This document shows, in pieces, positions 1-64,000 of a DNA stretch of 64,000 bases (the stretch's first letter is position 1; every line of letters starts with the position of its first letter). The notes beneath the pieces were generated by a model. That model was not told the origin of the DNA. It worked only from the letters and a program-made list of their open reading frames with translations, and made no database searches. The translations under genes and the position numbers were made by a program. The stretch covers positions 186,001 to 250,000 of the forward strand of contig NZ_FTNR01000001.1 in assembly GCF_900156475.1 (NCBI RefSeq), given 5' to 3'. Source of the stretch: Natronorubrum thiooxidans. GTDB lineage: Archaea > Halobacteriota > Halobacteria > Halobacteriales > Natrialbaceae.

Positions 1-333
1 GGTCTCGGGGACGTATCCATCGAACGCTTCCGAGCCATACGTCGTTTCCATGTCGGTCGTCTCGAGATGGTCTTTGACGAGCACTGGAATGCCGTGAAGC
101 GGGCCGACGAACGTTCCCGATTCGCTGAATGTCCGATCGAGTTCGGCCGCCCGCTCCGTCGCCCCGTCGTTGACCGTGATGATCGAGTTGAGTTCGGGAC
201 CGTTGCGGTCGTAGGCGTCGATACGCTCGAGATACTGGTCGACGAGTGTCTCGCTCGTGAGCGTACCGGCCTCGAATGCGCGATGGATCTGTCCGATCGT
301 CGCCTCCTCGAGTCTGAAATCTATGCTTGTCAT
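1..333 (-). CDS. Amidase signature family protein, N-terminal part
   Basis: The reverse strand reads 111 codons from an ATG at 333 and is still open at the left edge, so the gene is cut by the window. The translation begins MTSIDFRLEEATIGQIHRAF and contains the LHGIPVLVKDHLETTDM block, where the Lys of the Ser-cisSer-Lys amidase triad lies. Established for the family: hydrolysis of amide bonds, or transamidation in GatA. The two active-site serines would lie beyond the edge. It sits 60 bp downstream of a second amidase on the same strand, so the two are probably co-transcribed. The substrate cannot be told. Confidence 0.85.
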   Translation of the reverse strand, partial: MTSIDFRLEEATIGQIHRAFEAGTLTSETLVDQYLERIDAYDRNGPELNSIITVNDGATERAAELDRTFSESGTFVGPLHGIPVLVKDHLETTDMETTYGSEAFDGYVPET

Positions 334-393
334 ACCCTTTCGTATTCGTGAGGAACGGGTATCAATCGTTCCCCGTGCTCGCTACCCTGCGGG

Positions 394-1917
394 CTACGAC
401 GATTCGACGTGCTGTTCGAACGCGTGTGCACTCGAGAGCACCGTCGCGTCGTCGAAGCGCTCGCCGATCAGCATCAGCCCGACTGGGAGCCCGTCCGACC
501 GGCCAGCAGGCACCGAGATCGCTGGGTGGCCGGTGATGTCGAACGGAGCCGTGTTGTGGAGCATGTTGAGCGCACGCTCGATCGCCTCGAGCCGCGAGAT
601 CGACGCGTCGACTTCGTGTGCGGTCTGGGGCGTCGTCGGCATCGCGAGCACGTCGACGTCTGTGAGTGCGTCGTCGTACCTTTCGGCCAGTTTCCGGCTG
701 AGGTTCTGTGCTTTCGCGTAGTAGTGCCCCCGGTACTCGTCGGCCATGTACTGGCCAAGCACGAGGGTGAATTTCAGCGTCGTCAGGTAGTCGTCGGCCT
801 GCGCACGCCGCGCCCGCCCGAACGCGTCGGCCAGCTGGGTGTCGTAGAACCCCTTGCCGTAGTGGCCGACACACTCGCCGTTGACCGTTGCGGCTGTCTC
901 CTCGAGAGCGATGGCGTTCCAGATCGTGAGCCCGTCGAGATGCATCGGGACCGAAACCTCCCGTACCGTCGCGCCGGCGTCTTCGAACGTCGCGAGCGCG
1001 TCGCGAACGGTTTCGTCGACGCCTGCCTCGCTGGTCTCCTGATCGAACCCCTCCGTGACGACGCCGACGGTCACGTTCGATGGATCGGCTGAAAGCGCTT
1101 CAGGATAATCGGTAGTGGGAACGGCCCCCTGCCGCGGATCGAGACCGTCCTCGCCGGCGATAACGTCCAAAACCCGTGCACAGTCTTCGACAGTTTCACA
1201 GATCGGCCCGGCGTGATCGAACGAGCGGCCAAGGCCGGCGATCCCGGTGTACGGCACCAGCCCGTGGGTTGGTTTGTGGCCAACGACGCCACTCCAGGAG
1301 GCCGGAATGCGGATCGAGCCGCCCTGATCGCCGCCGATAGCGACGTCGACGTCGCCGTTCCCGACAGCCGCAGCCGATCCCGACGAGGAACCGCCGGCGA
1401 TGTACTCCGAGTCGACGGGGTTCAACACCGGCCCCGTCGAAGAGAGTTCACCGCTGCCGGAGAAGGCCATATCCTCCATATTCAACTTGCCGGTGATCGT
1501 CGCGCCGGCCTCGAGGAGGCGCGTCACGATGGTTGCATCAGTCGACGGCACGTAGCCCTCGAAGAGCTTCGAGCCGAGGGTCAACTCGACGCCAGCCACA
1601 TTGACGGTGTCTTTGAGGCCGACATCGCAGTCTTCGAGTGGGCCGTCGTCTGCGCCCCGTACCTCGCATTTGGTGACGAACGCGTTGAGGGGGTCTTCGT
1701 CCGGTCCCGGTTTGTAGCCGGGATCGCGGTCGGTGTACTCGACTCGAGGCCGATAGTCCGGGAGTTCGTCCAACCGTTCGTAGCCGGCGAGCGTTTCGGC
1801 GATGATGGCTTCGAAGTCTTCGACTTCCGATTCGGTCAGATCGATGTGGTGGTGGGCCGCGTACTCCCGGATTTCCTCCGGTGTGGGCGGTTGCACGTTC
1901 GGTGGTGATCCTGGCAT
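394..1917 (-). CDS. Amidase (amidase signature family)
   Basis: A 507-residue protein, normal length for the amidase signature family. The catalytic triad is visible: Lys about 102 in VGLKDTVNVAG, the cis-Ser about 177 in AGGSSSGSAAA, and the nucleophile Ser about 201 in GGDQGGSIRIPA. The 24-residue spacing of the two serines is the family spacing. An acidic helical stretch of about 90 residues precedes the catalytic core. It is followed by a second amidase gene at the left edge, so this is a tandem pair. Substrate unknown; a GatA role is unlikely without gatB/gatC nearby. The ATG lies about 450 bp from the next annotated gene upstream. Confidence 0.88.
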   Translation of the reverse strand: MPGSPPNVQPPTPEEIREYAAHHHIDLTESEVEDFEAIIAETLAGYERLDELPDYRPRVEYTDRDPGYKPGPDEDPLNAFVTKCEVRGADDGPLEDCDVGLKDTVNVAGVELTLGSKLFEGYVPSTDATIVTRLLEAGATITGKLNMEDMAFSGSGELSSTGPVLNPVDSEYIAGGSSSGSAAAVGNGDVDVAIGGDQGGSIRIPASWSGVVGHKPTHGLVPYTGIAGLGRSFDHAGPICETVEDCARVLDVIAGEDGLDPRQGAVPTTDYPEALSADPSNVTVGVVTEGFDQETSEAGVDETVRDALATFEDAGATVREVSVPMHLDGLTIWNAIALEETAATVNGECVGHYGKGFYDTQLADAFGRARRAQADDYLTTLKFTLVLGQYMADEYRGHYYAKAQNLSRKLAERYDDALTDVDVLAMPTTPQTAHEVDASISRLEAIERALNMLHNTAPFDITGHPAISVPAGRSDGLPVGLMLIGERFDDATVLSSAHAFEQHVESS

Positions 1918-2162
1918 CAGTTCTGGTGGTTGCTAACAATAGACAAAAGCGTTCGCCAATAGTTCCGAGGGGCTGCTGTTGAATACTATCGTCGCCACTG
2001 AACGTCAGTGCACACCCAGTCGAACGACAGCGGTGCGCTCGGTGTGTAACCTCCTCCAGTTGTCTCTCCATGAGTACAGGTCCTGTGTTTTGAGCGTAGA
2101 ACCCACGGCCAGTATCGGAGTCAGTGTGAACGCTTATCAATAGTGAGGGTGTACTGACAGGT

Positions 2163-2324
2163 ATGGGCCGAAGTCTCTGGGACGTGTTTCTGTCGTCGTT
2201 CAGAACGAACGACCAAAACGCTGACGAAGGTGATGATCGCTTCGTCCCGTCTCCGCTGGATTTGTCGGTCCGATTTGCACACGGTGGAGCCGACAATGAC
2301 GTTCAACGGGAACTTCACTTCTAG
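2163..2324 (+). CDS. Possible small acidic protein, 53 aa
   Basis: An open frame of 54 codons begins at ATG 2163 and ends with TAG at 2324, inside an otherwise empty 450-bp gap. The product starts MGRSLWDVFLSSF, then runs into an Asp/Glu-rich middle and the tail DNDVQRELHF. Third codon positions are mostly G or C in the first half, as in neighbouring genes. An A/T-rich element (TTATCAATA) lies about 25 bp upstream and could be a promoter. No family recognised. Existence as a gene is uncertain. The flanking 1918-2162 stretch shows nothing else I can name. Confidence 0.35.
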   Translation: MGRSLWDVFLSSFRTNDQNADEGDDRFVPSPLDLSVRFAHGGADNDVQRELHF

Positions 2325-2367
2325 CAATCATTTTGAACGCCAAAACCGTCATCTCGATGACGGCGAG

Positions 2368-3060
2368 TCAGTCCGTCACGGAGACGCCACCGAAGGCGGC
2401 GAAACCGGTGACGACGAGGTCGACGCCGTCGTGGTCCTGTTCCCGACGTGGCCGATCGTCTGATGCCCCACCGAGGACGGGCAAGACGTCCAGTTGGACG
2501 TTCCACTCGCGAGGAACGATGATGTCCACACCGCCGAACAGCGCGGCGGCGTTGACCTGTGCCGGCCGCTCCTCGAGTGAGGTGTCACGGAGGTCGAGTT
2601 CGGTGCCGCCGAAGATGGCGGTCAGATCGGCCCCGCTGAAGGCTGTCGACGTGTTGCGCTTCTCGACACCACCGAACGCAGCGAACGCGGACGTGAGTGC
2701 GTCGTCGGTGGCGCGAACACGGGAACGGAACTGACCGAGGATGATCGAGAGTCCAAAGGCAATCACGAGCACCGGCCAGAAGACGACGACTTGGTCGACG
2801 GTCGCGTAGTCGAGCGCGATCAGTTGGCCTGCGCCGGCGACACCGATCAGCACGACCGGGCCGACGATGTTTCGAAAGCGACTCTGGACAAGCGCCCAGA
2901 CGCCGACGAGCACGAACAGCGACGGGACGTACAGCAAAGCGTCCTGCGTCGAGAGAACGCCGGTCGTCTCGAGCAAGAGCAACACGCCGACCAGAATCAC
3001 GAGCGCACCGAAGAGGAGTTGGCTGGTAGGCAGTCGGCGTGAAGATGTTGTTGTCGCCAT
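2368..3060 (-). CDS. LiaF-like membrane protein
   Basis: 230 residues. The N-terminal half has four hydrophobic segments (about residues 14-32, 40-58, 66-82 and 88-107) with short loops, as in LiaI/LiaF-type membrane regions. The C-terminal half repeats the AFGGVE / IFGGTELDLRD / LFGGVDIIVP pattern typical of the LiaF C-terminal (cell-wall-active antibiotic response) domain, a beta structure built of FGG turns. In Bacillus LiaF modulates an envelope-stress kinase; no LiaS/LiaR partner is visible here, so the role in this archaeon is open. Stands alone, divergent from the gene at 3179. Confidence 0.7.
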   Translation of the reverse strand: MATTTSSRRLPTSQLLFGALVILVGVLLLLETTGVLSTQDALLYVPSLFVLVGVWALVQSRFRNIVGPVVLIGVAGAGQLIALDYATVDQVVVFWPVLVIAFGLSIILGQFRSRVRATDDALTSAFAAFGGVEKRNTSTAFSGADLTAIFGGTELDLRDTSLEERPAQVNAAALFGGVDIIVPREWNVQLDVLPVLGGASDDRPRREQDHDGVDLVVTGFAAFGGVSVTD

Positions 3061-3178
3061 ACTGACAGCTACGACAACGATTCATATAGCTATGCTGTCT
3101 CCAGCGGCACACGACAGACGGGGCCGACTGCGGCCGTCGGTCGAATCGTTTTCCTGCCGGGCACGCGTTCGGTCGGGT

Positions 3179-3463
3179 ATGGCAGAACTCAACCCGATCG
3201 GCAAGCGAATTCACCACATCTCACCCGATCCCGTTCGGCTGACGCTTGAGGACGGCACCGAGGCAGTCTTTCACATCTCCGGCGCGGAGTTCTTCCAGCA
3301 GGAGTTTCAGGCCGAGGGCACTCGAGACGACGACGAAGCGACGTACCGGTTCGTCTCGAGTGCGGATAACGATGCGATTCTCGTCGGCCGACAGGGCCTC
3401 GATGAAGATGGGTGGTCGATGATCGGCGAGGTCGTCGCGGTAGAACCTGCCGAGTCGAACTGA
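3179..3463 (+). CDS. Conserved small acidic protein, 94 aa
   Basis: Start chosen at ATG 3179 (MAELNPIGKRIHHISPDPVR) because the open frame further upstream overlaps the promoter side of the divergent gene and reads as Arg-rich non-coding sequence. The product is acidic with alternating short strands, for example PVRLTLEDGTEAVFHISG and NDAILVGRQGLDEDGWSMIG, resembling a small beta-barrel. No catalytic motif and no membrane segment. I do not recognise a named function. It ends 370 bp before the PEP carboxylase gene and is probably monocistronic. Confidence 0.75.
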   Translation: MAELNPIGKRIHHISPDPVRLTLEDGTEAVFHISGAEFFQQEFQAEGTRDDDEATYRFVSSADNDAILVGRQGLDEDGWSMIGEVVAVEPAESN

Positions 3464-3710
3464 AAGCAAGCATCCGTAGAGCGGGCAGTGCGCGCGAGCG
3501 GTTTTGCGACGCTGCTGGGCCACTCAGTGGGTGATATCGACACTGATCGATAACAAAAACACTGATTAATAATACTGAAAGTAACTGCCGCTATCAAAAC
3601 ACGGTCTCCTGAAACACAGGCACTGATCGTGGCAACCGTTCGCTCCTGTCGATTTCCTACCGAAGACGGGCACGAAATGCGCTATCCCCGAACTGCGCCG
3701 CAACGCTTGA

Positions 3711-3731
3711 ATAGCGGTTATCGAACGCTAT
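3711..3731. promoter_or_regulatory. Inverted repeat in the ppc upstream region
   Basis: The 370-bp gap 3464-3834 before ppc is A/T-rich and holds no convincing gene. It contains the arms ATAGCG (3711-3716) and CGCTAT (3726-3731) separated by 9 bp. A further CGCTAT-type half occurs at about 3680. The repeat is about 104 bp upstream of the chosen ppc start. A regulatory role is inferred only from position and symmetry. Confidence 0.3.
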
Positions 3732-3834
3732 CTTCATTTTTACTCTACCACCAGTAACTATCACGAACGAAAATGCAGTACCGTGTGACCGATCGACATG
3801 GGGATTTTTGTTCTCGAACACGTACGGCTGGGAA

Positions 3835-6543
3835 ATGACACTGCATAACAGGGACGTTCGACAGGACGTCCGTGAGCTGGGTGCATTGCTCGGAGATGTC
3901 CTCGAGGAACAGACTTCTCGACGAGCATTCAGGACGGTCGAGTCGTGTCGACGGGACGCGATCGACTACCGGTCGGGCGAACTCGACTCTCGCCAACCGC
4001 TGATCTCCGATCTGCAGGGGCTGTCGCCGAACCAACAGCGGATCGTCGCCCGTGCGTTTACGACCTACTTCGAACTGATCAATCTCGCCGAGGAGCGCGA
4101 ACGGGTCCGCACGATCCGAACTGGCTCACAGGACGGCACCCTCGAGGACAGCCTCGAGACGGCAGCCGCGGAACTGGGCGATAGCGACGTCGACACCGTC
4201 AGGCAGGTACTCGACGATGTCCTGATCGAGCCGACGTTCACCGCCCATCCCACGGAAGCCCGGCGTAAGACGGTCAAATCGAAGCTGCGAACCATCTCGA
4301 CACAACTCGAGACGTTAGACGAACGACTGCTGACGGACAAAGAGGAAGGCCAGGTCTGGCGGGACGTCGACGCCGAGGTGACGAGTCTCTGGCAGACACC
4401 ACAGGTTCGCAATCGCCAGCCCGAACCCGAAGACGAGGCCCGAAACGTCCAGTGGTACCTCGAGAACACGCTGTTCGACGTCGTTGGTGAGGTCTACGAC
4501 GAACTCGCCGATGCGATCGATGCGGAGATCGAAGACGACCTCGAGATTCCGAAGCTCTTCGAGTTCCGCTCGTGGGCGGGGAGCGACCGGGACGGCAACC
4601 CCTACGTGACACCCGAGGTAACGGCGAATACGCTTGAGCAACAACGTGCGGTCATCCTTGAAAAGTACCGAGACCAGCTCAAGCGCCTGTCGGGCGTCCT
4701 GAGCCAGGATGGGAGTCGGATCAACGCCGGCGGGGCGTTCGAAGTCTCACTCGAGGAAGACCGAGAGCGGCTGCCCGGCAGCGCTCGGATCGCCGAAGAG
4801 CGCTATCCCGGTGAGCCCTACCGCCAGAAGCTCAAGCTGATGCGAGAGCGCCTCGAGCGTGTCGGTGATATCCGGCCCGGCGGCTACGAGGACGTCGACG
4901 AACTGCTTGCCGACCTCGAGGCGATTGCCGAGAGTCTGCGGACCAACGGGGCGGAAACCGTCGTCGAAGCCCACGTCGACCCGATTCGGCGACAGGTCGC
5001 CACGTTCGGCTTCTCGCTTGCGAGTCTGGACTTACGCGAACACCAGCAAAACCACACCGACGCCATCGCCGCCGCCCTCGAACGCGAGGGAATCGACTAT
5101 CACGCCCTTTCGGAGGACGAACGGACCGAGTTACTCACCGACGCAATCCTGCAGGACGGCCGTCTCATCGACTGTGCCGACACCGAGGACCTCTCTGCGG
5201 AGTCCGCTCGAGTCCTCGAACTGTTCGACAACCTCGGTGACTGGCAAGCCGAGTACGGCGTCGAAGCCATCGACACGTACTGTATCTCGATGACTGACGA
5301 GCCGAGTCACGTCCTCGAAGTGCTCTTTCTCGCCGATCAGGCCGGTGTCGTCTCCCTGCCCGAACACTGCGGGCTCGACATCGTCCCGCTGCTCGAGACC
5401 GAGTACGCTCTCTCTGGAGCGCGACGGATCATGGGCACGCTGTTCGAGAACGAGGCCTACAAACAGGCCCTCGAGGCCCGCGGGCGGACCCAGGAGATCA
5501 TGCTCGGCTACTCGGACTCGAACAAGGAAAACGGCTTCCTCGCGGCGAACTGGTCGCTGTACAAGAACCAGCGCCGACTGGGTGAGATCTGTTCCGATTA
5601 CGACGTGACGATGCGGCTGTTCCACGGCCGTGGCGGGTCGATCTCTCGCGGTGGTGGGCCGATGAACGAAGCGCTGCTGGCGCTGCCCAACAGCACGGTG
5701 ACGGGACAGGTCAAGTTCACCGAACAGGGCGAAGCGATCGCCGAGAAGTACGCCAACCCGCGGATCGCCGAACGGAACATCGAGCAGATGTTGAACGCTC
5801 AGCTTCGGGCGCGCCTGCACGCGAAAGACCAGCCAGAAGAGGAAATCCGCGAGGAGTGGATCGACGCCATGGAGACCATGGCCGACGCCGCACGCCAGGA
5901 GTACCGTGACCTCTTAGAGAGTGATGGCTTCGTCCAGTACTTCGAGCAGGCGACGCCGATTACGGTCATCGAGGACCTCGACCTCGGCTCACGGCCCGCC
6001 TCGAGAAGCGGCGAGCGAACCGTCGAGGACCTGCGGGCGATCCCATGGGTGTTCTCGTGGACCCAGTCGCGGTGTATCCTGCCCGGCTGGTATGCCCTCG
6101 CGACGGGGATCAACGCCTATCTCGAGGGCGATGAGCCGGGAGACGACGGCGGCTCGATGGAGACCCTGCGAGAAATGTACGACGAGTGGTCGTTCTTCCG
6201 GACGACGCTGGACAACGCTGCCCTCTCGCTGTCCCGGACTGAACTCGAGATCGCCGAACGGTACGCGGCGTTGGCGGATGACGATCTTCGAGCCACGTTC
6301 TTCCCACGGGTAAGCGAGGAGTACGAACGGGCGACGGAGCTGATCACCGAGATCGGGCAGCGAGACCAACTGCACACGCGTGATTGGCTCGGCGAGAACC
6401 TCGAGCGGCGCAACCCCTACGTCGACCCGTTGAACCTGTTGCAGGTCTACCTGCTCGATCAAACCCATCGAACGGACATCGAAGAACGAACGCTTCGGCT
6501 GACGGTCAAGGGAGTCGCCGCTGGCATGAAGAACACGGGATAA
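3835..6543 (+). CDS. ppc: Phosphoenolpyruvate carboxylase
   Basis: About 902 residues, full length for the bacterial-type enzyme. It adds bicarbonate to PEP to give oxaloacetate and Pi, refilling the TCA cycle in the cytoplasm. Visible motifs: TAHPTEARRKTVKSK with the catalytic His about 138, FRSWAGSDRDGNPYVTPEVT, GYSDSNKENGFLAAN, the glycine-rich loop FHGRGGSISRGGGP, TEQGEAIAEKYANP, and the characteristic Asn-Thr-Gly C-terminus that reaches the active site. ATG 3835 (MTLHNRDVRQD) is preferred over an in-frame TTG 27 bp upstream. Convergent with the zinc protein downstream. With the malic enzyme at 27-29 kb the cell has both directions of C3/C4 interconversion. Confidence 0.97.
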   Translation: MTLHNRDVRQDVRELGALLGDVLEEQTSRRAFRTVESCRRDAIDYRSGELDSRQPLISDLQGLSPNQQRIVARAFTTYFELINLAEERERVRTIRTGSQDGTLEDSLETAAAELGDSDVDTVRQVLDDVLIEPTFTAHPTEARRKTVKSKLRTISTQLETLDERLLTDKEEGQVWRDVDAEVTSLWQTPQVRNRQPEPEDEARNVQWYLENTLFDVVGEVYDELADAIDAEIEDDLEIPKLFEFRSWAGSDRDGNPYVTPEVTANTLEQQRAVILEKYRDQLKRLSGVLSQDGSRINAGGAFEVSLEEDRERLPGSARIAEERYPGEPYRQKLKLMRERLERVGDIRPGGYEDVDELLADLEAIAESLRTNGAETVVEAHVDPIRRQVATFGFSLASLDLREHQQNHTDAIAAALEREGIDYHALSEDERTELLTDAILQDGRLIDCADTEDLSAESARVLELFDNLGDWQAEYGVEAIDTYCISMTDEPSHVLEVLFLADQAGVVSLPEHCGLDIVPLLETEYALSGARRIMGTLFENEAYKQALEARGRTQEIMLGYSDSNKENGFLAANWSLYKNQRRLGEICSDYDVTMRLFHGRGGSISRGGGPMNEALLALPNSTVTGQVKFTEQGEAIAEKYANPRIAERNIEQMLNAQLRARLHAKDQPEEEIREEWIDAMETMADAARQEYRDLLESDGFVQYFEQATPITVIEDLDLGSRPASRSGERTVEDLRAIPWVFSWTQSRCILPGWYALATGINAYLEGDEPGDDGGSMETLREMYDEWSFFRTTLDNAALSLSRTELEIAERYAALADDDLRATFFPRVSEEYERATELITEIGQRDQLHTRDWLGENLERRNPYVDPLNLLQVYLLDQTHRTDIEERTLRLTVKGVAAGMKNTG

Positions 6544-6582
6544 TCGGCGGTCATCGCCCGAGTCGCACGCCGATGGGAACGG

Positions 6583-7125
6583 TTAGCGACTCTGTTCGTC
6601 GCCGTCGGTGTCGTATCGTTCCGCGGCCGACTCGAACCCCAGTTCCGCATGTTCGCGTCCCCGGCGCTGTTCGAGGGCGGCGATCGCCTCCGGATCGCGA
6701 GCCGCGTCGTCGGTGATCCGCGCCCACGAGGTGTGGACCTTCGCGTGACACCACCGGCAGAGATAGACCGTAATCTCGTGGCTCAGTTGTGCCCCGTCGC
6801 GGGCATAGGAGAGGTGGTGTTCCTCGAGCAGCGAGCGCTCGTCGTCGTGGGCCAGCCGCTTTTCCTCGAGGCCACAGCGGACGCACTCACGCTCCCGGTT
6901 GCGCGAGCGAAAATGGGGACAGCCCGCCCACGTGTCGTCGGTTTCCGGGTTGACGACGGGACAGGCATACTCCTCGTCGGCGCGCTCGCGGGCGAACTCG
7001 GGGTCGTGGCTGTAGTGCTCGAGGGCGTACCGACACTGACCCTCGCCGGTGAGATGGTCACAGAGGCCCGCGAACTCGTAGGGGTCGTCGACACCGACCG
7101 AGGTTCCCTGTGGCGTTTTTTCCAT
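6583..7125 (-). CDS. HNH-like zinc-binding protein
   Basis: 180 acidic residues rich in Cys and His. The C-terminal half carries CVRCG, then EEHHLSYARDG, then YLCRWCHAKVH, the arrangement of a treble-clef HNH nuclease fold (two CxxC knuckles around an HH pair). An N-terminal third adds further cysteines (CDHLTGEGQCRYA, YACPVV, AGCPHF), which suggests another metal site. Conserved among haloarchaea as an uncharacterised family as far as I recall. Nuclease activity is only inferred; no partner genes are present. Tail-to-tail with ppc, with 39 bp between the stop codons. Confidence 0.65.
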   Translation of the reverse strand: MEKTPQGTSVGVDDPYEFAGLCDHLTGEGQCRYALEHYSHDPEFARERADEEYACPVVNPETDDTWAGCPHFRSRNRERECVRCGLEEKRLAHDDERSLLEEHHLSYARDGAQLSHEITVYLCRWCHAKVHTSWARITDDAARDPEAIAALEQRRGREHAELGFESAAERYDTDGDEQSR

Positions 7126-7304
7126 GTGCGGTTGCCTTCCATTGGGGAGGCCAGTAATTGAATCCCATGGGCGTCATCCGGACGGTTGGCCGTCACGGCG
7201 TTGCTCGGACGATGAGTCGATGAGCCTGCGCTACCGTAGCACTCCGTCAGTTCACATTCCATTGCACGACAGCCCTGCGATGGGTGCCTCCATCGGGTCA
7301 GTTG

Positions 7305-8102
7305 TTACTGCTGTGGTTCAGTTGAGAGTTGCCGTCCTTTCCTCGCGAGTTCTTCGTTCGCATTCGCGACTCGCGTGAACCGATCAGAGAGGTGGACGAC
7401 TTCGATGTCGGACTCATAACGAACGAGCCCCTCTGTTTCCAGTTTGGGAAGTCGGACGTGTGCGAGATCAACATATACCTCGGTTTGATCCGTGTTTTCT
7501 ACCGCCGCGATCCGCTCGACAAGCGTTTCAAGTCCGAGTGGCTCTTCTGCCATCGAAAGGAGCCGAAGCACGGTCCACGAGCGTGTATCCACCACGAGTT
7601 CTGCCAGTAGCTGCGCATCCTGCGAGAGTGGTTCGTTTCCCATGTCAATGATCTGTCGTTCATCAACAGTTCCGATTGCCGTAGCGGAGTGATGCCGCTC
7701 GTTCAAAATTGCTGTGTATAATGAAACGACGGTTCCACCGAGCACTCCGAGAATCACTAACTCCCCGGGTTCGATGAATGTTCCACCACCAACTCGTTCG
7801 GCGATGATGTAGCCGATGAGAAGTGCTCCGGCAACGCCACCACCGACGAGACACCACGTAGCGATACGCCAGCTATCCGAACGGCTCAACTGTTGTGTTG
7901 CCACCCAGTACCCGCCATACACGATGGAAGCAGCTGGAATACTAACGAGCGCAACTTCGAACATCCAGACAGGTACCGGCTCAGGATGGGCGAACACGTA
8001 TCCGATTCCGGTGGCCCCCAGTAGGACACCAATAGCAGTGACAAGCCACGACGGGGCGTCATACTGCGTAATTGCATGCTTTAGTGTGAGTGTGAGCCTC
8101 AT
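7305..8102 (-). CDS. Membrane protein with C-terminal winged-helix domain
   Basis: 265 residues. Four hydrophobic segments lie in roughly residues 18-37, 46-66, 82-104 and 113-131. The soluble C-terminus (about 165-255) has the DTRSWTVLRLLSMAEEPLGL ... VYVDLAHVRLPKLETEGLV pattern of the haloarchaeal winged-helix family (DUF7344-like): an HTH followed by a wing. Probably a membrane-tethered DNA-binding or protein-binding regulator; ligand and target are unknown. Upstream gap 7126-7304 shows no gene. Divergent from the DUF192 gene, with 135 bp between the starts. Confidence 0.7.
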   Translation of the reverse strand: MRLTLTLKHAITQYDAPSWLVTAIGVLLGATGIGYVFAHPEPVPVWMFEVALVSIPAASIVYGGYWVATQQLSRSDSWRIATWCLVGGGVAGALLIGYIIAERVGGGTFIEPGELVILGVLGGTVVSLYTAILNERHHSATAIGTVDERQIIDMGNEPLSQDAQLLAELVVDTRSWTVLRLLSMAEEPLGLETLVERIAAVENTDQTEVYVDLAHVRLPKLETEGLVRYESDIEVVHLSDRFTRVANANEELARKGRQLSTEPQQ

Positions 8103-8237
8103 GGGTTCAACGGGTGCTCTAGTCTCAGAACCTATGAACTTTTCTTGAATCTATGAGAGAGAGTTGTCTCTAATTTCAACAGCGGTGCCTCGAGCCCGTC
8201 GAGAAGACTTTTGCCACCCGCCTCCCGACTCGAGGAC

Positions 8238-8630
8238 GTGCGGCTGGTTCAGTATTCGACACCCGACAGCGAGATGGGTCCGCAAACGGAGGGCAACGGC
8301 ACTGTCCAGCGCGACGTCGTGGCGACGGACGTCGACCTCGCGGCGTCGATCCTGAGTCAGGCCCGCGGGCTGATGTTCCGTCGGTCGATCCCCGACGACT
8401 ACGCGCTCGCGTTCCGGTTCGACACCACCAAAACCCGTGACGTCCACATGCTGTTCGTCTTCGTCCCCATCGACGCGGTCTGGGTCGTCGACGACGTCGT
8501 CCAGCGCGTCGAGCGGCTCTGGCCGTGGCGGAGCTTCGAACGCGAGCGGTGTGACCTGCTCGTGGAACTCCCTGCCGGCGCTGGAGCCGCGATCGAGCCC
8601 GGGGATCGGCTCGTCCTCGAGTCGCCCTAA
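8238..8630 (+). CDS. DUF192 family protein
   Basis: 130 residues from a GTG start at 8238 (reads VRLVQYSTPDSEMGP). The frame is open further up from a TTG at 8211, but the GTG gives the length and N-terminus I expect in the family. Family hallmarks: LSQARGLMFRRSIPDDYALA, then KTRDVHMLFVFVPIDAVWV, then ELPAGAGAAIEPGD. DUF192 proteins are small beta folds of unknown biochemical role; the haloarchaeal form here has no signal peptide. Tail-to-tail with the phosphoribosyltransferase, with 5 bp between the stop codons. Confidence 0.8.
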   Translation: MRLVQYSTPDSEMGPQTEGNGTVQRDVVATDVDLAASILSQARGLMFRRSIPDDYALAFRFDTTKTRDVHMLFVFVPIDAVWVVDDVVQRVERLWPWRSFERERCDLLVELPAGAGAAIEPGDRLVLESP

Positions 8631-8635
8631 AAGCG

Positions 8636-9196
8636 TTATTCGAGGACCTCGAGTCGGCCGTCTCGAACGCGGACGTCGAGCAGACTGGTCACATCTCGGG
8701 AGATGTCCGCGTGATCGGCGTCGACACGCCGGAGCACGACCACGATGTCGACGAGTTCGGCTTCGACGGTCTCGAGGGCGTCACAGACGGCCTCGATCGT
8801 GCCGCCCGAGGAGAGGACGTCGTCGACCAGCAGGACGCGATCGCCTGCGTCGACACCATTGAGGTAGAGTTCGCTCTCGCCGTAGCTAGTCTCCTTATGG
8901 ACTGCGACCTCCTCTGGAAAATCATAGGATCGCTTGCGGACGACGACCAGTGGCACGTCGGTCGCGATCGATAGCGCTGTCCCGTGGTGAATGCCCATCG
9001 CTTCCGGCGCGACGATCTTGTCGACGGCCTCGAGGTCGACGCGCTCGCTGATGCCATCGGCGATCGCACGCAACACTGCCGGCTCGACCGGCGGAATCCC
9101 ATCGGTGACACCGTGAACGAAGTACTCGTAGCCGTCCCGGTCGACGACGGGGGCCTGTCGAAGCGATCGCGCGAGCGGCTCCAGGGTTTGGTCCAT
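8636..9196 (-). CDS. hpt: Purine phosphoribosyltransferase (HGPRTase-like)
   Basis: 186 residues of the type I phosphoribosyltransferase fold. The PRPP-binding loop is VLLVDDVLSSGGT at about residues 121-133; PEAMGIHHGTAL and VRKRSYDFPEE form the preceding part of the active site. Such enzymes salvage hypoxanthine/guanine or adenine with PRPP in the cytoplasm. Haloarchaeal members are annotated HGPRTase-like or adenine phosphoribosyltransferase-like, and base specificity cannot be read from sequence alone. Divergent from the leuA leader region. Confidence 0.85.
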   Translation of the reverse strand: MDQTLEPLARSLRQAPVVDRDGYEYFVHGVTDGIPPVEPAVLRAIADGISERVDLEAVDKIVAPEAMGIHHGTALSIATDVPLVVVRKRSYDFPEEVAVHKETSYGESELYLNGVDAGDRVLLVDDVLSSGGTIEAVCDALETVEAELVDIVVVLRRVDADHADISRDVTSLLDVRVRDGRLEVLE

Positions 9197-9304
9197 ACTC
9201 GAGTCGTGCTACGCGGGGGAGATGAAAGGTCGTTCCGGTGGGAACCGGTCGCGCTCACTGTTGATACGGTCGTGAGGACGGGACCGTGCATCGGGACCGG
9301 CGGA

Positions 9305-9310
9305 TTTAAG
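9305..9310 (+). promoter_or_regulatory. TATA-like element of the leuA leader
   Basis: TTTAAG at 9305-9310 sits about 30 bp upstream of the leader ORF start at 9339. With the usual 25-27 bp spacing from the TATA centre to the transcription start, the transcript would begin near 9333-9336, making the leader ORF almost leaderless. Position and sequence fit haloarchaeal promoters; no experimental start is known to me. Confidence 0.45.
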
Positions 9311-9338
9311 TCATCATAATTCATTAGTGGCTGATACC

Positions 9339-9428
9339 ATGGCACGAGATTCGTTCTCAACGCCGGAGTCCGAGGATAGAGGAAGTCGGGGCAACCCGGC
9401 TGGGCGTGAAATTCCACGACGAAACTAA
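9339..9428 (+). CDS. 29-aa leader ORF upstream of leuA
   Basis: ATG 9339 opens 29 codons ending in TAA at 9428 (product begins MARDSFSTPESEDRGSRG and ends REIPRRN). It lies directly behind a TATA-like element and would be the first ORF of the leuA message. The peptide contains no Leu or Val and a single Ile, so it is not a classical branched-chain attenuator peptide. Its last 23 bases overlap the GTG candidate start of leuA in another frame. An RNA hairpin with a GCAA loop is embedded in it. Translation is inferred from position only. Confidence 0.45.
   Translation: MARDSFSTPESEDRGSRGNPAGREIPRRN
9384..9401 (+). promoter_or_regulatory. RNA hairpin with GCAA tetraloop in the leuA leader
   Basis: On the plus strand, arms GTCGGG (9385-9390) and CCCGGC (9395-9400) pair through six positions (one U-G) around a GCAA loop. 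A 9384 and T 9401 extend the stem to seven pairs. GNRA loops are stable and often dock into receptors. The hairpin ends 4-5 nt before the GTG start candidate and could control leuA translation or transcription. Confidence 0.45.
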
Positions 9429-10977
9429 TCGCAGTGTATCACTCTTGCCTGTAACTCACTCCGCCGAACAGACGATTCCATCCGATCGTACAGTCCGCCT
9501 TCTCGACACGACGCTTCGCGACGGCGAACAAGCACCGGGAGTCTCGCTTTCACCCGACGAAAAAGTCGAGATCGCCAACGCCCTCGAACGAGCGGGCGTC
9601 TCCGTCATCGAGGCGGGCAGCGCCTGCACCGGGGCGGGTGAACGGCAGGCGATCTCGCGGGTCACCGACCTCGATCTCGATGCCCGCGTCACCAGCTTCT
9701 GTCGCGGGATCCGGACCGACATCGATCTCGCACTCGAGTGTGACGTCGACGGGATCCATCTCGTCGTTCCCTCGAGCGACCGCCACGTACAGGACAAGGT
9801 CGGCACCTCCCGCGAGGACAACCTCGAGAAAACCGCCGAACTCGTCGAGTACGCCGTCGACCACGATCTCTGGGTCGAGGTCATCGGTGAGGACGGCTCT
9901 CGAGCCGATCTCGACTACCTCGAGCAACTCATGGGGACCTCACTCGACGCCGGGGCCGACCGGGTCTGTTTCGCCGACACTGTCGGCCACACCGGCCCCG
10001 AACGGACCGCTGAGGCCGTCTCCCGACTCGCCGACCTCGGCCCGGTCAGTGCCCACACCCACGACGATCTCGGACTGGGTGTCGCCAACGCGCTGTCGGC
10101 CATTTCTGCCGGGGCCGACCTCGTTCACTGTACCGTCAACGGCCTCGGTGAACGGGCCGGCAACGTCGCCCTCGAGGAAGTTGCGATCGCGCTGTCGCAC
10201 GTCTACGGCGTCGACACGCTCGAGCTCACGGAACTGTACAGTCTCGCCCAGACCGTCTCCCGGGCGACTGGCATCCAGCTGCCGCCGAACAAGGCCGTCA
10301 TCGGCGAGAACGCCTTCACCCACGAGAGCGGCATCCACACCGACGGGACGCTCAAGGACGACAAGATGTACGAGCCCTACGCCCCCGAGACGGTCGGCCG
10401 CGAGCGCCGACTCGCTCTCGGCAAGCACACGGGCCGGGCGGGCGTCAAAGCGACCCTCGAGGAACACGGCGTCGATGCCGACGGCGACGAAATCGCAACG
10501 ATCGCAAACCGCGTCACGGAACTCGGCGACCGCGGCCGTCGGGTCACGGACGCCGACCTGCTCGCGATCGCCGAAGACGTCACCGGTGATGACCGCGAGC
10601 GCGTCGTCGAACTTCTCGATCTCACCGCCACGAGCGGCGGAGCCGTCCCGACCGCGAGCATCCGTCTCGCCGTCGGCGGCGAAGAACGCGTCGCCAGCGG
10701 AACCGGTTCGGGTCCCGTTGACGCCGCCGTCTCCGCGGTCCGCGAGGCGCTCGGCTCGATGGCCGATGCCGAACTCGAGTCCTACCACGTCGACGCCGTC
10801 ACGGGCGGCACCGACGCCGTCGTCACCGTCGAGGTGACGATGGTTCGAAACGATCGCTCGGTCACCGTCGCGCGCAGTGAGGCCGACATCACACGCGCGA
10901 GCGTCGAGGCGATGGTCGACGCGCTCGATCGACTGCTCGCGTCCGATCCACAGCCGCTGACGCCGGCAGACGACTGA
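9406..10977 (+). CDS. leuA: 2-Isopropylmalate / (R)-citramalate synthase family
   Basis: Up to 523 residues of the DRE-TIM metallolyase superfamily. LLDTTLRDGEQAPGVSLSPDEK gives the metal- and substrate-binding start of the barrel; SAHTHDDLGLG carries the HxH metal ligands; VNGLGERAGN is the family loop. The C-terminal third (ATSGGAVPTASIRLAVGG onward) is the LeuA allosteric dimer domain. It condenses acetyl-CoA with 2-oxoisovalerate (leucine) or with pyruvate (citramalate route to isoleucine); sequence reading does not decide between leuA and cimA. No ilv/leu genes adjoin. Start uncertain: GTG 9406 or TTG 9445, because the obvious upstream ATG is in another frame and opens the leader ORF. 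Confidence 0.9.
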   Translation: MKFHDETNRSVSLLPVTHSAEQTIPSDRTVRLLDTTLRDGEQAPGVSLSPDEKVEIANALERAGVSVIEAGSACTGAGERQAISRVTDLDLDARVTSFCRGIRTDIDLALECDVDGIHLVVPSSDRHVQDKVGTSREDNLEKTAELVEYAVDHDLWVEVIGEDGSRADLDYLEQLMGTSLDAGADRVCFADTVGHTGPERTAEAVSRLADLGPVSAHTHDDLGLGVANALSAISAGADLVHCTVNGLGERAGNVALEEVAIALSHVYGVDTLELTELYSLAQTVSRATGIQLPPNKAVIGENAFTHESGIHTDGTLKDDKMYEPYAPETVGRERRLALGKHTGRAGVKATLEEHGVDADGDEIATIANRVTELGDRGRRVTDADLLAIAEDVTGDDRERVVELLDLTATSGGAVPTASIRLAVGGEERVASGTGSGPVDAAVSAVREALGSMADAELESYHVDAVTGGTDAVVTVEVTMVRNDRSVTVARSEADITRASVEAMVDALDRLLASDPQPLTPADD

Positions 10978-11070
10978 CACGCCCGTTGGCAGGGTTGTCA
11001 ACGCAAACACGTTCGGGCTCTATGATCCCGAAACACCGGGATACGAGTTCTCGAGGACTTCGAGCTCGCG

Positions 11071-11268
11071 TCAGTGAAACGGCTGTCGACTGAGGATTCC
11101 CCGCGGATCGAACAGATAGACGACGGCCAGAAACAGTGCAACGATGACGACGAACAGCCGAGCGAACGCGTTGGCCGAGTCGGGAACGCCGGGCTCGAGG
11201 GTGATCGCCATCAACGCTGCGACCCCGATCCAGAGGCTGCCGACGATCAGCCGTTGACGAGTGTCCAT
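11071..11268 (-). CDS. Small membrane protein, 65 aa
   Basis: Two hydrophobic segments (about residues 7-23 and 37-53) connected by the loop LEPGVPDSANAFAR, and a short basic tail DPRGILSRQPFH. The layout fits a two-pass membrane protein with both ends on one side. No family recognised. It lies convergent to leuA and downstream of the ferredoxin gene on the same strand, 67 bp from it, so it may be read on the same transcript. Confidence 0.6.
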   Translation of the reverse strand: MDTRQRLIVGSLWIGVAALMAITLEPGVPDSANAFARLFVVIVALFLAVVYLFDPRGILSRQPFH

Positions 11269-11335
11269 ACGTGGGAGTGTTCCTCGGTCGTTATCAAGCC
11301 GACGAGTCGATTCGACGGCTCGTCATCGACATCGA

Positions 11336-12940
11336 TCAGAAGTCGGGGCCAACAGTCCCATCGTCGAGGACGTCCTTGCGGTTGTCCGTCTGGCCGACCT
11401 GATCGTAGGCGACTGGTCCCTCGACCTGTTCTGCGTTCGGTCCGGGCTGGTTGCCGAGATAGACGACGTTCGGGTTGGTGCCGACGTCCTCGAGGAGCTT
11501 AAATCGTGAATGTGGGGTGCCGGCGAACGCCTCGAGTCGGTCCTGGGCGAGGTTCTCACTGGGGCCGTCGAACTCCTCGTCCTCGTCGGACTCTTGGGCA
11601 AGGTTGAGTTCGACGAGCACGTCTTCGCTCTCGAGGTCGAGCCCCTGTTCTTGGAGGACGCCAACCAGATCGATGATCGCTGTTTCCTGCTCGACCAAGG
11701 TGTTGTTCTGCTCGTTTTCGGGCTGGTCCTCCTCGGCGAGGATTTCGACAGCTTTCACGAGCGCGATCGTCTCCTCGTCTAAATCCTCGACAGCGTCGAC
11801 GACGGCGTCCAGGTCGTTGTCTCCGCCGCCGAGCGCACTTTCGACGTCTTCCGTCGCCGGGAGCTGTGCCTCGAGTCGGACGATCGCTCGACTCTTTGCG
11901 GCGTTGTCAATATACCGCTGTGGGTCACTGTTCGGATCGTTCATATCCCCGAACTGGATCACTTCAGGTGGACAGGCGTCCTCACAGGCGGTTCTTCCGA
12001 CGAGTTCTGGACCCTGTGTTCCATCCTGGCGGGTCGCACAGAACGTACACTTTTCCATCACACCCCGTGGACCGCGGCTGTTGACCGGCCGGTCGCGCTC
12101 GTCGTAAATATGTTCGTCGTCGATTTCCTCCTCTGGGACGTTCGGCTCCTCCCACTGGAAGTAGTTGACGCCGTACGGACAGGCGACCTGACAGTAGCGA
12201 CAGCCGATACAGACGCCGTAATCGGTCAGGACGAGGCCATCCGAGTCGCGGGTGTGACGGGCCGTTGTCGGACAGACCTTCTCACAGGGGGCATCCGTAC
12301 AGTGCTGGCACGGCCGAATGAGGCGATTGGTGAACTCGTCGCTCGTCGTATCGTCCTCGTAGTCGAGGATGTACATCCAGTTTGCGCCCTGATCCCAGTT
12401 GTGTTCGTCAGCACAGGCGACGACACAGGCGAGACAGCCGTCACAGTACTCGAGGTCGAGTGCCATTCCCCACTGGACGCCCTCGTCCGTCTCCTCCGAG
12501 TCATCCGCCTCCTGTACGGCGGCAGCCTCCGGGCTGTCTCCATCGCCACCGCCCATGGCCGTCCCCCAGGCACCGAGGCCCACTGCGCTGGCACCACCCA
12601 TTTTCTTCATCACGTCGCGGCGTGACTCCCCGTCGACGCCGAACCGTGAGAGCGTTTGCTCGAGTCGCCCCGCCTCCCGTTCGGCCTCGATCTCGTCGGC
12701 CATCGGTCGATCGTCCTCGCCGAACTCCGCGACGATATCCTCGTGATACCGGTCGTAGAACGCCTCTTCTGTAAGCTCCCCCTCCGTGACACGCATAGCG
12801 TCTTTGGCCATCTCGAGGCCCAAATCGGCATCGTACTCGGTCTCTGCTATCGCTTCCTCGAGGCTATCTTGCCACTGTTCCCCGAGTGGATGGAATGTCT
12901 CCCGATCTACAGTCCCATCGTCTTCGTCTGAACTCACCAT
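11336..12940 (-). CDS. Four-cluster ferredoxin-type subunit with internal Tat-like motif
   Basis: 534 very acidic residues. Residues 1-100 form an acidic helical domain; SRRDVMKKMGG with a following hydrophobic Ala/Gly stretch (about 106-130) looks like a twin-arginine signal in an internal position. Cysteine motifs follow: CDGCLACVVAC, CQHCTDAPCEKVCP, CIGCRYCQVACP, then CTFC with CEDACP, the order of DmsB/NrfC/PsrB-type electron-transfer subunits with four [4Fe-4S] clusters. A charged helical insert (about 370-470) precedes the tail. Such proteins normally accompany a molybdopterin catalytic subunit and an NrfD-like anchor; neither is present nearby, so its partner is unknown. Confidence 0.8.
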   Translation of the reverse strand: MVSSDEDDGTVDRETFHPLGEQWQDSLEEAIAETEYDADLGLEMAKDAMRVTEGELTEEAFYDRYHEDIVAEFGEDDRPMADEIEAEREAGRLEQTLSRFGVDGESRRDVMKKMGGASAVGLGAWGTAMGGGDGDSPEAAAVQEADDSEETDEGVQWGMALDLEYCDGCLACVVACADEHNWDQGANWMYILDYEDDTTSDEFTNRLIRPCQHCTDAPCEKVCPTTARHTRDSDGLVLTDYGVCIGCRYCQVACPYGVNYFQWEEPNVPEEEIDDEHIYDERDRPVNSRGPRGVMEKCTFCATRQDGTQGPELVGRTACEDACPPEVIQFGDMNDPNSDPQRYIDNAAKSRAIVRLEAQLPATEDVESALGGGDNDLDAVVDAVEDLDEETIALVKAVEILAEEDQPENEQNNTLVEQETAIIDLVGVLQEQGLDLESEDVLVELNLAQESDEDEEFDGPSENLAQDRLEAFAGTPHSRFKLLEDVGTNPNVVYLGNQPGPNAEQVEGPVAYDQVGQTDNRKDVLDDGTVGPDF

Positions 12941-13195
12941 CGCTCACCTCCGGATTCGGCATACTGCTCACGATCCGTCTTCATTGTCAAGCAGTGTGGC
13001 TACCAGAGCGGCATTCATAAAAAACGTGCTTGCGAATGACACACTAGCGACAACCGGGCGGACACCACGTACTATCCGTGGGTCTGTCCGCTCGCCTCGA
13101 GAGTGATGCGGACGACAGTTTTGACGCGGAGAGGTCGACGTCTGTCGTGGTACAAGTATTACGCGCCGCTTTTCGCCGTATTGTGTCGTGAAAAG

Positions 13196-13280
13196 CGCCG
13201 AGAGGGAGATTTGAACTCCCGAGTCCGTGAGGACAGCAGATTTCGAATCTGCCGCCTTGGCCGGGCTAGGCTATCTCGGC
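13196..13280 (-). tRNA. tRNA-Ser(CGA)
   Basis: The reverse strand folds as a class II tRNA: 7-bp acceptor GCCGAGA/TCTCGGC with G discriminator, a D-arm, anticodon stem GCAGA/TCTGC with loop TTCGAAA (anticodon CGA), a long variable arm with TGTCC/GGACT arms, and T-arm GGGAG-TTCAAAT-CTCCC. 85 nt, no intron, and CCA is not encoded. It reads UCG serine codons, which are common in this GC-rich genome. Confidence 0.95.
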
Positions 13281-13399
13281 TCACCTATTTCTACCCGGGT
13301 GACGTTTTTACCCGTTTCGATTCTTCGCCGCGAGTGTGACTCCGTCACGCGCTGTCGATCTCGAGTGTTGAGACGATGGTCTGGTGGTCGCCCGGCGGT

Positions 13400-13597
13400 T
13401 TACCCGAGGATATCGCCGACTCGTCGCGGTTCGCCCTGAAGGGTTGGCTGGTCGGCGACGATTTGCAGGACTTCGTGGTCGGTGACGTCGTAGTACGACT
13501 TCTCCGTGGCTTCCTCAATAAGTGCTTTCTCGAGGCGGAATTCGGTGCCGTCGTAGACGACATCGACGCCGTCGTCGTCGAACGCGAGGGTTGTCAT
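13400..13597 (-). CDS. Conserved haloarchaeal small protein (DUF5800-like)
   Basis: 65 residues, starting MTTLAFDDDGVDVVYDGTEF and containing YDVTDHEVLQIV and a GEPRRVGDI tail. Acidic, soluble, no Cys. The sequence matches what I recall of the DUF5800 family found across haloarchaea; function unknown. Start at ATG 13597. Divergent from the bactofilin-like gene and downstream of nothing on its strand, so probably monocistronic. Confidence 0.7.
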   Translation of the reverse strand: MTTLAFDDDGVDVVYDGTEFRLEKALIEEATEKSYYDVTDHEVLQIVADQPTLQGEPRRVGDILG

Positions 13598-13722
13598 GGA
13601 GTGGTGTACGCGATGGGCAACTAAAAGGGAGGCGACCTGAAACGGATCTCGTCTGCCGTTCGTCAGACGGACGGCAGACGACGCGCGAGGTTTATTAGTT
13701 GATACCTCCTTTAGGCCGAAAT

Positions 13723-14577
13723 GTGGCCTTCAGTAGGGACCCGCTCGACGAACTGATCGTTCCCGACGGTACGCAAGCCAAGGAAGTCGCCCTCGAGACC
13801 GACGGTGATATTTTCGTTGGCGGTCGGTCAACCGTCGAGTTCGGGGTGCGTGGCCGGAACGTACTCGCCGGCGAGAGCGTCACGTTCGGCGGTGCCATCG
13901 AAGCCGAGGGTGACTGCCGGCTCGATATGTGGTGTGACGTCGCCGAGAATGTCCTGGTCGGACAGGACGCCTACATCGGCGAACGCGTCCACGTCGGCGG
14001 TGAAATGAAAGTCGCGGGCGATCTGGACATCGGCGATGACGTCGAAATCGAGGAAGGGTTCGAAGCCAACGGCTGGATCGTGATCCGAAACCCGATGCCG
14101 ACGATCGTCTTCCTCTTCGTCTATCTCAAACACCTCCTGCTCATCGGTGAAGACGAAACCGCCCAGCAACTCGTCTCCGAACTCGTCGACGAAGAGGCGG
14201 AATCCGACACCGAACCGCTCGTTATCCCCAAAAACGCAACGGTCAGCGACGACGCCTGGCGAGTATCGACGCCCGCGACGATCGGCGACGACTGCCGGCT
14301 CCACGGAAACGTCCGCGCCGAGACGATCGACGTCGGGACGGGGACCACGATCTTCGGCAGTCTCCGGGCTCGCGGCGACGTCACCGTCGGAGATGGGAGT
14401 CGAATTCACGGTGATGTGACCACCCGCGACGGGAACGTCGTCATCGAGGGCGATGCCCGGATTCTCGGCGATGTCTCGTGTGCCGACCTCAAGGTCGGCC
14501 CGGATGCCGAGATCGATGGAACGATCCGCGCCGCTGGCGAAATCACGATGGGAACGACCGAACCCGAACGCGAGTAA
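13723..14577 (+). CDS. Bactofilin-like polymer-forming protein
   Basis: About 284 residues from GTG 13723 (VAFSRDPLDELIVPDGTQAK). A TTTATTAG element at 13691 lies about 30 bp upstream, giving a leaderless start. Two blocks of short hexapeptide-like beta-helix turns are visible: about residues 25-120 (IFVGGRSTVEFGVRG, VLVGQDAYIGERVHVGGE, LDIGDDVEIEEG) and about 185-270 (TIGDDCRLHG, VTVGDGSRIHGDV, ARILGDVSCADLKVGPDAEI). Between them is a hydrophobic segment, MPTIVFLFVYLKHLLLIG. Likely a cytoplasmic scaffold attached to the membrane through that segment; a LbH acyltransferase is the alternative, but no catalytic His is evident. Confidence 0.7.
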   Translation: MAFSRDPLDELIVPDGTQAKEVALETDGDIFVGGRSTVEFGVRGRNVLAGESVTFGGAIEAEGDCRLDMWCDVAENVLVGQDAYIGERVHVGGEMKVAGDLDIGDDVEIEEGFEANGWIVIRNPMPTIVFLFVYLKHLLLIGEDETAQQLVSELVDEEAESDTEPLVIPKNATVSDDAWRVSTPATIGDDCRLHGNVRAETIDVGTGTTIFGSLRARGDVTVGDGSRIHGDVTTRDGNVVIEGDARILGDVSCADLKVGPDAEIDGTIRAAGEITMGTTEPERE

Positions 14578-14652
14578 GCGACCGGCAGTCAACACTGCAA
14601 CCGAACGCCTTCCGTTCTTCGAACCGACGGCACTGATCGACAGGAGTCCGTC

Positions 14653-15324
14653 TCAGTAGATCAGTTCGTCGTCGTTTTCGACCATGTACAACGTTCGAGC
14701 CGCGATGTTGACCGCGTGATCGCCGACGCGCTCTAAGTCCCGGATCGTCAACAGCAGTCGAGAGACGTCCTGAAGCAGCGCTTCGACCTCCTCGGGAGTG
14801 TCGAGTTCGCGCTCGATCAGGTCCCGAACGACGATCTCGCTCGCCCGCTCGGCGAACTGATCGAGGTCGTCGTCGCGGGCGGCAAGCTCTCTGCAGGCGT
14901 CAATGTTTTCGGTATCGTAGGCGATCATCGCGTCCTCGATCATCGCCAGCGTCAGTTCGCCCATCTCCTGGACGTCGACATCGGGAAAGAGGTCCTCTTT
15001 GGCGTCGAGGGTATACTCCCCCAGATTGACTGCGAGGTCGGCGATCCGTTCGAGGTCGGTGATGATCTTGAACGAGGCAGCGATAAACCGAAGGTCGCTT
15101 GCCACCGGCTGTTGAAGCGCCAACAGGTCGATACAGTCCTGCTCCAGATCGAGATACATCCGGTTGATCTCACCGTCGCCCTTGATCACCTCGTGGGCCA
15201 TTTCGTTGTCCTTCTGCTCTAGGGCGTCGAGCCCCATCCGAAGCCGCTCCATGACGACTTCACTCATGTAGAGGATGTCCTCACGGAGTTCCGTGAGTTT
15301 CTCTTGATATGATTTCCGAGCCAT
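14653..15324 (-). CDS. phoU: Phosphate transport system regulator PhoU
   Basis: 223 residues from MARKSYQEKLTELREDILYM. All-helical with two PhoU repeats, each with a metal-binding E/DxxxD signature: ITDLERIADLAVNLGEY (about residue 90) and IRDLERVGDHAVNIAAR (about 195). PhoU is a peripheral regulator of the Pst permease and phosphate signalling. The start is set at ATG 15324 rather than the longer frame, because the extra 14 residues overlap the intergenic region and are not PhoU-like. It lies 128 bp downstream of pstB, at the end of the pst cluster. Confidence 0.93.
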   Translation of the reverse strand: MARKSYQEKLTELREDILYMSEVVMERLRMGLDALEQKDNEMAHEVIKGDGEINRMYLDLEQDCIDLLALQQPVASDLRFIAASFKIITDLERIADLAVNLGEYTLDAKEDLFPDVDVQEMGELTLAMIEDAMIAYDTENIDACRELAARDDDLDQFAERASEIVVRDLIERELDTPEEVEALLQDVSRLLLTIRDLERVGDHAVNIAARTLYMVENDDELIY

Positions 15325-15452
15325 ACTGCAGAAAGCTTGCCCGATGGTCATTAGACTTGTGCTCAAACGAAACTGTGCAGAAACGGTGACGGCTCACGCC
15401 GCGCGGTTCGCACACGGGTGTCCGGTTGCGGGTATATCGATGAACGCGAGTC

Positions 15453-16337
15453 TCAGCCGAACTTGCCGGTGATGTAGTCTTCGACGCGGTCGTGTTCGGG
15501 GTTTTCGAAGATCTTGTCTGTGTCGTCGAACTCGACGAGTTCGCCGCCGGTCAGGAAGACGGCAGTCTTATCGGAGATACGGGCGGCCTGTTGCATGTTG
15601 TGGGTGACGATAACGACCGTATACTCTTCGGCGAGTTCCTCGATCAGGTCTTCGATCTTCGACGTTGCGACGGGGTCAAGCGCCGAGGCTGGTTCGTCCA
15701 TCAGGATCACGTCGGGGTCGGGCGCGATCGCACGAGCGATACAGAGTCGCTGTTGTTGCCCGCCTGAGAGGTCCAGCCCGCTCGAGTCGAGTTGAGCTTC
15801 GACCTCGTCGAGTAGCGCCGCGCGCTCGAGCGCTGTGTGAACTTTTTCGTCGACGTCACCGTCGTCTTTGCCCTGGACGCGGAGGCCGTAGGCGACGTTA
15901 TCCCGGATCGATTTCGGGAACGGGTTGGGTTTCTGGAACACCATGCCGATCTTCCGGCGCAAGGCGACGGGGTCGACGTCGTCGTCGTAGACGTTCTTGC
16001 CGTCGAACACGAGTTCGCCGTCGACATGGGCGGCGTCAACGAGGTCGTTCATCCGGTTGATCGAGCGCAGGAACGTCGACTTCCCACAGCCAGACGGCCC
16101 GATGACCGCCGTCACTTGCTTTTCGGGAATCTCGATGTCGACGCTGTCGAGTGCCTGCTCCTTGCCGTAGTAGACGCTCAGATCACGTGCCTCAAGGAGC
16201 GTCCGCTCTGTTGCTGACCGCTCACCAGTGTCTATATCGGTGCTGTCGGTGAGACCGTCGGTTCCCGGCGTCGGGGCTGGCTGGTCGTCGCTCGATTCCG
16301 TATCCGAGGACAGCAATTGTTCATCACTCATTGTCAT
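15453..16337 (-). CDS. pstB: Phosphate ABC transporter ATP-binding protein PstB (copy 1)
   Basis: 294 residues. An acidic low-complexity N-terminus (about 45 residues) precedes the ABC domain with Walker [11 protein letters not shown]-loop [12 protein letters not shown], signature [16 protein letters not shown], Walker [13 protein letters not shown] and the switch His in [15 protein letters not shown]. It couples ATP hydrolysis to phosphate import by PstCA. The start overlaps the end of pstA by 4 bp (ATGA), indicating translational coupling. A second, very similar pstB lies 3.9 kb away; the central ~190 bp is almost identical in the two. Confidence 0.95.
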
Positions 16338-17215
16338 GTTCGCTGTTGATAGCGGTTCCGGATGACGATCGCGATCGAGTTGATCGTGAGCAAGACGATC
16401 AGCAGCGTGACGACGCCGGCGGCGACGACACCGTACTGGAACTCCGTTTCAGGGTACGATGCCCAGGTGTAGATCTGTAGGGGCATCGCGCTGACCTTGC
16501 TTTCAAAGCTATTCGGAATGCCGAATACGGTTGTCGGCGCGGCGATCATGATCAGCGGTGCGGTTTCGCCGATCGCCCGTCCCAGCGCCAGGATCGTTCC
16601 GGTCATGATACCGGGCATCGCCCGTGGCAGGACGACGTTCCGGATCGTCTGCCACTTTGTCGCACCCATACCGTAGGAGGCCTGCCGTTGTGAGTCGGGG
16701 ACCGCGCGGATCGCCTCCTGGGCGGAGATGATGACGATCGGCAGGATGAGCAAGGCGACGGTAAATGCCGCGGCGAGTACCGTCCCGTATCCGAATCCGA
16801 GAAGACCCACGAACAGCCCCAGACCCAACAACCCGTAGACGACCGAGGGGACGCCCGCGAGGTTGGCGATGTTGAGCTGGATAAATCGCGTCAGGAGTCC
16901 GTCGTTGGCGTACTCCTCGAGGTAGACCGCGGCGCCGACACCGACCGGGAACGTGATCAACGCGATCAACAGCATGATCGCGATGGAGCCGACGAGTGCC
17001 GGCAAGAACCCCGCTTCGTAGGGGTCCGGATGCGGCGGACTCGTGATAAATCCCCAGTTGAGCCAGCCGACTGCATCGACGGCGACGTTGGCCAGCAGGG
17101 CTGCAAGCGAGACGATTCCAACGAGTGTCGCCGCAAGCGCCAGCAGGCGGAAGGCGACGTCTTTCGTCCGGCTAACCTGTCCGAAGTCGGTATCAGTGGG
17201 TGTGTCAGTAGCCAT
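16334..17215 (-). CDS. pstA: Phosphate ABC transporter permease PstA
   Basis: 293 residues with six hydrophobic segments and the BPD permease EAA loop, here [23 protein letters not shown] (about residues 190-213, in part). The N-terminus ([18 protein letters not shown]) is cytoplasmic and the last residues are basic (RNRYQQR). Forms the transmembrane pathway with PstC. It overlaps pstC by one base and pstB by four, so the genes form one operon. Confidence 0.94.
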
Positions 17216-18138
17216 TATCGATACTCCTCCCGGTAGCGCGATGCAACGAGTTCACTGACGAGGTTCATAGCGAAAGTGATAACGAACAGGGTGAGTCCGA
17301 CCGCGAAGAGACTCTTGTATGCTTCTCCCTGGCCGACAATGTCACCGGTCCCGATCTGGACCATCGCGGCGGTCATCGTCTGAATCGAGTTCAGGAACAG
17401 TCCTGCAGGATCAGTCACGTCGACCAGCCGCGGGGTCTGTCCCGCTGCGATGGCGACGATCATCGTCTCACCGATCGCTCGCGAGAGTGCGAGGATGAAC
17501 GATGAGAAGATGCCCGACACCGCCGCCGGAACGACGACGGATGTCGAGACGGTAAACTTCGTCGCGCCGAGGCCGTAACTGGCCTGCCGCAGGGAATCCG
17601 GAACGGCGCTCATCGCGTCTTCACTGATCGACGAGACCATCGGGATGATCATAATGCCGACCATGATCGACGCCGACAGTGCGTTGAACGTCGATAACGG
17701 CAGGAACGTATCCAGCGCCGGTGTGACGTAGACAAGCGCGAAGTAGCCGTAGACGACCGTCGGCACGCCCGCAAGCACCTCGAGCGCCGGCTTGAGGTAG
17801 GCTCGGCGGCGCTCGGAGGCGTACTCGCTCAAGTAGATCGCCGTCAGCAGGCCGATCGGGAGCGCAACGAGCGCCGACCCGACCGTGATGACCAGCGTCC
17901 CCGAAATCAACGGCAAGACGCCAAAGGCGACGGGTTCGTTCGTCGGGCTCCACCGCGTGCCGGTGAGGAACTCGACGAGCGAAATCTCCGCGAAGAAATC
18001 GACCGCGTCGACGAGCAGCGTTAGGATGATCGCGACGGTCGTCAGGATCGACAGCAGCGCACACAGCATGAAGAGGTAGCGAAACGCCTTCCCGCGTGCC
18101 GTCCGGATTCCGTCGTGGGAGAAGTCCGGTTGGCTCAT
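17215..18138 (-). CDS. pstC: Phosphate ABC transporter permease PstC
   Basis: 307 residues, six transmembrane segments. The cytoplasmic EAA-type loop is SYGLGATKFTVSTSVVVPAA, and SLVEFLTGTRWSPTNEP is the typical PstC external loop after the first segment. Partner of PstA. The start overlaps the stop of pstS by 4 bp (ATGA). Operon order is pstS-pstC-pstA-pstB-phoU in the direction of transcription. Confidence 0.95.
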   Translation of the reverse strand: MSQPDFSHDGIRTARGKAFRYLFMLCALLSILTTVAIILTLLVDAVDFFAEISLVEFLTGTRWSPTNEPVAFGVLPLISGTLVITVGSALVALPIGLLTAIYLSEYASERRRAYLKPALEVLAGVPTVVYGYFALVYVTPALDTFLPLSTFNALSASIMVGIMIIPMVSSISEDAMSAVPDSLRQASYGLGATKFTVSTSVVVPAAVSGIFSSFILALSRAIGETMIVAIAAGQTPRLVDVTDPAGLFLNSIQTMTAAMVQIGTGDIVGQGEAYKSLFAVGLTLFVITFAMNLVSELVASRYREEYR

Positions 18139-19112
18139 GCTGTCACCTCCTCAATTGCCTCCTCGAGTCGCTCGAGGTCCTCGTCGCGTTTCTCTTCGGT
18201 GATCGGGACGTAGCCGACCTCGGAAACGAGGTCCGTCGCGGCCCGTTCTATGTAGAAGCGAGTAAAGTCACGGACTGCCGGTTCCGCGAGCGACTCCTTG
18301 GCGACGTAGATGAACAGCGGCCGCGAGAGGGGCGTGTACTCGCCGGACATTGCCGTCTCGATCGACGGCTCGACGCATCCGTTTCCGTCGTCGATCGAGA
18401 CCGCCTTGATCGAGTTCGGATTTTCGCTGTAGAACGAAAAGCCGAAGTATCCCATCGCGACCTCCGATCCGCGAACGCCCTGGACGATCGTTCGGTCGCG
18501 TTCGGTCGCGTAGTAATCGCTTCGGTGGTTGACATCCTCGCCGAGGACCGCCTCGTTGAAATAATCGAACGTCCCCGACGTCGTGGCAGCGCCGTACAGT
18601 TCGAACTCTTCGTCGGGCCAGTCGTCGTTAATATCGCTCCAGCGCTCGGCACCGTCAGCGCTCCAGATCTCTCGGAGCTGTTCGACGGTGAGACAGTCGA
18701 CCCAATCGGCGTCCGGATTGACGACGACCGTCAGTGCGTCGGTCGCGACGGTGAGTTCTATCGGTGTAATACTATTTTTCCCACACTGTTCGATTTCGGC
18801 GTCGGCAATCTCTCGACTCGCGTTATTAATATCGGTTCGTCCTGCACAGAAGAAGTTCCCGAACCCACCACCAGTCCCAGTCTGACTGATCGAGACGTTG
18901 ATAGTCGGGTATTCTTCGGAGAAGGCGGAACCGATCGCCTCGGTCACGGGAAACACCGTACTGCTCCCCGCGATATTTACTTGGTCACCCTCCGTAGCGA
19001 GAATGCTGCTACAACCAGCGAGGCTGCCGGAGAGGGCAACGCCCGCCGCGGCGAGAAAATCACGCCGACCGACCGCGGTCGGCAGCGACGCCGTGGAATC
19101 TCTCGACATCAT
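18135..19112 (-). CDS. pstS: Phosphate-binding lipoprotein PstS
   Basis: 325 residues. The N-terminus has a Tat motif (GRRDFLAAAG), a hydrophobic stretch and the lipobox LAGC, so the mature protein is exported folded and lipid-anchored outside the membrane. Phosphate-binding features follow: VNIAGSSTVFPVTEAIGS, ISQTGTGGGFGNFF and TSGTFDYFNEAV, with the Ser/Thr/Asp ligands of the family. Two adjacent ATG codons (19112 and 19109) are possible starts. First gene of the pst operon; the upstream region holds a perfect 16-bp palindrome overlapping TATA-like sequence. Confidence 0.95.
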   Translation of the reverse strand: MMSRDSTASLPTAVGRRDFLAAAGVALSGSLAGCSSILATEGDQVNIAGSSTVFPVTEAIGSAFSEEYPTINVSISQTGTGGGFGNFFCAGRTDINNASREIADAEIEQCGKNSITPIELTVATDALTVVVNPDADWVDCLTVEQLREIWSADGAERWSDINDDWPDEEFELYGAATTSGTFDYFNEAVLGEDVNHRSDYYATERDRTIVQGVRGSEVAMGYFGFSFYSENPNSIKAVSIDDGNGCVEPSIETAMSGEYTPLSRPLFIYVAKESLAEPAVRDFTRFYIERAATDLVSEVGYVPITEEKRDEDLERLEEAIEEVTA

Positions 19113-19150
19113 CGAATCGAAGCCGCACTATAGGTAAGTAGACTACTATG

Positions 19151-19166
19151 ATTGCTATATAGCAAT
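19151..19166. promoter_or_regulatory. Perfect 16-bp palindrome upstream of pstS
   Basis: ATTGCTATATAGCAAT reads the same on both strands, 39 bp upstream of pstS, and its centre contains a TATA-like core. The surrounding 19113-19351 stretch between pstS and the second pstB is A/T-rich and holds no gene. The location suits an operator that would block or recruit factors at the pst promoter under phosphate control; this role is inferred. Confidence 0.5.
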
Positions 19167-19351
19167 ATATATTCTACAGAGTGCCCGGCAGCTAGAGAGA
19201 CGACGGCGAAATTACGCCGCTAAACCGTATGTATGACAATGGTTGCCGCTACGATCATCTCACTCGAGTGAATTCGATCGCTACGATAGTTGTGTGTCCA
19301 ATACGTAGCCAGGCATATATAGACAAAAAACCGATCGATCGTTCGGACGCT

Positions 19352-20215
19352 TTACCCGAATTTACCGGTGATGTAGTCCTCGACGCGGTCGCTTTCGGGG
19401 TTTTCGAAGATCTTGTTCGTGTCGTCGAACTCGACGAGGTGACCACCGGTGAGGAAGACGGCGGTCTTGTCAGAGATGCGGGCGGCCTGTTGCATGTTGT
19501 GAGTGACGATGACGACCGTGTACTCCTCAGCGAGGTCCTCGATTAGGTCCTCGATCTTCGACGTTGCGACCGGGTCGAGCGCCGAGGCTGGCTCGTCCAT
19601 CAGGATCACTTCTGGGTCGGGCGCGATCGCGCGGGCAATACAGAGGCGCTGCTGTTGCCCACCCGAGAGATCCAGCCCGCTCGAGTCGAGTTGATCTTCG
19701 ACTTCCTCGAGTAGCGCCGCGCGCTCGAGCGCTGTGTGAACTTTTTCGTCGACGTCACCGTCGTCTTTGCCCTGGACGCGGAGGCCGTAGGCGACGTTAT
19801 CACGGATCGATTTCGGGAACGGGTTGGGTTTCTGGAATACCATGCCGATCTTCCGGCGCAAGGCGACGGGGTCGACGTCGTCGTCGTAGACGTTCTTATC
19901 GTGGAAGTACAGGTCGCCATCGACGCGGGCGATGTCGATGAGATCGTTCATACGGTTGATCGACCGCAGGAACGTCGACTTTCCACAGCCCGAGGGCCCA
20001 ATGAGTGCCGTCACCTTCCGCTCTGGGATGTCCATGTTGACCCCGTGAAGTGCTTGATCGTCACCGTAGTAAACGTCGAGATCACGGGATTTGATGACGG
20101 CATTGTCGACGCGTGGCGAGCCCAGTGGCGCGTTGTCGGTCATCGTCGCGTCCGAACGCGAACCACCCGGGTCGGACGCCGATACGGATCGAGAGCTGCC
20201 GCCATTCGCAGTCAT
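19352..20215 (-). CDS. pstB: Phosphate ABC transporter ATP-binding protein PstB (copy 2)
   Basis: 287 residues with the full ABC set: Walker [11 protein letters not shown]-loop [12 protein letters not shown], signature [16 protein letters not shown], Walker [13 protein letters not shown] and the switch His. The N-terminal about 35 residues differ from copy 1 while the core is nearly identical at DNA level. It lies upstream of pstS on the same strand, 239 bp from it, so it may be expressed from its own promoter and supply the same PstCA. ATG 20215 chosen ([14 protein letters not shown]). Confidence 0.93.
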
Positions 20216-20324
20216 ATGTGCTGATTAAGCCTTGGGACTCACGCAATTACCTGTTGCGGAATTCGCCTCGAGAGGGTCACGACTGCAAAACGGCCGCTCG
20301 GTGTCCGGTTTTGACTGTTGGCAA

Positions 20325-22052
20325 TCAGCCGTCAGTGTCGAGACTGGAATCGCCACTCGAGTCCGTCTCAGTGGCCGCCGGGTCGGCTCGTGGCAACTCG
20401 AAGACAACGGTCGCTCCCGTGCGGTCGGAGCCGTCACTGTCGATGCCCTCGGCACCGTTCTTCTCGACGGTATCGGCGTCGCCCGAGCCGACTGACGGAA
20501 TGGAGAGTTGGCCATCGTATCGGCTCACGATCCAGTCGATCAGCCACAGCCCAATCCCACCGGTGTGTGTCACCTGAGAGATCGCTCGGTTACCCGTGAC
20601 GATGGCGGCTTCGTCGGCGGGAATCCCGGGGCCGTCGTCCTCGACTCGAACACGAACGCGATCGGCCGTCGTCTCGACGGTGATGCCGACGGTCGGCTCC
20701 GGGCCGGCGTGGTCGGCGGCGTTCGCAAGCAGTTCGTCGATTGCCGCTTCGATCTCCGACCCACAGGCCGCGACAGCCTGTGCTGGGGCCGTGACGGTTA
20801 TTTCCGGACTCGTTGCGTCGTCCTCTCGTGTAGCAGTAAATTCCGCGACGCGGTCGCGAACGACGGCTGCGAGGTCTGTTCGTGGGACCGGTTCGCCCAT
20901 TGGATCGAGCAGGTCCTCGGTCATCCGCGCTCTGTCGGCCAACTCGAGCAACTCCGCCGTCGCCAGCCGGATCTCTCGGGCCGACGCTTGCTCGTCGGCC
21001 TCGAGGGCCGCTTCGAGATCTGCGGCATGCCCGGAGACGACGTTGAGCGTGTTCCGAAGGTTGTGTCGCAGGATCCGATTCAACACGAGCAGCATCTGTT
21101 CGCGCCGTGCCAGTGCGATCGACAGACGTTCGAGGGCGTCGTCGATACGTTGCCACTCCGGCGCGCCAGCGAGCGACGGGCCGTCGTCGTATTCGCGTCG
21201 CTCAAGCGCCCGGACACGATCGACGAGACGACCGATGTGGCGCAGTTCCGACGTATACACCCACGCGCCGAAGACCACGATCGAGCCGAGCAATGCGACC
21301 GCAGAGACGGCCTGAAAGAGTACGAGTCGGTTGATCCGTGCGTCGACGGCGTCCTGATCACGGTGGGCCGTTACCGTCCAGTCGACGACCTCGAGTGTCT
21401 CGCTATGGGAGACGGTCTCGTCGAACCGATCGGCCGTCGTATACAGCGTCCGATTACCGGCCTCGACGGTGATTGCGTCTCGGTCGTCGTTGCCGGCCAA
21501 CGAGTTGAACAAGCTCGTTTCATCGAGATAGTACGCACCGTTGACCGAGCCGACTACCTCGCCGTCGTCGACGAGCGGCGCACTGATGACGACAATCGTG
21601 TTTCCCGTCTGCGCGCGGAACGGATCGGTGATGTACTGCTCACCGTCCAGTGCCGCCTCGACGTACGCCTGCTCGCTGAGGTCCGTGCCGACGATGGGAT
21701 CGGTCTCGCGTACCGGCCTCGTCGTCGTAAACGACTGCACTGTTCCCGTTTCGTCGACCACCGTCGCGCCATCGAACACTGACGCCGAAACGAACTCCTC
21801 GAGTTCTCGGTCCTGACGACCCGTCTCGTGTTCCGCGAGATCAGGGTTGATCGCCGCGACGGCGACGGTTCGGCGTTGTTCTCTGAGTCGTTCATCGAGG
21901 ACCGACGCCGACAGGTTTGTCCGGTCAGCGACCGACGTTTCCGTACTCTCGTCGACCTCGGTTCGGTGTGCATCGAACGTGACGACGAGCACGCTACCGG
22001 CTACGAGAACGACGACGAGAAACACGATCCCGAACCGGTATGCGAGCCTCAT
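20325..22052 (-). CDS. Sensor histidine kinase with extracytoplasmic sensor
   Basis: About 575 residues from MRLAYRFGIVFLVVVLVAG. Two transmembrane segments (about 8-28 and 265-290) enclose an extracytoplasmic region resembling a Cache-type sensor (IVGTDLSEQAYVEAAL, VVISAPLVDDGEVVGSVNGAYY). A HAMP-like linker leads to the dimerisation helix with the phospho-acceptor His in LNRILRHNLRNTLNVVSGHA, then HATPase motifs ANAADHAG, EDDGPGIP and GIGLWLIDWIVSRY. No receiver domain is fused and no response regulator gene is nearby. Its place next to the pst genes suggests phosphate or envelope sensing, not proven. Confidence 0.88.
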   Translation of the reverse strand: MRLAYRFGIVFLVVVLVAGSVLVVTFDAHRTEVDESTETSVADRTNLSASVLDERLREQRRTVAVAAINPDLAEHETGRQDRELEEFVSASVFDGATVVDETGTVQSFTTTRPVRETDPIVGTDLSEQAYVEAALDGEQYITDPFRAQTGNTIVVISAPLVDDGEVVGSVNGAYYLDETSLFNSLAGNDDRDAITVEAGNRTLYTTADRFDETVSHSETLEVVDWTVTAHRDQDAVDARINRLVLFQAVSAVALLGSIVVFGAWVYTSELRHIGRLVDRVRALERREYDDGPSLAGAPEWQRIDDALERLSIALARREQMLLVLNRILRHNLRNTLNVVSGHAADLEAALEADEQASAREIRLATAELLELADRARMTEDLLDPMGEPVPRTDLAAVVRDRVAEFTATREDDATSPEITVTAPAQAVAACGSEIEAAIDELLANAADHAGPEPTVGITVETTADRVRVRVEDDGPGIPADEAAIVTGNRAISQVTHTGGIGLWLIDWIVSRYDGQLSIPSVGSGDADTVEKNGAEGIDSDGSDRTGATVVFELPRADPAATETDSSGDSSLDTDG

Positions 22053-22212
22053 TTGAACGTGCCCTGGTAGGCGGTACAAATAATGCCTGTATTATTCTTA
22101 CGGCACGTGACAAGTAAATCGAACGAACACGCAGTGCCGAGAGATTCGACCGAGAGTCGTGTTCGGCGATTCGACCGCCGTCGTGTACCCTGTCAAGGGT
22201 CGGCCTACATAT

Positions 22213-22237
22213 ATAGGAGTTAATATACATATCCTAT
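22213..22237. promoter_or_regulatory. Inverted repeat between the kinase and AbrB-PhoU genes
   Basis: ATAGGA (22213-22218) and TCCTAT (22232-22237) face each other across 13 bp in the 330-bp divergent intergenic region, which is A/T-rich and holds no gene. The AbrB-like domain of the adjacent protein would bind such symmetric DNA; assignment is inference. Confidence 0.3.
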
Positions 22238-22351
22238 CTTCCTGTGGATACCATCGATACAAAACTGATAGACAAACGGCAACAAAACTTACTCAGGCGT
22301 TCGAATAGTGACTACTCTCTGTTTATACTCGTCTCTATAGTGTGTGGTAGT

Positions 22352-22359
22352 TTTATAAA
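22352..22359 (+). promoter_or_regulatory. TATA box of the AbrB-PhoU gene
   Basis: TTTATAAA is centred 27 bp upstream of ATG 22383, predicting a transcript with no or almost no leader, the common haloarchaeal arrangement. It supports the start chosen for the downstream gene. Confidence 0.65.
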
Positions 22360-22382
22360 CGTCCACTCGAAAACCAAGCGAT

Positions 22383-23378
22383 ATGGAGACGCGTAAGGTT
22401 CAGGTAACGGGTGGCTCAACGTATACCGTATCGCTCCCGAAACCCTGGGCGACCGACAACGACGTCAGCGCCGGAACGGTCGTCGAATTCTATCCGGAAC
22501 AAGACTCCCTGCTACTGACACCACAACGGGAGTCCGACCGACAGGAGGGGACACTCGAGATTACCGATCTCAAAGGCGAACAACTCACTCGAGCCGTGAT
22601 GACGATGTACGTCAGCGGCTTCGATATCATCCGCCTCGAGGCGAGCCGTATCACGACTGACCAGCGCAGCGCGATCCGAAACGCCACACAGAGCCTCGTC
22701 GGCGTCGAAGTGCTCTCGGAGACGACCGACAGCGTCGTTATTCAGGATCTGCTCGACTCCTCCGAACTCTCGATCGTCAACGCCGTCTCGCGGATGCGCC
22801 TGATCGCGCGGTCGATGCTCGAGGACGCCGTCACCGCGCTTATCGAGAACGACGAGGACATTGCTGAGGACGTCATCGAACGCGACGACGACGTCGACCG
22901 GCTCTGGCTGGTCGTCTCGCGGATTTTCCGGGCGACGCTGCGCTCGCCGCGGGCTGCCGAGGAGCTCGGCGTTCCCAGAGAGGACTGTTTCGACTATCAC
23001 TCGAGTGCGCGCCAACTCGAACGCGTCGCTGATCACGCCGCCAAGATCAGCAAGCTCGCGCGCAAACTCGACGAGATCCCCGAAGACGTCGCTGATGCGC
23101 TCGTCGGCCTCCACGCGGACGCCTCGGACGTCCTCGAGAAGTCGATGGACGCGCTGGTCGCCGACGACACCGAGGAGGCGAACCGATTGGGACATGCCGC
23201 CCGCGAGGCCGTCCTCGAAATCGACGACCACACGCGGACGATCGACGACATGCTCCGGGGGCTCGACTCCGTCCAGGCGCAGTCGCTTGGGTTGATCGTC
23301 GACTCGCTCTCTCGCAGTGCTGACTACGGTGGCAACATCGCCGAGACGGCGCTCCAAAAGGCCGCCCCACGGCCGTGA
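22383..23378 (+). CDS. PhoU-domain regulator with N-terminal AbrB DNA-binding domain
   Basis: 331 residues. Residues 1-50 (METRKVQVTGGSTYTVSLPK, GTVVEFYPEQDSLLL) form a SpoVT/AbrB swapped-hairpin DNA-binding domain. The rest is helical with two PhoU-like repeats, including SARQLERVADHAAKISKLAR (about 205) and a degenerate SLSRSADYGGNIAETAL near the C-terminus. A DNA-binding PhoU can directly link phosphate state to transcription; this fusion is common in haloarchaea. Divergent from the sensor kinase and next to the pst genes, so it is the best candidate for the local phosphate repressor. Confidence 0.87.
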   Translation: METRKVQVTGGSTYTVSLPKPWATDNDVSAGTVVEFYPEQDSLLLTPQRESDRQEGTLEITDLKGEQLTRAVMTMYVSGFDIIRLEASRITTDQRSAIRNATQSLVGVEVLSETTDSVVIQDLLDSSELSIVNAVSRMRLIARSMLEDAVTALIENDEDIAEDVIERDDDVDRLWLVVSRIFRATLRSPRAAEELGVPREDCFDYHSSARQLERVADHAAKISKLARKLDEIPEDVADALVGLHADASDVLEKSMDALVADDTEEANRLGHAAREAVLEIDDHTRTIDDMLRGLDSVQAQSLGLIVDSLSRSADYGGNIAETALQKAAPRP

Positions 23379-23486
23379 GTTGTGGGAGTACCGTCGTCAT
23401 CGAAACCCGCTTGAACGCGGAAATGAACGACAGCGTCCGCTTACGGAACTGAAAACGGTAGGAGTGGTCAGGTAAGAACGACAGTT

Positions 23487-23858
23487 CTACTCGAGGAGAA
23501 CGGCGTTGACCTGTCCGGTCTGGCCGGGGCGGGACGTGACGCGTGCCTGTCCTTCGGAGGTCTCGATGACGGCACCTTTCGTGATGATGTTTCGGCGGAC
23601 GTAGTTCGGGTTGGCGTCGTTTTCGACGACGTCCTCGATATCGGCGGAGACCGTCTCGTCGCCTTTGTTGACGCTGACGACGTTCGTCGCGAGTGCGCGC
23701 GTCTTCGTTTCGTTGCCGCGGACGTCGATGGTACGGAATCGTGGCTCGCCGACCTGTGTCTCCGTCGGCAGGCGACCGAGTTCGTTTTTACGGCGTTTGC
23801 GTACGTTCTTCAGTCGGCCACCGGTTCGCTTTCGCGTAGAGCGTCCCTGGTTTTGCAT
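23487..23858 (-). CDS. rps8e: 30S ribosomal protein S8e
   Basis: 123 residues, typical for archaeal S8e. Starts MQNQGRSTRKRTGGRLKNVR, a basic RNA-binding start in an otherwise acidic proteome, and ends in GQARVTSRPGQTGQVNAVLL. Component of the small ribosomal subunit. Monocistronic; a GTATAC-containing element about 25-30 bp upstream (23878-23885) could be its TATA box. Confidence 0.97.
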   Translation of the reverse strand: MQNQGRSTRKRTGGRLKNVRKRRKNELGRLPTETQVGEPRFRTIDVRGNETKTRALATNVVSVNKGDETVSADIEDVVENDANPNYVRRNIITKGAVIETSEGQARVTSRPGQTGQVNAVLLE

Positions 23859-23944
23859 ACTCGACTAAATTGCTGGGGTATACTTGAATGCACTGCTATG
23901 CGGTTTTCCGACGAGCAGGCGCGTTGGTCTGCTCTCGGCGCGAA

Positions 23945-25366
23945 CTACTCGCGTTCGACCAGACAGTACGCGTGACCCGGTTCTTCGAGTCTCGTCTCCC
24001 GGTCGTCGTCGTAGTAGTTCGAAAACACGCCGCGTTCCGCGTAGTAGATCCGGCCGTCGATCGGCACCGGCGCGCTGGTGACACGACCTCGATTCTCGAC
24101 TCGCCAGCACCGGTCTCCCGTCTCCTTGTCGAGCGCGTAGAGATATGAATCGTACGAGCCGACGAGTACCGTGCCCGCGGTGACGGTCAATGCACCGATG
24201 ACCCGACCGTTGACGTCCGCCGACCACCGCTTCTCGCCGGGTTTGGCGTCGATCGCATAGACGTATCCATCGTCGCTGCCCATGTAGACGACGTCCGCGT
24301 CGACGTCGACTGCCGGGTTCGACATGATCGAGCCGTCGGTCTCGAACGCCCACTCGAGCGACCCGTCCTCGAGATCGAGACAGTAGAAATTGTCGTCCCA
24401 GCTGCCGACGTAGCCGTAGCCGTCGTGGGCGGCGACAGTGCCCTTGATTTCGGCACCGGCGCGGAACTGGCCGCCCTCTTGCTCCTCGCCGTCCGCGTCG
24501 GCCTGAAACGACCACGCGAACTCGAGGGAGGGAAACGTCCAGCAGTAGACAACGCCGTCGTTCGAGCCGGCGAGGATTCGGCCCGCCTCGAGGTCGATCG
24601 TCGGCGACGGATGGGCCTGGCCCCACACGCGGTCGTCGCTCCAGATCGGCTCGCCGGTCTCGGGATCGATCGCCCACAGCGCCCCGGAGGATGGCGAGCC
24701 GTACTCGGCGATGACGTACAGCGTCTCGTCGTAGTAGGCTGGACTCGAGCCGATCGCGAGTGTTCCCTCGAGATCGGCCGAGCGGGTCCGCCAGACCATG
24801 TTGCCGGTCTCGATATCGAGTGCGTAGAGGTCGCCGTCGTAGCCGCCGATGTAGGCGGTGCCGTCGACGATCGCTGCCGAGCCGTGAAATCCAAGGCCCG
24901 TCGCGTCGGTCTGGACCGACCAGCGTTGCTCGCCCGTTGGCGCACGCGCGTAGACTCGGCCATCGTCGCCCGCGAAAACGATCGTCTCCCCATCGGGCGT
25001 CGGCACGGGACTGGCTTTGGCCGCGGTATGGCCGACACGGTTGATCGGGAACGACCAGTCGACGCGCACCGACGCCGGGACGACTTCGTCGGGGTAGTAG
25101 CCGAGCCGACGCAGCCCACGCCGGAACAGCGACACGTCGTCGTCGGGATGGGTTGCGTACTCGGAGACGGAGTCGGCCGGGTCCACATCGGTGCAGGTCG
25201 TGGTGACCGGGGCAACACTGTCGACGTCCGCTCTCGGCAATTCGACACAGCCGCCGAGTCCCGCCGTCGTGGCCGCGGCGCTCGCACCGAGCAATCGGCG
25301 ACGCGAGAGGCCAGCGGACCGGTCGGACCCGCGCTCGGATACCGCGTCTCGGTTCGGAAATCGCAT
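23945..25366 (-). CDS. PQQ-type beta-propeller lipoprotein
   Basis: 473 residues. Tat signal LSRRRLLGASAAATTAGLGG followed by lipobox Cys (GGC, about residue 40). At least seven PQQ-like blades with recurring W and AxDxxTG patterns: LYALDIETGNMVW, LWAIDPETGEPIWS, FYCLDLEDGSLEWAF, VYAIDAKPGEKRWSA, LYALDKETGDRCW. No dehydrogenase active-site motif is evident, so a scaffold or BamB-like role outside the membrane is more likely than an enzyme. Divergent from the small lipoprotein gene at 25499. Confidence 0.85.
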   Translation of the reverse strand: MRFPNRDAVSERGSDRSAGLSRRRLLGASAAATTAGLGGCVELPRADVDSVAPVTTTCTDVDPADSVSEYATHPDDDVSLFRRGLRRLGYYPDEVVPASVRVDWSFPINRVGHTAAKASPVPTPDGETIVFAGDDGRVYARAPTGEQRWSVQTDATGLGFHGSAAIVDGTAYIGGYDGDLYALDIETGNMVWRTRSADLEGTLAIGSSPAYYDETLYVIAEYGSPSSGALWAIDPETGEPIWSDDRVWGQAHPSPTIDLEAGRILAGSNDGVVYCWTFPSLEFAWSFQADADGEEQEGGQFRAGAEIKGTVAAHDGYGYVGSWDDNFYCLDLEDGSLEWAFETDGSIMSNPAVDVDADVVYMGSDDGYVYAIDAKPGEKRWSADVNGRVIGALTVTAGTVLVGSYDSYLYALDKETGDRCWRVENRGRVTSAPVPIDGRIYYAERGVFSNYYDDDRETRLEEPGHAYCLVERE

Positions 25367-25498
25367 TGGTTTCTAGACGTCTCGAGTGAGACTCGCAAAA
25401 ACCCAATGTTTTCGCAGTCGTCACGAATGCAACGACGGTGAGGCCCGCTATCGCGTTCGAGGCAACACGCTTATACGACGGTACGACAGTCCGATAAT

Positions 25499-25645
25499 AT
25501 GACAGATTCAGACCTCCGCCGACGGGACGTTCTCGTCGCGGTCTCGGGCACCTCCCTCCTGCTGGCAGGCTGTACAGAAAGCGATGCCTCGACGTCGGGC
25601 TACGGAACCGCCTACGGGCGCGAATACGGATCCGGAGGCGAGTAA
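25499..25645 (+). CDS. 48-aa Tat lipoprotein micro-protein
   Basis: ATG 25499 opens 48 codons. The product has DLRRRDVLVAVSG, a Tat motif with hydrophobic core, then the lipobox LLAGC, leaving a mature tail of only about 24 residues rich in Gly and Tyr (GYGTAYGREYGSGG). It ends two bases before the GTG start of the beta-helix gene, in a different frame, so the pair is very likely co-translated. Either a genuine tiny anchored peptide or the displaced export signal of the next gene; no single-base change I can see restores one frame neatly. Confidence 0.7.
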   Translation: MTDSDLRRRDVLVAVSGTSLLLAGCTESDASTSGYGTAYGREYGSGGE

Positions 25646-25647
25646 TC

Positions 25648-27147
25648 GTGGGCGACCGAACACCGCGACTCGGACTGGGCACGTTCGAGGACGGCGAAGC
25701 GTGGGACCACACCGACACGGTCGAAGCCGTCGACGAGCACGCGATCGTTCGGGGACCGATCGCCGACCGGCCGGCGTCGGGCGAGTACGACGACGAACTG
25801 TACCACGCGACCGATCAGGGGATTACCTGGCGCTGGGACGTCTCGACCGAGGACTGGGTCTATTTCGGCGGGCAAGGGTGTTCGGACCAGCCGGTGCCGG
25901 GGACGAGTCACTTCGACGCGGCACAACTCGTCCACGCACGTACCGCGGAGACCCCGGTCTGGAACGTCGAGGCCCACGGGATCGAGGGCGACGGCGAGAC
26001 CGAGGTCGGCCAAGACGTCCACGAACTCCTCGCAAAAGTCGAGTCGGCCGGCGGTGGGATCGTCTACTTTCCGCCCGGCCGGTATCTCCTCGAGCGGACA
26101 CCGCTGATCGGCGACGATACGATCGTGCGTGGTGCGGGTCGCGCGACGGTCTTCGAAGGAACGCGCCCTGACGGCGGGGAAGGGCGAGCACTCCTGTCCA
26201 ACAGGGGCTACGACACGGTCGGATACGGTGGCGCATCGAACTGGGGAGTCTGCAACGTCCGCATCGATTCGCCGGCGTCGAACGGGATCATGCCCGCCCA
26301 CGCCGAGAACGTCCGGCTCGAAAACATCTACGGCGACCAGATCTACTATCATCACATCGACGTCGTGTCGTCCAAAAACGTCGTCATCGACGGCTACTGG
26401 GCGACTCGAGGCGGCGAAGCCGGGTCGGACGCACCGATCCAGTTCGATAACCAGACGTCGGAGATCGTGTCGAACAGCGTCTGGAACGGAACCGACGAGC
26501 TGCTGGCCGGGAGCGACGGGGCCCCGACGCGAAACTGTACCCTCGAGAACTTCGAGATCGATCCGGGGAACGGCCCCGACTACGGCGTCCACATACACCG
26601 GAACGGAAACGAGTCGATCACGATCAGCGACGGCTACATCACCGGCTGCCTGTCCGCGGCGATCAGGGGCGATACCGGCGACGAGATCGCCGATCTGACG
26701 ATCGACTCCGTTTCGTGTATCGAGAACGCGAGAGGTATCTCGCTCGGCCAGATCAAAGGCGGCCGGCGAGAGCTGACGATCAACAACGTCACCATCAGAA
26801 CCGACAACAGAGGGCTGGCCGCTGGATCGGGAATCTACGTGGGCGGATTCGACGGCACCGAGATCGCAAACACCATCGTCGACGGCGAGTTCACGAACTC
26901 GATCCTCTTCGACGATATGGATGACCTGAAGCTGAGTACCGTCACCGCTACGGGCGCTGACAGTCAGGCGTTCCGGTTCCGGGAGAACGTCGACGCGACG
27001 CTGACGACCGCCCGCGCAGCGGACTGTGGCGATGCCGGCATCTACTCGGGACCCGGCTGCAGCGTCGCCTACGGCGGCGTCTCGTTCACGAACGTGGGAC
27101 GCGAAGTCGTCGTCGACGGGGCGCTGCGGGAGTGGACGTCTTCGTAA
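25648..27147 (+). CDS. Right-handed beta-helix repeat protein
   Basis: 499 residues from GTG 25648. After an N-terminal region of about 110 residues (TWRWDVSTEDWVYFGGQG) comes VEAHGIEGDGETEVGQDVHE and GGIVYFPPGRYLLE, the entry of the pectate-lyase-3/GH28-type beta-helix, followed by many parallel beta-helix turns (LENIYGDQIYYHHIDVVSSK, LTINNVTIRTDNRGLAAGSG). Likely binds or cleaves polysaccharide. No signal peptide of its own, though the preceding 48-aa ORF is a lipoprotein signal. Stop codons of this gene and malic enzyme are 5 bp apart, convergent. Confidence 0.82.
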   Translation: MGDRTPRLGLGTFEDGEAWDHTDTVEAVDEHAIVRGPIADRPASGEYDDELYHATDQGITWRWDVSTEDWVYFGGQGCSDQPVPGTSHFDAAQLVHARTAETPVWNVEAHGIEGDGETEVGQDVHELLAKVESAGGGIVYFPPGRYLLERTPLIGDDTIVRGAGRATVFEGTRPDGGEGRALLSNRGYDTVGYGGASNWGVCNVRIDSPASNGIMPAHAENVRLENIYGDQIYYHHIDVVSSKNVVIDGYWATRGGEAGSDAPIQFDNQTSEIVSNSVWNGTDELLAGSDGAPTRNCTLENFEIDPGNGPDYGVHIHRNGNESITISDGYITGCLSAAIRGDTGDEIADLTIDSVSCIENARGISLGQIKGGRRELTINNVTIRTDNRGLAAGSGIYVGGFDGTEIANTIVDGEFTNSILFDDMDDLKLSTVTATGADSQAFRFRENVDATLTTARAADCGDAGIYSGPGCSVAYGGVSFTNVGREVVVDGALREWTSS

Positions 27148-27152
27148 TCAGG

Positions 27153-29408
27153 TTACTCTTTTTGGGCGTCGACGACGGCCACACCAGCCAGGTTGACGAT
27201 ATCTTTGACTTCGTCGCCCCGCTGGAGGACGTGGACTGGCTCGTCCATTCCGACGAGCATCGGGCCGATGGCGTCCGCGCCGCCGAGGCGCTGGAGCAGC
27301 TTGTAGCCGATGTTGCCCGACTCGAGGTTCGGGAAGACGAGCACGTTCGCGGGCTCCTCGAGTTCGGAGAAGCCGTAGGTACCCTCGAGGATGTCCTCGA
27401 CGACGGCGGTGTCGGCTTGCATCTCGCCGTCGACGGGGAAGTCGATCTCGGGGTCGTCTTGCAGCATGGTCGCAGCTTTTCGGGGCTTGCGAGTGCCCTC
27501 GTTGTCGACGCTGCCGAAGTTCGAGTACGACAGCAAGGCGGCGCGTGGTTCGACGTTGAACCGTCGAGCGAGCTTGCCCGTCTGTCTGGTAACTTCCGCC
27601 AGCACCTCCTCGTCGGGGTCCTGGTTGACCGTCGCGTCGGCCACGAAGAACACACGGTTTTTGAACGTGAGCATGTAGACGCCGGCGGCGTAATCGACGT
27701 CTTCGGCGGTCCCAATCACCTGCAGCGGCGGGCGCAGTGCCGAGGGGTAGTGATGGGAAAGGCCGGTCAGGAGCGCGTCGGCGTCGCCCTGTTCGACCAT
27801 CACGCTGCCGAAGTAGTTCGAATCGCGTTCGATGAGTTCACCCGCTTCGGTCCGCGTGACACCCTTTCGCGCGCGCAGTTCGTGCAGGCGGTCGGCGTAG
27901 CTCTCGTAGTCGCCGACGGATGGATCCGCGACCTGTGGATCGAAATCGAGGCCGAGATTCGCCGACGTCTGTCGAATCTCGCTCTCGTCGCCGATGAGGA
28001 TCGGCAGGGCAACTCCCTGCTCCTGGATCTGGTAGGCCGCCCGGATCATCTTCTCGTTTTCACCCTCCGCGAGCGCGACCGTCTTGGGGTCGCTCTTTGC
28101 CTTGTTCAACACCACGCGCATCATCTCGCGGGATTTCCCGAGGCGAGCCTCGAGTTCCTCTTCGTAGGCCTCGAGGTCGATCTCCGTTCGTGCAGCGCCG
28201 GACTCCATCGCGGCTTCGGCGATCGATGGGGCGACGCGGAAGAGCACGCGGGGGTCGACCGGTTTCGGGATGATGTAGTTGGGACCGTACTGCAGCGGCT
28301 CGTCGCCGTAGGCCTTGACAACGGCGTCGGGGACGTCCTGGCGCGCGAGGTCGGCGAGCGCCTCGGCACAGGCGACTTTCATCTCCTCGTTGATTTCGGT
28401 GGCACGCACGTCGAGTGCGCCACGGAAGATGAAGGGGAAGCCGAGGACGTTGTTGACCTGGTTCGGGTAGTCCGAGCGGCCGGTCGCCATGATGACGTCG
28501 TCATCGCGGGCCGCTTTGGCCTCCTTGTAGCCGATTTCGGGATCGGGGTTGGCCATCGCGAAGATGATCGGGTTATCCGCCATCGACGCGACCATCTCCT
28601 GGGAGACGATGCCGCCAGCCGAGAGGCCGACGAAAACGTCTGCACCCGCCATCGCGTCCGCGAGGCTGCCTCCGGGGATATCACGGGCGAACTGCTGTTT
28701 GTACTCGTTGATGTCGCCCGCGTTTGCGCGCTTTTCGGTGATGATCCCCGAGGAGTCACACATCGTGATATTCTCTTTCTGGATGCCAAGCGAGACATAA
28801 AACCGCGCCGTCGCGATGGCACTCGCCCCTGCACCCGAGAACGTAACCTCGAGGTCCCCGAGGTCTTTGCCGGCGACGTCAGCGGCGTTGAGCAGTGCAG
28901 CCCCGGAGATGATCGCGGTGCCGTGTTGGTCGTCGTGGAACACCGGGATGTCGAGTTCCTCGCGCAGGCGTTCCTCGACGGTGAAACACTCGGGGGCTTT
29001 GATGTCCTCGAGATTGACGCCGCCGAAGGTCGGCTCCATCATCGTGACGGCTTCGACAATCTTCTCGGGGTCTGCCTCGTCGAGTTCGATATCGAAGACG
29101 TCGATATCGGCAAAGCGTTTGAAGAGGACGCCTTTGCCTTCCATGACGGGTTTCGACGCCTGTGCACCGATGTCACCAAGACCGAGCACGGCAGAACCGT
29201 TCGAGACGACACCGACGAGATTGCCCTTGGCTGTGTAGGTGTAGGCATCGGCCTCGTCCTCGTCTATTTCTAGACACGGCGCGGCGACGCCCGGCGAGTA
29301 CGCAAGCGAGAGATCGCGCTGCGTATTCGTCGGTTTCGTGGTCGAAATCTCGATCTTTCCAGGTGGATCGGTTCGGTGGTACTCCAATGAATCCTCGTCT
29401 AATCCCAT
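27153..29408 (-). CDS. maeB: NADP-type malic enzyme with phosphotransacetylase-like domain
   Basis: 751 residues, the length of MaeB. The N-terminal malic enzyme part has [44 protein letters not shown] and the nucleotide-binding [13 protein letters not shown]. From about residue 430 a phosphotransacetylase-like domain follows ([33 protein letters not shown]), which in MaeB proteins is regulatory rather than catalytic. It decarboxylates malate to pyruvate. Start at ATG 29408 ([20 protein letters not shown]); the frame stays open upstream but overlaps the coaD gene on the other strand. Confidence 0.95.
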
Positions 29409-29558
29409 ACCGGGGACACTGCGGGGAACTACTAAAAACAATGCGAAGGTGAGTTTCGTCAATTGTCGAATGTCCAGATGGTGTGAGGGTGCAATCGCGA
29501 TGATGAGAGAGTCCTCAAATGCGACCGTTTTATACGCACCGCGACAGTGTGGTGGGGT

Positions 29559-30044
29559 ATGGACGTCGCGCTTGGTGGGACGTTCGACCCCGTCCACGAT
29601 GGCCATCGCCGGCTGTTCGAACGGGCGTTCGAACTCGGGGACGTGACTGTAGGATTGACAAGTGACGACCTCGCACCGAAGACACGACACGTCGAACGAC
29701 GTGTTCGATCGTTCGACGAACGAACGCAACGGCTCGAGACCGAACTCGAGCCACTCGCCGCTGCACAGGACCGCGAGTTCGAGATTCGTCGACTCGAGGA
29801 GCCGACAGGAATCGCGACCGAGCCACAGTTCGACTATCTGGTCGTCTCTCCGGAGACTCGAGACGGTGGCAAACGGATCAACGAGATCAGGCGCGAACGG
29901 GGATACGACCCACTCGATGTCGTCGTCGTTCCCCACAAACTCGCCGAGGACGGCGATATCATCTCGAGTACGCGGATCGTTCGCGGCAAGATCGACGAAC
30001 ACGGAACTGTTCTCGAGGGCGACGAGACGGACAACGCGCCGTAA
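29559..30044 (+). CDS. coaD: Phosphopantetheine adenylyltransferase (archaeal CoaD)
   Basis: 161 residues from ATG 29559, with TTTTATAC about 30 bp upstream. [20 protein letters not shown] carries the nucleotidyltransferase GTFDPxHxGH motif, and [19 protein letters not shown] contains the ISST-type C-terminal motif. It transfers AMP to 4'-phosphopantetheine in coenzyme A synthesis. Monocistronic and divergent from malic enzyme. Confidence 0.93.
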
Positions 30045-30155
30045 CGGACGAAGACGACAGGCGACGGACTGTTACACTCGATTTCGGCCCCGTATCATAC
30101 GATTACTATGGGATAAGTTACCACTTCACTGAGAAACCGACTAAAACAGTCAGTC

Positions 30156-30464
30156 CTACCACCGTGGTGGCTCGAGACCGGCTTGCTCGAGTAGGTCCTT
30201 CCAGCGCGACTGAATCGAGAGCCGCGAGACGTCGGCCGCATCGGCGACTGTCCCCTGGGTTCGGCCGTCGCCGGCGACGAGCGACCCGGCGTAGATACTC
30301 GCCGCGAGAACGGCCCGTTTCGAGCGGTCGTCCTCGGGCACGTCCGCGAGAAAGAGATCCATCGCACACGACCGCGCGTCGGTCGATAACTCGAGGCGAT
30401 CGGCGACGGCCTCGAGTTCCTCGAGCCACTGTTCGTACTCGATACGATCCCGTGCGCTGTGCAT
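30156..30464 (-). CDS. Orphan TFB-like cyclin-box protein
   Basis: 102 residues from MHSARDRIEYEQWLEELEAV. The segment LAASIYAGSLVAGDGRTQGT with VADAADVSRLSIQSRWKDLL matches the end of a TFIIB/TFB cyclin repeat, including its HTH (compare AAAAVYAAALL and ISEVTIRNRYKELLEA in the full TFB at 53.6-54.6 kb). The zinc ribbon, the B-reader and the other cyclin repeat are absent. It could bind TATA-flanking DNA or TBP and modulate transcription. The segment 30516-30722 beside it has no gene I can support. Confidence 0.7.
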   Translation of the reverse strand: MHSARDRIEYEQWLEELEAVADRLELSTDARSCAMDLFLADVPEDDRSKRAVLAASIYAGSLVAGDGRTQGTVADAADVSRLSIQSRWKDLLEQAGLEPPRW

Positions 30465-30722
30465 ACACAAGGATATCCTCGCGGCGCGAATAAAGCCACG
30501 GGTTGACTGTCTCATAAGTGTATCAGTTTGAATATACGACGGTGGTGATAGCGAAGACCGTACTGTCCAACACGGTACTACGGCAGGGCAACGTTTCGAT
30601 ACAAACGACTAGCCAAATCAGCTGTTCACTGTCAGCTTCACTAGGATACGACTACTAAAGCAGTCTCCATCCAACGGTAGAAGCGACGCCCGTCATCCGT
30701 TTCGGTGTACGGTTGTCCGTCC

Positions 30723-30896
30723 ATGAAAGAACCCACCTGCAAACTCGTCTGTACCGGCTGCGGCCTCGAGATGCCGTATCGAGATCGGTCGCTGGCTGAA
30801 CAAGCAGCGGAGTTACATCAGCTTCGCGATTCGGAGCACGTCACGTTTATTGTGCCGCCGGATTGGTCTCCCGAGGAGCCAGTGAAACAATGCTGA
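30723..30896 (+). CDS. Small CxxC protein, 57 aa
   Basis: Starts MKEPTCKLVCTGCGLEMPYR; the cysteines in CKLVCTGC and the C-terminal Cys could bind zinc, and a His-rich middle (AAELHQLRDSEHV) could supply further ligands, as in compact zinc fingers. ATG 30723 is preferred to an upstream in-frame start because it directly precedes the family-like CxxC start. No function assigned. It lies 46 bp upstream of tRNA-Leu. Confidence 0.65.
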   Translation: MKEPTCKLVCTGCGLEMPYRDRSLAEQAAELHQLRDSEHVTFIVPPDWSPEEPVKQC

Positions 30897-30942
30897 CGCG
30901 GACCGACAGGTACTTACTCGGTTCGTGAAAATCAGGATACGA

Positions 30943-31027
30943 GCGCGGGTAGCCAAGCCAGGCCAACGGCGCAGCGCTTAGGACGCTGTCCCGTAGGGGT
31001 CCGCCGGTTCGAATCCGGTCCCGCGCA
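30943..31027 (+). tRNA. tRNA-Leu(TAG)
   Basis: 85 nt class II tRNA: acceptor GCGCGGG/CCCGCGC with A discriminator, D-arm GCC...GGC, anticodon stem CAGCG/CGCTG with loop CTTAGGA (anticodon TAG, reading CUA/CUG-type codons), long variable arm, T-arm GCCGG-TTCGAAT-CCGGT. No intron, no encoded CCA. Partial copies of its 3' end follow downstream. Confidence 0.95.
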
Positions 31028-31116
31028 CTGAACGAGTTTTTGAGCGGGGCGAGAAAACGAGTAAAGGAGCAGGAGCGGATTCGCGGCCCAGAGGACGAGC
31101 GAAGCGAAGTCCTCGC

Positions 31117-31138
31117 GGTTCAAATCCGGTCCCGCGCA
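31117..31138 (+). repeat. Partial copy of the tRNA-Leu 3' end (relic att site)
   Basis: 22 bases repeat the tRNA-Leu 3' end (31006-31027) with a single G-to-A change in the T-loop, ending exactly at the discriminator A. This is what integration of an element into a tRNA gene leaves behind. The 89 bp between the two copies hold no integrase. A 12-bp-loop inverted repeat GAGGAC/GTCCTC (31091-31114) lies directly before it and may be the remnant of a variable arm. Confidence 0.7.
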
Positions 31139-31171
31139 TGCTTCTCCAAGCAATTACGCGAGGAGAAGCAT
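31138..31171. repeat. 10-bp perfect inverted repeat after the att copy
   Basis: ATGCTTCTCC (31138-31147) and GGAGAAGCAT (31162-31171) pair perfectly around 14 nt. It starts on the last base of the relic tRNA 3' copy. It could be a terminator-like hairpin or a recombinase arm site; there is no T-run behind it. The rest of 31028-31345 holds no gene. Confidence 0.5.
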
Positions 31172-31236
31172 CGCGATGAGGAGTCGGACCATGCACGTCA
31201 CAGCACTCGAGCAAAGCGAGAGTGATCGTCTTGGTC

Positions 31237-31253
31237 GGTTCGAATCCGATCCT
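31237..31253 (+). repeat. Second, degenerate T-arm copy
   Basis: GGTTCGAATCCGATCCT matches the T-arm of tRNA-Leu except for one position in this stretch, then diverges before the acceptor. It lies 99 bp after the first copy and looks like an older, decayed attachment-site remnant. Confidence 0.45.
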
Positions 31254-31345
31254 GACGACACACTGTCCTCAGCCGGCCAACGGATAGCAGACGCGTGTCA
31301 GACGCTCCACAACGCTTATTCGCGCGGGCACAGCTTGTATGATTA

Positions 31346-32158
31346 ATGGCTGGGCTAGACGACGTGTTCGGGGATCTCGTTCGGAGTGTCGATGCAGTCG
31401 TCCTCTTTTCCCCAAGTGGCTCGTACTACGAGCGCTGTGCGGATCTCGAGGATCTCGACCTGATTGTCATCGGGACGGAAAACGCCGTGGGTGCGGAAAC
31501 GTTCGTCGAGCTCCCCCTTGCGTTCGACGATATTAGAGAACGCATCCGATTCGGACTCGAGGGGGCTTTAGAGCAGGATCTGATCGAGGACGGCGACGAA
31601 CTGGCCTGTGCGACGAGCGTGTTCAGTGACGGAATCGATACCGTTTCGCGTGTCCGTGCAGATGTCGAAACCCGGACGGGCATCTACGACCTCTTCGTCA
31701 AATCCCGCGCGGAGCCGGAAGTCATCAAAGCCGTCCTCGAGCTGGCGGTCGAACTCGGGAAGAAAGGCCAGAAGGGGAAGCCGGTCGGTGCGCTGTTCGT
31801 TGTCGGTGACGCGGGCAAGGTGATGAACAAGTCCCGACCGCTGTCGTACAACCCCTTCGAGAAGTCCCACGTTCACGTCGGCGATCCGATCGTGAACGTC
31901 ATGCTCAAGGAGTTCTCGCGACTCGACGGGGCCTTTATCATCTCCGATGCGGGGAAGATCGTCTCGGCGTATCGCTACCTCGAGCCGTCCGCGGAGGGGG
32001 TCGACATCCCGAAAGGATTGGGGGCACGACATATGGCCGGCGGTGCGATCACGCGGGATACGAACGCGATTACGATCGTGTTGTCCGAAAGCGATGGGCT
32101 CGTCCGTGCGTTCAAGGCCGGCGAGCTCATCCTGGAGGTCGATCCGGAGGCGTACTGA
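31346..32158 (+). CDS. dacZ: Diadenylate cyclase DacZ
   Basis: 270 residues. The C-terminal half is the DisA_N/DAC catalytic domain: DGAFIISDAGKIVSAYRYL, then GLGARHMAGGAITRDT, the DGA and RH-type active-site motifs, then NAITIVLSESDG. It joins two ATP into cyclic di-AMP. The N-terminal half (residues 1-120) is the archaeal DacZ-specific domain. In Haloferax volcanii DacZ is the c-di-AMP synthase, and the nucleotide level is linked to osmotic balance. It is followed one base after its stop by the mechanosensitive channel gene, so the two form an operon. Confidence 0.93.
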   Translation: MAGLDDVFGDLVRSVDAVVLFSPSGSYYERCADLEDLDLIVIGTENAVGAETFVELPLAFDDIRERIRFGLEGALEQDLIEDGDELACATSVFSDGIDTVSRVRADVETRTGIYDLFVKSRAEPEVIKAVLELAVELGKKGQKGKPVGALFVVGDAGKVMNKSRPLSYNPFEKSHVHVGDPIVNVMLKEFSRLDGAFIISDAGKIVSAYRYLEPSAEGVDIPKGLGARHMAGGAITRDTNAITIVLSESDGLVRAFKAGELILEVDPEAY

Positions 32159-32159
32159 G

Positions 32160-32924
32160 ATGGACTGGCAGACCCTCATCGACGAGCCGGCCGTCATCGC
32201 TGCCGCGGTGTTGGCACTCGGACTCGTCGTCGGCTATCTGGTCGGACGGCTCAACGAAGAGCTCTTGTCCGCGTCCGGGGTGCCCGAGGCCGTCGAGGGA
32301 ACGCCGTTCGAACGGACCGCCCAGTCGATCGGCACCTCCACGGTCAAAATCGTCGCACGCCTGAGTTCGTGGTTCATTTATGGGATCGCCGTCCTGACGG
32401 CGATTCATATCGCACAGTTGTTGGATACCGACGCGTTCTGGCTGCGGGTGACGGAGTTCGTTCCGCAGGTGTTTATTGCCGTCCTCGTGTTGATTCTCGG
32501 CTTTATTATCGCCGATAAGTCGGAACTGGTCGTCGGCGAGTATCTCCGTGGCGTCAAACTGCCCGAAGTCTCGATCCTCCCGAAACTGGTCAAATACTCC
32601 GTGCTGTACGTGGCATTTATTATTGCGCTGGGCCAGATCGGTGTTCACGTTCTGGCGCTGTTGATCTTGCTGGCGGTGTACGCCCTCGGTATCATCGTCG
32701 TCGGTACTGTTGCGTTCAAGGAGTTCCTCGTCTCGAGTGCGGCCGGAGTCTACCTGTTGCTCAACCAGCCCTACGGGATCGGTGACCGGATTCGGATCGA
32801 CGACCAGACGGGAATCGTCCAGGAGGTCGATCTGTTCGTCACGAAAATCGAGGACGACTCCGAGGAGTATATTGTGCCGAACCGGAAAGTGTTCGAGAAC
32901 GGAATCGTCCGAATTCGAGACTAA
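32160..32924 (+). CDS. MscS-family mechanosensitive channel
   Basis: 254 residues from ATG 32160. About five hydrophobic segments are followed by the MscS beta domain, here VYLLLNQPYGIGDRIRIDDQ, TGIVQEVDLFVTKI and EEYIVPNRKVFEN, the family signatures around the pore-side vestibule. The protein ends right after this domain, without the C-terminal alpha/beta part of bacterial MscS. Located in the cytoplasmic membrane; releases solutes on hypo-osmotic shock. Coupling to dacZ suggests control in the c-di-AMP/osmoregulation circuit. Confidence 0.88.
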   Translation: MDWQTLIDEPAVIAAAVLALGLVVGYLVGRLNEELLSASGVPEAVEGTPFERTAQSIGTSTVKIVARLSSWFIYGIAVLTAIHIAQLLDTDAFWLRVTEFVPQVFIAVLVLILGFIIADKSELVVGEYLRGVKLPEVSILPKLVKYSVLYVAFIIALGQIGVHVLALLILLAVYALGIIVVGTVAFKEFLVSSAAGVYLLLNQPYGIGDRIRIDDQTGIVQEVDLFVTKIEDDSEEYIVPNRKVFENGIVRIRD

Positions 32925-32974
32925 CCAGGGATCAATGCCTCGAGCAAGCGAGTCCGTTGGACTCGGAAGAAGCG

Positions 32975-33799
32975 TTAGTCCTCGAGCGAGAGGCCGGCGT
33001 GCCAGCGATCCGCGCCGGCGTCGCGCTTGACGGCGTCCATTTTCGCGAGGAGGTGTGTCGCAAGCGTTGCAGTTTCGGCGGCGTGTGACTCCCCTTCAGT
33101 GCGGAACTCACCGGTTTCCCGGTTGGCATACACGGTGCAGACGGCACCCGCACGGAGCCCGTAGACGGTTGCAAGCGTCAAAATCGAACTCGCCTCCATT
33201 TCGATGTTTGTGACGTTTGCGGCTTTGAGTTGGTCGATAAGGTCTTCCGAGCCGGCGGCTTCGAAGCCCGCAAAGCCGGGTCGGCCCTGGCCGGCGTAGA
33301 ACGAATCGGCGCTCATCGTGATCCCGGTGTGGTAGTCGTAGCCGAGTCGTTCGGCCGCGGCGATGAGCGCGCTGACGACCTCGTGATCGGCTGTGGCGGG
33401 GTAGTCTTCTCTGACGTACTCCTTACTGGTCCCCTCCTGTCGAACCGCCCCGGTCGTAATAACTAGATCGCCGACGGCCATCTCTGGCTGGATCGCTCCA
33501 CAGGAGCCAACGCGGATAAACGTCTCACAGCCCACACGGGCGAGTTCCTCGACAGCGATCGCCGCCGACGGACTGCCGATACCGGTCGACGTCACGGAGA
33601 TCGGCGTTCCCTCGTACGTTCCCGTCGCCGTGCGATACTCGCGGTGGTGGGCTTCGATCTCGTGGTCGTCCCAGTGTGCTACGATCTTCTCGAGCCGGTC
33701 GGGGTTGCCCGGGAGGAGGACTGTCTCTGCGACGTCATCGGGGCCGACCTCGAGGTGGTACTGTACGTCGGCGTTCGGGTTTTCGCTGTCGCCCGTCAT
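32975..33799 (-). CDS. udp: Nucleoside phosphorylase (uridine phosphorylase type)
   Basis: 274 residues of the NP-I family. LLPGNPDRLEKI is the phosphate-binding start, TSTGIGSPSAAIAVEEL and RVGSCGAIQPEMAVGDLVI are the core loops, and NIEMEASSILTLATVYGLRAG carries the ribose-binding Glu-Met-Glu. It cleaves nucleosides with phosphate to base and (deoxy)ribose-1-phosphate. Uridine is the likely substrate but purine nucleosides are possible. ATG 33799 lies about 30 bp from a TATA element shared with the divergent gene. A cytidine deaminase occurs at 40.4 kb. Confidence 0.88.
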   Translation of the reverse strand: MTGDSENPNADVQYHLEVGPDDVAETVLLPGNPDRLEKIVAHWDDHEIEAHHREYRTATGTYEGTPISVTSTGIGSPSAAIAVEELARVGCETFIRVGSCGAIQPEMAVGDLVITTGAVRQEGTSKEYVREDYPATADHEVVSALIAAAERLGYDYHTGITMSADSFYAGQGRPGFAGFEAAGSEDLIDQLKAANVTNIEMEASSILTLATVYGLRAGAVCTVYANRETGEFRTEGESHAAETATLATHLLAKMDAVKRDAGADRWHAGLSLED

Positions 33800-33827
33800 C
33801 GAGTAGCGGCGATTCGAGCCGGCACCG

Positions 33828-33835
33828 TATATAAA
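33828..33835. promoter_or_regulatory. Shared divergent TATA element
   Basis: TATATAAA at 33828-33835 is centred about 32 bp from the udp start (33799, minus strand) and about 28 bp from the ATG at 33859 (plus strand). Read on the minus strand it is TTTATATA, an equally good TATA box. The two genes therefore appear to share one core promoter element, each with a leaderless start. Confidence 0.55.
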
Positions 33836-33858
33836 TGTGGGACAATCGTACCCTCGGT

Positions 33859-34305
33859 ATGGATTGCGATATCGACGGGGCGCTTACGGACGCCTCCGTC
33901 ACGGCGATTCAACACGACCTCGCTCCCGGTCTCGACGATGCGACGCTCATCGGTGTCGTCCGAAACCCGGATCCGTGGTTTCACGCAGCCGTCGACGAGA
34001 ACGTCCCCGAACTGGGGCCACCTGCAGACCTACTCGAGGCGATGCATGCAGCCGAAGCCGACCTGAAGATGCGTGGCCTCTGTGCGGAAGGCGCACACAA
34101 CGCCGCGTGGGATCAGGTCGAGTTCGAACAGCGATATCGTGAGTGCCTCGAGCACTCGGCTGACACACAGGCTGCAATCGCAAACCTGCGCGAGCGCCTC
34201 GAGAGCGGCGAATCACTCGCGCTCGTCTGCGATGAAAACACCGAGAAAAAGCGGTGTCATCGAACGATTCTGCGAGCGCGACTCGAACGAGCGATGTCGG
34301 TATAA
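33859..34305 (+). CDS. DUF488-like protein
   Basis: 148 residues from ATG 33859 (MDCDIDGALTDASVTAIQHD). An in-frame ATG 24 bp upstream overlaps the TATA element, so the inner start is preferred. The C-terminal segment SLALVCDENTEKKRCHRTIL with ARLERA resembles the DUF488 signature in which a Cys-His-Arg follows a short beta strand. Function of DUF488 proteins is unknown. Acidic and soluble, no membrane segment. The gap to the oxidase operon is 105 bp. Confidence 0.65.
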   Translation: MDCDIDGALTDASVTAIQHDLAPGLDDATLIGVVRNPDPWFHAAVDENVPELGPPADLLEAMHAAEADLKMRGLCAEGAHNAAWDQVEFEQRYRECLEHSADTQAAIANLRERLESGESLALVCDENTEKKRCHRTILRARLERAMSV

Positions 34306-34410
34306 CGAACGAGCGGGCGTCTCGTTATCAGCGCGTTCGAACCCATATTCGGCACCCGGAGATTCACTCGAGAACTCCCGGAGACGACGGGTTCTGTGGT
34401 TTCGAGTGGG

Positions 34411-34632
34411 CTACAGTTCCGAGTTCGAGACGTCCCGTTCGGCTCCCTCCTCGTCGCCGTTTTCGGGCAGGAACGCCCAGACGAGGATGACGGCGATGAT
34501 GATCCCGCCGATAATAGCTGTTTCGAGGACGCTCAACTCGATGTTTACCCAGGCGAGTACCGTCCGTAACTCGACGAGAACCGGGGCGAGAAACGCCAGT
34601 ACAACCAGTAGCCCCGCTTTCGAGATTCGCAT
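34411..34632 (-). CDS. cbaC: Small ba3-oxidase-associated membrane protein (CbaC-like)
   Basis: 73 residues from MRISKAGLLVVLAFLAPVL. Two hydrophobic stretches (about 6-27 and 42-62) and an acidic C-terminus (ENGDEEGAERD). Its ATG overlaps the TAA stop of subunit I by one base (TAATG), so it is translationally coupled. By position it corresponds to CbaC, the small gene after cbaA in the Natronomonas ba3 operon; sequence alone gives no function. Confidence 0.7.
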   Translation of the reverse strand: MRISKAGLLVVLAFLAPVLVELRTVLAWVNIELSVLETAIIGGIIIAVILVWAFLPENGDEEGAERDVSNSEL

Positions 34633-36419
34633 TATCTGATCACCTCCGGCAGCGTGTTCCATGCAAGCGTTCCAGCCGACTCGAGTGCGGCAGTTCCGAG
34701 GTGTTCGACGGCAAACGCAAGGAACCGAACCGACTCGAGGTTAGCCGGGAACGCGGTGATATCGGGGCCAAAGAGTCCGCCACGGTCGACGATGCTCATC
34801 AGTGGGAGCGAGTACGCGATGATCACGAGCACGACTGCGATCGCGGTCCAGAGTTTGAGGTTGTCGAGCACGCGCGGGGCATCGTCGGAGCCGGACAGCG
34901 CCTCGGCGTACCCATTGTCTGGCAGGTTGTCGCTGCGACTGCCGAATGCCGTGCCGATGATGTTGGCGAAGAACAACACCAGCGAGAGGGTGAGCAACAC
35001 CCCACCCAGCGCGATCTGGGCGTTGAGTTCACCGACAGAGCCGACAGCAGTTTCGAACTCGAAGCCGGTGTACTGTGGTTCGGCCGTCCGGCGTGGCATG
35101 CCGATCAGTCCGGCGCGGTGCATCGAGTTCGTCATGAACGTCATCCCGATGAACCAGAGAACGACCTGGATCAGCGCAACGGAGCGGTTCCAGAGTTCCT
35201 TGCCCGTCACCTGTGGGATGAACCAGTAGGAGACGGCCATAAACGTCAGCGCGACGGCAGTGCCGACGGTGAGGTGGAAGTGACCGACGACCCACAGGGA
35301 GTTGTGGACGAGGTAGTTGATGTTCATCCCGGCGTTGACCATCCCTGAGAAGCCGGCAGCCGCAAACAGCAGGCCTGCAAGTGCCATGCCGGCGAAGACG
35401 GGGTCACGCCACGGAAGGGATTTAAGCCAGCTGAAGTAGCCCGTGCCGCCGCGCTGGCGGGCACCGTGTTCTATGCTGGCGACGACGGTAAACGCCGTCA
35501 AAAAGCTCGGTAACAACAGGAACATCGTGTTCGTCATCGCAATAAACTTGAACCCTTCTGCGATGCCGGGGTCGAGATACTGGTGGTGGATCCCGACTGG
35601 CGTCGACAGCAACAGGAACAGGACGAACCCGACGCGGGCCAGCGGGTCACTGAACAGTTTGCCGCCGGCGAATTTCGGGAGCATCGTGTACCACAGCAGG
35701 TACGCTGGCATCAGCCAGAAGTAGACGACTGGGTGACCGAAGAACCAGAACAGCGTTCTGGTGAGCAGCGGGTTGACGGTCTCGATCCAGCCAAGCGACC
35801 ACGGCAGCAAGAAGACGAGGATCGACGTGGCGACGCCCATCGTGGCGATATACCACATGATCATCGTCGTCAACACCATAAACGTCGGGAGCGGAATCCG
35901 CGCGTCAGGATTTTCTTTCTTCCACGCCCACCACGACCGGAACCAGTCGGCGCCGGCGACCCAGGTGCCGACGACGAACAGGACCAGACCCAGATAGAAC
36001 AGCGGATGGGCCTGCAGCGGTGCGTAGAACGTAAACAGCACCGAGGCACTGATATCGATCGAATCGACGAAACCGGCGAGAATAGCCACACCCGCCATCA
36101 CCGTCCCGATCGTCATTAGTCCAACCCAGCTCCAGGTGAACCGGATATCCTCGACACCCCTGTCGAGACTGGTCGTTACTGCCCAAGTGAACACGCCCAC
36201 GAGGAAGAAAATCGTGAACGTAATCACCATGAACACACCGTGGGCCGTGAGGACGGTGTAGTAATCCGCCGAGTCAATAAACCGATAAATATCCGTTCGA
36301 TGAAGTGTCTGGATAACCCCAAACACGCCCCCGAGCGCGAGCGCGAGGAAGGAACTATAGAACGCCGCTTTGACTACTTTCGCTTCCGCAGGGAACTTGT
36401 CGATATACGCGTTACTCAT
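34632..36419 (-). CDS. cbaA: ba3-type terminal oxidase subunit I
   Basis: 595 residues, about 13 membrane segments. Haem-copper ligands are visible: TAHGVFMVITF (low-spin haem His), FGHPVVYFWLMPAYLLWY (CuB His with the Tyr of B-type oxidases), STPVGIHHQYLDPG (two CuB His), and WVVGHFHLTVG (both haem His). It reduces oxygen to water and pumps protons. The missing D-channel residues and the YxxxH spacing fit the B/ba3 class. It overlaps subunit II by 8 bp and the small gene downstream by 1 bp. Confidence 0.95.
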   Translation of the reverse strand: MSNAYIDKFPAEAKVVKAAFYSSFLALALGGVFGVIQTLHRTDIYRFIDSADYYTVLTAHGVFMVITFTIFFLVGVFTWAVTTSLDRGVEDIRFTWSWVGLMTIGTVMAGVAILAGFVDSIDISASVLFTFYAPLQAHPLFYLGLVLFVVGTWVAGADWFRSWWAWKKENPDARIPLPTFMVLTTMIMWYIATMGVATSILVFLLPWSLGWIETVNPLLTRTLFWFFGHPVVYFWLMPAYLLWYTMLPKFAGGKLFSDPLARVGFVLFLLLSTPVGIHHQYLDPGIAEGFKFIAMTNTMFLLLPSFLTAFTVVASIEHGARQRGGTGYFSWLKSLPWRDPVFAGMALAGLLFAAAGFSGMVNAGMNINYLVHNSLWVVGHFHLTVGTAVALTFMAVSYWFIPQVTGKELWNRSVALIQVVLWFIGMTFMTNSMHRAGLIGMPRRTAEPQYTGFEFETAVGSVGELNAQIALGGVLLTLSLVLFFANIIGTAFGSRSDNLPDNGYAEALSGSDDAPRVLDNLKLWTAIAVVLVIIAYSLPLMSIVDRGGLFGPDITAFPANLESVRFLAFAVEHLGTAALESAGTLAWNTLPEVIR

Positions 36420-37212
36420 CGTTGTTGCCTCCGTTTTCTTCTTCTTCTTCGAGGTCTTCGACCACGGTCAGCGTCCCGCTTTCCTCGTAGTCGTCGACCG
36501 TGACTGTCCAGTCGTGGTCTCCCTCCCCAAGCTCCGTCGAGTCGACAGTAAACGTCGTCTCTTCGGTGCTCTCACCGGAGACGGTGATCTCCTCTTCGGT
36601 TGTCTCGTTGCCGATCTCGAACGTGACTGTCGTCTCGAGGTCGTCGAGCATGCCGTTTTCGACTGCGACGTTGAACGTCGTCTCGTTGCCGAGTTCGACC
36701 TCGTCGTCGCTCTCGACGGACAGTTCGGTCATATCGAACTCGTCCTCGGGGACGACGTGTAGCTGTCCCTCCATCGTGTGATGGAACGAGCCACAGTACT
36801 CGTTACAGATGATCCCGTACTCCCCAGACTCGTCGAATTCGGCGGTCATCGTCGACACCTCGCCGGGGATTACCATCGTATTGATGTTGGTCCCGACGAC
36901 GCTGAAGCTGTGGATGACGTCTCGACTCGTCACGTAAAACGTGACTTTACTGTTTGCCGGCACCTCGATTGGATCCGGCTGGAAAATAAACGTCTGGGCG
37001 ATAACGTACGCCTCGTACTCGTTTTCACCCACGTGCTCGACGCGTGGCTCACCGAAGTCTTCGTCGAGTTCGCTTGGTTCGACGGTCTCTTCGCTGTCGT
37101 CGATCATTGCGATGCCAAGCCCGACCGACCCGTACGTGATCGTCGCGATGAACCCAACGATCAGCAGTAATGCAGCGATCAGCCACACTTTCTCGTAAGT
37201 GTGGATATTCAT
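36412..37212 (-). CDS. cbaB: ba3-type oxidase subunit II with extra C-terminal beta domain
   Basis: 266 residues. One N-terminal membrane helix (about 8-30), then the cupredoxin domain with CuA ligands: His in SRDVIHSFSV, and CNEYCGSFHHTM (Cys, Cys, His, Met). It accepts electrons from a halocyanin-like donor outside the membrane. After the CuA domain (ends about residue 165) there is an additional about 95-residue Thr/Glu-rich beta region (LGNETTFNVAVENGML, EITVSGESTEETTF, EGDHDWTVTVDDYEESG) resembling a CARDB/Ig-like module, not part of the standard subunit. Poly-Glu C-terminus. Confidence 0.93.
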   Translation of the reverse strand: MNIHTYEKVWLIAALLLIVGFIATITYGSVGLGIAMIDDSEETVEPSELDEDFGEPRVEHVGENEYEAYVIAQTFIFQPDPIEVPANSKVTFYVTSRDVIHSFSVVGTNINTMVIPGEVSTMTAEFDESGEYGIICNEYCGSFHHTMEGQLHVVPEDEFDMTELSVESDDEVELGNETTFNVAVENGMLDDLETTVTFEIGNETTEEEITVSGESTEETTFTVDSTELGEGDHDWTVTVDDYEESGTLTVVEDLEEEEENGGNNDE

Positions 37213-37406
37213 TGGAGCCCCACCATCGTTAACACAGCCCCGATCACAGTCGGATCATTTCCAAGGAACTCGACGAAGTACACGAACAACCACAGCAACA
37301 CCAGGATAACGAAGTACAACCCGATTAGCGCGAGCGTCCCGATCGGATTGTATTCATCGTGTCCGATCTCCTGTAGTTGCTCTGGCTCTTCTGTCGCCTG
37401 ACTCAT
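37209..37406 (-). CDS. cbaD: ba3-type oxidase small subunit CbaD
   Basis: 65 residues, MSQATEEPEQLQEIGHDEYN then a single strong membrane segment (IGLYFVILVLLWLFVYFVEF). First gene of the oxidase operon, overlapping the start of cbaB by 4 bp. Matches the CbaD family of small single-helix subunits that precede subunit II in haloarchaeal ba3 operons. Confidence 0.85.
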   Translation of the reverse strand: MSQATEEPEQLQEIGHDEYNPIGTLALIGLYFVILVLLWLFVYFVEFLGNDPTVIGAVLTMVGLQ

Positions 37407-37505
37407 ACGCCCGTCTATGAATAGTCATTCCTTAACCTCTCGACTCATTCCCAGCGTGTAAGAACAAGATGTGCTATTATGAGACTCTGGGTACAACGTC
37501 TCAGC

Positions 37506-37709
37506 ATGGTAGCTGAAGACCTTTCCCCACGAGTCCCGCTCGTGGTCGGATTGCTGGCGCTCTTGCCGGTCTCTTGGTACGCGTTCGGGAGTTCACTGCC
37601 GGCTGGTGCGATTTCCGGACTCAACGTCTTGATCATCATTACGAGCCTCTACATCGCGTTTGGCCCCGTCTCGGAACCGCACGCCCACGGGTCGAACAAG
37701 GCGTCGTAA
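37506..37709 (+). CDS. Cytochrome ba3 oxidase-associated small subunit
   Basis: 67 residues from ATG 37506 (MVAEDLSPRVPLVVGLLALL). Two membrane segments (about 9-27 and 35-52) and a polar His-containing tail GPVSEPHAHGSNKAS. A longer frame begins 27 bp upstream, but the inner start fits the family of short oxidase subunits better. Divergent from the cba operon, 100 bp from cbaD. The following 184 bp (37710-37893) shows no gene. Confidence 0.75.
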   Translation: MVAEDLSPRVPLVVGLLALLPVSWYAFGSSLPAGAISGLNVLIIITSLYIAFGPVSEPHAHGSNKAS

Positions 37710-37893
37710 CACCCGAACTCGAGTCGCGTCGAGCTCGCGTGGATCTTTCGCACCTGTTCGACGCACCACGTGACGGGACAGTCGATGATCCAAACTGTGC
37801 GCTTGCGATCCGTTTCAATCGGAGACGGTATCCGCTTCCGTCTGCCATCCCCTGTTACCACCTACCACGAGCCAGTAATCTCAAATTCCCGTT

Positions 37894-40353
37894 ATGAGTC
37901 GACTTCCGTTACGCTCCGACGCCGAAACAGACACCGAACCGAGCACTAGCGACCCTACCGCGGGGAGCGACCTCTCTCAAGACGGCGAGTGTACGCTTTG
38001 CTCGTTCCCCACACCCGCTGACCCGATCACCGCGGGTGACGTCGACGGGACGTTCTGTTGTCAGGGCTGTCTCGAGGTTCATCGAACGCTCGAGACGGTC
38101 GACGACACTGATGCCGATACTGTCCGCGACCGACTCGACGACGACGGCCCCGACCTTGACGAGTGCGACGGCGAGGACGCGTTCCTTGCCGTCGACGGGA
38201 TGCATTGTTCGACCTGTGAGGCGTTTCTCGAGACGCGGGCGACTGCCACCGACGGTATCGAGGGGGCGGAAGCCAGTTACGCCACGGATACGCTCCGGCT
38301 GGTGTACGATCCCGACTCGCTCGAGGTGGAGTCGCTTCCGGAACTCGTCTCGGGCTACGGCTACGACGCTCGTGACCGGGGCGAGGATCGAAGCGACGAG
38401 CCGCGGGATGCGGCGCTGGTGAAGTTCCTGATCGGCGGGGGGATGTTCGGGATGATGGTGATGATCTGGTATGCGCTGTTTCTGTACCCGACGTACTTCG
38501 GCTACGAGCCGCTGGCCGAGTTCGGCAGCTACGACGGCTACTACGTCGTCGCGAACATCTGGCTCATGACGTCGTTCGTGCTGTTTTACACCGGCTATCC
38601 GATCCTGCGTGGCGCGTACGTGAGTCTCCGGGCAGGCATGCCGAACATGGACCTGCTTGTCTCGCTCGCGGCAACCGGCTCGTATGCCTACAGCACGCTT
38701 GCGATGGTCCTCGGCCGGACGGATCTCTACTTCGACGTCACGGTCGCGATCATCCTCGTCGTGACGGCCGGGACCTACTACGAGGGCGTAATCAAACGTC
38801 GTGCAGCTGGCCTCCTCTCGGATCTTACCGAATCACAGGTCGACGAGGCTCGTCGTGCGGACGACGGTGAGATGGTCCCGCTTTCGGCTGTCAACCCCGG
38901 CGAGCACCTGCTCGTCCGGCCCGGCGAGCGTGTGCCACTCGATGGCGACGTCGTCGACGGACAGGCTGCCGTCGACGAATCACTCGTCACTGGTGAATCA
39001 CTCCCCGTCGAAAAACGGCCGGGCGATCCGGTTCGGGGCGGCACGGTCGTCACCGATGCGCCGCTGGTCGTCGAAGTCGGCGATGACGCCGAGAGCACCC
39101 ACGATCGACTCGTCTCCCTACTGTGGTCGATCCAGAGCGCCCGACCCGGTGTCCAGCGGCTCGCGGACAAGCTTGCGACGATTTTTGTCCCGCTAGTCGT
39201 CACCCTCGCAGTCGTCGTCACGGGTTTCCTGCTTGCGACTGGCTCGACGCCCGCAACGGCATTTCTCGTCGGCCTGACGGTCGTCATCGTCTCCTGTCCC
39301 TGTGCCCTCGGGCTCGCGACGCCGCTTGCGATCGCCTCGGGTGTCCAGACGGCCGCGAAACGGGGCATCGTCGTCGCCGCGGAGACGATTTTCGAAGATG
39401 CGCCGGATATCGACATCGTCGTCCTCGACAAGACCGGAACACTCACCGAAGGGCGAATGTCCGTCGAGGACGTTCACGTCGCCACGGAATCGGACTCGAC
39501 GGCCACAGATGCCAGCCCCGACACGATCTTGCGGCGTGCTGGAGCCGTTGAGGCGCTTTCAGAACACCCGATCGGACAGGCAATCGCCGAAGCAGCGTCC
39601 GAAGATCGCGATCTCGAGGCGACTGCTGACGCAGACGGGTTCGAACGATACTCCCGCGGCGTCAGCGGGACCATCGACGGAAACCGGGTGTTCGTCGGCC
39701 ATCCGGACCTGCTTCGAGAGCACGACCTCGCGATTCCCGCAGCACTCGAGGATCGGATCGACCGCGTGCGAGCAGCGGGCGACGTTCCGGTCGTCGTCGG
39801 CTGGGACGGTCGTGCCCGCGGCGTCGTCGTCGTGGGTGACTCGCCACGCGAGGACTGGGAAGCGGCCGTCGAGACGCTCGCCGACGGCCGGGAGGTCGTC
39901 GTTCTCACCGGCGACGAGGGCGCGTCGGCAGACCGGTTCCGGGCCGTCGACGGCGTCGACGAGGTTTTCGCTGGGGTCCCGCCCGAAGCAAAAGCCGAGA
40001 CTGTTCGGCGACTTCGCGGTCGCGGGACGGTGGCGATGGTCGGCGACGGGAGCAACGACGCGCCGGCGCTGGCCGCCGCAGATGTCGGTATCGCGATGGG
40101 GAGTGGGACACAGCTCGCGACCGATGCCGCTGACGCCGTCATCGTCGGCGACGACCTGGAATCGGTCGTCGAAATCTTCGATATCGCCTCGGGGACCTAC
40201 TGGCGAATCCGTCAGAACCTCGGCTGGGCGTTCCTGTACAACACAATCGCGATTCCGCTCGCAATCCTCGGCCTCCTGAACCCGCTGCTTGCGGCGGTTG
40301 CGATGGCGGCGAGTAGCCTACTCGTCGTTCTTAACTCCTCGCGGTCGCTATGA
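37894..40353 (+). CDS. Copper-type P1B ATPase
   Basis: 819 residues. An N-terminal Cys-rich metal site (CTLCSFP...[10 protein letters not shown]) of the type fused to CcoI/FixI-like pumps is followed by an HMA-like domain with [10 protein letters not shown] (about residue 107). Eight membrane segments; the translocation motif is [13 protein letters not shown]. Enzyme motifs: actuator [14 protein letters not shown], phosphorylation [12 protein letters not shown] motif [11 protein letters not shown], hinge [19 protein letters not shown]. Its layout and position beside the ba3 oxidase genes fit export of copper for oxidase assembly, rather than only detoxification. Metal specificity is inferred from the CPC motif. 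Confidence 0.92.
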
Positions 40354-40404
40354 TCGGCTGCGGGTCGGCGCGGCTGGCGGTCGTCTGGTCAACTCCGAGC
40401 GATG

Positions 40405-40797
40405 CTACTCGAGTGTTTCCTCGGAGATCGTATTCGGTAACAGTTCGCCGAGGGTGTACTCGGTCGGCGGTTCTCCCTCGCCTTCGTCACAGATGACGAG
40501 GAGGTCGTCGTCACAGAACTCAGTGAGCGTCTGGCGACACATCCCACAGGGAGTGACACCATCGCGGCGGCCGGAGCTGACGGCGATGCGGGCGAACTCG
40601 CGGTGGCCGTTTTTAACCGCCTCGGCGATCGCGACTTCTTCGGCGTGGAGGCTGTTGCTGTAGTTTGCGTTCTCGATGTTACAGCCGACGAACACCTCAC
40701 CGGCTTCGGTCTCGAGGGCGGCACCGACGGCATACTCCGAGTAGGGAACGTGGGCAGTTGTCTGGACATCGCGGGCGGCGTCGATCAGCTCGTGCAT
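40405..40797 (-). CDS. cdd: Cytidine deaminase
   Basis: 130 residues from MHELIDAARDVQTTAHVPYS. Zinc site: CNIENANYSNSLHAEEVAIA with the His-Ala-Glu catalytic core, and TPCGMCRQTL with the two zinc cysteines. Deaminates cytidine/deoxycytidine to uridine in pyrimidine salvage, feeding uridine phosphorylase. ATG 40797 is preferred to a longer GTG-type start. Convergent with the copper ATPase; the phosphohexomutase follows upstream on the same strand, 45 bp away. Confidence 0.94.
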   Translation of the reverse strand: MHELIDAARDVQTTAHVPYSEYAVGAALETEAGEVFVGCNIENANYSNSLHAEEVAIAEAVKNGHREFARIAVSSGRRDGVTPCGMCRQTLTEFCDDDLLVICDEGEGEPPTEYTLGELLPNTISEETLE

Positions 40798-40842
40798 GGT
40801 CGCTACTGACTCAGGGCGAACCAAGAAACTGCCTACTGTGTG

Positions 40843-42291
40843 CTACGTCGACTCGGTGATTGCTGACTCGACGACGCTGCATGTCGCATCGACGAGTTCG
40901 TCGACGGTGTCGCTCTCGGCGTAGATCCGAACGTACGGCTCGGTGCCGCTTGGGCGGACGAGTACCCACGAGGCGTCGTCGAACTCGAGGCGAACGCCGT
41001 AGTCGGTGTCGACCGTGGCGTCGGGGAACGCTTCGGGGAGGGCGGTCTCGAGGGTGGCCATCGTCTCGGCCTTGGCATCGTCGGGACAGTCGACGCTCAC
41101 TTTCCGGTAGGGCCGTTCGGTGACAGGAGCACGAAGGGCAGCCGTTCCGCCGGCGTCGGCGACGAGCGCGGCGACGACGGCCGCGCTGACGATGGCGTCG
41201 ATCCAGCCACCGAAGGCAGTGTGGATGTGTTTCCACGGCTCGGCGGCGAAGATGATTTCAGTGTCGTTGTCGCCGTGGCTCCGTTCTCGAGCGATTCCCT
41301 CGTGAAGCGCACCGAGCCGGACGCGTTCGACGCGGCCGCCGGCGTCGCGGACCCGTTCGTCGATACGAGCCGAGGCGTTGGGTGTCGTGACGACGACGGG
41401 ATCGTCGACGTCGGCCGCGTCGGTGTAGTGGGCTGCGACGACGGCGAGGATCGTGTCTTCGTGAATCACCTCTCCATCCGAATCGAGCACGACGAGTCGG
41501 TCGGCGTCCCCATCGTGGGCCAGTCCCAGGTCGAACCCGTCGCTTGCAGTGTCTTCGCTCGCACGTTCCAAAGCGTCTCGCGCCTCGTTTCCCTCCTCGA
41601 GGAAGTCGCTAAACGCCGACAGCGTCTCGGGTGTCGGTTTGCTCTCGCGGGCGACGAAGTGGCCGTCGACGTTTGCGTTGACCGCGACGACGTCGGCACC
41701 GAGTCGGTCGAGGACCTGTGGTGTCGCGACCGATCCCATCCCGTTACCACAGTCGACGGCGATCGAGAGCCCGGCAAGCGGGGTGGCAGGCGCTGGCTGT
41801 GAGGAGTCCGTGTCGCCAAAGCGCTCGCGAACGTAGGAGACGACGCTGTCGCGGTACTGATCGAGGATCTCGAGAGTCGACGACTGGCCCCACTCGTCCC
41901 ACGAAGCGAGTCCGGTCGCGTGTTCGTCACCCTCGAGTCGGTCTTCGATCGCTCGCTCGGCGGTTTGGTCGTACTCGACGCCGTCCGCGAAGAGTTTGAT
42001 CCCGTTGTCTTCGGGCGGGTTGTGGCTCGCAGTGAGCATCACGCCCGTTTGCCCACGCGAGGCAAACGCGAGCGTTGGGGTGGGTACTTCGCCGAGCCGC
42101 TGGACGTCAGCGCCGGCGCCCTCGAGGCCGGCTTCGACGGCTGCGGCGAGTGCGGGTCCGGTTTCTCGTCCATCGCGGCCAACAACGACTGTCTCACCAG
42201 GTTCTCCGACGGCTTGGCCGACTGAGAGTGCCAGCGACGGCGTCACCTCTTCGACTGGACCACGGATCCCTGCAGTCCCGAATACGGTCAT
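40843..42291 (-). CDS. Phosphohexomutase (phosphomannomutase/phosphoglucosamine mutase type)
   Basis: 482 residues from MTVFGTAGIRGPVEEVTPSL. Active-site phosphoserine loop MLTASHNPPEDNGIK (about residue 88), metal loop LAHDGDADRLVVLD, sugar-binding loop FAAEPWKHIHTAFGGWID and phosphate-binding VRPSGTEPYVRI: the four domain signatures of the alpha-D-phosphohexomutase family. It interconverts hexose-1- and -6-phosphates for glycan precursors, possibly for S-layer glycosylation. Substrate (Man, Glc or GlcN) undecided. The next 171 bp up to phaJ holds no gene. Confidence 0.9.
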   Translation of the reverse strand: MTVFGTAGIRGPVEEVTPSLALSVGQAVGEPGETVVVGRDGRETGPALAAAVEAGLEGAGADVQRLGEVPTPTLAFASRGQTGVMLTASHNPPEDNGIKLFADGVEYDQTAERAIEDRLEGDEHATGLASWDEWGQSSTLEILDQYRDSVVSYVRERFGDTDSSQPAPATPLAGLSIAVDCGNGMGSVATPQVLDRLGADVVAVNANVDGHFVARESKPTPETLSAFSDFLEEGNEARDALERASEDTASDGFDLGLAHDGDADRLVVLDSDGEVIHEDTILAVVAAHYTDAADVDDPVVVTTPNASARIDERVRDAGGRVERVRLGALHEGIARERSHGDNDTEIIFAAEPWKHIHTAFGGWIDAIVSAAVVAALVADAGGTAALRAPVTERPYRKVSVDCPDDAKAETMATLETALPEAFPDATVDTDYGVRLEFDDASWVLVRPSGTEPYVRIYAESDTVDELVDATCSVVESAITEST

Positions 42292-42462
42292 AGGGTGCGT
42301 TTTTCCGAGGAAATACTTATACTGACGGACATTCACGAGATCGCCTCGATTACTCGTCCACCGAGGATATCCGCTCAGACGGCACGAAAAGCGGGGCCGC
42401 CGAACCAGCAACTGCGTGACCTCGAGCGAGCCCACGGCTTCGGGGACGAGTATGCGACGGAG

Positions 42463-43098
42463 TTATTCTTCGGGCAGGTTGTCGATCAGGACGACCGCCT
42501 CGCCGTTGATGACGGTCGCGTCGTCGTCTTCGTTTCGAATAACCGTCTCGAGTCGGTACTGTCTGTTCCCGAGGTCCTCGACGACTTCGACGCGGGCGGA
42601 GACGCGGTCGCCGATGCCAACGGGGCCACTGAACTCGAGATCTTGAGAGAGATAGATCGTCAGTCCGGGGAGTCGAGCCAGCGCGGCACTGATAAGTCCG
42701 GAGACAAGCGTCCCGTGAACGATCCGTTCGCCAAATCGGGTGTCGCTTGCGAACGCTTCGTCGAGGTGAAGCCGGTTTGTGTCACCGCTTACGTGTGCAA
42801 ACGCACGCACATCGTCCTCGCTGAGGACTTTCTCGAACGTGACGGTGTCGCCAACGCTGATATTCTCGGTATCGTCGACGGTTCGGTCGAACTGCCAGTC
42901 GAGATGCGAGTGATCGATCGAGGGAATCGATGCCGCGACGGTCTCGCTTTCCGACCCGTTCGAGAGGTTCGGAGCCAACATTGCGGACATTGCCGCACGG
43001 TTTGCAGCGGTTGCACTCTGGAGGACGGTCTGTGTCATCGTCGCCCACGCGTCAGTCATTGCAGCGAAATTGTTTTTCGCAGTGTTCTGGTGGGACAT
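42463..43098 (-). CDS. MaoC-family (R)-enoyl-CoA hydratase with N-terminal extension
   Basis: 211 residues. Residues about 80-205 are a hot-dog hydratase domain with the active-site motif FAHVSGDTNRLHLDEAFA, then FGERIVHGTLVSGLIS. It would hydrate enoyl-CoA to (R)-3-hydroxyacyl-CoA for PHA synthesis (PhaJ function). The first about 60 residues (MSHQNTAKNNFAAMTDAWAT, QSATAANRAAMSAMLAPN) are an Ala/Met/Gln-rich helical extension reminiscent of phasins and absent from ordinary PhaJ. Divergent from phaR across a 269-bp A/T-rich promoter region. Confidence 0.85.
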   Translation of the reverse strand: MSHQNTAKNNFAAMTDAWATMTQTVLQSATAANRAAMSAMLAPNLSNGSESETVAASIPSIDHSHLDWQFDRTVDDTENISVGDTVTFEKVLSEDDVRAFAHVSGDTNRLHLDEAFASDTRFGERIVHGTLVSGLISAALARLPGLTIYLSQDLEFSGPVGIGDRVSARVEVVEDLGNRQYRLETVIRNEDDDATVINGEAVVLIDNLPEE

Positions 43099-43259
43099 CT
43101 AGTCTGTCTGTAGGTGTGTGACGGTTATGACTTCTTTGGCTTACTCGAACAGAAGTTACACGATATGTTACCAAGTAATTTACCGACAGAGGCGCTCTAT
43201 ACATCGATCTTCCGATTAGAGACTATGTCACATAATGTCTCATGTCTATCATGTGTACT

Positions 43260-43279
43260 ACTGAATCGGAATATTCAGT
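43260..43279. promoter_or_regulatory. Palindrome in the pha divergent promoter
   Basis: ACTGAAT (43260-43266) and ATTCAGT (43273-43279) form perfect arms around six bases, in the 269-bp A/T-rich gap between the hydratase gene and phaR. A TTTATG element near 43337 may be the phaR TATA box. PhaR of Haloferax mediterranei is an AbrB-type regulator of its own operon, so this is a candidate PhaR operator. Confidence 0.45.
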
Positions 43280-43367
43280 GGTGAATAACTACTGGCTGTG
43301 CCATTGATTGGTTTCAGATGGTATCTAGTGGGAACCTTTATGTGGGTCGGGTTCGTTGGTACAGGTG

Positions 43368-43679
43368 ATGACGGACGACTCCGACCGAACGCCCTGGTTT
43401 CCACCTGCGATGTTCACCGAACAGATGCAGGAGGCGGGCGAGCAGGTTGCCGAATCCCAGCAGGAGCTGTTACGGAAGATGATGCAGGCAGGTGGCTCGA
43501 ACCCGTTCGATACGAGTTCGGCGCTTGGCCCGATGAACATGGGAACGGCGACGTTCAAAGCCCGTGTCCAGAGCGGTGGTCGGATCAGTATTCCCGGTCC
43601 AGAACGGGAAGCCCTCGACATCGAAGAGGGAGATATCGTCCAGACGATCGTCGTACCCGTCAAACGAAACCGAGACTAA
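43368..43679 (+). CDS. phaR: PHA operon regulator PhaR (AbrB-type)
   Basis: 103 residues from ATG 43368 (MTDDSDRTPWFPPAMFTEQM). The N-terminal half is a Gln/Met-rich amphipathic helix (QEAGEQVAESQQELLRKMMQ) of the sort that binds granules; the C-terminal part, FKARVQSGGRISIPGPEREA and LDIEEGDIVQTIVVPVKR, is a SpoVT/AbrB DNA-binding fold. In Haloferax mediterranei PhaR both coats granules and represses the operon. First gene of phaRPEC; 4 bp before phaP. Confidence 0.88.
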   Translation: MTDDSDRTPWFPPAMFTEQMQEAGEQVAESQQELLRKMMQAGGSNPFDTSSALGPMNMGTATFKARVQSGGRISIPGPEREALDIEEGDIVQTIVVPVKRNRD

Positions 43680-43683
43680 TACC

Positions 43684-44169
43684 ATGACACAGAACCCATT
43701 CACCGCCGTCTTCGACGCACAGCGCACCGCAGTTGAACAGTCCCAAAACCTCACTCACGACGCCCTCGAGGCCCAGAAGGCGTCGATCAGCGCCTTCAGC
43801 GACGCGATGGAGTCCTCGAGCACGCTCTTCGAGTCCAACGCAGAGATGACCAAAGGCGCCGTCCACGCCTACTTCGACGCCCTCGAGGCTTCGATGCCCG
43901 AGGACGCCGCCGACTTCGACGAGATGCGTGAACTCGTTGACGACGGCTTCGACTCCGCTTCCGAAGCCCAGACCCAGTCGATGGAGTCCATGCTCGAGAT
44001 GCTCGACGAGTCCGAAGCCGCCTACGACGAGTTCGCTGCCAACTACTCCGAGATGGTCGACAGCTCGTTCGATGCCGTCCTCGAGGCCCACGGTCAGGTC
44101 GAAGAGAACGTCACTGCCGTCGCCGAGAACGTCGAAGAGGCCACCGAAGAGTTCGACGTCTCCGCGTAG
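43684..44169 (+). CDS. phaP: Phasin PhaP
   Basis: 161 residues, entirely helical and acidic with few hydrophobic runs (MTQNPFTAVFDAQRTAVEQS, then repeated AFSDAMESSSTLFES-like heptads and SMESMLEMLDESEAAYDE). Matches haloarchaeal phasin, the main protein coating PHA granules. Lies between phaR and phaE; the PHA operon order and spacing support the call. Confidence 0.88.
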   Translation: MTQNPFTAVFDAQRTAVEQSQNLTHDALEAQKASISAFSDAMESSSTLFESNAEMTKGAVHAYFDALEASMPEDAADFDEMRELVDDGFDSASEAQTQSMESMLEMLDESEAAYDEFAANYSEMVDSSFDAVLEAHGQVEENVTAVAENVEEATEEFDVSA

Positions 44170-44220
44170 AACGGCGAATAGGCCGTAGCCTTTTGACAGT
44201 CGATCCCCAATTTTATCCCA

Positions 44221-44769
44221 ATGACAGATTCACAGCCCCAGATGCAAAACTGGAACGCGTTTGTCGAACAGTGGAATGAACAGTTTCTCGACGCCCTCGA
44301 GGACAACATGGAAGCCCAGGCAGAGTTCGTCGAGAGCTGGTCGGAGACCGTCGGCGAAGTCAGCGACGACAACGAACTCTCCGACGGCGTCGAGGGGTAC
44401 GCCCGCGCCTACGAGACGTGGATGAACGCCTCACAGCAGATGGTCGAGCGGATGAACGACACGTTAGAGGGCGAGGATGTCGACGTCGATGAGTTCCGTG
44501 ATATCTGGCTGAACACGGCCAACGAGGCGTTCAAAGACGTCATGTCGACGACTGCCTTCGCCAGAATGACCGGCGAGACCGTCGGCGACGTGCTCGAACT
44601 GCAACAGGAGGCCGACGAGGCGTCCCAGGACACCCTGCGGACGCTCGGCTTTGCAACCGAGGACGACGTCGTCGAGGTTGGTGACCGACTGATCGAACTC
44701 GAGCGCCGCCAGCACGCCGTCGAAGAGAAACTCGACCGCGTTCTCGAGCATCTGGACGACGAACAATGA
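44221..44769 (+). CDS. phaE: PHA synthase subunit PhaE
   Basis: 182 residues. Starts [20 protein letters not shown], an acidic helical region with [20 protein letters not shown] in the middle and a coiled-coil end ([20 protein letters not shown]). PhaE is the non-catalytic partner of class III synthase and activates PhaC. Its last codons overlap the start of phaC by 4 bp (ATGA), so the two are made together. Confidence 0.88.
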
Positions 44770-46220
44770 AAAACCCGTACGCAACCGTACTGGACATGCA
44801 ACGAGAGGCCTGGGAGGCGACCGCCGATCTGGCCGAGAAGAGCCAGGTTGCCCCCGAGCGAACCGAAACGCTCGAGAACGCCGACGTCGGCCAGACGCCA
44901 AGCGAGGTCGTCTACGAGGAGAACAAACTGCGACTCCTCCACTACGAGCCGATGACGGAGGAGCAACACGATATTCCGATCCTCGTCGTCTACGCGCTGA
45001 TCAACAAGCCGTACATCCTCGACCTCCAGCCCGACCGCTCGGTCGTCCAGACGCTCCTCGAGGCCGGCTTCGACGTCTACCTGATCGACTGGGGCGAGCC
45101 GTCGAAGCTGGATCGACAGCTCTCGCTCGACGACTACGTCAACCGCTATATCGACAACTGTGTCGACGTCGTAAGCGACCGTTCCGGTGAAGAGAAGATC
45201 AATATTCTCGGCTACTGCATGGGCGGCACGATGTCGGCTATGTACGCCGCGTTACACCCCGAGAAGGTCCAGAACCTGGCTCTGATGGCTGCTGGACTCT
45301 GCTTTGCTGGCGACGGTGGTGTGCTCGAACTCTGGGGCAGCGACGAGTTCTACGACCCCGATACGGTGACGGACACCTTCGACAACGTTCCGGCTGATTT
45401 CTTGGACGTCGGGTTCGCGCTGATGGACCCCGTCGCAAACAACGTGACGAAGTACGTCCGATTCTACGAGAACATGGACGACGAGGACTTCGTCGAGAAC
45501 TTCGCTCGCATGGAACGCTGGCTTGACGAGGGCATCGACGTCGCCGGCGTCGTCTACGAGGAGTTCATCCGCGACATCTACCAGGAGAACAAGCTGATCA
45601 ACAACGAACTCTATCTGGACGGCAAACACGTCGACCTCGAGAACATCGACATGCCGCTGCTTCAGATCGTCGCGGAGTACGACCACCTCATTCCGCCGGA
45701 GGCCTCTAAACCGTTCAACGAGTTCGTCTCGTCCGACGATACCGAGGTCCTCGAGTTCGCGACGGGCCACATCGGGATGTCCGTCTCCTCACGCAGCCAC
45801 GACGAACTCTGGCCGGACGTCTGTGAGTGGTTCGAGGCACGCTCGAACGGAACCGAGGCCGAAGCAGAAGCAGCGAGCGACGTTGCGGCCGAACCCGAAG
45901 TCGAGACACGAGCAGCCACGGACACAGACACGGCACTCACCGCAAACGCTGCTGGCGACGAATCCGGGCTCGAAGACTTCACCGACGGCGGAACGGGCCT
46001 CGAGTCGACCGACGACACCGAGGAACCCGCGTCGGAAACCGACACGGACGATCTTACCGAACTCACTGGCATCGGACAGGCGTACGCGAACGACTTATCC
46101 GACGCCGGTATCGAGACGTTCGACGCGCTTGCCGGGGCCGACGTTGCGGAGCTCGCCACCGAGACGGGGATCGCCCCAAGCCGAATCGAAGACTGGATCG
46201 AACAGGCCCAGCGTCGCTGA
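44766..46220 (+). CDS. phaC: Class III PHA synthase PhaC with C-terminal HhH domain
   Basis: 484 residues. Alpha/beta-hydrolase core with lipase-like box [10 protein letters not shown] (catalytic Cys about 160), Asp in [10 protein letters not shown] and His in [16 protein letters not shown]. Polymerises (R)-3-hydroxyacyl-CoA. After the core (about residue 360) there is an acidic low-complexity linker (about 70 residues) and then [40 protein letters not shown] and [13 protein letters not shown], two helix-hairpin-helix units like those in DNA-binding proteins. Long C-termini are known in haloarchaeal PhaC; the HhH end is the notable part. Confidence 0.92.
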
Positions 46221-46396
46221 TACCGTTGTCGAACACTGCTGCGAACCGTTTTTCTCCGCCGCCATCGGTCGTGCTGGGCGTTAGTACTACCTAGTGCCAT
46301 CTCTCCCACCGACACACGGAAGGATAAACCGAACAGATTCGGTTTTGAAAGTTAACAGGTTGTTATTTACCATCGGGGATACAATGACCATGCATC

Positions 46397-47140
46397 ATGT
46401 CAATGGATGGGCGTACCTGCGTGATCACCGGCTCGGCACGTGGCATCGGACGAGGAATCGCACAACACCTCGGTGAAGAAGGCGCGAACGTGGTGATCAA
46501 CTACCGGTCGTCGGAGGGATCAGCACACGAAGTCGTCGAAGCGATCGAAGCGGCGGGCGGACAGGCGGTTACGGCGCGTGCAGACGTCTCCAACCGTTCG
46601 GACGTCGAACACATGCACGAGGTCTGTCACGAGGCGTTCGGGCCGGCGGATGTGTTAGTCAACAATGCCGGGATCACGGCCGACGAACAGTTCACCGAGA
46701 TGACCCGTGAGGAGTGGGATCGAGTCATGGACGTCAACCTCGGCGGGATGTTCAACTGCACACAGGTGTTCTTCGATGATATCTGGAACGCACACGAGGG
46801 ACGGCTGGTCAACATCTCGAGTGTCGTCGGGAAACAGGGCAATTTCGGGCAAGCGAACTACGCCACCGCCAAGAGTGGGATGTTCGGTTTCACTCGGACG
46901 ATCGCCCTCGAACTCGCCAAGGGTGGGTCGACGGCCAACTGTGTCGCGCCCGGATTCACGCTTACGGACATGCTCGAGAGCGTCCCGGAGTCGGTCTTAG
47001 AGCGGATTATCTCGGGAATTCCACTCGAGCGACTGGCCGAAGTCGAGGACATCGCCGCTGTCGTTCGCTTCCTCGCCAGTGAGGAGTCGTCCTACGTCAC
47101 GGGCGAAGTGATCGACGTCAACGGCGGGATGGACCTCTAA
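46397..47140 (+). CDS. 3-Oxoacyl-CoA reductase (PhaB-like SDR)
   Basis: 247 residues from ATG 46397 (MSMDGRTCVITGSARGIGRG). Short-chain dehydrogenase with nucleotide loop TGSARGIG, NNAG, the catalytic Ser in NISSVVG and YATAKSG (Tyr/Lys). ETFs: it reduces acetoacetyl-CoA to (R)-3-hydroxybutyryl-CoA with NADPH, as PhaB does, or 3-oxoacyl-ACP. The position after phaC favours PHA supply. A TTATTTAC element about 30 bp upstream suggests its own promoter. The 176-bp gap after phaC has no gene. Confidence 0.85.
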   Translation: MSMDGRTCVITGSARGIGRGIAQHLGEEGANVVINYRSSEGSAHEVVEAIEAAGGQAVTARADVSNRSDVEHMHEVCHEAFGPADVLVNNAGITADEQFTEMTREEWDRVMDVNLGGMFNCTQVFFDDIWNAHEGRLVNISSVVGKQGNFGQANYATAKSGMFGFTRTIALELAKGGSTANCVAPGFTLTDMLESVPESVLERIISGIPLERLAEVEDIAAVVRFLASEESSYVTGEVIDVNGGMDL

Positions 47141-47235
47141 GATCGTTCATCCTCGACTCCGCAGGATAGCAGTCTCCGCAAAACGGTTCTCGAACCTCCA
47201 TCTGCGCTCCGAAACACTCCTGAACGGTCTGGTCG

Positions 47236-47748
47236 CTAGTCCTCCCGATGTTTCTCCTTCGCGAGCACCCGCACGTTCTCGATACCCGTCGCCGGATACT
47301 GACCCTCGTCGTCTTTCTCGACGGCCTTGACCATATCCCAGACGACGTTGAGTCCGGTCGTGACGCCCTCGAGGGCTTCCATCTCACACCCCGTTTTACC
47401 AGTTGTCTCGACGGCAACCTCGAGTTCGACGTGGTCGTCGGCGAGCGAGAACTCGGTGTCGACGTTCGTGATCGGAATCTGATGGCACATCGGGATCGTC
47501 TCCCAGGTGTGTTTGACGGCCTGAATCGCGCCGACGCGTGCAGTTGCAAGGACGTCGCCTTTGCCGATTCCGTCCTCGCGGATCGCCTCGATCGTCGACG
47601 ACTGAAGGCGAATCTCGCCGGCCGCAACTGCGCGGCGCTTGCTGTCGGGTTTGTCGCCAACGTCGACCATCTGGACGTCACCGTCATCCGTGGTGTGGGT
47701 GAGGCCGTCGGCGGTCGAGTCCGTCGCGTTCGGTCTGTCGTCACGCAT
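47236..47748 (-). CDS. moaC: Molybdenum cofactor biosynthesis protein MoaC
   Basis: 170 residues from MRDDRPNATDSTADGLTHTT. Typical signatures: MVDVGDKPDSKRRAVAAGEI, the active-site AIQAVKHTWETIPMCHQIPI with the His/Lys pair, and KTGCEMEALEGVTTGLNVVW. It makes cyclic pyranopterin monophosphate from the MoaA product. It overlaps the end of nnr by 8 bp, so the two are co-translated, although their pathways are unrelated. Confidence 0.95.
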   Translation of the reverse strand: MRDDRPNATDSTADGLTHTTDDGDVQMVDVGDKPDSKRRAVAAGEIRLQSSTIEAIREDGIGKGDVLATARVGAIQAVKHTWETIPMCHQIPITNVDTEFSLADDHVELEVAVETTGKTGCEMEALEGVTTGLNVVWDMVKAVEKDDEGQYPATGIENVRVLAKEKHRED

Positions 47749-49168
47749 CGTGCTCACCCCACAGTGTCGCAGGAATTTCATCGAGCAGCTCGGACGCTAG
47801 CAACCCACACTCGTCTCGTTCGGCGAGGCGTTCACCTGCGATGCCATTGACCCGTGCGGCCGCCGCCGCGGCCTCGAGTGGCTCGGCGTGGTCCAGCAAC
47901 CCGGCGACGATGCCGGCGAGCGTATCGCCAGTGCCGCCGACGGCCATGCCGGCGGTTCCAGACCGGCTGATTCGGGTTCGCTCCCCATCGGTCACAACGT
48001 CGTCGACACCCTTCGCGAGCACGACGTGTCCCAGTTCCGCGGCGAAGGCCTCGATCTCGGCTGGCGCTGTCGCCAGTGAGTCCACGTCCGGCCCGCCCAT
48101 CCGCGCGAGTTCGCGGCGGTTGGGCGTACAGACCAGCGTCGCATCGGTTTCGAGGCCGGGGACGACCTCGAGCGCATCAGCGTCGACGACCGCCGGGCCG
48201 GTGTAGGACTCGAGGAACTGGCGGGCTGCCTCGAGCGTCTCGTCGGCGGTTCCCAGTCCGGGCCCGAGCACGACGATGTCGTCGTACCGTTCTGCGGTAT
48301 CGACGAGGTCGTCGACCTGTGCCGGTGTAAGGATATCCTGCTCGTAGGGCTGGACGATGAGATCCTCGCTGTAGCCCTGGATCTCGCCGGCGACAGCGTC
48401 GGGCGCGGCGACGAACGACAGCTCCATCCCAGTACGGAGCGCCGCCTGTGCAGCGAGCGCCGGTGCGCCGGTGTACGGACCGCCGCCGACGACAAAGGCA
48501 CGCCCCGTACGATCTTCAGGACGTGCGAGGGTCACATCACCGGGGCCGACGAAGCGTTCGGCAGCGGCCGGAATGCCGATATCGGCGACAGTGCTCTCGG
48601 CCTCGAGTGCCTCGAGTCCCGGCTTCGTGTCGTGGAAGGTGACGATACGATCGGCCGTGACGCCGTTGGTAGCGTGGTCGCCGTCGTCAGCGTCGAACCC
48701 CGAGGGGACGTCGACCGCAACGACGGTCGCGTCGGCGACGTTGATTGCTTCGGCAGCGGTCGCCGCGGGTTCGCGAAGGTCGCCGCTGATCCCCGTTCCC
48801 AGCATCGCATCGACGATCACGTCCGCATCGGAGAGATCGAACGCACTCGAGTCGGTTACCTCGCGGCTGTTGTAGTCAGCGTCCTCGAGGGCCTGCCAGT
48901 TTTCGCGAGCGATCTCGGTCCCGATGGTCTCGGCTCGGCCGAGGAGGAGCGTGGTGACGTCGTACCCGTCCAGAAAGCGCGCGGCGACGAACGCGTCCCC
49001 ACCGTTGTTGCCCCGGCCGGCGACGATCGCAACGCTCGAGCCTGGCTCGGCCACGTCGCGGACCGTGCGAGCGACGGCGTTGCCGCTTGACTCCATCAGT
49101 TGCTTCCGTGGCACGCCCAGCGCTGCCGCGTTCTCGTCGACGGCAGCCATTCGTTCGCCTGTAATCAT
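47741..49168 (-). CDS. nnr: Bifunctional NAD(P)H-hydrate epimerase/dehydratase
   Basis: 475 residues. N-terminal epimerase (about 1-210) with VAIVAGRGNNGGDAFVAARF and DVIVDAMLGTGISGDLREP; C-terminal ADP-dependent dehydratase (about 225-470) with VVGGGPYTGAPALAAQAALR, LVCTPNRRELARMGG and GTAGMAVGGTGDTLAGIVAG. Repairs damaged hydrated NAD(P)H in the cytoplasm. Full length. ATG 49168 (MITGERMAAVDENAAALGVP). Confidence 0.95.
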   Translation of the reverse strand: MITGERMAAVDENAAALGVPRKQLMESSGNAVARTVRDVAEPGSSVAIVAGRGNNGGDAFVAARFLDGYDVTTLLLGRAETIGTEIARENWQALEDADYNSREVTDSSAFDLSDADVIVDAMLGTGISGDLREPAATAAEAINVADATVVAVDVPSGFDADDGDHATNGVTADRIVTFHDTKPGLEALEAESTVADIGIPAAAERFVGPGDVTLARPEDRTGRAFVVGGGPYTGAPALAAQAALRTGMELSFVAAPDAVAGEIQGYSEDLIVQPYEQDILTPAQVDDLVDTAERYDDIVVLGPGLGTADETLEAARQFLESYTGPAVVDADALEVVPGLETDATLVCTPNRRELARMGGPDVDSLATAPAEIEAFAAELGHVVLAKGVDDVVTDGERTRISRSGTAGMAVGGTGDTLAGIVAGLLDHAEPLEAAAAAARVNGIAGERLAERDECGLLASELLDEIPATLWGEHDA

Positions 49169-49315
49169 ATCCAGTGGGTTTGCCCGCAGTCGCGTTAAGC
49201 GTGTGGGAGTGCCCGCTTCTCGAGACGACCGATCGTCGGGTCGGTTCGACCCCGATGCTTCGAGTAGTAATCAACGATGCCCAGAGTTAAGAGAGGTGAT
49301 AGGAGTCAGTATACC

Positions 49316-49420
49316 ATGGTCTCCTGTGAAAACCGCGTCCTCATCGGTTCACTGCTGGCCGTCTGGCTCGCCGTGATCGTGATCGGACTCACGGCATTGG
49401 CGCACAGAGTGCTGTGGTGA
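49316..49420 (+). CDS. 34-aa single-span membrane micro-protein
   Basis: ATG 49316 opens 34 codons with TGA at 49418-49420. The product starts MVSCENRVLIGSLLAVWLAV and is one membrane helix (about 9-30) with short polar ends. Two ribosome-binding-like elements precede it: GAGGTGAT at 49292-49299 (complementary to the 16S 3' end) and AGGAG about 10 bp before the ATG. No family recognised. Probably real because of the ribosome-binding sites, but unproven. Confidence 0.55.
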   Translation: MVSCENRVLIGSLLAVWLAVIVIGLTALAHRVLW

Positions 49421-49514
49421 CGTTCGTTATCCTGGCTGGGGTCGGGATTCTCACCCCACAGCTCTATTTGGCTGCGACCGGTAGCGTCTCGTCCTTCGAG
49501 CGCCATTATTTCGT

Positions 49515-50012
49515 GTGAACGTCTTCTGGCTCGACGAGGACCCGCGGCTCGCCGCGCGGTATCACTGCGATCAGCACGTGAACAAGCTGCTGCTCGAGGC
49601 CGCACAGATACTCTGTACGGCGGCCCGCGAGAACGGGTACGAGGCAGAGTTCCTCTACGGATCGACCCACATCGGCCACCCAGTCACGAAGTGGGCCGCG
49701 GAATCGCGAGCGAACTGGCTGCGGCTGCGCGAGCACGCCAACGCACTCAATTCGGAGTTCGTCGAGCGCTATAAAAAAGACGACGACCACGCGAGCTGGG
49801 GCGTGATCGAGCGCATCGATCCCGATGCGATTGCGTTCCCCACGACGGAGCCGACGCCACGGCCACAGGCGATGCCCGACGAGTACAAGCGCCCAGGCGA
49901 TCCCGTCGACGCGTATCGTGCCTACTACGCCGGCGAGAAGGCTTCGTGGGCCGAATGGAAGTACACCGACGAGCCGCCGTGGCTCGAGGACTACCTGCTG
50001 GATCAGACGTAG
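49515..50012 (+). CDS. Phage-type conserved protein of unknown function
   Basis: 165 residues from GTG 49515 (reads MNVFWLDEDPRLAARYHCDQ). The HCDQHVNKLLLEAAQILCTA, STHIGHPVTKWAAESRANWL and DEYKRPGDPVDAYRAYYAGE blocks match a family I know from bacteriophages, sometimes annotated near pyrimidine-dimer glycosylases but without known activity. Acidic residue content is haloarchaeal. No phage genes surround it, so it may be a domesticated copy. Confidence 0.65.
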   Translation: MNVFWLDEDPRLAARYHCDQHVNKLLLEAAQILCTAARENGYEAEFLYGSTHIGHPVTKWAAESRANWLRLREHANALNSEFVERYKKDDDHASWGVIERIDPDAIAFPTTEPTPRPQAMPDEYKRPGDPVDAYRAYYAGEKASWAEWKYTDEPPWLEDYLLDQT

Positions 50013-50093
50013 ACACAGCGGCTCGTTTCGGCTCACCGATGGTGTCGGATACAATACTATTATCTAGAGTAACAACGTTACTGCCCATTACCG

Positions 50094-50318
50094 ATGTTCC
50101 CGCCTATTGCCTCCCGCGACTCGATCCTCTCCGATGAGATGCACCCCTGTACGCGAGCCTACCACGACGTCGTCATCTACGGCGACGCCGCGTCGGACGA
50201 CACCCTTTACGAGGGACCGATTGTCGTCCACGCGAACGGCTGGATCGAACTCGAGGGTGACCGACTGCTCTCACCGCAGGCGATCCACCACATCGACATC
50301 TACGACGACAAGGACTAG
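50094..50318 (+). CDS. Conserved haloarchaeal protein, 74 aa
   Basis: Starts MFPPIASRDSILSDEMHPCT; a second possible start is the internal Met 15 residues later. Strand-rich end VVHANGWIELEGDRLLSPQA and HHIDIYDDK. Acidic, soluble, no Cys pair. No function recognised. Its stop overlaps the stop of acylphosphatase on the other strand (tail-to-tail, 4 bp). Confidence 0.7.
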   Translation: MFPPIASRDSILSDEMHPCTRAYHDVVIYGDAASDDTLYEGPIVVHANGWIELEGDRLLSPQAIHHIDIYDDKD

Positions 50319-50593
50319 TACCGAATCTCGAAGCCGTCTTCGCCCTGTGGCGTTTCGTACTCGGCTTCGACAGCCTCGACCTCGGCTGCGGGACTGCCCG
50401 TATGACACCACTCGAGCATCGACTCGACGGCTGGCTCGGGGCCTTCGAAGACCGCTTCGACGCGACCGTCCTCGAGGTTTTTCACCCAGCCGTCGACGCC
50501 CTTCTCGCGAGCCGTGTCGCGCGTGTTCGCACGATAGTAGACACCCTGGACCGTTCCGGAAACGAAGACGTGTGCGCGGGTTGGTTCTGCCAT
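50315..50593 (-). CDS. acyP: Acylphosphatase
   Basis: 92 residues. Catalytic Arg and phosphate loop in HVFVSGTVQGVYYRANTRDT; the catalytic Asn appears in GVDGWVKNLEDGRVEAVFEG. Cleaves acyl phosphates such as carbamoyl or acetyl phosphate. Complete small alpha/beta protein of usual length. Confidence 0.95.
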   Translation of the reverse strand: MAEPTRAHVFVSGTVQGVYYRANTRDTAREKGVDGWVKNLEDGRVEAVFEGPEPAVESMLEWCHTGSPAAEVEAVEAEYETPQGEDGFEIRY

Positions 50594-50674
50594 GGCTGGA
50601 TGATCGAGTGCGTTCGGGAAAAAGCCGGCTCTCCGTCGAGCCGATTTTCGCGTTCGATCGGTGGTGTTGGTCGG

Positions 50675-50992
50675 TTATCGTGGCGTCTCGTAGCGTCGAC
50701 TGCCGAGGACCATCCGAACGGTGAGGGCGAGGACGCCGACGGTGAATGCGAGCCAGAGGACGTCGGTGTTGTCGAGCAACTCGAGCAACTCAACGACCGT
50801 GACGAGTCCCATGAGCACGGCGACGTACAGAATGTTCGTTCCGATGAACGTCGCCAGCCCCGCTTCGTCGGCGACACGGTCCGAATCGTAGCCAGCGATT
50901 AACTCGACGTGACCGAAGTACGCGATCAGGACCCCCAGCGCCGCGACGATACCTGTCGCAATGAGTAACACGATCAACGAGCCATTGACCAT
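50675..50992 (-). CDS. DUF3784-like membrane protein
   Basis: 105 residues with three membrane segments (about 5-25, 48-66, 77-95). HVELIAGYDSDRVADEAGLA, between segments one and two, resembles the conserved ELIAGYN-type motif of DUF3784. No function known. Starts at ATG 50992; 82 bp upstream of acyP on the same strand, possibly one transcript. Confidence 0.7.
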   Translation of the reverse strand: MVNGSLIVLLIATGIVAALGVLIAYFGHVELIAGYDSDRVADEAGLATFIGTNILYVAVLMGLVTVVELLELLDNTDVLWLAFTVGVLALTVRMVLGSRRYETPR

Positions 50993-51067
50993 AGATCGGT
51001 ACGTGACACGTGGTTCACAAAACGGTTGCGCGACCGATTGTCCGACTCGAGTGAGCTGACGTGTCGC

Positions 51068-51973
51068 TCACGCTCCGGTCCGCAGGTGATGGAAGATGTA
51101 CGTCTGTGCGTAGCCGGCGTACTCGCCGCCGAGTCGATCGCGGATCGCTCGCGAGGTCGTCGCGTAGGAACCCCCATCGCAGTCGGGGTAGTACTCCTCG
51201 ATCGCCGATTTGAGCCACGTATCGAGCGGCACAGCCTCGTCGAAGCCAAGCGAGAACAGCAACACGCAGTCGGCTACCTTGTCGCCGACGCCGACGAAGC
51301 GGGTGAGGTAGTCGCGCGCGTCCTCGTACTCGAGGTCGCGTGCCTCGTCGGGATGGCCCTCGCCATTAGCGACCATCTCCGCCGTCCGGACGACGTAGGG
51401 GGCCCGATAGCCGAGTCCGAGGTCGCGCAGTTCGGCTTCGGTTGCCGTCGCGAGCTGGGCTGGTGTCGGGAACGCGTGGTAGGTGTCGCCGTCGAACTCG
51501 ATTTGGTCGCCGTACTCGCGAGCCAGCGTCGAGACCATCGTGTGAATCCGACTCACGCGCATCTGGGCCGAACAGATAAACGAGATCAGACAGGCAAAGG
51601 ATGGGTCTTCGACCAGTCGCATCCCGCGGTGGGCCTCGTAGGCCTCATCCAGCAAGGAATCGTCCGGCGCGGCCGCGACAATCGCCTCGAGGTCGTCGTC
51701 CAATCGTAACAGCCGGCGGACGATCGTGTCGGCGTCAGTCGTCGACTCCCACTCGAGGTGCCCATTGTGATCACGAACGCGGAGCACCGCGTTGGACGTC
51801 GAGCCGTCTTCCGAGCCGCTGACGACGGTGTGATACCACGCATCTGGCGCGGGCGAGCCGCCGTACATTTCGCCGTCGCTCCGTCGCCAGCAGTAGCTCT
51901 GGCCGCTCTCGAGCGTGCGGTACAGATCGAGGCCGCCGGAGAGGTCGCCGAGGGGGATGGTCCCTGTTTCCAT
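51068..51973 (-). CDS. ogg: 8-Oxoguanine DNA glycosylase/AP lyase (OGG)
   Basis: 301 residues from METGTIPLGDLSGGLDLYRT; the upstream frame is open but not family-like. The N-terminal part (LESGQSYCWRRSDG) is the OGG-N domain; the HhH-GPD region has GVGDKVADCVLLFSLGFDEA with the catalytic Lys, and VPLDTWLKSAI with the Asp. It removes 8-oxoG from DNA and nicks the strand. Convergent overlap with the membrane protein is not seen. Monocistronic. Confidence 0.93.
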   Translation of the reverse strand: METGTIPLGDLSGGLDLYRTLESGQSYCWRRSDGEMYGGSPAPDAWYHTVVSGSEDGSTSNAVLRVRDHNGHLEWESTTDADTIVRRLLRLDDDLEAIVAAAPDDSLLDEAYEAHRGMRLVEDPSFACLISFICSAQMRVSRIHTMVSTLAREYGDQIEFDGDTYHAFPTPAQLATATEAELRDLGLGYRAPYVVRTAEMVANGEGHPDEARDLEYEDARDYLTRFVGVGDKVADCVLLFSLGFDEAVPLDTWLKSAIEEYYPDCDGGSYATTSRAIRDRLGGEYAGYAQTYIFHHLRTGA

Positions 51974-52121
51974 CTGTCCGTCCCTTTGGGGGCGGATGCT
52001 TTTGCCTTTCGAACCGGACGACAGCAATGAAGCCAGCATTACAACCACGCAGACACCCTATTGGCGGCCGATTCATCCGTTGGGGCGAACTTTCATACTG
52101 GTGGCGAGAGAATACCATGGT

Positions 52122-52622
52122 ATGGACTGCAGGGTTGTCGTCGAGGCTGCCGTGCCGGTGTTCGATGTCGAGACGGAAGACGAGGCGATTCGCATCGCCA
52201 TCTCGAAGACGGGCGAGATGTTGAACCCTGACCTGAACTACGTCGAGATCAACATGGGCGAACGCACGTCGCCATCGGGGGAGGAACTCCCACCCGCGTT
52301 CATCGCCGCCGATGAGGCACTCGTCGCACTCGAGTTAGAGATGACCGTGTTCAACGTCGAGCGCGAGGAACACGCGTCGCGGATCGCCCGCAAAGAGATC
52401 GGCCAACTCCTCGAGAACATCCCGCTTGAGGTGTTACAGATCGACGAACTCGAGGAGGACGACGACGAAGACGCCACAGACACGAACACCGAGGCGGACA
52501 CATCGGAAACCGATGGAAACGGCTCCGAGTCGACTGTCGAGGACACAGCCGATTCGGCCGACGAACAGACCAGCGACGACGACATTCTTCCCGAATTTGA
52601 GGATTTAGTCGAACGAGACTGA
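52122..52622 (+). CDS. DUF555 (UPF0212) family protein
   Basis: 166 residues from ATG 52122 (MDCRVVVEAAVPVFDVETED). The conserved core AIRIAISKTGEMLNPDLNYV, ELPPAFIAADEALVALELEM and REEHASRIARKEIGQLLENI fits DUF555; function unknown. A Thr/Asp/Glu-rich tail of about 55 residues follows, as often seen in haloarchaeal versions. The gap 52623-52781 shows no gene. Confidence 0.85.
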   Translation: MDCRVVVEAAVPVFDVETEDEAIRIAISKTGEMLNPDLNYVEINMGERTSPSGEELPPAFIAADEALVALELEMTVFNVEREEHASRIARKEIGQLLENIPLEVLQIDELEEDDDEDATDTNTEADTSETDGNGSESTVEDTADSADEQTSDDDILPEFEDLVERD

Positions 52623-52781
52623 CCGTTTCGAGCACCGTCTCGAGAGAGCCGTCGATGAATCGGTGATTGATTCGGTTCCGTGTTGGAAAAAGTGCAGTGA
52701 CCTGATCGAAACTGGCTGTAACAGACCGTTGGGAGTCTTGTCAGTATCGGGTAGTGATCATCGAAGGAGACGACGAATTTC

Positions 52782-53018
52782 TCAGTCCGCGGTAGCGGCA
52801 ACTGCTTCCTGCTCGTCTTCGCGCATGTTCATCGTGATGCCGCCAGCGAGCGCAAAAACAGCAGCTTTGTGATCTGTTTTCGATTTGTGAATTGATGTCG
52901 GCCGAATACCAAGCGATTCATACTCGTCAAGATCGATCTGACAGTCGTCCCACGCTGCACACTGATTCGATACCTCCGCGAGAAGGCCGTGAAGGTGAAT
53001 GAGCTCCTGTTTCTTCAT
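52782..53018 (-). CDS. UPF0058 family protein
   Basis: 78 residues from MKKQELIHLHGLLAEVSNQC. The MKKQELIHLHGLL start and SIHKSKTDHKAAVFALAGGI core are hallmarks of UPF0058, a small haloarchaeal/methanogen family of unknown role. ATG 53018 is preferred over two Met codons just upstream, which are outside the conserved part. The A/T-rich gap 53019-53284 contains TATATC-like sequence and no gene. Confidence 0.85.
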   Translation of the reverse strand: MKKQELIHLHGLLAEVSNQCAAWDDCQIDLDEYESLGIRPTSIHKSKTDHKAAVFALAGGITMNMREDEQEAVAATAD

Positions 53019-53284
53019 AACCATCAAATCCTACCCACTGCAGGGTTATATTATTATCTTGAGTCTCGTTAGCACGCGCCCCATGTTCGATACCCTGTAT
53101 GTCAGCAGGTATATCTAATCGAAAGAAAGGCCTACCAGCCGAATACTCCCCGAATGGAACGACTACAACCGGTTGTTACTGCTACAATATATTATTTCCT
53201 TCAAATTTCCGACAGCGGTGTTCAGGCAATTAATACCGATACACTGTTGGGAAAACCAGACGACCGTCCACGGTCGCGATGTGC

Positions 53285-53464
53285 TCAGCCGAGTTGCTTC
53301 AACGTCTGGAGATCCCGATCCGTTCGCATAAACTCGGACAACCGTCTGGACGCATGACAGTTGGGACAGTGAAACATCGTTGCCGGCGCGTCAAGATCAG
53401 CAGGAGAACTTTGCCAGTTTTTCGCACATTCGGGGCACAACAGTTTCACAGTCGTTTCATCCAT
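53285..53464 (-). CDS. Zinc-ribbon micro-protein, 59 aa
   Basis: ATG 53464 starts MDETTVKLLCPECAKNWQSS; CPEC and CPNC (MFHCPNCHASRRL) form a four-Cys zinc ribbon, followed by SEFMRTDRDLQTLKQLG. The sequence matches the small conserved haloarchaeal zinc-binding family I recall as DUF7836. Function unknown; likely RNA, DNA or protein binding. It lies downstream of TFB on the same strand, 125 bp away. Confidence 0.8.
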   Translation of the reverse strand: MDETTVKLLCPECAKNWQSSPADLDAPATMFHCPNCHASRRLSEFMRTDRDLQTLKQLG

Positions 53465-53588
53465 GGCACGTTATTACACACCACCCGTCAAAAGTGTTGT
53501 CGCTTTCTCGACCGCGAATCACTCTCGACCGAATCTCAAACTCGACCGGATCCCAAACGACAGCCCATGACACACCAACAGATCGTCG

Positions 53589-54560
53589 TTATGCGGGAGC
53601 CGCCGCATCGGAGGCCTCGAGGAGTTCTTTGTACCGATTTCGGATCGTGACCTCGGAGATGCTAGCGACGTCGCTGACGTCGTTTTGCGTGACCTTCTCG
53701 TTGGTCAACAGCGCAGCGGCGTAGACGGCGGCAGCGGCGAGGCCAACCGGCGACTTGCCGCTGTGGACGCCCTCCTGGCGGGCCGACTCGAGCAGTTCGC
53801 GGGCCATGCGTTCGGTCTCATCCGAGAGATCGAGGTCGCTGACGAACCGCGGGACGTAGTGTTCGGGGTCTGCGGGTTTGACCTCGAGGCCGAGTTCCCG
53901 GATGATATACCGGTAGGTTCGGGTCAGCTCCATCTTCTCGACGCGGGAAACGGCCGAGATTTCGTCTAAGCTACGTGGCGTGCCGGCCTGTCGAGCGGCA
54001 GCGTACAGCGAGGCCGTCGCGACGCCTTCGATCGAGCGGCCTGGGAGGAGATCCTCCTCGAGGGCACGTCGGTAGATGACACTTGCCGTCTCGCGTACGT
54101 TCTCGGGCAGGCCGAGCGCCGAGGCCATGCGATCGATCTCGCCGAGCGCCTGCTTGAGGTTGCGCTCTTTCGAGTCGCGAGTACGGAACCGCTCGTTCCA
54201 GGTTCGCAGCCGTTGCATCTTCTGGCGCTGGCGGCTCGAGAGCGCGCGGCCGTAGGCGTCTTTGTCCTGCCAGCCGATGTTCGTCGAAAGCCCCTGATCG
54301 TGCATCATGTTCGTCGTCGGTGCACCGACGCGGGACTTCTGGTCTTTTTCGCTGGCGTCGAACGCACGCCATTCTGGGCCACGGTCGATCTCGTCTTCCT
54401 CGACGACGAGGCCACAGTCCGTACAGACCGTTTCGGCGTGCTCTTCGTCGGAGATGAGTCGGCCGCCACACTCCGGGCAGTACTCTTGCTCACCCGACCG
54501 CTCGGTCGTCTCTTCCGTCTCTACTTCCTCCGTATAGGTTCTAATTGTCGTGTCTGTCAT
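53589..54560 (-). CDS. tfb: Transcription initiation factor TFB
   Basis: 323 residues. Zinc ribbon CPECGGRL ... CTDCGLVVEEDEI (about 28-52), B-reader/finger with GPEWRAFDASEKDQKSRVGA, then two cyclin repeats; TASLYAAARQAGTPRSLDEI ends the first, and AAAAVYAAALLTNEKVTQND with ISEVTIRNRYKELLEA ends the second (HTH). Binds TBP-TATA and BRE and recruits RNA polymerase. Haloarchaea carry several TFBs; this one appears full length. The promoter region has two inverted repeats. Confidence 0.96.
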   Translation of the reverse strand: MTDTTIRTYTEEVETEETTERSGEQEYCPECGGRLISDEEHAETVCTDCGLVVEEDEIDRGPEWRAFDASEKDQKSRVGAPTTNMMHDQGLSTNIGWQDKDAYGRALSSRQRQKMQRLRTWNERFRTRDSKERNLKQALGEIDRMASALGLPENVRETASVIYRRALEEDLLPGRSIEGVATASLYAAARQAGTPRSLDEISAVSRVEKMELTRTYRYIIRELGLEVKPADPEHYVPRFVSDLDLSDETERMARELLESARQEGVHSGKSPVGLAAAAVYAAALLTNEKVTQNDVSDVASISEVTIRNRYKELLEASDAAAPA

Positions 54561-54623
54561 GGTGTATCGAGTTGGTTACTCGGGGCTCCCGGGTGGGGAA
54601 ACCAGAAGAAACCCGGTCGCCTC

Positions 54624-54693
54624 GCCTAACATATCGTTAGGCCGGAAGTCTTATAAAGATTTCGCCTACTTTATAAACTGTTCGGGAAAGTAG
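54624..54693 (-). promoter_or_regulatory. tfb promoter with two inverted repeats
   Basis: A TATA box TTTATAAG (minus strand, about 54651-54658) predicts transcription start near 54628, about 68 nt before the tfb ATG. Exactly at this start lies GCCTAAC (54624-54630) facing GTTAGGC (54636-54642) over 5 bp. A second pair, CTACTTT (54666-54672) and AAAGTAG (54687-54693), lies just upstream and encloses a further TTTATAAA. The repeats may be operators or, for the first, an RNA 5'-end hairpin. Confidence 0.5.
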
Positions 54694-54732
54694 TTATATA
54701 CGTTTCGATTATATAGCCATTAATCGTTATGG

Positions 54733-55017
54733 TCAGACGGTAAATAGATGTCCCTCCGTCGGCACATCGAACAGCCCCACGCGTGCGCCCGCATCGAGCC
54801 ACGCGTGTCCATACGAGAACGATGCGAGTGCGTTGACGAGGTCTCCCGCCTCGCGGAAGTGAGTCCCGTCCTCGAGGTACGATTCGGCCATCTCATAACA
54901 GTCGTCGGCCGCCTCGGCCATCGGGGTCCCCGCTGGCGGCGCGACCGACGCTTCCTCGAGTGCAGCTCCGAGCAACTCACCGTAGCGATCCGTCTTCTCC
55001 TCGAGATCCGCAGCCAT
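54733..55017 (-). CDS. DUF357 family protein
   Basis: 94 residues from MAADLEEKTDRYGELLGAAL. All-helical; YEMAESYLEDGTHFREAGDL and VNALASFSYGHAWLDAGARV are the DUF357 signatures, a helical-hairpin fold resembling HEPN-like bundles. Function unknown. Divergent from the Grx-TrxR gene, with 138 bp between the starts. Confidence 0.85.
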   Translation of the reverse strand: MAADLEEKTDRYGELLGAALEEASVAPPAGTPMAEAADDCYEMAESYLEDGTHFREAGDLVNALASFSYGHAWLDAGARVGLFDVPTEGHLFTV

Positions 55018-55155
55018 AATCGATAATCCACCGTCGACACCGTAAGTGCGTCGGCGTCCAGCGAGCGCTCTTTTCGGCCCTGTTTGTCACAGTAGTTCCG
55101 ACGGGCGATTGCTGAGAACGCAAGGCGTTTAGGCCCAGTTTCCCAACTGTTGGCC

Positions 55156-56469
55156 ATGAGCGACCAGCCTCGAGTCGAGATCTATACGAAGGACAACTGT
55201 CCGTACTGCGTCAAAGCGATGGACCTCTTCGATGCGAAAGGCATCGAGTACGAGACGTACAACGTCACGGGCGACGAGGAGCGCTTCGAGGAGATGATCG
55301 AGCGCGCCGACGGCCGCAAGACCGCTCCCGAGGTATTCATTGACGACGAACTCATCGGCGGCTGGGACGACACCAGCGCGCTCAACGAGACGGGCGAGTT
55401 GGACGACAAACTCGGGCTCGAGATCGACGACGCCGTCGAACACCGCACGCTCATCATCGCCGGCACCGGGATCGCCGGCCTTACCGCCGCGATCTACGCC
55501 GGCCGGTCGAACAACGAACCGCTGGTCATCGAAGGCGACGAACCCGGCGGCCAGCTCACGCTGACCACCGACGTCGCGAACTACCCCGGCTTCCCCGAGG
55601 GGATCAGCGGTCCCGAACTCGTGAACAACATGAAAGCACAGGCCACCCAGTTCGGTGCCGACCTCAAAAATGGGATCATCGAGAGCGTCGACGCCTCGAG
55701 CAAGCCGTTCCGCGTCGAACTGACTAACGGCGACGTCTACACCACGGACGCCCTCATCGCCGCTTCCGGGGCGAGCGCCCGCACGCTCGGCATTCCCGGC
55801 GAGGAGGAACTCATGGGCTATGGCCTCTCGACGTGTGCGACCTGTGACGGTGCGTTCTTCCGCGACGAGGACATGCTCGTCGTCGGCGGTGGCGACGCCG
55901 CCATGGAAGAGGCGACCTTCCTCACCAAGTTCGCCGACACCGTCTACATCGCCCACCGCCGCGAGGAGTTCCGCGCCGAAGATTACTGGATCGACCGCGT
56001 CCACGAAAAGGTCGAGGCAGGCGAGATCGAGATCATGAAAAACACGGAGGTCACTGAACTCCACGGCTCTCGAGAAGAGGGCATCGACCACGTCACCCTC
56101 GTGCGCAACGACGAGGGCCACCCGACCGACCGCCTCGAGGACCCCGATACCGAGGAGTTCGAGTTCGACGTCGGTGCCGTCTTCTTCGCGATCGGCCACA
56201 CTCCCAACACCGACTACCTCGAGGGCACCGGCGTCGAGACCGACGCCGAGGGCTATCTCAAGACGACCGGCGGCGACGGCGGCGGCCAGACCGAAACCCA
56301 CGTCCCCGGCATCTTCGGCGCTGGCGACGTCGTCGACTTCCACTACCAGCAGGCCGTCACCGCGGCCGGCATGGGCTCGAAGGCCGCACTCGATGCTGAT
56401 GAATATCTCGAAGATCTCGAGCGGGCGGACGCGACAGGCGAAGTCGAGACGGCTGCGGCGGACGACTGA
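55156..56469 (+). CDS. Glutaredoxin-thioredoxin reductase fusion
   Basis: 437 residues. Residues 1-85 are a glutaredoxin: VEIYTKDNCPYCVKAMDLFD with the CPYC active site, and KTAPEVFIDDELIGGWDD. From about 97 a thioredoxin-reductase-type flavoprotein follows: TLIIAGTGIAGLTAAIYAGR (FAD), active-site CATC (about 225) within LSTCATCDGAFF, the NAD(P)H site VVGGGDAAMEEATF and HVPGIFGAGDVVDF. The two redox centres in one chain would pass electrons to the glutaredoxin or to a bound thioredoxin. ATG 55156 (MSDQPRVEIY) chosen. Confidence 0.92.
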   Translation: MSDQPRVEIYTKDNCPYCVKAMDLFDAKGIEYETYNVTGDEERFEEMIERADGRKTAPEVFIDDELIGGWDDTSALNETGELDDKLGLEIDDAVEHRTLIIAGTGIAGLTAAIYAGRSNNEPLVIEGDEPGGQLTLTTDVANYPGFPEGISGPELVNNMKAQATQFGADLKNGIIESVDASSKPFRVELTNGDVYTTDALIAASGASARTLGIPGEEELMGYGLSTCATCDGAFFRDEDMLVVGGGDAAMEEATFLTKFADTVYIAHRREEFRAEDYWIDRVHEKVEAGEIEIMKNTEVTELHGSREEGIDHVTLVRNDEGHPTDRLEDPDTEEFEFDVGAVFFAIGHTPNTDYLEGTGVETDAEGYLKTTGGDGGGQTETHVPGIFGAGDVVDFHYQQAVTAAGMGSKAALDADEYLEDLERADATGEVETAAADD

Positions 56470-56591
56470 GGCCGCTCGAGTTTTCGCTCACCGAACTCAC
56501 CATCGCCAGCGATCTTTGACTACCCGTCACGTTGCCACATTTATACGACAGATCCCTCCTTAGAGGGGGATACGACGTTCAGCCTGCCATC

Positions 56592-58169
56592 CTAGTTCTG
56601 GATGAACTCGCCCGAGCAGTCGTACTCGATCAGCGTGAACTCTGCAATATCCGGTTCGTCATCGTACGGCCCGGATCGGTCTGACATGCCATAGACAGTC
56701 ACACTTTCGAGTTCAGTCTCGTGCTCGCTGTTCCAGCGCTCACAGAGGTGGTTGGCGAAGTACGAGCGATGGTTCTCGTTGCCGGCATAGCGCATATTCG
56801 AGATGTACTTTCGCTCTCGAGAGGTCTCGTAGGTTTCGTCGACGTTCGGTGGTCGATCCCAGTCGACCTCGGCTTCGTGCAGGGCATCAACCGTCGATCC
56901 ATCTGCCAACTCACCGGGAACGACAAGCCACTGGGCGGTCGATGTCGGGTTCGGTGCGAACATCCGCCAGCTCTGGCTGGACTGGATCGTATCGAGGACC
57001 TCGTCGCCGGGGTCGGGAACCTCGGTATAATCGACCGCTTCGGCGTTCGAAAGCACAACCAGAACGAGGATGAGCCAGGGGATGACCGTCGCAAAGAACA
57101 CGCGTCCGCGCGTGCTGACAGCCGAACGGACGGATGTCTCACGTTCGTTCTGCTGCCCGAAGAACGACGGTTTCATGCTCGTATCGGGCAGCGTCATCTG
57201 GAGCCGCTCGAGCCCGGAGCGAAGATGCTCGGCGATCCCGAGCCGCGTCGCCAGTGTAGCGACCCAGTCCCAGACAACGGGCGGATAAAATAATAGAAGG
57301 CCCGCAACGACGACCACGGGGAACAGGTCGATCCGCAGTGTGACGAGCATCCCGAGATGCATCCCGACGAACAGCGTCGTGAACGCTGCCCGCGGAATTC
57401 CGGTGAGCAAGAGCAGCAGCGGCGAAAGAAGAATGAGCCCCATCCATGCGTATGTGAACCCCTCGAGCAACATCGTGTGGCCTGCGAGCGTGTTTCCGAG
57501 CAGGATCGTCAGATGATCGGCTTGAAAGATGTGAACGACCGCTTCACCGCCCATCCACATGTCACTCCTGGTCTTGTGGATAGCGTTTGTCACGTACATC
57601 AGCAGTATCTGCAAGAGAATCGCCATCGTCGCGACTGAGGCCAGCGTCGTCGAGTGGTGGGTATCTGGTTCGCTTCTGTAGGCATCGACTGACCATCGAG
57701 CGCCGAGTGGGAGGAAGAGACTCCAGAACAACAACATCCGCAACAGCACGTCGCCGGCGTTGAGGATCATTGGATTGCGGATGTGAAGCGAGATCAGCAG
57801 GAGCCACGAGACGACTGCTGCGATGCGCGTGTGATAGCCACAGACCAGTGCAAGGGCGAACACACCGGCGACGAGAAACAGGAGCCCCTGTATCCACGCC
57901 TCGCCGGACAGGGCGTGCAACGAGTAGATCGACGAATAATCCGAAAAGAGCGCCTCTCGTGGGAGCACGCCAGCGTCCGTGTAGAACGCCTCGAACATCC
58001 GTGTTCGCCGCAGGAGGTCGACGAGCAGCAGTACCCCAATCGAGATTCGAAACGCAGCGAGTCCACGCCGGTCGATCGCCAACCGTCGCCGGGTTGCACG
58101 CCCAACCCAGTCACAACTGGTCGTCAGGCGGTCCCGTAGTGTCGGCTGCGGTGACTGATCTTGTGACAT
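56592..58169 (-). CDS. HTTM domain membrane protein
   Basis: 525 residues from MSQDQSPQPTLRDRLTTSCD; the frame above this ATG is not family-like. The HTTM domain (horizontally transferred transmembrane, related to vitamin-K-dependent gamma-carboxylase) covers about 35-325: LAAFRISIGVLLLVDLLRRT, FWSLFLPLGARWSVDAYR, NAIHKTRSDMWMGGEAVVHI and several further membrane segments. The C-terminal part (about 380-525) is a soluble domain outside or beyond the last helix with WRMFAPNP, a motif recurrent in these proteins. Activity unknown. Divergent from the DCC-family gene. Confidence 0.85.
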   Translation of the reverse strand: MSQDQSPQPTLRDRLTTSCDWVGRATRRRLAIDRRGLAAFRISIGVLLLVDLLRRTRMFEAFYTDAGVLPREALFSDYSSIYSLHALSGEAWIQGLLFLVAGVFALALVCGYHTRIAAVVSWLLLISLHIRNPMILNAGDVLLRMLLFWSLFLPLGARWSVDAYRSEPDTHHSTTLASVATMAILLQILLMYVTNAIHKTRSDMWMGGEAVVHIFQADHLTILLGNTLAGHTMLLEGFTYAWMGLILLSPLLLLLTGIPRAAFTTLFVGMHLGMLVTLRIDLFPVVVVAGLLLFYPPVVWDWVATLATRLGIAEHLRSGLERLQMTLPDTSMKPSFFGQQNERETSVRSAVSTRGRVFFATVIPWLILVLVVLSNAEAVDYTEVPDPGDEVLDTIQSSQSWRMFAPNPTSTAQWLVVPGELADGSTVDALHEAEVDWDRPPNVDETYETSRERKYISNMRYAGNENHRSYFANHLCERWNSEHETELESVTVYGMSDRSGPYDDEPDIAEFTLIEYDCSGEFIQN

Positions 58170-58316
58170 TCTCGTGATCGTATCTGTATCGCGACTCTCT
58201 GGTAGACTGGCATAAGCTTGTTGTACGCTCAAACACATATTTCAGCTTCGCCCGGCCGCTTGCACATAGTTCATCGAAACGCTGAATTGGTACCACACCC
58301 TAGCAAGCCCACCCGA

Positions 58317-58739
58317 ATGAGCGCCACCACACCGGTTCCCGATGGGGACCCAATCGTTCTTTTCGATGGCGTCTGTAACCTCTGTAACGGCTTCGTGCAG
58401 TTTCTGGTCCCACGGGACACGGAGGAGAAGTTTTACTTCGCATCGCTACAGTCGGCTGTTGGGACGGAGCTGCTGGCCGAACACGACCTGCCGACTGACG
58501 ACCTCGAGTCGATCGTCCTCATCGAAGGCGAGACGTGTTACGTGAAATCGGCGGCCGTGATCCGCATCGCCTCGATCCTCGGCGGTGCCTACGCACTGCT
58601 TGGCCCGTTTCGGTTCGTGCCACGGCCGGTTCGCGATCTGCTGTACGATCTCGTCGCGGCCAACCGCTATCGACTGTTCGGTAAAAAAGAGCAGTGCATG
58701 ATGCCCACCGGCGACGTCCAGCAGCGCTTTCTCGAGTAG
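58317..58739 (+). CDS. DCC family thiol-disulfide oxidoreductase
   Basis: 140 residues from ATG 58317 (MSATTPVPDGDPIVLFDGVC). The family-defining DGVCNLCNGFVQFLVPRD has the CxxC with the DGxC start; PRPVRDLLYDLVAANRYRLF and CMMPTGDV lie at the end. DCC proteins are thioredoxin-like and often accompany HTTM membrane proteins, as here (divergent, 148 bp). Likely a disulfide partner of the HTTM protein; direct evidence lacking. Confidence 0.88.
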   Translation: MSATTPVPDGDPIVLFDGVCNLCNGFVQFLVPRDTEEKFYFASLQSAVGTELLAEHDLPTDDLESIVLIEGETCYVKSAAVIRIASILGGAYALLGPFRFVPRPVRDLLYDLVAANRYRLFGKKEQCMMPTGDVQQRFLE

Positions 58740-58989
58740 CAGCCTCGAGCGCCAGCACAGTGAGTGCTGACTCAACTGTCGAGCTATTTTCGACCAGCGC
58801 CAGCAGTGTATTGCTCGGTGCAACAGCCTCGAGTGAACTCCGTGGCGTCGCGGCTGTTATCAGTGAGTTGGTCGGCAGCAGCACCGATCAGACAGCGTGC
58901 CGTTGTGACGGGTGCTGACAACGGTTGCTCAGTGATTCGCGATGGGTATCTCGCGACTCGAGCGAGCGGATCGCTCGTGGGTGTTGTAA

Positions 58990-59033
58990 TGTCAAAAAAG
59001 TCGAAGTTCGGAAAGGGCCGGATGAAATCCGGT
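58990..59033 (-). terminator. Probable terminator after the S-layer gene
   Basis: The minus strand after the S-layer stop (59047) has CCGGAT-TTC-ATCCGG (59018-59032), a 6-bp perfect hairpin with 3-nt loop, then T6 at 58994-58999, about 18 nt further on. The long spacing makes it a weak case. The rest of the gap 58740-59017 contains only reading frames without coding character. Confidence 0.4.
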
Positions 59034-59046
59034 AGTTAGTTACGAG

Positions 59047-61458
59047 TTAGTTCTGACGTCGCAGGGCCAGCATGGCGGCTGCGAGCAGAGCGACAACAGC
59101 GACAGCGACACCGAAGCCGGGCGTTCCGTCTTCGTCGCCGCCATCGTCGCCGTCGTCGTCAGCTGGTTCGCCGTCGTCGTCAGCTGGTTCGCCGTCGGCG
59201 TCAGCGTCGCCGTCGTCAGCGTTGCCGCCGTCGTCAGCGTTGCCGCCGTCGTCAGTCGTCTCCTCGGAGACGGTCAGCGTACCGGACTCTGCGACCTCAC
59301 CGTCGACCTTGAGTTCCCACTCGTAGTCACCGGCTTCTTCAGCCGTCACGGTTTCGGTCCACGAGTCGGACTCGCCACCCTCGAGGGAGACGTCGTCGCC
59401 CTCGAGCAGGGTGTCGCCGTTGAAGATGAACTCGTAGGAGGCGTTGCCGGTCTCGTCGCCGAGGTTCTCGGCGGAGACAGTCACGTCAACGTCGTCGCCC
59501 GCAACAGGCTCTGCTGGATCCGTGTTAACGTTCCAGTCGAGGTCAGCCTCTGCAGGCTCATCGCCGCTCTCGACGAGGACAGCACCGGTCTCGTCGCGGA
59601 TTTCGTTAGACGAGGAGTGCAGTGGGTCCTGTGCACGGAGGTCAAGCTCAGTGCCTGCGTCGTAGTCACTGAAGTCGAATGCACTTTCGAAAGTGCCGTC
59701 TTCAGTAACGACTGCGGTAACCGGCATCACGAAGTTACCGGACGAGCGGGCACGAGTATCGATTTCCGTGCCGGGTGCTGCGTTGGAGGTCCCTGCTGCA
59801 ACAGCGTCCTCGCTGTTAGGGAGTTCGGCAGCGCTGTCGTCCCACGCGATCGTTCGCTCTTCAATCGAGAGTTCGGACGAGGCGCTTTCCTCGGCGTCTT
59901 CATCGTAGAAGACGCTCTGTTCGGTCAGCATAAGTTCGGCTTCGAGGTCCTCACCGACTGTGAGGTCCTCAACATTGTCGACTGCAATGACCACTGTGCC
60001 GTCCTCTTGGTTTGCGGAGAGGACAGTCAGATTAAGCTGGTCTGCGTTGTCAACACTGCTGATGTTGGATGCCCACGTTGCAGGGGCACGGTTTGCGCGC
60101 TCACGCTGTTCGGTGACAACGACTTCGAAGCCGTTGTTAGCGAGATCCGTTTCGTTGTCTCCTGCTTCGATGGAGGAGTAAACGCTCGGGTTCTCGAAGC
60201 TGAGTGCGAGGTGGTCGTTCTCAGCAAGTTCGCTCGTCTGCGTCAGCGTTGCCGACTCAGCAAGGTCTTCGAACGAGTCAGCCTCTTCGAGGCTGTCGTC
60301 GTTCGGAGCCGTCCACGTTGCGACTGCGTCGTCGTCAATCGGCGTGCGATCGTTCAGGAGGAGCAGACCGGTGTCCTGCTCGTTCTGCACGTTGTTTCCG
60401 TCCCATCCTTCAATACCAACGCTCAGCTCGTAATCGATCGCTGCGAGCGGAGCTTCGTCGACATCTGCAACGACGTTGGCATCACCGTTAGCCGGAGTTC
60501 CTTCAGTGAATGTAACTCCATTGGTGAGGTTCTCCGTGGTGTCGTATTCGAGCGTGATTCCGTCGTCGCCAGGCGTCACGTTGTAGTGAGCCTCAACGCC
60601 GACTTCCTCTTCGTCGCCGAGTTTCAGGTTGACTTCGTCGTCGTAGTCTTCGACGTTGATGTCGACAGTGACGATGTTACCGATCTGACCCTCGGAGGTT
60701 CGCTCTGCAAAGTTGATCGTTGGGTCGAATCGCTCGAGGACGGAGATCTCAGCGGTGTCGGAAGCCGTCGAGTCAGCGGTGCTGACGGTGAACTCGTAGT
60801 CACCAAGGTCCTGGTCCTCGAAGTCGGACGTTAGGTTGTCGCCAACGTTCCAGCCGCTAACTTCGTAGTAGTCCGTGTCCATCTCGTCGTCGTCAGCTGC
60901 TTCGACGGAGGTACCCTGTGCACCGAAGATGTCGTCGAGCGCTTCAGCGTCGACTGCCTCACCGTCAAGCTCAGCGGTGATGACAACGTCGATGTTGTCA
61001 CGGTTGCTTTCGGTGAAGTTGAGTTCTGCTTCGGAGTCACCTTCGCCGCGGTTGTCGACGATGGATGGTTCAAACTCGAACTCGGAGTCCTCAACGTCCA
61101 CGTAGAACTGGTACTCCGTTTCATTGTACTCGAGGAAGTGGAATCCTTCGAGGTCAGACGTGTCGAAGGTCACGTTACCATCACTGTCGGCACGAAGGAT
61201 ATCGATGCGCTCAGAGTCGCCAGAGATACCCTCTCGAAGCTGGACTGGGTCGTCTGCTTCCCAGTTTGCACTAGAATTATTCACCTCAACCTCTTGACCC
61301 TGCCAGACTTCGCCGAAGTCAGCTGGATCATTTACCGTATTGTCTGCTGCTGCTGCGCCGCCCACAAACGCTGCGGACATGGCAACAACCGACATTACCA
61401 TAAGCGCGGCCAGGAACAGTGCGCGTCCCTTTTCGCGATATGTAGTTTCGTTTGTCAT
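59047..61458 (-). CDS. csg: S-layer glycoprotein (PGF-CTERM)
   Basis: 803 residues from MTNETTYREKGRALFLAALM, the typical haloarchaeal S-layer signal peptide; cleavage after AAA (about 37). The long extracellular part is Asp/Glu-rich with repeated beta domains and many N-glycosylation sequons (for example NNSS, NETE, NFTES). Near the C-terminus an acidic linker of Gly/Asp/Ala repeats leads to TPGFGVAVAVVALLAAAMLA, the PGF-CTERM signal processed by archaeosortase A and lipid-anchored. Forms the cell wall lattice. The frame is open upstream of ATG 61458, but this Met is the conserved signal start. Confidence 0.9.
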   Translation of the reverse strand: MTNETTYREKGRALFLAALMVMSVVAMSAAFVGGAAAADNTVNDPADFGEVWQGQEVEVNNSSANWEADDPVQLREGISGDSERIDILRADSDGNVTFDTSDLEGFHFLEYNETEYQFYVDVEDSEFEFEPSIVDNRGEGDSEAELNFTESNRDNIDVVITAELDGEAVDAEALDDIFGAQGTSVEAADDDEMDTDYYEVSGWNVGDNLTSDFEDQDLGDYEFTVSTADSTASDTAEISVLERFDPTINFAERTSEGQIGNIVTVDINVEDYDDEVNLKLGDEEEVGVEAHYNVTPGDDGITLEYDTTENLTNGVTFTEGTPANGDANVVADVDEAPLAAIDYELSVGIEGWDGNNVQNEQDTGLLLLNDRTPIDDDAVATWTAPNDDSLEEADSFEDLAESATLTQTSELAENDHLALSFENPSVYSSIEAGDNETDLANNGFEVVVTEQRERANRAPATWASNISSVDNADQLNLTVLSANQEDGTVVIAVDNVEDLTVGEDLEAELMLTEQSVFYDEDAEESASSELSIEERTIAWDDSAAELPNSEDAVAAGTSNAAPGTEIDTRARSSGNFVMPVTAVVTEDGTFESAFDFSDYDAGTELDLRAQDPLHSSSNEIRDETGAVLVESGDEPAEADLDWNVNTDPAEPVAGDDVDVTVSAENLGDETGNASYEFIFNGDTLLEGDDVSLEGGESDSWTETVTAEEAGDYEWELKVDGEVAESGTLTVSEETTDDGGNADDGGNADDGDADADGEPADDDGEPADDDGDDGGDEDGTPGFGVAVAVVALLAAAMLALRRQN
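59149..59255. repeat. Tandem repeats in the S-layer linker region
   Basis: A 21-bp unit (GCCGTCGTCGTCAGCTGGTT plus C) occurs twice at 59149-59190, then an 18-bp unit (GCCGCCGTCGTCAGCGTT) repeats at 59206-59255 with small changes. They encode the Asp/Gly/Ala linker before the PGF-CTERM helix. Such stretches vary in number between strains by slippage. Confidence 0.75.
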
Positions 61459-61509
61459 TAAGTTGTCTTGTATTTCGTGTTGTGTTAGTCGTCGCACGGT
61501 ACGATCGGA

Positions 61510-61551
61510 GTGCGAGTGTGATACAATGCGGGAACCCGCACTGACTCGCAC
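61510..61551 (-). promoter_or_regulatory. Nested hairpin at the 5' end of the S-layer mRNA
   Basis: On the minus strand, GTGCGAGT (61551-61544) pairs with ACTCGCAC (61517-61510), eight pairs, and TGCGGG pairs with CCCGCA (61540-61527) within it. A TTTATAC box at 61577-61571 predicts transcription start near 61548-61551, so the outer stem begins at the very 5' end of an about 92-nt leader. Likely stabilises or regulates this highly expressed mRNA. Confidence 0.5.
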
Positions 61552-61570
61552 CGGGTAGGGGTATACAAAC

Positions 61571-61577
61571 GTATAAA
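61571..61577 (-). promoter_or_regulatory. TATA box of the S-layer gene
   Basis: TTTATAC on the minus strand, centred about 116 bp upstream of the start codon, consistent with a strong promoter and a long leader, as known for haloarchaeal S-layer genes. Between it and 62138 I see no convincing gene (see next entry). Confidence 0.5.
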
Positions 61578-61639
61578 GCATCGCGTAATAAGCTTTCTGG
61601 ATATTTCAACAGTCCATTCTGGTGAGAAATCGACTCGAG

Positions 61640-62138
61640 AACGCACGACTGCGTCGCCTTTAGAGCTGTTCGATCGAATTGATAACGTATCATGAGACAC
61701 GTTCGCAAGCATAAATTACCGCCGGACACCTCGGACGGAATGGATGATTCCTCGAGCGGGCACTGATCCGGTCACGCACGCGGAGATACTGTTATGTGCG
61801 AGAGTCTCTGTAAGAACTGCTTACCGGCCTCGAGACTCGAGTCGATCTCTCGGCTCGAGTAACAGACTGCCCGTTCGAAACGTCATTCGAGCTGTGGTAT
61901 CGATGGCCTCGGCGCAATCGCGAGCCGCTTTGCGGTCACGCCGAAACTAACGGACAACAGACTGTCTCAGTCGGTGACAGTCTATGCTCGCCTGCGACGA
62001 CGGAATCCGGACTCGTCGCTGACCACACTAGTGTGATGTCGAAACCGACGTCAAAATCTGGTTTGCTGCCCACCGACGCAGCGGCGAATCGCCCCAGCGC
62101 GCTCTGGCCGTGGTGGTGTCGATACTGGCCGTGTCGAC
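61640..62138. other. Gene-poor interval between S-layer and VOC genes
   Basis: About 500 bp with short open frames on both strands, none with haloarchaeal coding character (Arg/Ser-rich translations, no acidic bias). An Arg/Ser/Ala-rich 68-codon frame on the plus strand (61744-61950) is the longest and looks accidental. No RNA gene, repeat or promoter beyond that of the S-layer gene is evident. Confidence 0.5.
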
Positions 62139-62930
62139 TCAGAACGGGAACAGCGACTCGGCCTCGGGGTCGCGCTCGAGGAGTTCGATCTCGTGGCCGT
62201 CCTGATCTTTCGTAAACGCGTACATGTTGTCGTTGCTCTCGGGATTGCGGTAGTCGGGGGCCTCGCGCTCGAGCAGCGTCTCCCAGTCGGCCTCGAGGTC
62301 GTCGACGCGAACGCAGAGGTGGCCCCAGGCGTCGCCCTGCTCGTAGCTCCGGCCGTCGTAGTTGTAGGTGAGCTCGAGCGACATCGCCTCGTCGGCGGCG
62401 TCTCGCGGTTCGACGAAGTAATTCGCGAAGGTGTCCGATTCCCAGCGGCCGACCTCGTCGTACTCGAACTTCCGGGTCCAGTAGCCAAGCGCCTCGTCGG
62501 CGTCTTCGACGCGGATCATGGTGTGGTCGAGCGACCACAGCGCGCCTTGGTCGCGCTGGACGATCTCGATCTCGTGGCCGTCGGGGTCTTTAATGAACGC
62601 GTAGCGGCCGCCACAGCTCTCGGGGTCCCGGTAGTCCGCGACGCCCTCGTCCATGAGCTGTTCGTAGTGGGCCTCGAGTTCGCCCTCGGGAACCCGAACT
62701 GCGACGTGTCCCCAGGCGTCGCCGACTGCGAGGTCGTCCTCGCCCTCGTTGTGGGTCAACTCGAGCAACGCGCCGTCCTCGTGCATCTCCTCGGGCCCGA
62801 GGTAGACGATGGTGAAGCCGTCGCCCTCGAAGCGGTCCTTTTCCTCGTACTCGAGGTGGGTCTGATACCAGTCGAGTGATTCCTCGAGGTCGGCGACGCG
62901 TAGCATGGTGTGATCGAGCGTTCCGTCCAT
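62139..62930 (-). CDS. Two-domain VOC family protein
   Basis: 263 residues from MDGTLDHTMLRVADLEESLD. Two glyoxalase/VOC domains of about 125 residues each: LDHTMLRVADLEESLDWYQT with GDAWGHVAVRVPEGELEAHY and DPDGHEIEIVQRD in the first, and LDHTMIRVEDADEALGYWTR with GDAWGHLCVRVDDLEADWET and DQDGHEIELLERD in the second. Each brings His and Glu metal ligands (DHT, GHEIE). Resembles glyoxalase I; lactoylglutathione would need glutathione or bacillithiol analogues, so substrate is unknown. Confidence 0.88.
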   Translation of the reverse strand: MDGTLDHTMLRVADLEESLDWYQTHLEYEEKDRFEGDGFTIVYLGPEEMHEDGALLELTHNEGEDDLAVGDAWGHVAVRVPEGELEAHYEQLMDEGVADYRDPESCGGRYAFIKDPDGHEIEIVQRDQGALWSLDHTMIRVEDADEALGYWTRKFEYDEVGRWESDTFANYFVEPRDAADEAMSLELTYNYDGRSYEQGDAWGHLCVRVDDLEADWETLLEREAPDYRNPESNDNMYAFTKDQDGHEIELLERDPEAESLFPF

Positions 62931-62978
62931 ACGCGAACCCACACCTGCAGGCGGCAAAAACGTGGCGAAGACGGTGGT

Positions 62979-64000
62979 TCAGTCGTCGTTTCCAGGGGCG
63001 GAGCTGGCCGCTGACTCCGGTTCTCGGTTATCTGGGTCTCGTGCCACCGAGGAGGCTTTGGGATCGACACCCTTGCGCCGGGCGTCGAGTTCGGAGAAGG
63101 TGTAGACGAGGCCGACCAGCAGGGCCACGCCAAGCGGGAGGAACAAAAGCGGCGAGACGCCGAGGAATCCATACAACACGTAGCAGACGACCACGACCAG
63201 CATGACGGTCGCGGCGTAGTACAGCTGCGTGCGGATGTGGTCGATGAGGTCGGCCCCCGTAAACGTCGACGAGAGCACGGAAGTGTCGGAGATGGGCGAC
63301 GTGTGGTCGCCGAAGATCGCCCCCGAGAACACCGCGCCGACCATCACGGGCATGAGGTCGAACGTCCCGGTCAGATCGTAGGCGACGGTGATCGCGATGG
63401 GCGTCACGATTCCCATCGTCGCCCACGACGACCCCATCGTGAAGGCGACGAACGCGGCCACAAGTAGGACGACGATCGGGAGAACGGCGGGCGAGACGAC
63501 ACCCTCCGCGGCCCCGGCGACGTACGTCCCCGTCCCGAGCTCGTCGGCGACCGCACTGATCGACCAGGCCAGCACCAGTACGGTCACCGCGGTCAGCATC
63601 AGGTTGAACCCGTCGAGGATGGTCTCGACGCCAGCACCGAGATCGAAGAGATCGTAGACGAGCCCGATGGTGATCGCCGTCGCCACCATCGCGAACGACC
63701 CCCAGATGAGCGCGGCCGCGAAGTCGCCGGCACCCACGACGTCGACGAGCACCTGCACGACGCCGTCCTGACTCATCGCCGCCTCGAGCGACATCGTCGC
63801 ATCCGCCTCGGCCTGCTCCCCGAGCCAGGACTGGTAGCCGGTCCAGAACGCCCCCGCGAGCGTGACGGCGATCAACACGACGATCGGCGCGAAGAAGGTC
63901 CGAAGCATCGGTTTATCCTCGATCGGCGCACCGAGGTCTTTCTCGACTTCCTGCAGCGGCTGGGCCTCGTCGCGGTTGACCTTCCCGGTCTGCCACGAGC
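62979..64000 (-). CDS. NhaC-family Na+/H+ antiporter, C-terminal part
   Basis: The minus strand is open from the right edge to the stop at 62979 (340 codons); the start lies outside. An internal Met near 63908 is not the start, because the frame continues upstream (KVNRDEAQPLQEVEKDLGAP and IEDKPM). Many membrane segments and NhaC-type motifs: SSWATMGIVTPIAITVAYDL, GAVFSGAIFGDHTSPISDTS (ion-binding Asp/Thr/Ser) and VLSSTFTGADLIDHIRTQL. Exchanges Na+ for H+ across the membrane, as needed in a halophile. Soluble charged C-terminus. Confidence 0.9.
   Translation of the reverse strand, partial: SWQTGKVNRDEAQPLQEVEKDLGAPIEDKPMLRTFFAPIVVLIAVTLAGAFWTGYQSWLGEQAEADATMSLEAAMSQDGVVQVLVDVVGAGDFAAALIWGSFAMVATAITIGLVYDLFDLGAGVETILDGFNLMLTAVTVLVLAWSISAVADELGTGTYVAGAAEGVVSPAVLPIVVLLVAAFVAFTMGSSWATMGIVTPIAITVAYDLTGTFDLMPVMVGAVFSGAIFGDHTSPISDTSVLSSTFTGADLIDHIRTQLYYAATVMLVVVVCYVLYGFLGVSPLLFLPLGVALLVGLVYTFSELDARRKGVDPKASSVARDPDNREPESAASSAPGNDD

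Follow-up and report, generated by a model that had tools for sequence, protein, structure and literature searches.

AbrB-PhoU regulator and an optional dCache histidine kinase at a haloarchaeal phosphate-uptake locus

Introduction

Next to the pst genes of Natronorubrum thiooxidans, a sensor histidine kinase gene faces a gene for an AbrB-PhoU fusion protein across a divergent promoter gap. Do the two form one regulatory unit, and what does each contribute to the control of phosphate uptake? In the bacterial PhoR-PhoB system with Pst-PhoU, a histidine kinase is tied to the Pst operon, and the present locus resembles that system in having one there too. A preliminary description of the window (the whole stretch of 64,000 nucleotides analysed here, to which all coordinates refer) had read the kinase and AbrB-PhoU as a single phosphate switch without a receiver protein. 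The reading that we favor, and consider somewhat probable, is that the haloarchaeal Pst locus has a resident AbrB-PhoU regulator plus an optional kinase signalling through a receiver encoded elsewhere.

Results

Organization of the pst locus

The AbrB/MazE-PhoU fusion (331 aa) is encoded at 22383..23378 on the plus strand and the dCache sensor histidine kinase (575 aa) at 20325..22052 on the minus strand. Both ORFs with their strands, as well as the gap of 303 bp between the divergent genes, had been reported before and were confirmed. The kinase start was corrected from TTG at 22079, which is 9 codons too long, to ATG at 22052, because relatives share an MRLxYRF start and, in the nearest of them (L070), the ATG comes immediately after a stop codon. 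Profile searches also found the pst genes that had been placed beside this pair, and phoU. All are on the minus strand: pstB2, a phosphate-transporter ATPase gene downstream of the kinase (19352..20215; TIGR00972 378.5 bits, cut-off 343.2); pstS, encoding the phosphate-binding protein (18135..19112; TIGR02136 253.4 bits, cut-off 206.6); the permease genes pstC (17215..18138; BPD_transp_1 56.7 bits) and pstA (16334..17215; 65.8 bits), told apart by gene order and reading; the ATPase gene pstB1 (15453..16337; TIGR00972 377.8 bits); and an ordinary phoU without DNA-binding domain (14653..15324), whose TIGR02135 score of 161.1 bits (cut-off 130.25) is that of a 215-aa piece at 14656-15300 and whose start was placed by the MARKSYQ of relatives. 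The presence of a second pstB, at 19352-20215 in addition to the one at 15453-16337, was absent from the preliminary description.

AbrB-PhoU is a widespread, probably DNA-binding regulator

AbrB-PhoU consists of an AbrB-like domain (residues ~3-47; MazE_antitoxin 33.9 bits, cut-off 24.7), an alpha/beta domain (~55-122) and a PhoU helical bundle (~131-327; Pfam PhoU 76.3 bits, cut-off 23.5). In the AF2 model (mean pLDDT 84.9) residues 1-50 reached only 39-65, and the hairpin-like strands of the AbrB part were modelled at that level. Foldseek matched the model to the solved PhoU structures 1t72, 4q25 and 1xwm; among the matches listed, only the PhoU part was covered.

The regulator was present in all 125 genomes of the family (Natrialbaceae) and all 293 genomes of the order that were searched. 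Of 20 loci from other families (19 genomes), 18 had pst genes on the side divergent from it, and so did 18 of 20 Natrialbaceae loci lacking the kinase, there at a distance of up to 3.2 kb; the AbrB-PhoU of the window shares this synteny with the pst operon. On these findings, AbrB-PhoU is probably a regulator that binds DNA and is coupled to Pst, the DNA binding being predicted from its domains. The regulator half of the locus is already known and fits the haloarchaeal PhoU regulator type in print. As far as the cited part of PMC6267482 describes it, Haloferax volcanii PhoU2 (HVO_2374) has the same architecture (PhoU with an N-terminal DNA-binding domain) and the same pst synteny, and is predicted to regulate phosphate uptake; compared by description only, the two regulators do not differ. 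The earlier proposal that AbrB-PhoU couples Pst activity to transcription is thus upheld as probable, and had already been made for HVO_2374 in that source.

The AbrB-PhoU promoter at 22335..22358 (plus strand) contains CTATAG at 22335-22340 and a TATA-like box at 22351-22358. CTATAG was found at -65 to -30 in 29 of the 56 AbrB-PhoU genes compared, with TATAGA-like variants in many others (by eye; the starts in L200, L220 and L223 were set 1-5 codons late).

The second AbrB-PhoU of the N. thiooxidans genome (L009) has a PAS kinase nearby, which was considered as a parallel. In 4 of 15 relatives (L231, L234, L236, L241) the L009-type AbrB-PhoU has a kinase no more than 5 kb away that is 65-68% alike over the core; L237 and L242 gave weak matches (27-31%), and the other nine gave none.

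Promoter elements of the pst operon and the intergenic gap

A P-box-like pst promoter element, TATATAGCAATCATAG, which is an exact match to TATATANNNNNCATAG, is located upstream of pstS (19146..19161, minus strand); it was not part of the preliminary description. The N. thiooxidans genome has three exact TATATANNNNNCATAG sites, all before pst genes, as against two for the reversed-pattern control; the kinase/AbrB-PhoU gap has none. A search of 61 family genomes revealed 104 sites in 59 of them and 36 for the reversed control (summed by hand), an enrichment that is partly circular, since TATATANNNNNCATAG was composed by eye partly from own-genome sites, after viewing the promoters of many relatives. 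At least 82 of the 104 sites had a listed AbrB-PhoU gene no more than 12 kb away, and 22 were more than 12 kb from any AbrB-PhoU gene among those listed. For Halobacterium salinarum, the cited part of PMC6560208 (citing Furtwangler 2010) gives pst1 and pst2, pho-boxes and PhoU regulators. The likeness lies in the pair of pst clusters, the PhoU regulators and an element that is conserved ahead of the pst genes, the box being compared with TATATANNNNNCATAG by description only.

The inverted repeat ATAGGAGTTAATATACATATCCTAT previously noted in the gap is present at 22213..22237, in an AT-rich stretch; its suggested role as an operator was rejected. When the gap was dinucleotide-shuffled 500 times, 68.8% of the shuffles contained one or more perfect 6-bp repeats with loops of 3-20 nt (mean 1.49; observed 1), which is chance level, and the left arm is not conserved in L070. 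The AT-rich stretch corresponds to the site of the pstS promoter in most kinase-positive relatives. By eye, comparison upstream of the 14 pst-linked kinases revealed a candidate promoter element, GCCGTAAGAATAATAC (22089..22104, minus strand), 37-52 nt before the kinase ATG; it is CCACAAnnATAAT-like in relatives, with exact CCACAA in 8 of the 14 regions. The kinase thus appears to have its own promoter element, judged from upstream sequence.

The kinase is a lineage-specific addition to the pst operon

The kinase (at least 48% identity) was found in 18 of 125 family genomes. It was pst-linked in 14 of 17 regions examined, and also in L113, taken as the eighteenth genome (G036). Kinase and AbrB-PhoU are direct neighbors in only two of the 14 kinase-positive pst loci, the window and L070; the remaining loci have pst genes between them. 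In 40 further AbrB-PhoU loci, taken from outside the family or from Natrialbaceae that lack such a kinase, the pst operon never contained it. Weak kinase matches lie ~5 kb off in L199 and L203, on the side of AbrB-PhoU.

Three congeners (G103, G105, G106) lack the kinase, and it was not found in the pst operons of the three kinase-negative congener loci L087-L089. Because it is absent from congeners, and G105 keeps the gene order of the window minus the kinase, the kinase is dispensable. AbrB-PhoU similarity was 90-91% in kinase-negative congeners versus 90-95% in kinase-positive ones.

A kinase tree of 13 pst rows and 7 others, with midpoint root, placed the pst-linked kinases on one side of a branch (96/96), with the window and L070 nested inside; L113, L120, L075 and the intended outgroup loci L058, L060, L064 and L068 are not part of it. 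The tree fits a single recruitment into the pst operon, and the face-to-face arrangement looks derived. A conserved kinase/AbrB-PhoU pair was rejected on the different distribution of the two genes and on their rare adjacency; in relatives the two are largely not co-localized, an outcome that the preliminary description had itself named as speaking against its reading. The kinase is a modest lineage-specific extra inside the phosphate-uptake operon of some relatives.

Its patchy presence raises the possibility that the kinase is in the pst operon by chance, with a function unrelated to phosphate. One copy (L075) is broken by an in-frame stop, and kinase relatives outside the pst clade adjoin unrelated genes, tbp/hisG-like in Halovenus and MutY-like in Natronosalvus (labels from reading the sequences), as such a passenger would. 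We consider this improbable, although it is the most credible of the alternatives: the kinase is retained in the pst loci of five genera (six counting L113) despite differing pstSCA genes, which show ~40-60% versus 85-99% identity to those of the window, and its catalytic residues are conserved. H330, N444, G474 and G476 are invariant in all 20 aligned sequences, H330 being the phospho-acceptor histidine.

Domain structure of the kinase

The kinase scored 55.2 bits for HATPase_c, above the cut-off, and this domain was found in 20 of 20 family members; the HisKA model was matched in only three of the 20. For dCache_1 it scored 38.1 bits, below the 45-bit cut-off, and 19 of the 20 members matched (E up to 0.01). 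The sensor region, at residues ~30-235, resembled the dCache domain of Bacillus KinD (Foldseek: 4jgo, 4jgp, 4jgq, 4jgr; TM by target 0.75-0.77). A double Cache extracytoplasmic domain, with flanking membrane helices judged from sequence, is thus indicated, and the earlier view of a sensor kinase with an extracytoplasmic sensor domain was borne out. The kinase has sensor fold and catalytic core in common with KinD-type dCache histidine kinases, and differs from them in being archaeal and pst-linked in haloarchaea. Archaeal Cache-domain kinases are reported almost exclusively from Methanomicrobia, according to the cited part of PMC5847659.

In 10 of the 14 pst-linked loci the kinase gene is flanked by pstA and pstB, a position that would suit a PhoR-like role: the kinase would monitor Pst/PhoU by contact through its membrane part, drive a PhoB-like receiver encoded elsewhere, and be the main phosphate sensor where present. 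Similarity to PhoR models across the catalytic core points the same way; however, it is weak and far under the cut-offs (TIGR02966, 46.3 of 334.2 bits; NF008235, 22.1 of 390 bits). A higher score was obtained with the CreC model (81.6 bits, also below cut-off). Furthermore, a dCache sensor of this large size suggests that the ligand is external, and 107 of 125 family genomes have no kinase of at least 48% identity. The locus also differs from bacterial PhoR-PhoB in having no PhoB-like receiver and in having a separate DNA-binding PhoU. A PhoR-like role is therefore unlikely.

Receivers are encoded away from the kinase

The N. thiooxidans genome has 16 PF00072 receiver matches, none of them in the window, which agrees with the earlier statement that no receiver protein is present. 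We also searched 13 other kinase-positive genomes (all except G036, G110, G113 and G117). Among the matches listed, G104 alone had a receiver no farther than 15 kb from the kinase. It is a receiver-PAS-GAF-kinase hybrid encoded in the pst locus between pstB and phoU; among these matches no paired PhoB-type receiver gene was found beside the kinase, and a receiver conserved in the pst locus of relatives was rejected. The only match of the hybrid in the N. thiooxidans genome (E up to 1e-60) covers the kinase core (53%, residues 418-626), so that a role as shared partner is not supported. Receivers at ~24, 17 and 37 kb from the kinase in G118, G039 and G041 were not counted as near.

The window has no receiver, and 12 of the 13 other genomes have, among the matches listed, none less than 15 kb from the kinase. 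These absences, together with the face-to-face genes of the window and L070, are what a receiver-free switch would have in its favor; in such a switch the kinase would act on AbrB-PhoU itself (or on PhoU/PstB), through contact or phosphorylation. We regard this as very unlikely, and the claim of the preliminary description that kinase and AbrB-PhoU form one such switch is unsupported. The regulator, present in 125 of 125 genomes against 18 of 125 for the kinase, is mostly found without it and is equally similar where it is missing; the two are neighbors in 2 of 14 loci; no receiver domain was found in AbrB-PhoU with Pfam; and each kinase-positive genome examined offers 13 to 36 receiver matches (among the matches listed). 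Very improbable, too, is the reading that in a branch of Natrialbaceae the dCache kinase is wired into Pst-PhoU signalling without any receiver, by contact with or phosphorylation of AbrB-PhoU, PhoU or PstB, and so gives haloarchaeal phosphate control an external second input.

Discussion

On the reading that we favor, that of a resident AbrB-PhoU regulator with an optional kinase, the PhoU domain of AbrB-PhoU would read the phosphate/Pst state, and the AbrB domain would bind promoter DNA and thereby control pst, and perhaps its own gene too, as its domains and synteny suggest. A single recruitment within Natrialbaceae probably brought the dCache kinase into the pst operon, where it mostly occupies the position between pstA and pstB. 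Its input is most likely an external ligand, and the receiver to which it passes phosphate is most likely encoded elsewhere in the genome; phosphate uptake would in this way gain a second cue. In N. thiooxidans and its closest relative, where no pst gene separates regulator and kinase and pstSCAB lies behind pstB2, the two would have come to stand face to face.

Among congeners, similar pst operons occur both with a sensor kinase and, as in G105, lacking one. They amount to a natural experiment, in which it is directly testable what a histidine kinase changes when it joins an archaeal one-component phosphate regulator. With the pst promoter element, a candidate AbrB-PhoU operator can readily be tested. 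The kinase itself is unusual for a haloarchaeal dCache kinase, and its stable genomic context provides a clear hypothesis for its signal and for its partner among the receivers.

The pst locus and its AbrB-PhoU regulator

The window spans positions 186001-250000 of contig C22 in a haloarchaeal genome of 4.2 Mb. Pfam and TIGR profile matches together with ORFs placed phoU, pstB1 (15453-16337), pstA, pstC, pstS (18135-19112), pstB2 (19352-20215) and a dCache sensor histidine kinase gene (20325-22052) on the minus strand, in this order of rising coordinates. The locus holds two pstB genes, with pstSCA in between. Because the block is on the minus strand and the kinase has the highest coordinates, reading of the block starts with the kinase. 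The AbrB-PhoU gene (22383-23378, plus strand) is divergent from this block, and past it lies a minus-strand gene for ribosomal protein rpS8e, named by reading the sequence. The preliminary description placed a kinase ORF here with a TTG start; the ORF is present, but relatives keep an ATG at 22052, giving a length of 575 residues.

The MazE/AbrB and PhoU domains of AbrB-PhoU each scored above the Pfam cut-off. The AF2 model (24 locus sequences) had a mean pLDDT of 84.9, with only 39-65 for residues 1-50 (the AbrB part). Its remainder matched solved PhoU proteins in Foldseek, and no AbrB protein was among the listed matches. Residues ~52-125 (22536-22757), in the AbrB/PhoU interval, are well conserved and are modelled as a separate alpha/beta domain.

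AbrB-PhoU was found in all 125 Natrialbaceae genomes and all 293 genomes of the order searched. In other families, pst genes lay on its divergent side in 18 of 20 loci (19 genomes); L202 and L205 were without them there, and L197 and L198 had only pstB and phoU. Natrialbaceae loci lacking a kinase of at least 48% identity had pst on the divergent side within ~3.2 kb in 18 of 20 cases, the exceptions being L216 (no pst) and L215 (phoU alone). Within Natrialbaceae, AbrB-PhoU seems to have stayed in place while pst cassettes around it were exchanged.

The second pst cluster of the same genome (L009; C22:426000-444000) has its own AbrB-PhoU, 79% identical, with no kinase of the window type between regulator and pst. 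This gene (10754-11749) is divergent and, with its upstream region, accompanies two exact pst promoter elements. A further, diverged AbrB-PhoU-like protein (31-36% identical) behind phoU closes the second pst clusters of several relatives (L229 14130-14414; L231 2097-3038; L232 2486-3412; L237 14285-15226; L240 13825-14595).

HVO_2374 of Haloferax volcanii, a PhoU protein with an N-terminal DNA-binding domain, is syntenic with pst1 and a predicted regulator of phosphate uptake (PMC6267482). The window protein is of this same type, already in print; it is a known regulator type with ordinary synteny.

Distribution and position of the kinase

Relatives of at least 48% identity to the kinase occurred in 18 of the 125 family genomes, and 11 others gave matches of 30-36% only. 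Hosts include Natronorubrum sulfidifaciens, N. bangense, N. texcoconense, N. halalkaliphilum, Natronolimnohabitans, Salinadaptatus and Natrialba swarupiae. Among 80 of the 160 named loci with kinase matches, L106 to L113 and L117 carry pst-linked orthologues; L177, with phoU ~6.6 kb from a 33% kinase, was left out of the pst-linked count.

We examined the kinase region in 17 of the 18 genomes, window included: 14 were pst-linked and three (G110, G113, G117) were not. The eighteenth, G036, has a short contig; a MAG contig taken as the same genome (L113) shows the kinase, then pstB. Ten of the 14 linked loci carry the kinase in the pstA-pstB interval. Nine of these read AbrB-PhoU, then on the opposite strand pstS, pstC, pstA, kinase, pstB, and the tenth (L081) has an extra pstB ahead of pstS. 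L080 has the kinase behind pstA, with no pstB recognised there, and L082 has it flanked by pstB and phoU. Only in the window and its closest relative (L070) does it head the block, ahead of pstB2 and pstSCAB.

A kinase directly facing AbrB-PhoU occurred in just these two of the 14 loci. In a tree of 20 kinases, 13 pst-linked sequences formed one side of a branch (support 96/96), with those of the window and L070 nested inside. Since two genomes only have the face-to-face arrangement and their kinases are nested in this group, it is most simply a derived state. AbrB-PhoU likewise faces pstB2-pstSCAB in kinase-negative genomes such as G105 (L088), so either loss of pstSCA or gene rearrangement may have produced it.

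In L075 (7375-9054, G099) an in-frame stop splits the kinase copy into ORFs of 191 and 313 codons; the gene may be broken, or the sequence may contain an error. G096 has a very different multi-PAS histidine kinase directly behind pstA (L210 1010-3697), a separate kinase/pst association.

dCache_1 was matched in 19 of 20 kinase members and HATPase_c in all 20; the RILRHNLRN-box histidine and the ATP-site residues were invariant in all 20 aligned. Foldseek grouped the sensor with Bacillus KinD. The whole-kinase model was moderate (pLDDT 74.1, pTM 0.42), with the sensor stretch mostly at 80-93. The kinase falls short of PhoR profile models. Archaeal Cache-domain kinases are described as almost exclusive to Methanomicrobia (PMC5847659).

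Promoter elements

The preliminary description proposed an inverted repeat at 22213-22237 as an operator. The repeat exists in the gap, but 68.8% of 500 gap shuffles contain such a repeat.

Many relatives have a sequence of the form TATATAnnnnnCATAGtrGgGTATTTA ahead of pstS. Of 56 loci compared, 33 have its exact core in the 400 bp preceding AbrB-PhoU. TATATANNNNNCATAG has three copies in the genome (reversed control, 2), before the window pstS, the second-cluster pstS and the second-cluster pstB. The sole exact copy in the window is at 19146-19161, before pstS; a one-mismatch copy is at 19166-19181, and the kinase/AbrB-PhoU gap has no exact match. Over 61 family genomes we found 104 sites in 59 genomes (control, 36), 82 of them no more than 12 kb from a listed AbrB-PhoU gene. 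PMC6560208, citing a 2010 paper, states that Halobacterium salinarum pst promoters have pho-boxes.

Of 56 AbrB-PhoU genes, 29 have CTATAG between -65 and -30; other families show TATAGA variants. In kinase-negative relatives, exact TATATANNNNNCATAG was in the pstA-pstB gap in six of nine compared and absent from L087, L089 and L211; L210 is left out of the nine, as no pstB is there. By eye, kinase-positive L071 to L079 have a looser, longer-spaced version between kinase and pstB, not seen in the window, L070 or L081. The window kinase has a separate AT-rich element 37-52 nt upstream of its ATG. By eye, most of the pst-linked kinase genes share it, 8 of 14 with an exact CCACAA, and it was not seen in the three unlinked Natrialbaceae copies.

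Receivers and a possible role of the kinase

The window has no PF00072 (receiver) match, as previously described; 16 lie elsewhere in the genome. The 14 kinase-positive genomes examined each have 13 to 36, so the lack of a neighbouring receiver is not evidence for the response-regulator-free phosphate switch first proposed. Near the unlinked kinase of G117, a 618-codon ORF (L083 3930-5786) has, by eye, a receiver-then-kinase look.

On the most likely reading, AbrB-PhoU would sense Pst or phosphate through its PhoU part and control pst through its AbrB part. The kinase would read an external ligand and signal to a receiver encoded elsewhere, although in G104 (Natronorubrum halalkaliphilum) the pst locus itself has, in its pstB-phoU interval, a receiver-PAS-GAF-histidine kinase hybrid (L076 10219-12114). 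The kinase may instead be a passenger, present in the pst operon by chance, a less likely reading with which the interrupted L075 copy agrees.

We recognised no published account of a kinase in a haloarchaeal pst operon in the open-licence literature. The kinase is a lineage-specific accessory on a known regulator locus. The locus is no new kind of switch, but the accessory kinase is worth testing.
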